DNA of 29,758 bases from a virus. The notes below the pieces were generated by a model. It made no database searches and had not been told where the DNA came from. It was given only the letters and a program-made list of their open reading frames with translations. The position numbers and the translations under genes were made by a program. The stretch covers positions 1 to 29,758 of IMG/VR virus record IMGVR_UViG_3300020455_000069. One strand, given 5' to 3'. Position 1 is the stretch's first letter. Each line of letters opens with the position of its first letter. Shown in pieces: positions 1 through 29,758 of this stretch.

Positions 1-1
1 T

Positions 2-754
2 GCTACAGTTGTACAGAGTGATCCAGGTAGTACTGAAGGAACTAGTAGTTATGAAAGATATCCAAATGGTTGGGTGAAATGTAAATGGGAAAACTTAAGT
101 AAATCTGGTGGTAATGCAACTTCATATATCCAGTTGTATATCTGGGATCACGCTAACTCTAATGGTACTAATATTGGATATGGTATATGGGGTTTCCAAG
201 TTGAGAATGGAAATGTTTGTACAAGCACTATTCCTAAACCAACTACTGCAGCAGTAACTCGTGGAGCAGATGTAGTAAGTATAGAAGGAGAAGAGTTTAC
301 TGATTTTTATAATCAAGAAGAAGGAACACTAGTATTATCTGCAAGTTATACTGAAGATATTCGTACTTCAGCAGCTATTACTATCGATGATACTTCAAAC
401 GAAAGTGAGTATACTGAAGTTGGTTATAGAGCAGGTGGTGGTAGTTCTGGTACTGTTGGTGCATATACTAGAACTGATGCTGGAAATGACCAATACTATA
501 AAGGTTGGACAAGTTCTGCAACTCAATATAATGAATTTAAAGTAGCATTTGCTTATAAGGATAATGATTATGCATCATCTGCTAATGGACAGACAGTAGA
601 TACAGATACAAGTGGAACAACTTCTAAAGTCTTTGATCGATTACGTTTTAGTGATGTTGATACTGTTGGATCAATAGGATCTGGTTACTATAGAAGGTTG
701 ATGTATTATGCAAAGAGACTTCCAAATAACCAAGTCGTCACTCTAACATCATAA
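2..754 (+). CDS. Tail fibre/virion protein, C-terminal part (5' end outside window)
   Basis: The reading frame is open to the left edge, so this is the 3' part of a longer gene. A GTG at 74 could be read as a start, but the 24 upstream in-frame codons are equally protein-like, so I treat the gene as truncated by the window. The visible part has a pattern I know from phage tail proteins: an aromatic beta-sandwich stretch (YIQLYIWD, GIWGFQVENG), then VTRGADVVSIEG, then a LamG/concanavalin-like domain ending in RRLMYYAKRLPNNQVVTLT. That end matches the common phage pattern 'rl.YY..RL...q...LT'. Such domains usually bind glycans at fibre tips. An AATAAATA late box follows directly and serves the next gene. 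Structural role is fairly sure; the exact fibre is unknown. Confidence 0.75.
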   Translation, partial: ATVVQSDPGSTEGTSSYERYPNGWVKCKWENLSKSGGNATSYIQLYIWDHANSNGTNIGYGIWGFQVENGNVCTSTIPKPTTAAVTRGADVVSIEGEEFTDFYNQEEGTLVLSASYTEDIRTSAAITIDDTSNESEYTEVGYRAGGGSSGTVGAYTRTDAGNDQYYKGWTSSATQYNEFKVAFAYKDNDYASSANGQTVDTDTSGTTSKVFDRLRFSDVDTVGSIGSGYYRRLMYYAKRLPNNQVVTLTS

Positions 755-760
755 TAAATA
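753..760 (+). promoter_or_regulatory. T4-type late promoter box (AATAAATA)
   Basis: AATAAATA lies 20 bases before the start codon of the 849-aa fibre gene and overlaps the previous stop codon. T4-like phages use TATAAATA, and their cyanophage relatives NATAAATA-like boxes, for late genes through gp55 and gp33. Boxes of the same type stand before the other three largest structural genes here. Confidence 0.55.
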
Positions 761-780
761 CCACAGGAGAACAATAACTA

Positions 781-3330
781 ATGCCTAATCTAGTCGGAAT
801 CGGAAATAGTCAAGTACCTACCAACGCAATGTTGGGTGGATTGGCATACCAAGATCCTGCTCATGCTAATTTGACAAGTGTAGAGATAGAAAATATTGCT
901 GAAATTAAGACAAAAATTTCTGATAGTGCTAATTCAATATTCATATATGATACATCAAAAGATAGTGATGGTGGTGCATGGAGAAAGAGAACACAAGATG
1001 CTTCATGGTATAATGAAGGACCAGGACAGTATAGAGGAGCAAGAAAAGAATTTCCTGCTGTTGCAGTACTTGTTGCCGAAGAACGTAAATTAACAATATA
1101 TGATGGTGATGATCCTAATCTTCCAATGTGGATGGTTTTTATATCCAGTGGTTATGGTCAGTCAGCATCACACGTAATACAGGTAGGTTCTGGATCGCCT
1201 GGTTCTCTTCTAATTAAAGATATTCATATGCTCAATGGGCAGTTAGTAGTAGCTCAGAGCCAAGGATCTGATAGTTATGGATCTCCTGTAATTAATTTTA
1301 TATCAGAAAGAGCTGTGAGAATGGATCCACAATCTGGTGAAGGTGGACGTTGGTTTGGTAATATTTCACAGAGAAATACTAATCAAGAATGGTATCAGTA
1401 TGGTGGATATCAAGTTCTTAGTTCTAGAATAAATTGCTGCACACAGTTTGTTGATACTCATGCTGATGTTGATAAGGATACTGGATTACCAAGACCTACA
1501 ATTTTTATCGGATGTGTTGGAAGTGTGAGTCAGATTCATAGTGATGAAACTGTTGATACTGATACAGCTGCACCTGGCAGTGCATATAGTTGTATAGCAA
1601 TGACTGATGTTAATTCTAAAGGTCAGGTAGTTTGTGTGTTTCAGAATGGTAATGTTATTGTGACTTATATGTATGAGTTACAAGACAAGGTTGATTGTAA
1701 TGATGATGGTGGTATGAAACATTATTATTACAATGGTGCAATGAATCTTTATCCAAGTATTCGCTGGCATCCAGGATCTGAAAAAGTAACTTGGGTGGAT
1801 GACGATAAACTTGCACTATCAAATGGTGTAGGTATGAACTTATATTTACCTGAAGATAGTGGATCATCAAGTGGAAACACTCCTAGTTCTAGGGATAATA
1901 CAGGTGGTGGTACTAGAACATATGCTTTCTTAAATAGGCATTATCCCACTGGATACTTACGTAGTATGAATCCTGTATGTACATGTGCAAGTACCAATAC
2001 TGATACTTTAACAGCATCTGCTCAGATATTAAGTAATGGGGGTTTTAATAGCAATATAACTGGATGGACTGATCTATCAGGATCTGGATCTAGTATTTCT
2101 TGGAATTCAGGAAATTCAAGAATGGATCTGAATGGTGCAGTAAATTATGCAAGAGCACATACAACTTTCACTACAGTAGTTGGTGACTGGTATATGGTAT
2201 GGACAAAACCATTATCTGTATCTCCAAATGTATTTGGTAGTAATCAAGAATTAAATATATGGGTAGGAACAACACAGTATCCTTCTACTGGATATGATCA
2301 TATGGCTAGGACAAGATATAAACATGGTGTTACTGATGTAAATGAACCAATTACGGCTACATTCAGAGCAACACAAACTACAACTCATATAGTTTTAGAG
2401 AGTGGATGGAACGTTGCTGTTGATAATGTTTTTGCAATGAGAGTTGCAGAGGATGTTAGTTCTCATAATGGACAATTAAATCCTGGTGGTTCTAATTTCT
2501 CTGTTAATGGACAACAACTTAATAAAGGATTTAGAGTATATGGTAATGTTTCAAGAACTCAAGCAGCAACTGGTTCAGAAATAGTAACTTATAATCTGTC
2601 TAATAATGCATCAACGTATTTGGAACAACCATATAATCATGAATTGAATTTCTTACAAAATAGTAGTAATAGTTATACTGTAATGGCATGGGGAGCACCT
2701 ACACCAACAAATGCTGGTTGGAAACCATTAATTTCATTAGATCATTGGAATGGTAGTAAGCAATGGTTCTGTGGAGCACTTGATAAGATGGCTTTACATG
2801 GTGGTGCTATTGGAAATACTATTCTAGAAGCAGATCAGTTATATTTTATGTGTTGGGTAAGAAATGGTAATAGTGGTACAAATTATGCTTATCTTAATGG
2901 AAGACTTGATGGAACTAATACTGATAGTAATGTTGCTGCTGCAAACCAAACATTAATTATTGGTGCTAGACACGCAAATGGTCAAATAAGTACAGAAGTA
3001 GGTGGTGGTATTACTGATGGTGGTCATTGGTCAAAGGTAGCTTTAGTTCGTATCTCAGCAGGATATACAGATGCTGATATGATTAATCGAATTTATAATG
3101 AGGAAAGAAAATTGTTTATGCCAAATGCTAAATGTACTTTATATGATAGTAATTTAATAAGAGGTCATTCTTATGATAAAGACACAGGACTTCTACACGT
3201 TCTTTCAAATACTAGACGTGATGATTTTAGTGGATTGGTTAGAATAAATAGTGAAAGTAGATTATCTGCAGGTGTAACAGGTCATCGTACTATCAGTTCT
3301 GTTAATGGTATGATTGTGGAGGAAGAATAA
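781..3330 (+). CDS. Virion structural protein/tail fibre with LamG-like domain (849 aa)
   Basis: A large beta-rich protein low in Lys and Arg, as is usual for fibres. The N-terminus (MPNLVGIGNSQVPTNAMLGG, then LAYQDPAHANL) resembles N-terminal segments of T4-like cyanophage fibre proteins and may attach to the tail. Around residues 415-555 there is a carbohydrate-binding-module-like stretch (NGGFNSNITGW, then a sandwich ending VAVDNVFAMRV). From about 622 to 780 there is a LamG/concanavalin-like domain (YTVMAWG, LISLDHWNG, YAYLNGRLDG, LIIGARHANG). An AGGAG ribosome site stands 12 bases before ATG and a late box upstream of that. The stop overlaps the next start (TAATG), so the two are probably translationally coupled. 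The receptor ligand is unknown. Confidence 0.75.
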   Translation: MPNLVGIGNSQVPTNAMLGGLAYQDPAHANLTSVEIENIAEIKTKISDSANSIFIYDTSKDSDGGAWRKRTQDASWYNEGPGQYRGARKEFPAVAVLVAEERKLTIYDGDDPNLPMWMVFISSGYGQSASHVIQVGSGSPGSLLIKDIHMLNGQLVVAQSQGSDSYGSPVINFISERAVRMDPQSGEGGRWFGNISQRNTNQEWYQYGGYQVLSSRINCCTQFVDTHADVDKDTGLPRPTIFIGCVGSVSQIHSDETVDTDTAAPGSAYSCIAMTDVNSKGQVVCVFQNGNVIVTYMYELQDKVDCNDDGGMKHYYYNGAMNLYPSIRWHPGSEKVTWVDDDKLALSNGVGMNLYLPEDSGSSSGNTPSSRDNTGGGTRTYAFLNRHYPTGYLRSMNPVCTCASTNTDTLTASAQILSNGGFNSNITGWTDLSGSGSSISWNSGNSRMDLNGAVNYARAHTTFTTVVGDWYMVWTKPLSVSPNVFGSNQELNIWVGTTQYPSTGYDHMARTRYKHGVTDVNEPITATFRATQTTTHIVLESGWNVAVDNVFAMRVAEDVSSHNGQLNPGGSNFSVNGQQLNKGFRVYGNVSRTQAATGSEIVTYNLSNNASTYLEQPYNHELNFLQNSSNSYTVMAWGAPTPTNAGWKPLISLDHWNGSKQWFCGALDKMALHGGAIGNTILEADQLYFMCWVRNGNSGTNYAYLNGRLDGTNTDSNVAAANQTLIIGARHANGQISTEVGGGITDGGHWSKVALVRISAGYTDADMINRIYNEERKLFMPNAKCTLYDSNLIRGHSYDKDTGLLHVLSNTRRDDFSGLVRINSESRLSAGVTGHRTISSVNGMIVEEE

Positions 3331-3869
3331 TGCCAGCAAGAGTTACAAAACCAGCATTTAATTTAAGAGATAAATTAACCCAACTTGATGGAACAGTTCC
3401 ATATGAGAAGATGCCAACTGGGAGTATTTGGCTTTTAAATCATACAACTAGTGCAACTCGAACTAATGTTAGTAGTAACCAAACTTGGACATCACTTGGT
3501 GGTCTTTCAATAGATGTTATTCAAAGAACTATAGGTAGTACACTATGGGTTGAACATAATTTCACTATGGAATTACAAGATGGATGTAATGGACTTCATT
3601 TTAGAGTATATCGAGAGGTAGTTGGGAGTAGTTGGGGTGCAATACAAGTTTATCTTCATTCTCAGCATTCACATTGGTCAACTAGTACACCTGACTGGAC
3701 TGGACCTGGTACAATTTATCTAACCTTTATGGATGAACCAAATGTACCTCTTGGTCAGAAAATAAGATACTATGTTCAGTGTTATAAAGAAGCTGGTAAC
3801 AATCTTTATTCTAATTATGGACAAGATGAATCAGGTATTCAAAACACAGTATGGGAGATTAAAAAATGA
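3330..3869 (+). CDS. Small virion structural protein, fibre-associated (179 aa)
   Basis: Starts at the A shared with the previous stop (TAATG) and ends overlapping the next start (ATGA), placing it in the fibre operon. The N-terminus MPARVTKPAFNLRDKLTQLD resembles the short leader of other phage fibre-tip proteins I have seen. The rest alternates in beta fashion (WTSLGG, LHFRVYREV, IQVYLHSQHSHW, GTIYLTFMDE, IRYYVQCYKE), which suggests one compact beta-sandwich or jelly-roll head. There is no enzyme motif. A fibre-tip or accessory structural role is inferred from position and composition. Confidence 0.6.
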   Translation: MPARVTKPAFNLRDKLTQLDGTVPYEKMPTGSIWLLNHTTSATRTNVSSNQTWTSLGGLSIDVIQRTIGSTLWVEHNFTMELQDGCNGLHFRVYREVVGSSWGAIQVYLHSQHSHWSTSTPDWTGPGTIYLTFMDEPNVPLGQKIRYYVQCYKEAGNNLYSNYGQDESGIQNTVWEIKK

Positions 3870-4225
3870 AAATAGGTATAGAACACGCAATACGAGCATT
3901 GCATCCTGATGCACAGTTTACAATGGTTGATGATGACATTACTGAATGGCATTCATCAGGTATAACCCAACCAAACAGAAAAGATCTTAATGCAAAGGTT
4001 ACTGAATTACAAAACGCAGAACCTCATAGACTTCTTCGTATAGAAAGAAATCGTCGTTTGCAAGCAACTGATTGGAGAGCATCTTCTGATCTTACAATAT
4101 CTAATGATTGGAAATCGTATCGACAAGCATTGCGAGACCTTCCTGCACTTTCTACACCAAAATTAGATTCTAATGATAATTTAGATTTGACTTCCGTAGA
4201 GTGGCCATCTGAGCCATCATCTTGA
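3866..4225 (+). CDS. Phage tail assembly chaperone-like protein (119 aa)
   Basis: The C-terminal half carries the signature RxERNRRLQATDWRASSDLT...YRQALRDLPAL (residues about 78-113). This pattern, R-x-x-R-x-x-L-x-x-[TS]-D-W followed by YRQALRDLP, is typical of small phage tail assembly chaperones encoded next to fibre genes (I expect a Phage_tail_APC-like family). These proteins help fold or assemble fibres and are usually not abundant in the particle. The N-terminal half (IEHAIRALHPDAQFTM) is also common there. It overlaps the preceding fibre gene by 4 bases. The stop lies in the -35 hexamer of the next promoter, so this is probably the last gene of the unit. Confidence 0.7.
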   Translation: MKIGIEHAIRALHPDAQFTMVDDDITEWHSSGITQPNRKDLNAKVTELQNAEPHRLLRIERNRRLQATDWRASSDLTISNDWKSYRQALRDLPALSTPKLDSNDNLDLTSVEWPSEPSS

Positions 4226-4250
4226 CAAAGTATTATACATATGATATGAT
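4222..4250 (+). promoter_or_regulatory. Sigma70-type promoter, consensus -35 with 17-base spacer
   Basis: TTGACA (4222-4227), a 17-base spacer and TATGAT (4245-4250) form a near-consensus host-type promoter. The predicted transcript start is about 4257, some 18 bases before ATG at 4275. Two small ORFs inside the late region therefore seem to be expressed early, separately from the fibre genes. Confidence 0.7.
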
Positions 4251-4274
4251 GCTTGGGAAAAGTAATCAGTTCAT

Positions 4275-4475
4275 ATGAATGACGATGTAGTAAATCGCAC
4301 TATTGTTGATGTGTGTAATAGATCTTTCCTTATCATTTCTGATGAGGGTGAAGAGAGAAAGGTGGTATGTGAAACTACAGAACAGTTTATGGATGTTATG
4401 AAAGTTGTAACTGATTTACTTGAACCTGAGCGAATAAAATATTCGGATCTTTCCATCTATGAAAAAACAAAATGA
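4275..4475 (+). CDS. Hypothetical small acidic protein (66 aa)
   Basis: A 66-aa acidic protein (MNDDVVNRTIVDVCNRSF, then LIISDEGEERKVVCETTEQF). It is predicted to be mixed beta then helix, with two cysteines and no membrane segment. It has its own strong host-like promoter at 4222-4250 although it lies between fibre genes, and the leader is about 18 bases. I recognise the style as a conserved cyanophage small protein but can name no family. The 49-aa ORF downstream overlaps its last 17 bases in another frame. An ORF on the opposite strand over the same bases is its shadow. Function unknown. Confidence 0.65.
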   Translation: MNDDVVNRTIVDVCNRSFLIISDEGEERKVVCETTEQFMDVMKVVTDLLEPERIKYSDLSIYEKTK

Positions 4476-4608
4476 ACCCAAAATAAAATCTAATTTTGGT
4501 ACATGTCATAATTATAGTAAATTGAAAAAGGAGGGATTAGTTGATAAACAAAAAACTGAAGAAGAATGGATTCGTCTTCAAAGAACTGGTGGTGGTGCAG
4601 AGACTTAA
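4459..4608 (+). CDS. Hypothetical basic microprotein (49 aa)
   Basis: ATG at 4459 opens a 49-codon frame beginning MKKQNEPKIKSNFG and ending EEEWIRLQRTGGGAET. It overlaps the end of the 66-aa gene by 17 bases and would be cotranscribed from the 4222 promoter. It is lysine-rich at the front and acidic then Gly-rich at the back, with the content expected of a real protein and no low-complexity translation. No ribosome site stands out. The stop codon lies in the loop of a perfect 7-bp hairpin. Function unknown; coding status is moderately supported by context. Confidence 0.5.
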   Translation: MKKQNEPKIKSNFGTCHNYSKLKKEGLVDKQKTEEEWIRLQRTGGGAET

Positions 4609-4615
4609 TCTCTGC
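4597..4615 (+). terminator. Hairpin over a stop codon, possible weak terminator
   Basis: GCAGAGA (4597-4603) pairs perfectly with TCTCTGC (4609-4615) across a 5-base loop that holds the TAA stop of the 49-aa ORF. No U-run follows, so it may be a processing or stability element rather than an intrinsic terminator. It separates the early-type unit from the late box at 4619. Confidence 0.35.
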
Positions 4616-4618
4616 CTA

Positions 4619-4626
4619 ACTAAATA
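4619..4626 (+). promoter_or_regulatory. T4-type late promoter box (ACTAAATA)
   Basis: ACTAAATA lies 33 bases before the start of the 1899-aa fibre gene. It matches the CTAAATA variant also found at 11040 before the adhesin gene. No -35 hexamer is visible, as expected of T4-type late promoters. Confidence 0.5.
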
Positions 4627-4658
4627 GAACATAGAAATATCTTGTCAAAAATAAAGCG

Positions 4659-7600
4659 ATGCCTCTTAATAAGCTAGAGAATTTTATAAAGAATACCGAG
4701 GGTCGTATTCTTTATGTTAATCCAAGTGATCTTGATTCGACTGATGCCATCGAGAATCAAGGAAACTCACTGACTAAACCTTTTAAAACGATTCAGAGAG
4801 CATTGCTAGAAGCAGCAAGATTCTCATGGGTTAAAGGATCAGATAATGATATAGTTGAGAAGACAACAATATTATTATATCCTGGTGAGCATTTAATAGA
4901 TAACCGTCCTGGTTATGGTATTCTAACAGAAGATAATACAGCAAAAGCAAAATCCCCTTCTGGTGTTAAAACAGTTGCTTCGACAGAATTAACATTAACA
5001 CCTTCATCTAATTTTGATTTAACGCAAGAAGATAACGTACTCTATAAGTTTAATAGTATTGATGGTGGTGTAATTGTTCCTCGTGGTACATCACTTGTTG
5101 GACTAGATTTAAGAAAGACAAAAGTTAGACCAAAATATGTTCCAAACCCTACAGATCCTAATGTAAAGGATACTGCACTCTTTAGGATAACTGGTGCTTG
5201 TTATTTCTGGCAATTTACTACTTTTGATGGTGATGAAGATGGTTTAGTTTATACTGATCCTGCTGATTTCAGTTCAACTCATGTTGCTAAACCAACATTC
5301 TCTCACCACAAACTTACCATTTTTGAATATGCTGATGGTATAAACGTCCGTGATGATAAAGGATTCACATTAACTGACCTTGCTATGTACTATAGTAAGT
5401 TGTCTAATGCCTTTAATCCAGCATCTGGTAGAGATGTTACTGAGAAATATCCTTCTGCATCTGGTGGATTCTCTCCACAACGTCCTGAGTATGAGATTGT
5501 TGGTGCATTTGCAACTGATCCAATTTCTATCTCAGAGATTATTTCTGGTAATGGATCTACACCAGGTAATGTAATTACAGTTACCACTAATACTGATCAT
5601 GGATTAAATAGAGGAACTCCTATTAAAATAAAAGGGGTTGGTGTCGCTAATTATAATGTTTCTACAGTAGTTACAGGAGTTGATCCTACTGATAAAAAGA
5701 AATTTACATATTCCTTAGAGTTTGTACCTGCAAACCTTCCACCAAAACCAAATGTGGATGCTGCAACAGTAACGATTGAGACTGATACTGTATCTGGTGC
5801 TTCTCCATACATCTTTAACTGCTCTTTACGTTCTGTATGGGGTATGAATGGTATGTTTGCTGATGGTGCTAAAGCAACTGGTTTCCGTTCAGTTGTTGCT
5901 GCACAGTTCACTGGTGTATCACTACAGAAAGATGACCGTGCATTCTTGAAATATGATGCAAGTGGTCGTGGATATGAAGAAATATCAACTACCAAGGTAA
6001 CTGGAACAGATTTATCTAGTGGTTCATCCTCATTAAATGAACAGAAAGTATATCATTTGGATAGTGGTGCTATCTATAAGAGTGATTGGGAAACAACTCA
6101 TATTAAGGCAACCAATGATGCTGTTATGCAGTTGGTTTCTATCTTTGCTATTGGTTATACTCGTCACTTTGATGTTCAAGCTGGATCTGACTATAGTTTA
6201 ACTAACTCTAACTCTAACTTTGGACAACTATCATTAGTATCTACTGGATTTAAGAAGAAAGCATTTACTAAGGATGATAAGGCAATAGTAACTTCTGTTA
6301 TTACTCCAAGGGCAATAACAGCAGAAGAAGAACAAATTGATTGGCAAGCAATTGATGTTGCATTAACATGCTCTGCAAATAAAGGAAATCAATTATATCT
6401 TTATAAATGGACTGACCCCAATAATAAACCACCAGTATTGATTCAAGGATATAGGGTTGGTGCTAAATCTAATGATCAATTAACTATTTTAGTTGGTAAT
6501 AATGAGCATACTGCTACCATTAATATGGTAGATTCTTTTAATGGCACTCAAGCTGTTGGAACAAGCAGTGCTTCTAAAAATTATCCTGTAACTAATGTAT
6601 CAAATAGTGTTCTTACTATTGGTACTCATGGATTACAAACAGGTGAGAAGATACTTATAATCGCTGATGATGGAGATCTTCCAGAGAATATTGAAGCAGA
6701 TAAAATATATTATGCAATAACTGGATCACCATTAGCAGCAAATCAAGTTAAGATTGCATCATCTCTTACCAATGCTAATAATGGTACTGCAATTACTTTA
6801 TATCATAGTGGATCAAAACTTAATGTTATAAGTAGAGTTTCTGATAAAGATGCAGGTGATGTTGGATCACCTATTCAGTATGATACTACCAATAATAACT
6901 GGTTTATTCATACTGATCTTTCAACTACTGGTGGTGGTGGAACTCCTGCTCCAGATGCTGGTACTACTACTAGTCAATCTTGTAGTGCAATATGGAAAGA
7001 GATTGCTGGACAAGGAACTGCAGGTCTTAGTGCCAGAACGGATGATAGTTATCTTAAGAGAACACCAGATTCCAGAAGTCTTGATGAAAAACTTTATAAG
7101 TTAAGAGTTGTAATTCCTAAAGAGTTTGATAATTCTAAGAATCCAGAAGAAGGATTTATTATTCAATCATCTAGTTCTACTGGTTTCCGTACTGATGCTG
7201 ATGCTGATGTATCTGCAATTACTCAGAATACTCCAATACTTAGTGGAGAGGATTATGGTTATAATAGAAATCTAAGTTTCATTAGTACATGTACTGCAGC
7301 TTCAGGTACTGCTACACTTTTAAGTGAATTGCCACATGGAGTTAATGTGGGTGATTCTATTATAGTTAAAAATATAAGTGATACTGTTAATACTACAGGA
7401 GATTCTACTAAAGGATTTAATGGAACATTTAAGGTAACATCAGTAGATAATAGTCATCAATTTAAGTATTCATTGACAGATACTGATGGTATATTACATA
7501 CTACTGGATTAATGAATAATGACATTAATTCTAGAACAACAAATCTTCCTAGATTTGAAAGAAATGATTGTCAAAATAACTATTACATCTATAGGAATGA

Positions 7601-10358
7601 TGTAATTAGTCCTTATATTGAAGATACTCAAGATGGTGTTTATCATCTTTATGTTGTTAATGCTGGTAATAATGTTGGAGTAGCTCAATTCAGTGATCTT
7701 GGTTATAGTCAGAATGTAACTGATTTATATCCACAGTTAGATAGAGATAATGTTGATGATAACCCACAAGCAGCTGCCTCTTATGCTAGAAGATCTCCAT
7801 TAGGTGATGTAACAACAAATGACCTTAAGAAGAGTCTTACTAGGGAGTCTGTAGATAAATTCCTTACTGATTTCCATATTGGTGTTCCTATTAGTGGAGT
7901 TTCTACAACATATACTAGTGCAACTGATGGAACTGCTCTTATTACATTCTCTAGAGAGCATGGATATAATAGTATCTACAGTGATGGTAGCATTATATAC
8001 GCAGCAGGTAGTGGTGGTACTGCAGGTACATATTATAATGTTAAATTATTTGATACAGGTACTGTTGATTGGAGAGGTGCATTAGGAAAAGTTACTGTTA
8101 CTGGTACTACTATTTCTGCAGTTGAAATTACATCTGGTGGTTCTGGATATTCAGCAAGTGGTGGAATATTAGATGTTGATTCAACTCAACATTCAGGTCT
8201 TCCAACAGGTGGTAAAGTTCAATTTACGGGATTAGTTAATAGTGTTATTGGAAACGCTGTTCAGATAACAGGTGTAAGTACTAGTACCAGTGGTCTTTAT
8301 AGAATTAGTGATGTTAGTGCTAAGAATAGAATAACTGTTGAAGTTAATAATAGTGATCCTACTATTGATGTTGGTCAATACGCATTGAATATTGCACCAT
8401 CACTTACAGTATTATCGCATTCTTATGATAGTGTGGAGAAGATATTAACTATTACTACTCATATCTCTCATGGATTGAGTTTAGGTAATAAGATTAGAAT
8501 TTTAGAAACTACAAGAAATAATCTTGGTGATTTTATCGTTAATGAAATAGTTGATAAGGATACTTTCACAGTTTCATCTGCTACAGATGTGTCTGCCATT
8601 TCTAATGCTTCTTCCTTTATCTTACCTCATGGTTTATCTGCCAATGATAAGAGTTCTGATAAGGATGCGGAGAATTTAGGTGCTAGAGGTTTATCTTTCT
8701 ATGATAATCAGACTATAACTCTTGCTAGTGTTCTTGCAAAAGCAGATACTACAATTAAATTAACTACTACTGCTAATGCAATCTATAGATTTGAACTTGG
8801 ATCTTATGTTCAGGTTAATGATGAGATTATAAGAATTTCTAATAATCAATTATTTGGTAGTGGTGCTAATGAATTGCAGGTAATTCGTGGTTCATTGGGA
8901 ACAAGTGCTGTTGCACATGATAATGGTACATTGGTCAAGAAAATTAAACCACTTGCTATTGAATTTAGAAGACCTTCTATTATTCGTGCTTCTGGTCATA
9001 CATTTGAATATATTGGTTATGGTCCAGGTAACTATTCAACTGGTCTTCCACAGGTTCAGGTTAAGACATTAACTGAGGATGAGGATTACTTAGCACAGGC
9101 ACAAGAAAGAGATTGTGGTACTGTTGTTTATACTGGTATGAACAGTAAGGGTGACTTTATCATTGGCAATAAGAAGATCAATTCTTCCACTGGTAAAGAA
9201 ACTACATTTGATATTCCAGTACCAACTGTAACTGGACAAGATCCATCTAGATTATCTGTTGTCTTTGATGAAGTTATTGTTAAAGAAAGACTGTTGGTTG
9301 AGGGTGGTAAGTCTAATCAATTATTGACTGAATTTAATGGTCCAGTAACATTTAGAAATACTGTTACCTTTAAATCTACAGAGATCCATGATGGAGATCA
9401 GATTTATAGCGGTCAATTAGAAGTTAGATCTACATTAAATTCATTTACTCCCAATACTGGTTCAATTATAACCAGAGGTGGTATTGGTGCTAGAGGTAAT
9501 ATGAATATTGGTGGTAGTTTTTATGTTGGTGCTATTCATAATGTAACTCCAGGTAATGGAGGTATTAGTACATCAGGTGATTTCATTGGATATGGTGCTA
9601 CATTCCGAAATGGTTTAAATGTTTCTAGTGGTAATTTAACTGTTAATGGAACAGGAACATTTGGTGGTGCTGTAGTTGCTGGTGGTTCTATAACTGCTTC
9701 TGGAGACTCAACAGTTAGTGGTAATATTACTACTGATGGTGGTACATTCGATGCTATTCGAGTTGGAGTTACTGGTTCAAATCTTATTGATTGCTTCCCT
9801 AATGTCACAAATACACCAGCAAACCAAGGTGGTAAAGGTAGTGGAAATATAATTTTGAGAGGTGAAGATCGGGAAGGTAAAGGTGTTTATGTAACGACTG
9901 GGGCTGCTGGTGGTAGTGCAAAATATATTGCTAAGTTTGAACAACATTCAACCTCTAATAAGGGACATTTTGAGTTACTTTACGATGGTCAAACTAGAAT
10001 TATAAGTGAATCTTGGGGAACTGAAATCAAAGGTGGTGAATTAAGATGTAATGATGATATTGTTGCATTCTTTGCTTCAGCATCTGATCAAAATCTAAAA
10101 GATAATATCACTCTTATTGAAGATCCTCTTGCTAAAGTATTGTCAATTAGTGGTAATACATTTAACTGGAATGAAAAATCAGCCCGTGAAGGTACGCTTG
10201 ATACTGGTGTAATAGCACAACAAGTTGAAGCACTAGGACTTCCAGGTTTGGTTAAAACTAAGGAGGATGGATTCAAAACTGTTCATTATGATAAGTTAAT
10301 ACCACTTCTAATAGAAGCAATTAAGGAACTAAATGCTAAGGTTGATGCTTTGAGTTAA
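4659..10358 (+). CDS. Giant tail fibre protein with C-terminal S74 intramolecular chaperone (1899 aa)
   Basis: The N-terminus (RILYVNPSDLDSTDAIENQG, then PFKTIQRALLEAARFSW) is the conserved start of a long cyanophage structural protein and reads like the first turns of a right-handed beta-helix. The middle holds several divergent beta modules with a 'HGL-x-x-G-x-x-I-x-I' core near residues 304, 650, 884 and 1260. A fibre shaft rich in Gly, Thr and Ser (about 1580-1720) follows. The last 91 residues form a peptidase_S74/intramolecular chaperone domain: SDQNLKDN with the Ser-Lys pair at Ser1809 and Lys1814, FNWN, TGVIAQQVEALG, VHYDKLIPLLIEAIKEL. In this family the domain trimerises the fibre and then cuts itself off in front of the Ser. 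No Shine-Dalgarno is visible; the leader is AT-rich. Confidence 0.85.
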   Translation: MPLNKLENFIKNTEGRILYVNPSDLDSTDAIENQGNSLTKPFKTIQRALLEAARFSWVKGSDNDIVEKTTILLYPGEHLIDNRPGYGILTEDNTAKAKSPSGVKTVASTELTLTPSSNFDLTQEDNVLYKFNSIDGGVIVPRGTSLVGLDLRKTKVRPKYVPNPTDPNVKDTALFRITGACYFWQFTTFDGDEDGLVYTDPADFSSTHVAKPTFSHHKLTIFEYADGINVRDDKGFTLTDLAMYYSKLSNAFNPASGRDVTEKYPSASGGFSPQRPEYEIVGAFATDPISISEIISGNGSTPGNVITVTTNTDHGLNRGTPIKIKGVGVANYNVSTVVTGVDPTDKKKFTYSLEFVPANLPPKPNVDAATVTIETDTVSGASPYIFNCSLRSVWGMNGMFADGAKATGFRSVVAAQFTGVSLQKDDRAFLKYDASGRGYEEISTTKVTGTDLSSGSSSLNEQKVYHLDSGAIYKSDWETTHIKATNDAVMQLVSIFAIGYTRHFDVQAGSDYSLTNSNSNFGQLSLVSTGFKKKAFTKDDKAIVTSVITPRAITAEEEQIDWQAIDVALTCSANKGNQLYLYKWTDPNNKPPVLIQGYRVGAKSNDQLTILVGNNEHTATINMVDSFNGTQAVGTSSASKNYPVTNVSNSVLTIGTHGLQTGEKILIIADDGDLPENIEADKIYYAITGSPLAANQVKIASSLTNANNGTAITLYHSGSKLNVISRVSDKDAGDVGSPIQYDTTNNNWFIHTDLSTTGGGGTPAPDAGTTTSQSCSAIWKEIAGQGTAGLSARTDDSYLKRTPDSRSLDEKLYKLRVVIPKEFDNSKNPEEGFIIQSSSSTGFRTDADADVSAITQNTPILSGEDYGYNRNLSFISTCTAASGTATLLSELPHGVNVGDSIIVKNISDTVNTTGDSTKGFNGTFKVTSVDNSHQFKYSLTDTDGILHTTGLMNNDINSRTTNLPRFERNDCQNNYYIYRNDVISPYIEDTQDGVYHLYVVNAGNNVGVAQFSDLGYSQNVTDLYPQLDRDNVDDNPQAAASYARRSPLGDVTTNDLKKSLTRESVDKFLTDFHIGVPISGVSTTYTSATDGTALITFSREHGYNSIYSDGSIIYAAGSGGTAGTYYNVKLFDTGTVDWRGALGKVTVTGTTISAVEITSGGSGYSASGGILDVDSTQHSGLPTGGKVQFTGLVNSVIGNAVQITGVSTSTSGLYRISDVSAKNRITVEVNNSDPTIDVGQYALNIAPSLTVLSHSYDSVEKILTITTHISHGLSLGNKIRILETTRNNLGDFIVNEIVDKDTFTVSSATDVSAISNASSFILPHGLSANDKSSDKDAENLGARGLSFYDNQTITLASVLAKADTTIKLTTTANAIYRFELGSYVQVNDEIIRISNNQLFGSGANELQVIRGSLGTSAVAHDNGTLVKKIKPLAIEFRRPSIIRASGHTFEYIGYGPGNYSTGLPQVQVKTLTEDEDYLAQAQERDCGTVVYTGMNSKGDFIIGNKKINSSTGKETTFDIPVPTVTGQDPSRLSVVFDEVIVKERLLVEGGKSNQLLTEFNGPVTFRNTVTFKSTEIHDGDQIYSGQLEVRSTLNSFTPNTGSIITRGGIGARGNMNIGGSFYVGAIHNVTPGNGGISTSGDFIGYGATFRNGLNVSSGNLTVNGTGTFGGAVVAGGSITASGDSTVSGNITTDGGTFDAIRVGVTGSNLIDCFPNVTNTPANQGGKGSGNIILRGEDREGKGVYVTTGAAGGSAKYIAKFEQHSTSNKGHFELLYDGQTRIISESWGTEIKGGELRCNDDIVAFFASASDQNLKDNITLIEDPLAKVLSISGNTFNWNEKSAREGTLDTGVIAQQVEALGLPGLVKTKEDGFKTVHYDKLIPLLIEAIKELNAKVDALS

Positions 10359-10360
10359 GT

Positions 10361-11044
10361 ATGAGTCAAATTTTTAATATTTTCCCCACTACAGTGTATG
10401 TTGGGGAAATGAGTGACCATGACAATTATAAGAAAAGTTTTTATGATGTGTATCATAAATTCGATTATGAGGAAACTGAGTATAATAATACTGTTAGTGA
10501 AAATACTGGTAATCCAAATATAATACATCTGGAAGATAGTCTTGAACCAATATTCGATGAGATTATTTCTCACGTGAAAAAATATACTAGTGAGGTATTG
10601 GGATATAAGGATATTTTTCAATATATGGTTACTAAAAGTTGGTTATCCAGAACTAGAGATGAAAAAGAAATTCCTTGGCACATACATTCTACGAGTCATA
10701 TTTCTTTTTGTTACTACTTGAATATGCCACCCAAGGCACATAAATTAAAATTTAGTAATCCTCATAATAAAAATAGTTTATGGCTTGGTAATAAGGAAGG
10801 AAAATATGATAGTTTACAAATGATTGAAAAATATAATGAAAGAAATGCAGAAACATTTTTTATTGATCCACCAGAAGGTCATGTTGCATTATTTCCAAGT
10901 AGTTTAATGCATAGTACTGAATCTATTGAAGGGTTTGAAGGTGAAAGATTGGCAATTGTTGGTGACATTACTTTAGTCCTAAAAGAACATTTACTTGGTT
11001 TCTCAACAGGATACATTCATCCTCAATATTGGAAAATTTACTAA
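10361..11044 (+). CDS. 2OG-Fe(II) oxygenase-like protein (227 aa)
   Basis: Starts two bases after the giant fibre gene stops. It begins IFNIFPTTVYVG, the usual opening of the phage/bacterial '2OG-Fe(II) oxygenase' group related to TIGR02466. The core has W106-H-I-H109-STSH113 then ISFCYYLNMP, and a C-terminal stretch GHVALFPSSLMHSTES with distal His184 and Arg196 as probable 2-oxoglutarate anchor. The first iron-binding motif reads HxH rather than HxD, as is common in this group. Such enzymes hydroxylate protein or small-molecule substrates using 2-oxoglutarate and O2. Lying between two fibre genes, it may act on fibre proteins, which is inference. The stop overlaps the CTAAATA box of the next gene. 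Confidence 0.7.
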   Translation: MSQIFNIFPTTVYVGEMSDHDNYKKSFYDVYHKFDYEETEYNNTVSENTGNPNIIHLEDSLEPIFDEIISHVKKYTSEVLGYKDIFQYMVTKSWLSRTRDEKEIPWHIHSTSHISFCYYLNMPPKAHKLKFSNPHNKNSLWLGNKEGKYDSLQMIEKYNERNAETFFIDPPEGHVALFPSSLMHSTESIEGFEGERLAIVGDITLVLKEHLLGFSTGYIHPQYWKIY

Positions 11045-11047
11045 ATA
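11040..11047 (+). promoter_or_regulatory. T4-type late promoter box (ACTAAATA)
   Basis: ACTAAATA overlaps the stop of the oxygenase gene and lies 18 bases before the start of the 795-aa gene. It is identical to the box at 4619. The leader downstream is a poly-A-rich stretch without a Shine-Dalgarno. Confidence 0.5.
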
Positions 11048-11064
11048 ATTAAAAAAAATATACA

Positions 11065-13452
11065 ATGACTATAAACAAGACCACTGGAGATGCAATAAAA
11101 TTTTCTGATATAGCATCAGAATTTGGTTATCCTAGCAATGTTGGAGGTAATCGAAATGGACTTGGGAAGTATCGTGTAAGTGAAACATACGGTGCTTTAG
11201 TTAATATACCATTAGATACTAATGCTGGAGCAACACTGAATAAAGACATACCACAGGCAGGTGCGATTAGATTTAGTGATTTCTATAAAGCAAGATTGAA
11301 TATGGTAGTTGATTTATATACAGGTGCAACTACAACAAGACAGAATATTAAAGATAAGTACAACAACAATGATGTAAATGTTGTTGGTGGTTTTATTTCA
11401 AAACCTTCTAGTACGTCAGGAAAGAAAGTAATAGGGCATATTAATAAAAAAATAGGGTCTGTTAAAGCAGATGAAGATCAATCTAAAGTTGCTGTTAGGA
11501 GTGGTATATGGGATACGGATACTGATTTTACTATCAATCTTGGACCTGATGCCGAAGTTTTTGGTGCTGGTGGTGATGGTGGTGATGCTGGATGGAATTG
11601 TTATTTGAATAATCAAACTATTCCCCCAAATAATCCTAATGTAGGAAATAATGCACCATATAATGCAACCAGTGCTTTAGGTGTAGAACAGACACCAGCA
11701 ACGGTTATCAATAATGGTTATATTCAGACTGGATACGGTGGAGGCGGTGGAGGTGGTTATGCTGCTTGTAATCCTAGTAAATCTGGTTGGGATCCTCGTG
11801 CTGGAGGCGGTGGAGGCGGTGGAGGTGCTGGATTTCCAAACGGTGAAGGCGGATTAAAAAATGATGTTGATGGTGATGATCCTACTGATGGTGATGATTC
11901 CACAGACAAAGTTAGAGGACTTGGTGGATCCAAACAAACTAACGGATGTGCTGTTGGTGGCGATGGTGGTAATGGTGGAGATCCTAGTAATGTTGCTACT
12001 GATGGTATTACTGGAACTTCTTCTAGATGGTATGGTAAAGAGTGTGAGAGATATGGTGGAGATAAAGGTATAGATGGAAATGCTATAAGAGTTACAACTG
12101 GTGCTGCATCTGGAGTTAGTTGTGTCTTTAGTTCTTCAAATAGTCAGTCACCATATTCAACTGGATCTGTATGGAGTCATTCTAATTCTGCACCTAATAA
12201 TAATGCAGGTACTATTACATCTGGTCCTAGTGTATTTGGTCTTGGTGGAACACAACAGAGTAGTCAAACTATTAATTGTACTGTAGGTACTACAATAGGT
12301 GGAATAGTTGTTACTGATCCAATTTCAAGTGTAACATGGTCTGAGCATAACATTGTAGAAACTGCATGGGTTTATTCAAGATTGGGTGGTGGTAATGCAA
12401 GCACACCAAACTGGTCACAGTTCTTGGTTGATTATGGTATGTATCCATCAAATACTGATGTTTTAGTAACAACTTCACCACATGCTGGTACTTGGTATTC
12501 ATTTCTCGCTGCAGGAACATATTCAATAGATTTCCAAGTAGATAATACTGCAATGGTATATTGGAATGGTGTTCTAATAGGATCAAACGGAAGTAGTCCT
12601 CATAACACTACAACAACCTTAAGTCTTCCTGTTCCTAATAGTAATTCACATAACTTTTTAACTATTTTAGTTTCAAACGTTGATAATGGGGGTGGATGGG
12701 CAACTAACCCTGCTGGTTTAGCATTTGAATTAAAGAATCCTTCAGGAACAGTAATACAAAGATCTGATAATCCATTTCCTACCTTAGCACAACAATATAC
12801 TGCTTGGGGATGGGGAACATTTTTACAGAATTATAATGTATTTCCACTTGATACTAGTTCTGGAATACCTAGAGAACCTTATTATAATCAATGGTTATCT
12901 ACTGATTATTCAATCGTAGTTTCAAATGCTGGTAATGTGACAGTAGAAGCTGCTGTTGATGGTCAGGCAACATTTAAATGGAATGGTACTACTATAGGAT
13001 CTACAACTAATAAGTCTGGTAGTGATACTTTTACAGTTAGTAATGTTCCTGCTGGTACTCATATATTAAATGTTGCACAGCGTAATGATCGTAATAATAT
13101 TAATGATTATTGGTACTTGAATCCAGGTGGAGTTGGATTTGTTGTTCGAGATGTGACAAATAATACAATTAAGACATCGAGAAATACTGGTTCCCAACCA
13201 TCATCACCTAGAGCAAGGATTCAATTAGCAAATAATAATAGAACCATACAGTGTGAAGATACTCCAATAGGAGGAGATAATGATTATGATGATTTAGTTA
13301 TAAATTGTACTTCTGGTGAATTTAGTATAACCAGTGCAACAAATCCAGCAACATTTTTATGGACTGCTCCTAGTACTGCTGGTGGTGGTGTAAATATAAT
13401 TAATAATGGTACAATTCATGGAACCACTGTCTATAATAGTACGGTAAGTTAG
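11065..13452 (+). CDS. Glycine-rich tail fibre adhesin-like protein (795 aa)
   Basis: The N-terminus contains two copies of a short anchor motif: AIKFSDIASEFG near residue 10 and AIRFSDFYKARLN near residue 69. Residues about 165-340 are glycine-rich, with runs of seven (225-231) and eight (247-254) consecutive glycines and smaller GGDGG clusters. This recalls the polyglycine sandwiches of T-even gp38-type adhesins, where loops between glycine stretches touch the receptor. Residues about 435-570 and 575-710 are a divergent internal duplication (W..FL..Y.v.P, then Y.I, VD..a...WNG..IGS, and W..NP.G..F). The C-terminus has an acidic turn (GGDNDYDDLVINCT). A receptor-binding role is a reasoned inference. 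No Shine-Dalgarno is visible. Confidence 0.65.
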   Translation: MTINKTTGDAIKFSDIASEFGYPSNVGGNRNGLGKYRVSETYGALVNIPLDTNAGATLNKDIPQAGAIRFSDFYKARLNMVVDLYTGATTTRQNIKDKYNNNDVNVVGGFISKPSSTSGKKVIGHINKKIGSVKADEDQSKVAVRSGIWDTDTDFTINLGPDAEVFGAGGDGGDAGWNCYLNNQTIPPNNPNVGNNAPYNATSALGVEQTPATVINNGYIQTGYGGGGGGGYAACNPSKSGWDPRAGGGGGGGGAGFPNGEGGLKNDVDGDDPTDGDDSTDKVRGLGGSKQTNGCAVGGDGGNGGDPSNVATDGITGTSSRWYGKECERYGGDKGIDGNAIRVTTGAASGVSCVFSSSNSQSPYSTGSVWSHSNSAPNNNAGTITSGPSVFGLGGTQQSSQTINCTVGTTIGGIVVTDPISSVTWSEHNIVETAWVYSRLGGGNASTPNWSQFLVDYGMYPSNTDVLVTTSPHAGTWYSFLAAGTYSIDFQVDNTAMVYWNGVLIGSNGSSPHNTTTTLSLPVPNSNSHNFLTILVSNVDNGGGWATNPAGLAFELKNPSGTVIQRSDNPFPTLAQQYTAWGWGTFLQNYNVFPLDTSSGIPREPYYNQWLSTDYSIVVSNAGNVTVEAAVDGQATFKWNGTTIGSTTNKSGSDTFTVSNVPAGTHILNVAQRNDRNNINDYWYLNPGGVGFVVRDVTNNTIKTSRNTGSQPSSPRARIQLANNNRTIQCEDTPIGGDNDYDDLVINCTSGEFSITSATNPATFLWTAPSTAGGGVNIINNGTIHGTTVYNSTVS
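11737..11757 (+). repeat. In-frame polyglycine tract 1 of adhesin gene
   Basis: Seven consecutive Gly codons built around one GGAGGCGGT unit plus variants. It is GC-rich in an AT-rich gene. Length changes by whole codons would keep the frame. Confidence 0.75.
11803..11826 (+). repeat. In-frame polyglycine tract 2 of adhesin gene
   Basis: Eight Gly codons made of two exact copies of the 9-base unit GGAGGCGGT and a partial third. The same unit occurs in tract 1 about 60 bases earlier, so recombination or slippage between them could change the loop between. Confidence 0.75.
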
Positions 13453-13468
13453 ATTCTAATTCTATATT

Positions 13469-13816
13469 ATGAAAATTATTTTTAAAATTATTGAGTATCT
13501 ACCAGATACTAATCAAATACTTGTAAAATTTGCTAGACAAAATGCACCTAAACCAATAGATGATTATTCACCTGTTGCTATTGGATGTGGTACAATAGAT
13601 ACTCTTGATAATATTAATTTTATAGAATCTATATGTAATAGAGGAAAATCTTTAGTTGAACAACAAGAAAAAGAAGAACTAGTTTTGAATAAAAATATTT
13701 GTGAGGAAATAGAAGGAACTAGATTTGAGGATTATGTTGGTAAGGTTGTTGGTGCTGATATAAGTAATTTACCTAAAGTTAAAACTAGAAAATTGAAAAG
13801 AATTGATATAGAATGA
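13469..13816 (+). CDS. Hypothetical protein, first gene of fibre-region operon (115 aa)
   Basis: Begins 16 bases after the adhesin gene. It starts MKIIFKIIEYLPDTNQILVKF, a beta-hairpin-like pattern, continues DDYSPVAIGCGTIDTLDN, and ends in a charged helix and a basic tail (KVKTRKLKRIDIE). The last four bases (ATGA) are shared with the next gene, starting a chain of four overlapping genes. I recognise the N-terminal pattern from cyanophage proteins encoded near fibres but cannot name a function. A role with the neighbouring cupin and hydroxylase-like genes is possible from linkage only. Confidence 0.6.
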   Translation: MKIIFKIIEYLPDTNQILVKFARQNAPKPIDDYSPVAIGCGTIDTLDNINFIESICNRGKSLVEQQEKEELVLNKNICEEIEGTRFEDYVGKVVGADISNLPKVKTRKLKRIDIE

Positions 13817-14307
13817 ATACATTTAATAGAATTTATAGATCACCTAAATTTTTTCTTTGTGCATATCACTGTGCAAAGGGTTCTACAACTACTGAATTGG
13901 TAGAAGAATGTTTTTCTCAATTTTCATTTGTATATTATGGTAATGCTACATCATATAATGTTGATGGTGATAAAGTAATGGTGGATAATATTATTGGAGA
14001 TGGAAGTCTTATAGATGTTAGAAAATATATTGATTATACTGATTTTGGAATATACCATGAAGATACGAGAATTGTATCTTTTAATTCTTGGAAAAAAACT
14101 GATAAATGGGAAGGAAGACTTATAGATAGAAATGAATCTATAATATCATCTAGTAAGGGTTATTCTTGTGTATTATGTTTTGAGGGTATTTGTAATATAA
14201 ATGGTAAAGATATTGGTGAATTAAATTATGCCAATCTTAAACAAGGAAAAGAATATATTATTAATATTCCACAGGATTCATACGTTGCTTTATTTGAATT
14301 ATGTTAA
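13813..14307 (+). CDS. Hypothetical protein, cupin-like C-terminus suspected (164 aa)
   Basis: Overlaps both neighbours (ATGA at the front, ATGTTAA at the back). The N-terminal half contains AYHCAKGSTTTELVEECF. The C-terminal half reads as short beta strands, SCVLCFEGICNINGKDIGEL, then NLKQGKEYIINIPQDSYVALF, a pattern reminiscent of a small cupin barrel without the HxH metal motif. Five cysteines are scattered through it. It may be a non-catalytic cupin relative of the following gene or an unrelated accessory protein. No family can be named with confidence. Confidence 0.55.
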   Translation: MNTFNRIYRSPKFFLCAYHCAKGSTTTELVEECFSQFSFVYYGNATSYNVDGDKVMVDNIIGDGSLIDVRKYIDYTDFGIYHEDTRIVSFNSWKKTDKWEGRLIDRNESIISSSKGYSCVLCFEGICNINGKDIGELNYANLKQGKEYIINIPQDSYVALFELC

Positions 14308-14843
14308 GAGAGTTTTTACATGAATATTTGAATACATCTGCGGTTGCTGATGCTAAAGCATTACCGTTAGATAAATTTGAACAAAATATCTATGATTATG
14401 AAGGATTTCATTCTTATGTGCAGTATAGAGATAAAGAATTTCAAGTTCAAATATTTTTATTTCCATCATATATGATAGCACCAGAACATACTCATCCAAA
14501 TGTTCATAGTTTTGAGGTTGGTTTGAGTGGTGACTTATGGTTTAGTCATGGTGGTAAATGGATATATCCCAAACATCCTGCATTACACTTTTATAAGAAG
14601 AATCGTTGCATACAAGTAGATAATATAGATATTCATGGTGCTTCCATTGGACCGAAAGGAGGAATGTTTTTATCAGTTCAGCAATGGTTAAATGGAGTTA
14701 AACCATCATGTGTTGGTAAAGATTATGATGGTTACGGTATTTCACCTGAACAAACTAAATATGAGGGTGTTAAGTTTAAATATAAAAAATTAGATTGGAC
14801 GATGGCAGCATCAAAGGAAACTAGAAAACCACCTTGGGCATAA
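14301..14843 (+). CDS. Cupin-fold putative metalloprotein (180 aa)
   Basis: The sequence PEHTHPNVHSFEVGLSGDLWF (residues 61-81) contains H63-x-H65 and E72, close to cupin motif 1. IHGASIG (His112) fits the second motif, giving a 3-His/1-Glu type metal site. Length suits one small cupin barrel. Two-histidine cupins include dioxygenases and 2OG-dependent hydroxylases, so an oxygenase is possible, but a binding protein cannot be excluded. It overlaps the previous gene by 7 bases, and the next start is nested in its stop (TAATG). Next to a second hydroxylase-like gene, it may act on the same substrate, perhaps fibre protein (inference). Confidence 0.55.
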   Translation: MLREFLHEYLNTSAVADAKALPLDKFEQNIYDYEGFHSYVQYRDKEFQVQIFLFPSYMIAPEHTHPNVHSFEVGLSGDLWFSHGGKWIYPKHPALHFYKKNRCIQVDNIDIHGASIGPKGGMFLSVQQWLNGVKPSCVGKDYDGYGISPEQTKYEGVKFKYKKLDWTMAASKETRKPPWA

Positions 14844-15388
14844 TGATTACTAGAAAGGAATTACAAGATTTATATGAGTGGGGTTTAATAGCATCTGATA
14901 CTAAAGTTAGAAGAGGTCTTGCATCTTATAGTAAGGTAGCATCTTTTGCTGAGAAGAAAGCAGACAAATATATTGGGCGTTATAAAGATTTTGGAACTTA
15001 TATGGTTACTGGTAACTGGTTAAAGATGACTAGAAAATTAACTAATATAAGAAAAAGTGTGATGCCTGAACACATATATAAAATTCATCAAAATCCTGAA
15101 ATATTATATTCTGGTTATGCTAATTTAAAACCTGGATATTATATAAAACCCCATAAAGATCCTGATGTTTATAGTGAAAGATATAAAAGAGTTCAAATAC
15201 CTTTATCAATTCCTAAAAATTGTTATATGACTTGGGAAGATGGTAGGAGGATATATTGGAAGGATGGAGAACCTCAAGTATGGTATGTTATGGATCATAT
15301 GCACTCTGGCAATAATGATTCTAATAAAAATGCCAAATTATTATTTCTTGACGTAAAACTTGACACAGAAGTTATGATAAATAACTAA
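14843..15388 (+). CDS. Aspartyl/asparaginyl beta-hydroxylase-like 2OG oxygenase (181 aa)
   Basis: I start at ATG 14843, which overlaps the previous stop (TAATG), rather than at TTG three codons upstream. The second half matches the Asp/Asn (or proline) hydroxylase type: LKPGYYIKPHKDPD with H104-x-D106, RVQIPLSIPKNCYMTW, then W147-YVMDHMHSGNNDS with His154 as third iron ligand and LLFLDV as the last strand. The family usually has Arg about ten residues after the distal His; here Lys165 is the nearest basic residue. The reaction would be hydroxylation of a side chain using 2-oxoglutarate, O2 and Fe(II). It is the last gene of the four-gene operon, and a late box for the next fibre gene sits in its final codons. 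Confidence 0.7.
   Translation: MITRKELQDLYEWGLIASDTKVRRGLASYSKVASFAEKKADKYIGRYKDFGTYMVTGNWLKMTRKLTNIRKSVMPEHIYKIHQNPEILYSGYANLKPGYYIKPHKDPDVYSERYKRVQIPLSIPKNCYMTWEDGRRIYWKDGEPQVWYVMDHMHSGNNDSNKNAKLLFLDVKLDTEVMINN
15376..15383 (+). promoter_or_regulatory. T4-type late promoter box (GATAAATA)
   Basis: GATAAATA lies inside the last codons of the hydroxylase-like gene and 21 bases before the 983-aa fibre gene. This spacing is close to that at 753 and 11040. Confidence 0.5.
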
Positions 15389-15404
15389 AAATCTAATGTT
15401 ATAG

Positions 15405-18356
15405 ATGGCGAATATCAGAAAGAGTTTTAATTTTCGTGCAGGTGTTCAAGTTGATGAAGACAACTTCGTAGTAGATTCGCTTGGGAAAGTTGGAATCGGC
15501 ACTACGGTTCCTGAACAATTCTTAGATGTCAGAGGGAGATCTAAGATTGTTGGATTGTTAACTGTAACGAGTATAGAGACTGAAAATATTAAATCTGTTG
15601 GAATAGCAACATTTAATAAAATAGAAGTTGGTAATGCAATAATAGCAAATGCAGAGACAGGAGACTTAACTGCTACTAAATTTGTTGGTGATGGATCTTC
15701 ACTTACTGGGATGTCAGAATCACAGTGGGTTGATATTGATGTTGGTTTAGGATTTACAAGTATATACAATACTGGATTTGTTGGTATATCTACTAGCGAT
15801 CCAAGATTTACATTGCAGATTGGTGGAAATAATGCTTTAGGTAGTTTCCAAAATGGTGTTGGTATAAACTCTGCTGGTGGTATTGTTGCTACTGGTGTTG
15901 TAACAGCAACCACATTCAAGGGAAATCTTGAGGGTAATGTAACTGGTGATATTACTGGTAATTTAAGAGGATCTACTTTAAATGTTACTGGTGTATCTAC
16001 ACTTGGAGTATCAACATTTACTGGTGATGTAAGTTTTGGTTCTAACGCATTGTTTGGTGATAATGATAGAGCAATCTTCGGAGGTGAATCAGATTTACAA
16101 ATATATCATTCGGGAGCAAGCAGTTTTATAGAAGATACTGGAACAGGTAATTTAGTTCTAATAGCAAGTCGTCTTGATATTCAAGATACTTCTGGTAATG
16201 AATTATTATTAGCAGAAGGTGGGCAATATATAAAATTGAATTATGGTGCTACTGAAAGAATAAGGACAAGTACCACTGGTGTTACTGTTAATGGTGTTGT
16301 TGATGCAGCAGAATTTGATGGTGATGTTATTGCTGGTATTGCAACCATATCTACTAGATTAGATCTTGGTACTCTGAATCTTGGATTGGGAACTGCCACT
16401 CCACAGAGTCCTATTCATGTATCTAATGTTGGTCTTTCATCTATTTTAGTAGAAAGTGGTGGTCAAGAATCGGTTGTTACTGTTGCTAGAGGATTAAATA
16501 CAGACCAAAATTCTGGTACTATTAGATTTGGTAAGCAGAGTGCTACAGTTCCATATAGTAATGATAATTCATTAGATATTATTAATAATGATATTGGTAA
16601 TCTTAATTTCTACTTAGAAGGTGGTACTCCTGGTATTGGTACAGGTGATTTCCATTGGTTAAGGAGAAGGAATTTTAGTCGTTTGATGACACTTACTTAT
16701 GGAGGTAAATTAGGAATTGGTCTTACAAATCCTACCGATACCTTACATGTGGATGGTACTTCTTATGTTACTGGTAGTTCTGTTGTTGGATCAAATCTTG
16801 TTGTTAATAACAATGCAACTGTTACTGGAAACTTAAATGTTTCTGGATCATTTACTCCTGAATCCATAGCAACTAATTTAACTGGTAATGTTAATGCTCA
16901 AAGTGGTATATCTACATTTAATACACTTAATGTATCTGATACTATAACTTCAGCATATGTTGGTATTGGTACTACTGTACCAAATATCCCTCTTTCTATT
17001 AATGAAGATAGTGATAAGAGATTTTTTGTTAATACTAGAGGTAGAATCGGTGTCGGAACAGATTATATTAATGATGACATACATTTGAATGTTGCTGGTA
17101 GAGCATGGATGACTGCGATTGGTATTGGTACTACCAATCCATCTTCAGCAGTTGATTTCCGTTATGCTGGATGGGATACTGATGGTACTGGTGGTACAGG
17201 ATCATTCTTATTACCACCAAAGGTTAATTTAACTGAAAGAGGACAATTAACTAATCTTAGTGAAGGTGCTTTCATCTACAACACAACCAATAATAGGTTG
17301 GAAGTTTATTCTGGTTCTACACTTGCTTGGACAGCAGTAGGAAGTGGTGGAGGTGGTGGTGCAGGTGCAATGAATGATCTATCTGACGTTGATACTGCTA
17401 CAACTGCACCACAGAATAATCAAGTATTGAAATGGGTTGCTGCAAGCAGTAAGTGGGAACCTGCTGATGATCTATCTGGCGGTGGTAGTGGTAGTGGATT
17501 CTTTAAACAAGTAACCAATAATAATACTATTGGTATTGGTACTACTGCTAATGTTTCTGTTGGTCCAACCGCTATCAGTTACTCAACATTGGGTGCTGGT
17601 GTTGCTGGATTAACTGTTCATGGTGGTCTTGCTATTGCTGATGGTGTAATTGAAGCACCAGCAGGTGAGAATAAGATACCTTCACTCTATGCAAACTTGG
17701 CAGCATTACCTAATGCAGGAACATATCATGGTATGTTTGCTCACGTTCATTCTGAAGGAAAGGGATATTTTGCACACGCTGGTAATTGGTTAGAATTAGT
17801 CAATAAAGATACCAGTGGTAATGTATCATTAGGTGGTGATTTAGATGTAGTAGGCAATTTGGAAGTTGGAACAGGTTCAACAACATATACCAATGGATTA
17901 ATTGTCAGTAAGCAAGGTGCAGAGTTCCAAGGTGTTGTTACTGCTTCATCCTTCAGTGGTGAGACTCTTAAGAGTAGAGCATATGTTCATGGAACTACAG
18001 GTAGTCTAGCGGTTAATGCTACTGGTGGTCTTAGTATTACAGGACATAAATCATACGCTTTGTTGAATGTAGGTGTCTCTACAGCAGCATGGGTAAGACT
18101 ATATACTGATAGTGATAGTCGTGGTGATGATGCTGGTCGTAGTATTGGCGAAGATCCATCACCAGGTAGTGGAGTGATTGCTGATATTGTTACTACAGGA
18201 TTCTCAACTTCACAAGTTGTTTCTCCTGGAACTATTGGATTTAATAATGATGCTTCACCAAGTCAGACGATCTATGTATCAGTCAAAAACATGGGAATAC
18301 AGACACAACCCGTGACAGTTAACTTACAAATTCTACAACTAGAATCAAACTCATAA
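15405..18356 (+). CDS. GIGT-repeat virion structural/fibre protein (983 aa)
   Basis: Starts MANIRKSFNFRAGVQVDEDN, an opening I know from T4-like cyanophage structural proteins. At least six degenerate repeats carry the core 'GIGTxxP...hV': VGIGTTVPEQFLDVRG, LGLGTATPQSPIHV, LGIGLTNPTDTLHVDG, VGIGTTVPNIPLSI, IGVGTDYINDDIHLNVAG, IGIGTTNPSSAVDF. Between them are TGxVTATTF and GNVTGDITG shaft-like strands. This fits a trimeric fibre of beta-prism and beta-helix segments. A Gly-rich hinge (VGSGGGGGAGAMND, about residues 645-658) separates the C-terminal beta domains. No S74 domain is present. The leader lacks a Shine-Dalgarno. The next gene starts six bases after the stop. Confidence 0.8.
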   Translation: MANIRKSFNFRAGVQVDEDNFVVDSLGKVGIGTTVPEQFLDVRGRSKIVGLLTVTSIETENIKSVGIATFNKIEVGNAIIANAETGDLTATKFVGDGSSLTGMSESQWVDIDVGLGFTSIYNTGFVGISTSDPRFTLQIGGNNALGSFQNGVGINSAGGIVATGVVTATTFKGNLEGNVTGDITGNLRGSTLNVTGVSTLGVSTFTGDVSFGSNALFGDNDRAIFGGESDLQIYHSGASSFIEDTGTGNLVLIASRLDIQDTSGNELLLAEGGQYIKLNYGATERIRTSTTGVTVNGVVDAAEFDGDVIAGIATISTRLDLGTLNLGLGTATPQSPIHVSNVGLSSILVESGGQESVVTVARGLNTDQNSGTIRFGKQSATVPYSNDNSLDIINNDIGNLNFYLEGGTPGIGTGDFHWLRRRNFSRLMTLTYGGKLGIGLTNPTDTLHVDGTSYVTGSSVVGSNLVVNNNATVTGNLNVSGSFTPESIATNLTGNVNAQSGISTFNTLNVSDTITSAYVGIGTTVPNIPLSINEDSDKRFFVNTRGRIGVGTDYINDDIHLNVAGRAWMTAIGIGTTNPSSAVDFRYAGWDTDGTGGTGSFLLPPKVNLTERGQLTNLSEGAFIYNTTNNRLEVYSGSTLAWTAVGSGGGGGAGAMNDLSDVDTATTAPQNNQVLKWVAASSKWEPADDLSGGGSGSGFFKQVTNNNTIGIGTTANVSVGPTAISYSTLGAGVAGLTVHGGLAIADGVIEAPAGENKIPSLYANLAALPNAGTYHGMFAHVHSEGKGYFAHAGNWLELVNKDTSGNVSLGGDLDVVGNLEVGTGSTTYTNGLIVSKQGAEFQGVVTASSFSGETLKSRAYVHGTTGSLAVNATGGLSITGHKSYALLNVGVSTAAWVRLYTDSDSRGDDAGRSIGEDPSPGSGVIADIVTTGFSTSQVVSPGTIGFNNDASPSQTIYVSVKNMGIQTQPVTVNLQILQLESNS

Positions 18357-18362
18357 GAAAAA

Positions 18363-19862
18363 ATGGCAATTACAACGACAACTATCTACGCTGCTGCGGG
18401 ATATGCAAGAACTGATGTTATTAATCAGATAGAAAGTGCTTTCAACTGGTTGGGTTTTAATGCTGGACCTGTGAGTGGCATGGTAACAATGCAATCGGGA
18501 ACAAGTGGTGGTGGTACGGTATCAGGAGATTATCTCAACTCCACACTTTACAATTTATCTCAAAAATCTACAAGTGGTAGTGGAACTGGTGCAACATTTG
18601 ATGTTTATAGAAGTAGTGGAAATGTCAATAAGGTAAGACCAAATAGACCTGGATCTGGTTATGCACAAAATGATACAGTTACCATAGATGCTGCTGATAT
18701 GGGTACTGGTGCTGCTGATTTAATTGTGACTGTACAAGTTGATGGTAATGCGTCACCTACTGCTTATGGATCTGCTACAACATTGTTCCATAAAGAAAAC
18801 GCAGTAGGAACTACATATCCTTATGGAGTTACAAGACATACTGTTGGTGTAGGTAAAACTTATGGTGATACTTATAGAGCATATAAAGTAACAAGTGATA
18901 CTAGACTTCAGGTAAGAACTGGATCTAGTTTTAGTCCTTTTAAAACAGCAGGTCAATATGAGAATTATGGTGGATATTATATCTCACCTGGTTTTAGAGG
19001 AGATCATGTTTTTGATATGGTATATAATAATGATACTGATAAATTAAAAGTTGATTCTGCTGTACAACAAGCAGGTAGTTGGGATTCTAGAACCATTCAG
19101 GATTTGGCATTTGCTTCTTCTAGTACATATCCATTACAATTAAATGTTTTCAGATCTGCAATAGATACTAAATTTGCAGTATTATCATTTAGAGAAGGAA
19201 CAAAACCAGCAACAACTCTTGAAGATAATACATATTTCACTTGGTTTGTTCATAACTATGAATCATCTTTATTTGATTTGGATTACTTCTTTCAAGGTGG
19301 AATAACTTGGATATATCCTGATATTGCTACTGGTTATGAGGAATTACATTGGAACTCATATTATGGAGATACGGGTAGTTATAACTACCAGAGGGGTTCT
19401 CAGAGATCAGCAGAAGCAGGATTCTCACCCTCTAGTGATTCTCAATCAAAGAATTTCAAGGAAACTATTTACAGTTCAAACGCATCAACAGATGATATAG
19501 GTGAAAGTTCTGGTTTTCCAAGAACAGTTGGTTGTTACTATAGAGATAATACATATGATGTTCAAAATAGAAGTGGTAATGGTGCTAGTGCAACAAGCGT
19601 AGGATATAAAGAATTAGAAGATGCAACTAATTACAATGCAGTTATTAAAGGACTACCAATAAATGCGATGTATGCACCTGTTCCATATTATATACCAGAT
19701 GATTTTGCAGTAGTTCAATTTGATTATGCAAGTCCTGGTGCTAATATACAACAGGGTGATACAATTACTATCAGTGGTTCTGAGAAATGGACTGTAATTA
19801 CTGGTTCTTATACCCAAACAACTAGAACTCGTGGTGTTTTATTCTGTGCGAGGACAACTTAA
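18363..19862 (+). CDS. Virion structural protein (499 aa)
   Basis: Begins MAITTTTIYAAAGYARTDVI right after the GIGT fibre gene and ends sharing the A of TAATG with the following gene. The protein is rich in Tyr, Ser and Gly with beta-like stretches (TGATFDVYRSSG, VNKVRPNRPGSGYAQNDTVT), a central aromatic domain (YYISPGFRGDHVFDMVYNN, TYFTWFVHNYESSLFDLDYF) and a C-terminal GDTITISGSEKWTVI sandwich. I recall this protein type as a conserved structural component of T4-like cyanophages, without an assigned part. No enzyme motif is seen. A baseplate or fibre position is a guess from linkage. Confidence 0.65.
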   Translation: MAITTTTIYAAAGYARTDVINQIESAFNWLGFNAGPVSGMVTMQSGTSGGGTVSGDYLNSTLYNLSQKSTSGSGTGATFDVYRSSGNVNKVRPNRPGSGYAQNDTVTIDAADMGTGAADLIVTVQVDGNASPTAYGSATTLFHKENAVGTTYPYGVTRHTVGVGKTYGDTYRAYKVTSDTRLQVRTGSSFSPFKTAGQYENYGGYYISPGFRGDHVFDMVYNNDTDKLKVDSAVQQAGSWDSRTIQDLAFASSSTYPLQLNVFRSAIDTKFAVLSFREGTKPATTLEDNTYFTWFVHNYESSLFDLDYFFQGGITWIYPDIATGYEELHWNSYYGDTGSYNYQRGSQRSAEAGFSPSSDSQSKNFKETIYSSNASTDDIGESSGFPRTVGCYYRDNTYDVQNRSGNGASATSVGYKELEDATNYNAVIKGLPINAMYAPVPYYIPDDFAVVQFDYASPGANIQQGDTITISGSEKWTVITGSYTQTTRTRGVLFCARTT

Positions 19863-20110
19863 TGGCAAATTATACTGCTGCTCAATTTAGCATATCTACT
19901 GCTACTCTTGATGGGTGGAATGATTCAAAACAATTTACTGTTCAATCGACTGCTGCTTTTACTATTCAAGAAACTGGTGCAGTCAATTTAACACCAAACT
20001 TTACACCATCTGATCTTACTATAAGCATCACCCCTAATGGTGGTGTTCGTGGGTGGAAGAGAGGAAATAGACCTAATGATGGTCTAATGTTCCCTAGAGG
20101 TAATTATTAG
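19862..20110 (+). CDS. Small virion-associated protein (82 aa)
   Basis: Starts by TAATG overlap with the 499-aa gene. It begins MANYTAAQFSISTATLDGWN, is rich in Thr, Ser and Asn, and ends GVRGWKRGNRPNDGLMFPRG, a basic tail. Predicted beta content and coupling to the structural gene suggest a partner or capping subunit. It is the last gene of the late region; a terminator follows about 90 bases later. Family unknown. Confidence 0.6.
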   Translation: MANYTAAQFSISTATLDGWNDSKQFTVQSTAAFTIQETGAVNLTPNFTPSDLTISITPNGGVRGWKRGNRPNDGLMFPRGNY

Positions 20111-20130
20111 TCAAAATATGAGTCTGTATA

Positions 20131-20166
20131 GATACCTTTGTATCGTTGCAAGGGATCTTCTATAAT
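20131..20166 (+). promoter_or_regulatory. Orphan sigma70-type promoter with inverted repeat at -35
   Basis: TTGTAT (20138-20143), a 17-base spacer and TATAAT (20161-20166) make a good promoter. Transcription would begin near 20173, but an intrinsic terminator ends at 20221 and no ORF fits between. GATAC (20131-20135) and GTATC (20140-20144) form an inverted repeat over the -35, a possible operator. Confidence 0.55.
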
Positions 20167-20172
20167 ACTTTA

Positions 20173-20221
20173 AGGCAACCAGTGGGAAAACTGGCACAAA
20201 ACCCCCTCAAGGGGGTTTTTT
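20173..20221 (+). ncRNA. Candidate very short RNA (about 50 bases, two hairpins)
   Basis: Between the promoter at 20138-20166 and the terminator lies room for a transcript of about 50 bases. It contains a small hairpin, CCAGT (20179-20183) with ACTGG (20190-20194) around a 6-base loop, then the terminator hairpin. It codes for nothing. It could be a regulatory RNA, or the hairpin may simply be part of a compound terminator; part of the sequence (ACTGGCACA then CCCC) recurs at 29374-29389. Confidence 0.35.
20198..20221 (+). terminator. Intrinsic terminator of the late region
   Basis: AAAACCCCC (20198-20206), loop TCAA, GGGGG (20211-20215) then six T form a classic Rho-independent terminator. 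The T-run leads directly into the extended -10 of the next promoter. Confidence 0.85.
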
Positions 20222-20223
20222 AA

Positions 20224-20232
20224 TGCTATAAT
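20224..20232 (+). promoter_or_regulatory. Extended -10 promoter (TGCTATAAT) for helicase operon
   Basis: TG-C-TATAAT lies three bases after the terminator T-run. The -35 position falls in the terminator hairpin and has no consensus, so the TGn extension probably compensates. The transcript start is near 20239, some 19 bases before the helicase ATG. Confidence 0.65.
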
Positions 20233-20257
20233 ATATCCATACAATCAAAGAGCATAG

Positions 20258-21436
20258 ATGCAATTACGTCCTCATCAGGAAAAAGCATTGGAAGCACTAG
20301 CAAGACATTCTAAGGGACAAGTCATCGTACCTACAGGTGGTGGTAAGACTCTTATTGCTATTCAGGATGCTATTAGAGAATTTGATAAGGGTTGGAAGAC
20401 TATTGTTGTAGTTGCTCCACGACTCCTATTAGCAGAGCAATTATGTTCTGAGTATATGGAAGTGATAAGAGAGAAATACAAATACGTTCAGGTAATGCAC
20501 GTTCATAGTGGTGATACAAAGCACTTCAGCACAACTAAACCAGTAGAAATTGCTGAGTGGTGTAAGTTTAGTAAAGGTAGAAAGATCATCTTTACAACAT
20601 ATCATTCACTCCATAGAATACAAGAGAGTTATGCTCATGTTGATACAATATACTTTGATGAAGCACACAATTCAGTTAGGAAGAACTTTATCCCATCAGT
20701 AGAGTATTTCTCAATGTATGCTGAGAGGTCTTACTTCTTTACTGCAACACCAAAGCATAGTTTAACACCATTCAAGGTGGGTATGAATGAACCTGATATA
20801 TTTGGTCAGGTTATTTGTAATGTACCAGCACCTAAGTTAGTGGATGAGGGTTATATCCTACCACCAAAGGTGAAAGTATATAAGAGTGACATAAGACAGA
20901 AGGATGAAATTACATTTGATGTAGAATGTAATCAGATCATGGATAATATTGATGACCACAATACTAAGAAGATCCTAGTATGTGCTAAATCTACTAAGCA
21001 GATCACAGGATTAGTATCCTATGATAAGTTCCTTGACGAACTGGCATGGAGAGGTTATACTTGCATGTATATTACATCCAAGACTGGTGCAGTCATTGAT
21101 GGTGAGAAAGTAACCAGAGATGAGTTCTTTAATGTACTGAGTGCATGGGGTCAAGATCCTGATAAGAAGTTTGTTGTCTTACATCACAGTATCCTAGCAG
21201 AAGGGATCAACGTAAAAGGACTTGAAGCAGTCTTATTCTTAAGATCTATGGATTACATTGGCATTAGTCAAACAATCGGTAGAGTGATCCGTAAGGGTGG
21301 CAAAGATAAGACTCATGGATTAGTATGTATTCCTGTGTATTCTAAGGTTGGTATTTCAACTGCAAGAAAAGTACAGGCAGTAGTTGATACTGTGTTTGAG
21401 AGAGGCGAACCAGCAATTAGTGTGGTAAGAAAATGA
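20258..21436 (+). CDS. SF2 DEAD/DEAH-type helicase (392 aa)
   Basis: Shows the superfamily 2 helicase motifs in order: LRPHQEKALEAL (Q-like region), Walker A PTGGGKT (25-31), VVAPRLLLAEQ (Ia), DEAH (about 134-137), TATP (about 162-165, motif III), and QTIGRVIRKGGKDKT (about 338-352, motif VI). ATP-driven unwinding or translocation on nucleic acid is expected. The layout resembles T4 UvsW-type and other phage repair or recombination helicases, but length and sequence do not let me assign uvsW. It is the first gene after an extended -10 promoter. Its stop overlaps the next start (ATGA). The short leader lacks a clear Shine-Dalgarno. Confidence 0.85.
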   Translation: MQLRPHQEKALEALARHSKGQVIVPTGGGKTLIAIQDAIREFDKGWKTIVVVAPRLLLAEQLCSEYMEVIREKYKYVQVMHVHSGDTKHFSTTKPVEIAEWCKFSKGRKIIFTTYHSLHRIQESYAHVDTIYFDEAHNSVRKNFIPSVEYFSMYAERSYFFTATPKHSLTPFKVGMNEPDIFGQVICNVPAPKLVDEGYILPPKVKVYKSDIRQKDEITFDVECNQIMDNIDDHNTKKILVCAKSTKQITGLVSYDKFLDELAWRGYTCMYITSKTGAVIDGEKVTRDEFFNVLSAWGQDPDKKFVVLHHSILAEGINVKGLEAVLFLRSMDYIGISQTIGRVIRKGGKDKTHGLVCIPVYSKVGISTARKVQAVVDTVFERGEPAISVVRK

Positions 21437-21678
21437 GTAGAAGAATCCATGAAGATGAATACATGTCCAGTGACATCTGGAAGTATAATGTTGATGAACC
21501 AGAGTATAAGAGAGGTTCAAGGCATAATAAGATAGGGATGTGGATTATGTTCATATTCTATGGTATTGTGCTTGTACAGGTAATCCATGCTATGATGGTA
21601 TTACCATTCTTTCCTATTCCTTTTGCAATACTATTAGGATTAGGTTTTATAGTTTATGTGGCATGGAGGGCAACATGA
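21433..21678 (+). CDS. Two-TM small membrane protein (81 aa)
   Basis: Overlaps the helicase stop by 4 bases (ATGA). A charged N-terminal third (RRIHEDEYMSSDIWKYNVDE) is followed by two hydrophobic segments, roughly residues 34-54 (IGMWIMFIFYGIVLVQVIHA) and 58-77 (PFFPIPFAILLGLGFIVYVA), and ends WRAT. It would sit in the inner membrane with a cytoplasmic N-terminal part. Function is unknown. A holin is possible from size, but holins rarely sit in helicase operons, so I do not call it one. Confidence 0.65.
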   Translation: MSRRIHEDEYMSSDIWKYNVDEPEYKRGSRHNKIGMWIMFIFYGIVLVQVIHAMMVLPFFPIPFAILLGLGFIVYVAWRAT

Positions 21679-21938
21679 AGGACTGGTTAAACTTAAATGA
21701 AAATACTCCTTGGATTAAAGGATATGAGGATAAGCACTCAAATCCTGTATTCAAGCATTGTAAGAATCCTGATAAGTGGGAAGTGAAAGATAGTAGGTTT
21801 ATTATGTTTCGTTATGGTGAAGGTGGTGCAATAGACATCAAAATTAGAGAGAACAATACTGATTTTAAACATGACATAAACATTACTGTTGATGATGATG
21901 GTAAGTTGAAGGCAATAGTATCAGAACAAACAAAATGA
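21675..21938 (+). CDS. Hypothetical acidic protein (87 aa)
   Basis: I choose ATG 21675, which overlaps the previous stop as ATGA. A longer reading from 21540 would translate bases belonging to the membrane protein and gives an implausible Cys-rich leader. The protein (MKDWLNLNENTPWIKGYEDK, FIMFRYGEGGAIDIKIREN, DINITVDDDGKLKAIV) looks like a small mixed alpha-beta domain. Its last four bases overlap the methyltransferase start. Function unknown. Confidence 0.65.
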   Translation: MKDWLNLNENTPWIKGYEDKHSNPVFKHCKNPDKWEVKDSRFIMFRYGEGGAIDIKIRENNTDFKHDINITVDDDGKLKAIVSEQTK

Positions 21939-22897
21939 GAGATTTAATACTATTTGGAGATTGTAGGGATACTCTCAAAGAGTTTGATGAGAAGGCGAGG
22001 ATGTGTGTTACATCTCCACCTTATTATGGTTTAAGAAACTATGGAGGGGAGGATTGTCAGATAGGGTTAGAAGAATCTCCAGAAGAGTATATTCAAAAAT
22101 TAGTAGAAGTATTCCGAGAGGTGCGTAAAAATCTAACAGAAGATGGAACATTGTGGTTAAACATTGGTGACAGTTATTATAACTATAGACCTGGAAAAGG
22201 GCAAGCATTAAATAAACAATCTGTATCAAATACTAAGCAGGATTTACCAGACAAGTGTGCAAGGAGAGGTAATAAGTTAGAAGGACTAAAGGAAAAGGAT
22301 CTCATTGGTATTCCTTGGATGCTTGCGTTTGCATTGAGAGCAGATGGATGGTATTTGAGGCAGGATATTATATGGCATAAACCTAATCCAATGCCTGAGA
22401 GTGTGAGAGATAGATGTACCAAGGCACATGAGTATATCTTCCTGTTGAGTAAGAATAAGAAGTATTTCTATGACAATGAAGCAATAAAGGAACCAGCAAA
22501 GGACTGGGGAACCAGAGATAGAAGTAAAGGTAAGTATCATAATGAAGGAACAGGACTACAACCACATTCAGGTCTTTCTAAATCATATCCAACTAAGAAT
22601 AAGAGAAGTGTATGGTCAGTGACTAATAAACCATACAGAGGGTCACACTTTGCAGTATTCCCACCCGACTTGATTGAACCATGTATCAAGGCAGGGAGTG
22701 AGGAAGGTGACATTGTGTTAGATCCATTCATGGGTAGTGGAACCACTGCTATGGTGGCAAAATCACTAGGTAGAGACTACATTGGATGTGAGTTACATGA
22801 AGACTATGGTAATCTAATTCAGAAGAGATTGAATGAATACCGTCCAGTTAAAGAAGTGTCACAAGAACCTAGCATAAACATCCTAGATATTGTATAA
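21935..22897 (+). CDS. Solitary DNA methyltransferase, beta-class order (320 aa)
   Basis: Catalytic motif IV reads TSPPYYGLRNYG (T26-S-P-P-Y30) and the SAM-binding motif I DPFMGSGTTAMVA (about 263-275), with RDYIGCELHEDY after it. Motif IV before motif I is the order of beta-class amino-methyltransferases. SPPY is more typical of N4-cytosine enzymes, although some adenine enzymes carry it. A variable target-recognition stretch lies between (about 150-240; PNPMPESVRDR, NEGTGLQPHSG). No restriction partner is adjacent, so it probably protects phage DNA or marks it for regulation. ATGA overlap couples it to the gene before. Base specificity cannot be read from sequence. Confidence 0.8.
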   Translation: MRDLILFGDCRDTLKEFDEKARMCVTSPPYYGLRNYGGEDCQIGLEESPEEYIQKLVEVFREVRKNLTEDGTLWLNIGDSYYNYRPGKGQALNKQSVSNTKQDLPDKCARRGNKLEGLKEKDLIGIPWMLAFALRADGWYLRQDIIWHKPNPMPESVRDRCTKAHEYIFLLSKNKKYFYDNEAIKEPAKDWGTRDRSKGKYHNEGTGLQPHSGLSKSYPTKNKRSVWSVTNKPYRGSHFAVFPPDLIEPCIKAGSEEGDIVLDPFMGSGTTAMVAKSLGRDYIGCELHEDYGNLIQKRLNEYRPVKEVSQEPSINILDIV

Positions 22898-22898
22898 T
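22893..22898 (+). promoter_or_regulatory. Possible -10 element (TATAAT)
   Basis: TATAAT overlaps the methyltransferase stop and lies 23 bases before the 46-aa gene. There is no convincing -35 and no TGn extension, so it is only a weak candidate. Confidence 0.3.
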
Positions 22899-22921
22899 AC
22901 TAATAGTTAAAAAGGTTACTA

Positions 22922-23062
22922 ATGAAGTGTGAAGTTAAACTCTATGTTGCTGGATCAACCTTTACTGAAGAAGTTCAGGCAAGAAACTATGCTGAAGCAA
23001 AACAGGTAGCACTCGCAAGAAATCCTAATGCTAGAGTAGTGAGTGTTAATGCAAAATTCTAA
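22922..23062 (+). CDS. Conserved cyanophage-type microprotein (46 aa)
   Basis: A 46-aa frame starting at ATG 22922: MKCEVKLYVAGSTFTEEVQA, then RNYAEAKQVALARNPNARVV and a short tail. I recognise the pattern 'VKLYVAG..F.E.V.ARNY.dA..vAl.RNP.ArVvs' as a small protein conserved in cyanophages and marine picocyanobacteria. It should fold as strand-helix-strand. An AGG-containing stretch lies about 8 bases upstream. The following gene overlaps its last 14 bases. Function unknown. Confidence 0.7.
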   Translation: MKCEVKLYVAGSTFTEEVQARNYAEAKQVALARNPNARVVSVNAKF

Positions 23063-23258
23063 TTATCAAACTTTCTATAAGGAAGAGATAAAGAATAAGA
23101 CTGGTTATGTTACCAAAGATGGTACATGGGCAGCAGTATCAACTATGGATGGTGGTAAAAAACTTGCCATCATCCATAATGGTGAGTGGGTACATACTTG
23201 CAGAAATTATGATTCTGCTAGATCATACATACTAAAAGAAAGTAGGAAATGTAAATGA
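23049..23258 (+). CDS. Hypothetical protein (69 aa)
   Basis: ATG at 23049 is preferred to GTG at 23043. The protein has a small domain of beta strands (TGYVTKDGTWAAVSTMDGGK, KLAIIHNGEWVHTC) and a C-terminal helix (DSARSYILKESRK). Aromatic residues and GG turns suggest a compact sheet, perhaps binding nucleic acid, but no family is recognised. It overlaps the 46-aa gene at the front and shares ATGA with the next gene. Confidence 0.55.
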   Translation: MQNSNYQTFYKEEIKNKTGYVTKDGTWAAVSTMDGGKKLAIIHNGEWVHTCRNYDSARSYILKESRKCK

Positions 23259-23560
23259 CTGATCTTGAAAAATGGGATCGTGGTAGGACTCTATTGTTAG
23301 AGTCATTGTATAAACCAGATAGCAAACTTCGTGGTTGTGCATACAATCAAGGGTGTTATGATGAGATGATTGCATTGAGAGATCATGTAGTTGATTTGGT
23401 TAGGTCAATGGATAATCCCCATGCTCCACCAACTAAAATACCATTTGGTAAGAAGAATAATTTTGTAACTCCTACAGTTACAACTCCAGCAGGTGAGATA
23501 AGTGAAACTTTAATGAGTGGAGCATTGGGTGATTATTATGCAGATAAAAGAGAGTATTAG
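23255..23560 (+). CDS. Hypothetical protein (101 aa)
   Basis: Starts by ATGA overlap. Helical N-terminal part (MTDLEKWDRGRTLLLESLYK, EMIALRDHVVDLVRSM) followed by a Pro-rich linker (NPHAPPTKIPFGKKN) and a Thr-rich tail ending ALGDYYADKREY. There are two cysteines near residues 28 and 34 (GCAYNQGCYDEM). No enzyme signature. It ends a short operon; 132 noncoding bases follow. Confidence 0.55.
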   Translation: MTDLEKWDRGRTLLLESLYKPDSKLRGCAYNQGCYDEMIALRDHVVDLVRSMDNPHAPPTKIPFGKKNNFVTPTVTTPAGEISETLMSGALGDYYADKREY

Positions 23561-23617
23561 ATATACTAATAGGCATAAATTTTTGTAAATTGTATTTGAT
23601 GATACGAACACATTTTC

Positions 23618-23625
23618 CATAAATA
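23618..23625 (+). promoter_or_regulatory. Late-box-like CATAAATA upstream of the CX3C microprotein
   Basis: CATAAATA fits the NATAAATA pattern but lies 68 bases before the 52-aa ORF, farther than the boxes of the fibre genes. It may be chance in AT-rich DNA. Apart from this, 23561-23692 shows only an AT-rich leader with GGAG before the ORF. Confidence 0.3.
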
Positions 23626-23692
23626 ATGATAGAATTAGGGATAACAAGATGATCTAAATCTCTTCGTTATTGTAGTTTATTTGGAGACAATT

Positions 23693-23851
23693 ATGCACAA
23701 CTTAATTTCATTTAATCAACTCGCTGGATCTAAACATGCAGAATACGCAGATTCACAAGATGATTTACTCACAGAATACTACGAGTGTCTAATTGACTGT
23801 GAAGACGACCAACATGTTTGTAAACGTATATGTAAGGAGGTTTTAATTTAA
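23693..23851 (+). CDS. Twin CX3C microprotein (52 aa)
   Basis: ATG at 23693 is preceded by GGAG (23683-23686). It encodes MHNLISFNQLAGSKHAEYAD and then an acidic helix pair with the cysteines C32, C36, C43 and C47 (ECLIDCEDDQHVCKRICKE). The CX3C-x6-CX3C spacing would allow a helical hairpin joined by two disulfides, or a four-Cys metal site. Similar small four-Cys proteins occur in marine cyanobacteria and their phages as far as I recall, without known function. It stands alone between two noncoding stretches. Confidence 0.6.
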   Translation: MHNLISFNQLAGSKHAEYADSQDDLLTEYYECLIDCEDDQHVCKRICKEVLI

Positions 23852-23929
23852 AACAATCAGACGTTTATTCTATCAAACAAATGAATAAGTATCAACATCC
23901 ACCTTAAAGTAAATTTAATCAATAATCAT

Positions 23930-23960
23930 ACCCTCTTGACTTTTTAGTTGAGAGGGTTTT
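23930..23960 (+). terminator. Intrinsic terminator that contains the next promoter's -35
   Basis: ACCCTCTTGAC (23930-23940) pairs with GTTGAGAGGGT (23947-23957) with two G-U pairs and a 6-base loop, followed by a short T-run. The TTGACT -35 of the following promoter is inside the hairpin. The stretch 23852-23929 before it shows no gene. Confidence 0.65.
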
Positions 23961-23965
23961 ATAAT
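23936..23965 (+). promoter_or_regulatory. Promoter nested in a terminator (TTGACT-18-TATAAT)
   Basis: TTGACT (23936-23941), an 18-base spacer and TATAAT (23960-23965). The transcript would begin near 23972, 17 bases before the 88-aa gene. The hairpin of the preceding terminator spans the -35 and most of the spacer. Confidence 0.65.
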
Positions 23966-23988
23966 ATAAGAGTGTATGTAAAATAACA

Positions 23989-24255
23989 ATGAGTGATGAA
24001 TTTTCTATTGATATTGATAAAGCACTGGAGAGTGCTAAGACTAATGACTTAGCAGGTGGATTTGTAGATTATTATCCTAGTCCTGTTGAGTCAGTTAAAG
24101 CAGCAGTTGAGAACTGTATTGACCTAGCAGGTTTAGATAAGAGAATGATGATGGATATTTCAATGGGTGAATACACATCTTATGATTGTTATGATAGTAG
24201 TGGTAGAAATACTAGGAAGATTATAATAGAGTATGAGGAACCAAAAACAAGATGA
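23989..24255 (+). CDS. Hypothetical acidic protein (88 aa)
   Basis: First gene after the 23936 promoter. Acidic N-terminal helix (MSDEFSIDIDKALESAKTND), then YYPSPVESVKAAVENCIDLA and an acidic, Tyr-rich C-terminal half (GEYTSYDCYDSSGRN). No membrane segment or known motif. It shares ATGA with the prolyl-hydroxylase-like gene, so the two are coupled and may work together. Confidence 0.6.
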   Translation: MSDEFSIDIDKALESAKTNDLAGGFVDYYPSPVESVKAAVENCIDLAGLDKRMMMDISMGEYTSYDCYDSSGRNTRKIIIEYEEPKTR

Positions 24256-24902
24256 ATGAAACTAAATTCATTAGAGTATATGAAAATGTAATTCAATCAG
24301 ATGTATGTAAATATATGATTGATACTTATGAGAAGTTGTGGAGAGAACAAGAAGAGCAAATAAAAAGAATAAGTTTATGTTATACAGCAGATGGAACTAA
24401 GACTTGTGGTGCATGTGATTGTCAAAGACTTGATATTATGCAACACCACGAATTTAAAGAATCTTTTAAGTATGTAATTACAGCATTTCAAGCAGTCATT
24501 AAACAATATAAAAAGGATGTTGGGATTCAAGAGGGTCAGTTTCCTGAGAAATATGCCTTTGAGAATCTTAGGATTAAACGGTATCTGTGTGATGATAAAC
24601 AGGAACATGGAACACATGTTGATATAAACAATGTTGATAGTGCTAAGAGATTTTTATCCATTGTTTCATATTTGAATGATGATTTTGATGGAGGTGAAAC
24701 TGAGTTTCCACAATATAATTACAGAACTAAAGTATCAACTGGTAGTATTGTATTATTTCCATGTGGGTGGAACTATCTACATAAAGGAAATAAACCAAAA
24801 AATGGTTATGCTAAGTATATGTTGGGATCATTCCTAAATTATACTATAAAGCAAAACTTTAATAGAATAGGTGATAAGACATTAGGAACTGCAACATCCT
24901 GA
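24252..24902 (+). CDS. Prolyl 4-hydroxylase-type 2OG-Fe(II) oxygenase (216 aa)
   Basis: Has the full P4H-type core: H122-V-D124 in EHGTHVDINN, FLSIVSYLNDDFDGGETEFP, and the strand TGSIVLFPCGWNYLHKGNKP with distal His177 and Lys188 as the likely 2-oxoglutarate anchor. The 'YLND.F.GGETEFP' string is characteristic of the family. The N-terminal half is helical with a Cys cluster (CGACDCQ, residues 53-58). Cyanophage genomes commonly carry such enzymes; substrates are unknown, with phage or host proteins possible. It is the second gene of a unit started at about 23972. The next promoter begins at 24904, so the unit ends here. Confidence 0.85.
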   Translation: MNETKFIRVYENVIQSDVCKYMIDTYEKLWREQEEQIKRISLCYTADGTKTCGACDCQRLDIMQHHEFKESFKYVITAFQAVIKQYKKDVGIQEGQFPEKYAFENLRIKRYLCDDKQEHGTHVDINNVDSAKRFLSIVSYLNDDFDGGETEFPQYNYRTKVSTGSIVLFPCGWNYLHKGNKPKNGYAKYMLGSFLNYTIKQNFNRIGDKTLGTATS

Positions 24903-24903
24903 C

Positions 24904-24931
24904 TTGACATATTATCTAATAATGTTATACT
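24904..24931 (+). promoter_or_regulatory. Strong promoter, consensus -35 and extended -10
   Basis: TTGACA (24904-24909), 16-base spacer, TG-T-TATACT (24923-24931). The start of transcription is about 24938, after the TTG at 24935, which supports ATG 24953 as the start of the dehydratase gene. Confidence 0.7.
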
Positions 24932-24952
24932 AATTTGAGGAATGAACGTAAA

Positions 24953-25981
24953 ATGACTAAGAGAGTATTAATCACTGGTGGTGCAGGGTTTGTAGCACAT
25001 CATTTAATAGGACAGGTACTTAAGACTACTGACTGGGAAATTGTTAGTCTTGATAGACTTGATTATAGTGGTAACTTAAATCGTTTGCATGATATTATGC
25101 TTACGTTTGATGCTGAGACTAGGAAAAGAGTTAAGATAGTTCATCACGATCTGAAAGCAGAGTTAAATCCATTAATTCGTAGTGAAGTTGGTGATGTAGA
25201 TTATATACTACATTTGGCAGCAGGTTCTCATGTTGATCGTAGTATAGATTATCCAATGGAGTTTGTATTGGATAATGTTGTTGGTACATGTAATATACTT
25301 GAGTTTGCAAGAACACAAAAGCATAACCTTGAGAGATTTGTATATTTTAGTACAGATGAGATATTCGGTCCAGCACCCGATGATATTAAGTATAAGGAGA
25401 ATGATAGATATAATTCTACTAATCCATACTCTGCTACTAAGGCAGGTGGTGAGGAGTTAGCAGTTGCTTTCCATAACACCTATGATCTACCAATATACAT
25501 CACTCATACTATGAATGTATTTGGTGAGAGACAGCATCCAGAGAAGTTTATACCTATGTGTATTAAGAGGGCAAGGGATGGTGAAGTTGTTACTGTTCAT
25601 AGTGATAGAACTAAAACAATAGCAGGTAGTAGGCATTATATACATGCTGAAGATGTTGCGTCAGCATTACTATTCCTATTAGATCATAAAGGTGAGTTTG
25701 AACCAACATGGGGCAATGCTAAGTGTCCTAAGTTTAATATTGTTGGGTCGGAGGAGTTGAATAATCTTGAGTTAGCACAAATTATTGCTAATGCACAAAG
25801 TAAAGAACTCAAGTATGAAATGGTTGATTTTCATTCATCAAGACCAGGACATGACTTGCGTTATGCCTTGAGTGGTGATAAAATGAGAGAACTTGGTTGG
25901 GTTCCAGCAAAATCTGTTAGAGAACGGATAGCACAAGTAACTCAATGGACACTAGCAAATGAGAGGTGGATTAAACTATGA
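24953..25981 (+). CDS. NAD-dependent nucleotide-sugar 4,6-dehydratase-like enzyme (342 aa)
   Basis: Extended short-chain dehydrogenase of the sugar epimerase/dehydratase family. The Rossmann motif TGGAGFVAHH (residues 8-17) has Ala15 where the third Gly of GxxGxxG usually stands. The active site shows T134-D135-E136 (YFSTDEIFG) and Y159-x3-K163 (PYSATKA). The Asp-Glu pair after Thr is what dTDP-glucose 4,6-dehydratases (RmlB type) use for water elimination. Other matches are HLAAGSHVDRSI and NVFGERQHPEKFIP. Substrate could be dTDP-glucose or another NDP-sugar. No other sugar gene is in the window, so it may feed or alter host LPS synthesis. ATG 24953 lies just after the predicted transcript start; GAGG precedes it. 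The stop overlaps the next start. Confidence 0.75.
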   Translation: MTKRVLITGGAGFVAHHLIGQVLKTTDWEIVSLDRLDYSGNLNRLHDIMLTFDAETRKRVKIVHHDLKAELNPLIRSEVGDVDYILHLAAGSHVDRSIDYPMEFVLDNVVGTCNILEFARTQKHNLERFVYFSTDEIFGPAPDDIKYKENDRYNSTNPYSATKAGGEELAVAFHNTYDLPIYITHTMNVFGERQHPEKFIPMCIKRARDGEVVTVHSDRTKTIAGSRHYIHAEDVASALLFLLDHKGEFEPTWGNAKCPKFNIVGSEELNNLELAQIIANAQSKELKYEMVDFHSSRPGHDLRYALSGDKMRELGWVPAKSVRERIAQVTQWTLANERWIKL

Positions 25982-26103
25982 CACTCAGAACATACACAAT
26001 CAAAAAGAAGAACGAACAGCACAATCAAGAGTGGAGTTGGGATGAAACTCCCGAAGTCGTTGAGGCATTAAAGAAACTCCATGAGAGCAGTAAAGAAGAT
26101 TAA
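25978..26103 (+). CDS. Hypothetical charged microprotein (41 aa)
   Basis: ATGA overlap with the dehydratase stop opens a 41-codon frame: MTLRTYTIKKKNEQHNQEWS, then a helix (PEVVEALKKLHESSKED). The first part looks like a strand with basic residues, the second like an amphipathic helix. The next gene starts 23 bases before its end. Size, coupling and composition favour a real gene. Function unknown. Confidence 0.5.
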   Translation: MTLRTYTIKKKNEQHNQEWSWDETPEVVEALKKLHESSKED

Positions 26104-26410
26104 AGGCATACTATTCAACATACATGAAGCAGTATGGTGGGTAGTTGCTGAGATTGAGGATTGGTTGTATCCATATAAGGATAGACTCACACCAGAAGAG
26201 AGATTTGAGATTAGAGTTAAAGATCCTACTCTTGGTGATGAGTATATGGTTGAACAAGTTATTCAAGCATTAAATGAAAAGGTTGATAAACTTCAAGATC
26301 AAATGATGGATGTTAATCATAGACTTCAAGAGCATGATAAGAAATTGCAATTTAGAATAAGAGCAAAACAATCAAGTCCATCTGTATCAGGTAAGGTATC
26401 AAATGTCTAA
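26081..26410 (+). CDS. Hypothetical protein with C-terminal coiled coil (109 aa)
   Basis: N-terminal amphipathic or aromatic helix (ILFNIHEAVWWVVAEIEDWL) that could lie on a membrane surface, then LTPEERFEIRVKDPTLGDEY and a heptad-like helix (VIQALNEKVDKLQDQMMDVN, HRLQEHDKKLQ) suited to a coiled coil. No enzyme motif. It overlaps both neighbours. An association with the following coiled-coil protein is possible. Confidence 0.6.
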   Translation: MRAVKKIKGILFNIHEAVWWVVAEIEDWLYPYKDRLTPEERFEIRVKDPTLGDEYMVEQVIQALNEKVDKLQDQMMDVNHRLQEHDKKLQFRIRAKQSSPSVSGKVSNV

Positions 26411-26654
26411 TATTAGTCACGTTAATAATCTCTATGATGAAATGTTAGTCATAAGAGATCAATTACTCAATAGAATTGAAATACTTGAGGATGAGGTTGA
26501 GTATCTAACTCAGGAGAATATGTTTTATTCTAAGCATTTATACCAGTTGGAACAAGACATAGATACTATAGTCGCAAAAGTATCTCAAGTCAAGATTAAT
26601 GAATCTCAAAAAAGCAGCAAAGAAATTATTGAAGAGGGCAAAGAAACACCCTGA
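26403..26654 (+). CDS. Coiled-coil hypothetical protein (83 aa)
   Basis: Almost wholly helical: residues about 5-62 carry regular hydrophobic spacing (LYDEMLVIRDQLLNRIEILE, DEVEYLTQENMFYSKHLYQL, EQDIDTIVAKVSQV), followed by a charged Ser/Lys/Glu tail. Starts inside the end of the 109-aa gene (8-base overlap). Its tail is overlapped by the start of the 48-aa gene in another frame. Function unknown. Confidence 0.6.
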   Translation: MSNISHVNNLYDEMLVIRDQLLNRIEILEDEVEYLTQENMFYSKHLYQLEQDIDTIVAKVSQVKINESQKSSKEIIEEGKETP

Positions 26655-26745
26655 GTGGTATAGTAAGGAGGATATTAGGTATGCTAAAAGGGTTAAGAAA
26701 CGGATTAAACATGAAGAACAACAGTCTAAAGATCGACCAAAATAA
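26599..26745 (+). CDS. Very basic microprotein (48 aa)
   Basis: ATG 26599 opens 48 codons: MNLKKAAKKLLKRAKKHPEW, then YSKEDIRYAKRVKKRIKHEE and a short polar tail. About 17 of the first 38 residues are Lys or Arg in amphipathic helix spacing, so nucleic-acid binding is plausible. It overlaps the coiled-coil gene by 56 bases and the next gene by 35 bases. The 'HPE.YS.EDI.YA..VKKRIK' pattern looks like a conserved cyanophage small protein. Coding in such long overlaps is less certain than elsewhere. Confidence 0.55.
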   Translation: MNLKKAAKKLLKRAKKHPEWYSKEDIRYAKRVKKRIKHEEQQSKDRPK

Positions 26746-26875
26746 TGATGGGTCATTTACAGTTGAGTGGGATAAACAAGATCCTGAGTGGAAATGGATG
26801 AATGACTTGACATCTAAGGAGATACAAGTTATGATAGAACAAGCAGTTAAACTTGACAATGAACAAAGACTCTAA
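26711..26875 (+). CDS. Conserved cyanophage-type small protein (54 aa)
   Basis: I start at ATG 26711; a longer reading from 26681 adds ten residues that match the overlapping basic gene's bases. The sequence MKNNSLKIDQNNDGSFTVEW, DKQDPEWKWMNDLTSKEIQV, MIEQAVK fits a pattern I recognise from many cyanophages, 'nDGSFtv.WD..Dp....n.LT..EI..mI..A'. A two-strand sheet followed by a helix is likely. Function unknown. It overlaps both neighbours. Confidence 0.6.
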   Translation: MKNNSLKIDQNNDGSFTVEWDKQDPEWKWMNDLTSKEIQVMIEQAVKLDNEQRL

Positions 26876-27338
26876 AGACTATTCTGTCACTCAATTACAG
26901 ACATGGATTGCAGATTGTATGGAGTCTGGGGCAACACCTAAAGAGATATATGAATCTATTATAGAGACTGTTTCTAGGAATACAAGGTATCATAAGGCAT
27001 GTTACGAACAAGGTAGAGAGTTATATGAGTTATTATCACAACGCACATTTCTTGAAAGTGTTACTGGTGGTGCAGATAATATTAGATATGAGTTTTCTAA
27101 TTTTAATTTGGAAGATTTTAAATTAGATTCACCAGAATTACATGATAGAATACAGGAAGAATCTCCATATAATGATGGATGGACTAGGCAGCATTATAAG
27201 GAAATGAGACTTGAGAAAGAGAGAGCAAAACTTGAGGATCAGATGAGTTATGATGATATGATTAAGGCAGGATATGAGATGACTGCTGATGGATTTTGGA
27301 TACCAAAGGAAGAGGATGAAGAAGAGGTTGATACATAG
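26859..27338 (+). CDS. Hypothetical protein (159 aa)
   Basis: ATG 26859 is preferred to TTG 26853; it overlaps the previous gene by 17 bases. Mostly helical: SVTQLQTWIADCMESGATPK, EIYESIIETVSRNTRYHKAC, and later HYKEMRLEKERAKLEDQMSY. It ends in MIKAGYEMTADGFWIPKEED and a Glu/Asp-rich tail. No known catalytic motif. It closes the run of overlapping genes from 24953; about 100 noncoding bases with a new promoter follow. Confidence 0.6.
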   Translation: MNKDSKDYSVTQLQTWIADCMESGATPKEIYESIIETVSRNTRYHKACYEQGRELYELLSQRTFLESVTGGADNIRYEFSNFNLEDFKLDSPELHDRIQEESPYNDGWTRQHYKEMRLEKERAKLEDQMSYDDMIKAGYEMTADGFWIPKEEDEEEVDT

Positions 27339-27404
27339 TAAGTATTAAGTTATACTATCTAAGTCTAAAGACAATCTAAAATTTATAGATAAAAGATATA
27401 ACTA

Positions 27405-27413
27405 TGTTATAAT
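27405..27413 (+). promoter_or_regulatory. Extended -10 promoter (TGTTATAAT)
   Basis: TG-T-TATAAT, 24 bases before the 72-aa gene. No clear -35. The predicted transcript start is about 27420. The rest of 27339-27404 is AT-rich and shows nothing else. Confidence 0.55.
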
Positions 27414-27437
27414 ATCAACACATACCTTAGAGAACCA

Positions 27438-27656
27438 ATGCTTAATTTAGACGAACGATACCAATCTTATTTGACTGGTGATAAGAAATTGAGGATAGAT
27501 GGTGTAGATGAAAGAGTAGTTGCGTATGGATATACTGACGATGGAAGTAATATTGATGGATATTACTTGACAACTCCCAATTATAGGTTAAACTATACAT
27601 TGGAAGGCATATTTCTTAGAATGACAGCAATTAGAGAGGTTGTGGAAGTCTTCTGA
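27438..27656 (+). CDS. Hypothetical small beta protein (72 aa)
   Basis: Starts 25 bases after the TGTTATAAT box. Sequence MLNLDERYQSYLTGDKKLRI, ERVVAYGYTDDGSNIDGYYL, TTPNYRLNYTLEGIFL suggests a small antiparallel sheet with many Tyr and Gly. No family recognised. The leader contains TTAGAG (27427-27432), a weak ribosome site. Confidence 0.55.
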   Translation: MLNLDERYQSYLTGDKKLRIDGVDERVVAYGYTDDGSNIDGYYLTTPNYRLNYTLEGIFLRMTAIREVVEVF

Positions 27657-27686
27657 AATATATAATATGAGGTAATTCAATCAATT

Positions 27687-27953
27687 ATGTCTAAAATTAA
27701 GCACGATTTAGAGCATGAAGTGTATCTTGATCCCAAAGATGGGAAAGAACATGTTAATCACGGTATGTTGGAGTATAGTGAGGCAGATTTGAAAGATGTT
27801 CATGCAGATTATGAAGAATATCACAAAAATGATGAGGTTGATAAGAATGATGCCACTATTAATGACTGGCACACTAGGCATGAGGATAAACATTTAGAAG
27901 TATATTGTGATAATCACCCTGATGCAATGGAATGTAGAGTATATGACGATTAA
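27687..27953 (+). CDS. Hypothetical acidic, His-rich protein (88 aa)
   Basis: Very acidic with about ten histidines (KHDLEHEVYLD, EHVNHGMLEY, DWHTRHEDKHLEVYCDNHPD) spread over a helical chain. This could bind metal, but the spacing matches no known site. A TATAAT at 27661-27666 may serve it, and GAGG is found at 27669-27672. It is followed at once by a terminator, so it is a one- or two-gene unit with the 72-aa gene. Confidence 0.55.
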   Translation: MSKIKHDLEHEVYLDPKDGKEHVNHGMLEYSEADLKDVHADYEEYHKNDEVDKNDATINDWHTRHEDKHLEVYCDNHPDAMECRVYDD

Positions 27954-27965
27954 ATAAGTGTAACA

Positions 27966-27988
27966 AGACCCCCCACAGGGGTCTTTTT
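27966..27988 (+). terminator. Intrinsic terminator
   Basis: AGACCCC (27966-27972), 5-base loop, GGGGTCT (27978-27984) and a run of T to 27988. It runs directly into the extended -10 of the next unit. Confidence 0.85.
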
Positions 27989-27990
27989 AA

Positions 27991-27999
27991 TGGTATAAT
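27991..27999 (+). promoter_or_regulatory. Extended -10 promoter (TGGTATAAT) for the R-M-like pair
   Basis: TG-G-TATAAT starts three bases after the terminator T-run. The transcript would begin near 28006, 17 bases before the putative endonuclease ATG. Same arrangement as at 20198-20232. Confidence 0.65.
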
Positions 28000-28022
28000 A
28001 CTATTAATTACACACTTACACA

Positions 28023-28622
28023 ATGTTTCCAAGAGAATTGGTTGAAGCAGTTGAGTATTTGAATACATTAACTATTGTAGTTAGTGAGAACCATGAAGAT
28101 GGTAGAGTTAATAGTATAGATGATGAGGATACAATTATTGATCTTTTGATTGAAAGATATGGTGACAATGTAGAGAAACCACCTGCAAGATGTTGGTGGG
28201 ATCTTAAACTATTTGGTTATCCTATTAATATTAAATCATCTAAGTTTGGAAGTGCAGCAGATAACTTCTCATCTAAGGCAGCAATATTATATGCACTAAC
28301 TAATCTTCCAGAGAGTGAAGTTACATGTAGTTCTTGGAAACAATTCCAGAAGAAGTTACAGCATAATTCTTCACAACTAACACCAAGAGATTATTATATC
28401 ATAGTATTAAACAAAGTAACTAAGCAAGTACATTTAACATCACTCAAATCTCTCAATAAACTAACATCTAATGGCAATAATCTACCATTTCAAATTAAAT
28501 GGAGAGATAATGTATCTCCTATAGAAAGAACCTATTTACAAGCATACGATTTTTTGATAGAATGTTACAAGGAATCAGTAATGAAAAAGATTACATCGCA
28601 TGATGGATTTGAAGAACTATAA
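28023..28622 (+). CDS. Putative type II restriction endonuclease, PD-(D/E)xK-like (199 aa)
   Basis: The N-terminal half contains an acidic helix (SIDDEDTIIDLLIERYGDNV) and then CWWD60-LKLFGYPIN69-I-K71-SSKFGSAADNFSSKAAILYALTNL. D60, N69 and K71, with E35 or D36 before, fit a PD-(D/E)xK nuclease core with Asn in place of the usual acidic residue before x-K. The 'fGYPvNIKss...DN...K.aIlYALT.L' string resembles a group of type II restriction enzymes I have seen. Supporting context: the adenine methyltransferase gene starts inside its 3' end and both follow one promoter. It would cut DNA unmodified by that partner. Alternative: a different nuclease or an inactive relative. Confidence 0.55.
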   Translation: MFPRELVEAVEYLNTLTIVVSENHEDGRVNSIDDEDTIIDLLIERYGDNVEKPPARCWWDLKLFGYPINIKSSKFGSAADNFSSKAAILYALTNLPESEVTCSSWKQFQKKLQHNSSQLTPRDYYIIVLNKVTKQVHLTSLKSLNKLTSNGNNLPFQIKWRDNVSPIERTYLQAYDFLIECYKESVMKKITSHDGFEEL

Positions 28623-29373
28623 TATACAATTAGGTGATTGTTTAGAACTAATGAAACAGATTCCAGATGAGTCTGTTAATTTAATATGTTGTGATCCACC
28701 CTACGGCACAACATCTATCAAGTGGGACTCTGTACTTGATTTTGGTAGAATGTGGGAAGAGTATGGTCGTATCATAAAACCTAAAGGTGTGATATGCTTA
28801 TTTGGTTCTCAACCATTTACATCACAATTAATATGCTCTAAGTTAGACTGGTTTAGATATGAATTAGTATGGAATAAGAATAAGTGTGGAAGTCCTGGAC
28901 TTGCTAAACATAGACCAATGAAAACACATGAGAATGTAATAATATTCTATAAAAATGCTGGTGGAACATATAATCCACAGATGGAGAAGGGAGAACCATT
29001 TAAGAGACAGAGTAAGAACCCAGAAGGTTATGTAAGTAAAAGAAATCCTCATGGTTATGGTCTTAAACCTGTAAAGGGATTTGAGAATAAAGGAACACGT
29101 TATCCTAAGTCAATCTTGAATATATCAAGAGACTTCTCTGCACAACAGCAAGTACATCCAACACAGAAACCAGTACCATTAATGGAGTGGTTGATTAAAA
29201 CATATTCTAACAGTGGTGAGATGGTCTTAGACAACTGTATGGGGTCAGGATCTACTGGTGTTGCATGTATGAAACTCAATAGACAGTTCATAGGTATGGA
29301 GACTGATCTTGAGTATTATAAGATAGCAGAGGAAAGAATCAAGAATACTGGCATTGATATAGACAGTTATTAA
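28600..29373 (+). CDS. DNA adenine-N6 methyltransferase, beta class (257 aa)
   Basis: Motif IV is D32-PPY35-GTT, typical of N6-adenine enzymes, and motif I DNCMGSGSTGVA (about 211-222) comes after it, which gives the beta-class order. Other family matches are RIIKPKGVICLFGSQPFTSQ, YELVWNKNK, HENVIIFYK, HPTQKPVPLMEWLI and FIGMETDLEYYKIAEERI. The target-recognition region is probably residues 125-185. The gene starts 23 bases inside the putative endonuclease gene, the arrangement of a restriction-modification pair. I take ATG 28600; ATG 28603 is equally possible. A terminator follows 11 bases after the stop. Confidence 0.85.
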   Translation: MMDLKNYNIQLGDCLELMKQIPDESVNLICCDPPYGTTSIKWDSVLDFGRMWEEYGRIIKPKGVICLFGSQPFTSQLICSKLDWFRYELVWNKNKCGSPGLAKHRPMKTHENVIIFYKNAGGTYNPQMEKGEPFKRQSKNPEGYVSKRNPHGYGLKPVKGFENKGTRYPKSILNISRDFSAQQQVHPTQKPVPLMEWLIKTYSNSGEMVLDNCMGSGSTGVACMKLNRQFIGMETDLEYYKIAEERIKNTGIDIDSY

Positions 29374-29383
29374 ACTGGCACAC

Positions 29384-29406
29384 AACCCCTTCACAAGGGG
29401 TTTTTT
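29384..29406 (+). terminator. Intrinsic terminator after the methyltransferase
   Basis: AACCCCTT (29384-29391), 3-base loop, AAGGGGTT (29395-29402) with T-run to 29406. The preceding ACTGGCACA is shared with the terminator region at 20190. Confidence 0.85.
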
Positions 29407-29408
29407 AA

Positions 29409-29417
29409 TGGTATTAT
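29409..29417 (+). promoter_or_regulatory. Extended -10 promoter (TGGTATTAT)
   Basis: TG-G-TATTAT follows the T-run by two bases, the third example of this exact arrangement. Its transcript would start near 29424 but no convincing gene follows. Confidence 0.5.
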
Positions 29418-29423
29418 ATAAGA

Positions 29424-29594
29424 GTGGAAAACAAACGAGGTTCTCAACTACTCTGACATTCATCTTAATTAGACTTCGCAAAGGAGTTAGGATAGATGAT
29501 AAGAAGCAGAGACATGACGTTGGGGTAATCATACTACAGGTACAGTCCTCAGTTTTGTTTTCCTTCACCACATTACAAAGTGTCACATCCGAGG
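29424..29594 (+). other. Noncoding stretch, no gene seen
   Basis: Downstream of the TGGTATTAT box. A 72-codon frame from 29408 begins inside that promoter, lacks a ribosome site and has no protein-like pattern. An AGGAG at about 29481 precedes an ATG giving only ten codons. I see no tRNA and no strong hairpin. Confidence 0.5.
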
Positions 29595-29622
29595 TTGTAT
29601 CAAGATGTAAAACTGCTATAAT
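29595..29622 (+). promoter_or_regulatory. Promoter TTGTAT-16-TGCTATAAT for structured RNA
   Basis: TTGTAT (29595-29600), 16-base spacer, and TATAAT (29617-29622) with a TG extension at 29614-29615. The transcript is predicted to start at about 29629, right at the base of a perfect hairpin. Confidence 0.65.
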
Positions 29623-29628
29623 ATGAAA

Positions 29629-29758
29629 GTTGAGAGATAAGAGAACGAATCGGATTAAGTTCCTCTCCTCTTATCTCTCATCTGCTCTAATCTCCTTGTA
29701 GTTTCAGGATTAGGGGCGATAGGAAACTACACAGTGGGCAAACGCAAGGCAGGGGTGA
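29629..29758 (+). ncRNA. Candidate structured RNA with hairpin and pseudoknot (runs off window)
   Basis: The first element is a perfect 13-bp stem, TGAGAGATAAGAG (29631-29643) with CTCTTATCTCTCA (29668-29680), loop 24 bases. Next, CTCTAATC (29685-29692) can pair with GATTAGGG (29708-29715, one G-U). TGTAGTTTC (29697-29705) can pair with GAAACTACA (29723-29731). The two pairings interleave, so together they make an H-type pseudoknot. No start codon with ribosome site or protein-like frame is visible. It matches no RNA family I know (not tRNA, tmRNA or RNase P core). It could be a free noncoding RNA or a long structured leader of a gene beyond the window. Confidence 0.5.

Follow-up and report, generated by a model that had tools for sequence, protein, structure and literature searches.

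A pseudoknot RNA with its own promoter in T4-like marine cyanophages, associated with exchangeable RNA modules

The put RNA of HK022 is a 5′-terminal phage RNA located at the start of an operon, and its two stem-loops act in cis on the polymerase. In phage T4 two other RNAs, RNAC and RNAD, lie in the tRNA gene cluster. They are small, expressed by T4 and of unknown function (PMC9697503). T4-like cyanophages have the structured manA RNA (RF01745), for which a pseudoknot is suspected, and wcaG RNA (RF01761) is also a known structured RNA of cyanophages (PMC2864571). A 2023 survey of non-coding RNAs in S-CREM1 searched Rfam only (PMC9964418). The DNA analysed here, hereafter the window, is a whole virus record of 29,758 bases, whose closest matches among relatives are T4-like cyanophages. 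Its last segment, 29595–29758, is almost certainly the 5′ part of a structured RNA of a T4-like marine cyanophage, which the end of the record cuts off. Like manA, this element is a structured cyanophage RNA and adjoins both manA and tRNA-Arg in ACG-2014f and S-B43 (in the order pseudoknot, tRNA-Arg, manA RNA), but manA has another sequence, is described by a 192-position model and co-occurs as a separate neighbour. No match to manA was found in the window at the gathering score, nor in 29374–29758 at E up to 10. wcaG RNA, present as the element is in S-SM2, Bellamy and S-SKS1, differs from it in place and sequence and gave no match to the window at gathering or lenient thresholds. With RNAC and RNAD the element has in common that it often adjoins phage tRNAs, and in T4 the best match of the covariance model R1, defined here for the pseudoknot family, was not significant (E 0.03). 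Compared by architecture only, put consists of two stem-loops, whereas the element combines one hairpin with a pseudoknot, is present in single copy and has variable downstream content.

The absence of a recognised family, proposed in the first-pass annotation of this DNA, was borne out by the Rfam search of the window, which gave no match at the gathering threshold. A lenient search (E up to 10, 29374–29758) returned only sub-threshold microRNA, snoRNA and sRNA noise. In the relatives L004 and L005, Rfam 15 (E up to 5) registered manA, tRNA and sub-threshold matches only, none of them on the pseudoknot, and 11 further loci had no match over it. The tRNA/tmRNA search of the window found none. 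RNase P RNA, tmRNA, a group I intron and GOLLD (judged by eye from GGCAAACGC and GGCGATAGG) were discarded as candidates, having no Rfam support in the window or in relatives. The literature on cyanophage pseudoknots held nothing describing the element, though large computational surveys of phage RNAs may list it uncommented. The element is new relative to Rfam 15 and the literature searched, and is without annotation even in P-SSM2. Phages are seldom searched for structured RNAs, and in this long-used genome the pseudoknot and several companion RNAs have stayed unannotated.

The features of the region are the following.

29424..29575, + strand: module A, a neighbouring structured RNA without prior description (inverted repeat I4, promoter scan, covarying relatives).
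29595..29622, + strand: promoter, composed of a −35-like TTGTAT, a 16-nt spacer and an extended −10 TGCTATAAT (sequence).
29628..29683, + strand: P0, the 5′-terminal hairpin closing the foot of the RNA, with the insert J in its loop (inverted repeat I1; covariation).
29637..29674, + strand: insert module J, ATAAGAGAACGAATCGGATTAAGTTCCTCTCCTCTTAT, an exchangeable hairpin whose interior is conserved and whose stem varies (core recurs in relatives).
29686–29693 with 29707–29714, + strand: pseudoknot stem S1, 8 pairs including two G.U (covariation).
29697–29705 with 29723–29731, + strand: pseudoknot stem S2, 9 bp (covariation).
29694–29696 (L1), 29706 (L2) and 29715–29722 (L3, GGCGATAG), + strand: pseudoknot loops (sequence).
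29734..29758, + strand: beginning of module C (25 nt, GTGGGCAAACGCAAGGCAGGGGTGA), truncated by the record end (22-nt core in 26 viral contigs).

The earlier observation holds, and the finding exceeds what was first noted. A third module (C) begins in the last 25 nt, and a second RNA without prior description (module A) lies just upstream.

The promoter combines TTGTAT at 29595–29600 with an extended −10 element that includes the upstream TG and has its TATAAT at 29617–29622, and transcription is predicted to start near 29629. Because its −35 hexamer matches the consensus in only 3 of 6 positions, this promoter was missed by a generic promoter scan. Relatives nevertheless keep a promoter at the same position upstream of P0, and in L041 and L190 the corresponding stretch is nearly identical to that at 29595–29622. 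Of the 80 relatives scoring at least 5/6 pairs, 63 have a −10 hexamer whose end lies exactly 5 nt ahead of the P0 arm; P0 arms were picked to maximise pairing, so that pair counts are biased upwards and the spacing to the −10 less so. Independent loci show a fixed order, in which the promoter is followed by hairpin P0, with the 3′ arm ending in the CU of CUGC, and then by the pseudoknot. The window has the same arrangement: its P0 arm starts from 29628, about 5 nt after the −10 at 29617–29622, and the hairpin ends at CUGC, of which the linker GC joins P0 to the pseudoknot. The segment 29629–29758 is not covered by any ORF of 60 aa or more, and a coding explanation of it was dropped. The promoter elements and the ORF-free stretch described previously are there.

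The pseudoknot belongs to the classical H-type (loops 1, 2 and 3 of 3–5, 1 and 8 nt, respectively), and according to the comparison of sequences it is real, with overwhelming covariation. In the alignment of 84 distinct sequences seven of the eight S1 positions were paired in 98–100% and showed up to 5 pair types each, while a conserved G.G prevailed at the eighth; S2 was paired in 98.9%. When the 3′ letters of this alignment were re-dealt, the observed pairing was reached in 0 of 500 shuffles. A 32-sequence alignment had 99.4% of cells paired against 83.6% in shuffles, with changes on both sides in 11 of 16 pairs (6 of the 7 counted in S1, 5 of 9 in S2), and a shift of the partner by one column dropped pairing to about 49%. 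Part of S2 and the loop GGCGATAGG belonged to the search pattern, so that this loop is invariant in part because of how the sequences were chosen; in P-SSM2 and L190 GGCTATAG stands in its place. Covariation of S1 is not a selection bias, since S1 lies outside the loose search pattern that supplied most sequences. Model R1 matched the window at 29682–29731 with 64.0 bits (E 1.9e-17, R1 E-values being rough). A divergent pseudoknot with the loop GGCTATAGT was registered at 488–538 of L190 (29.9 bits), behind a P0 that carries module J, and suggests that the family is wider than the search pattern caught.

P0 itself is formed by 29628–29636 and 29675–29683, and its arms covary in relatives (AGTTGA/TCAACT, AGTCGT/ACGACT, AGTGGT/ACCACT and GGTCAG/CTGACT, among others). 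Attention had been drawn to this place by a perfect 13-bp hairpin with the transcript start at its foot. The stem is indeed there (29631–29643/29668–29680) and can be lengthened to 16 positions, one of them a U.U mismatch (29628–29643/29668–29683); the promoter would place the predicted start at its base. The accompanying argument that chance would hardly give such a stem was too strong: 8 dinucleotide shuffles of the window yielded 2 perfect stems of at least 13 bp, that is about 0.25 expected per window, and the nested fold of 29629–29758 had a z of only −1.4 against shuffles. The stem alone thus leaves room for a chance hairpin, which is ruled out by covariation. Both pseudoknot stems covary and the promoter–P0–pseudoknot order recurs in independent loci, which sets the element beyond chance. 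The two interleaved downstream pairings read earlier as a pseudoknot correspond to S1 and S2, and the compensatory changes proposed as a check were found in homologous phages for both these stems and for P0. The 13-bp hairpin turned out to be composite, made of the closing stem P0 and one swappable insert, J. A pseudoknot so well backed by covariation and placed on its own promoter is a clean target for probing, structural work and knock-out in culturable phages.

A search with 29374–29758 gave short matches in intergenic regions of cyanophages, falling into two separate blocks. In viral contigs the window's 3′ end was found at 26 loci and the pseudoknot, in two scans, at 18 and 14, whereas a looser pseudoknot pattern gave at least 119 stretches. 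Altogether the pseudoknot is present in at least about 150 viral contigs and in 60 phage records, all from Synechococcus phages or marine phages. Wherever checked, it appeared in single copy: in 147 of 147 contigs (counted with short patterns on loci), at one place in each of the 60 records, as one strong R1 match in each of 15 records, and once in the window record, which is a 29.8-kb fragment. A host origin was rejected, as two patterns, which span only part of the family diversity, had 0 matches in 84,980 prokaryote genomes. Weak R1 matches in S-SSM4 (inside a structural gene), T4, P-HM2 and P-SSM4 were judged to be noise (E 0.005–1). The pseudoknot is absent or unrecognisable in Syn9, S-PM2, P-SSM4, P-HM2, Syn33, S-CRM01, P-TIM68 and T4, and since many cyanophages (Syn9, S-PM2, P-HM2, P-SSM4) have no recognisable copy, the element is not essential. 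What we describe is a conserved RNA family of T4-like marine cyanophages with a fixed promoter–P0–GC–pseudoknot order, single in the contigs checked and located beside or around mobile single-copy modules.

Among 128 distinct instances the pseudoknot is followed by tRNA-Arg(UCU) in 50 and by tRNA-Pro(UGG) in 10, the tRNA starting 2–5 nt after it. Other RNA modules follow in 18 of the 128, and the rest are mostly ORFs of several unrelated kinds, so that no downstream gene is conserved across instances. In P-SSM2 the pseudoknot lies between hsp20 and purM, with manA RNA slightly upstream. The 2–5 nt spacing could reflect a role in tRNA processing, and at the many loci where a gene follows directly the element could serve as a leader. 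Its own promoter, single copy and changing neighbourhood are as expected for an independent RNA gene, and these properties favour a released trans-acting small RNA over a regulator of a single gene or a repeat family. We tentatively prefer, while rating it somewhat short of an even chance, the reading that 29595–29758 is the 5′ part of an independent phage small-RNA gene, whose product would be released by processing and act in trans. The element would be transcribed by the host RNA polymerase with a sigma70-type factor, and the start-site hairpin together with the compact pseudoknot would protect the RNA ends. Cleavage of the long transcript just past the pseudoknot would be due to RNase P at loci with a tRNA 2–5 nt further on and to other RNases elsewhere, and would give an RNA of approximately 65–105 nt. 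Most plausibly, this RNA would bind a host or phage protein, for instance a nuclease, RNA polymerase or a translation factor, with the conserved loop GGCGAUAG and the CCUU strand as contacts. The module accommodated by the P0 loop, J in the window, may constitute a second RNA domain on the same scaffold.

The main rival assigns to the element a role in cis, as a stabiliser whose hairpin and pseudoknot shield tRNA precursors, RNA arrays and early mRNAs from the 5′-end-dependent RNase E or the 5′-to-3′ RNase J. The constant location at the transcript 5′ end agrees with it, as does the long closing stem near a promoter with which modules A and G likewise open, and infection by cyanophages, namely the podovirus P-SSP7, is reported to raise host RNase E (PMC9692554). 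A generic stabiliser should, however, recur within a genome, yet the element is single; upstream of a tRNA it would be removed immediately by RNase P, and the conserved unpaired loops exceed the needs of a plain block. We consider this explanation unlikely, though worth keeping in mind. Less probable still is that P0, J and modules B (the pseudoknot), C, D and E are neutral or selfish cassettes which phage recombination disperses and which lack a dedicated function. Modules do lodge at common apical sites and pass from one context to another, but covariation this intense, together with conserved loops, calls for selection acting on RNA, and near-strict single copy is unlike a selfish repeat.

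Further possibilities concern the transcript on which the element lies. H-type pseudoknots are a common riboswitch architecture, and the element does occupy 5′ UTRs, one example being the purM leader region of P-SSM2. A riboswitch or other metabolite-sensing leader built on this fold is, however, very improbable judging from the sequences: no Rfam riboswitch matched, and in place of a consistent metabolic context we find tRNA-Arg, tRNA-Pro, RNA modules and unrelated ORFs, that is, genes with no common pathway and many instances preceding tRNAs or other RNAs. The first-pass annotation had suggested a phage regulatory RNA, a decoy or a riboswitch-like leader. From this proposal the promoter-driven pseudoknot RNA stands, owing to covariation, while the riboswitch-like leader is weakened by single copy and by location upstream of tRNA-Arg, tRNA-Pro, purM, small ORFs and other RNAs. 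By analogy with HK022 put, one can also imagine a processive antiterminator, in which the 5′-terminal RNA would bind the transcribing polymerase and allow read-through of a long untranslated array of tRNAs and other RNAs. The 5′-terminal position on long untranslated transcripts resembles that of put, but the same order also precedes single short ORFs, and a consensus scan of both strands, limited to 27600–29758, found no terminator-like site after 29402; we give antitermination as little credit as the riboswitch.

The loops of P0 and of module A accept exchangeable modules. The J core was found in P0 loops (the window, L190), in loops of module A (L007, L045, L185, L186, L194) and in loops of module G (L180, L191). 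Its stem changes in a manner that keeps pairing (ATAAGAG/CTCTTAT, ACAAGAG/CTCTTGT, GATAGAG/CTCTATC, TAAGGGTG/CACCTTTA). Matches to the J core in L179, L182, L184, L187 and L188, where the rest of the module is missing, were set aside as chance-like. Besides J, the P0 loop may contain module G (L017), module F (L022) or the core of module A (L043). At many loci module C runs on for approximately 170 nt to ...GTAAGTCCCAC, and its closing stem covaries (GTGGG/CCCAC, GAGG/CCTC, TGGGG/CCCCA, CTAGG/CCTAG).

Module A has its own −10, TATTAT, at 29412–29417 near its foot, an outer stem (29426–29435/29554–29563) and two inner ones (29445–29448/29519–29522 and 29451–29455/29507–29511). The inner stems covary: CAAC/GTTG occurs with CTCTG/CAGAG, TTTC/GAAA with GTCTG/CAGAC, and CTAAAC/GTTTAG with CTAAGA/TCTTAG. 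Its apical site holds 17 distinct contents, from 1 to 166 nt long; module C occupies it in its entirety in L028, and module D in L035. In the window the apical insert at about 29459–29501 is TCATCTTAATTAGACTTCGCAAAGGAGTTAGGATAGATGA, and the motif TAATTAGACT...GTTAGGAT is common to this insert, to a free-standing module of P-SSM2 (L172, about 3857–3923) and to L010/L035. The −35-like TTCACA of module A (29390) overlaps the terminator of a methyltransferase gene. Two ORFs have DNA methyltransferase-like motifs (DPPY/SPPY): the one at 28600–29373 matches cyanophage genes annotated as DNA adenine methylase, and the one at 21935–22897 was judged by eye only. The terminator and promoter stretch after the methyltransferase gene (29374–29420) has a copy at 20190–20235 with 87% identity.

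None of these modules matched Rfam at the gathering threshold in the loci scanned. Per contig they are nearly always single (C in 25 of 25, J in 13 of 13, A in 28 of 29, D in 27 of 28, E in 26 of 27, G in 41 of 42), as counted with short patterns on loci rather than on whole genomes. In the whole genomes of P-SSM2 and P-SSM5 the stretches A, D, E, G and H occur once each, as does the pseudoknot. It is conceivable, although we would not count on it, that marine T4-like cyanophages possess a kit of single-copy structured RNA genes (A–H, J, perhaps manA and wcaG), shuffled between loci and nested in one another's hairpin loops without loss of function; a single transcript would then combine several RNA domains that act on the host in trans. 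If so, the kit would represent, in RNA, a combinatorial counterpart to auxiliary genes, and we know of no described parallel to it. The nesting of single-copy modules raises the question whether an RNA gene can reside inside the loop of another RNA gene, and whether phages exchange RNA functions by way of loop modules. Both manA and wcaG are catalogued as cis-regulatory; the former, and perhaps the latter too, may belong to arrays of this kind. At 1501–1839 of L004 and 1504–1842 of L005 manA RNA stands directly after the pseudoknot and tRNA-Arg(UCU), and not in the 5′ UTR of a gene; this position after tRNA-Arg questions its cis-regulatory label. In L006, L017, L026 and L172 modules (C, D and others) have a terminal motif, 5′ GGCA... 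and 3′ UGUAAGUCC, which sits inside the variable closing stem, as if the modules had a common plug.
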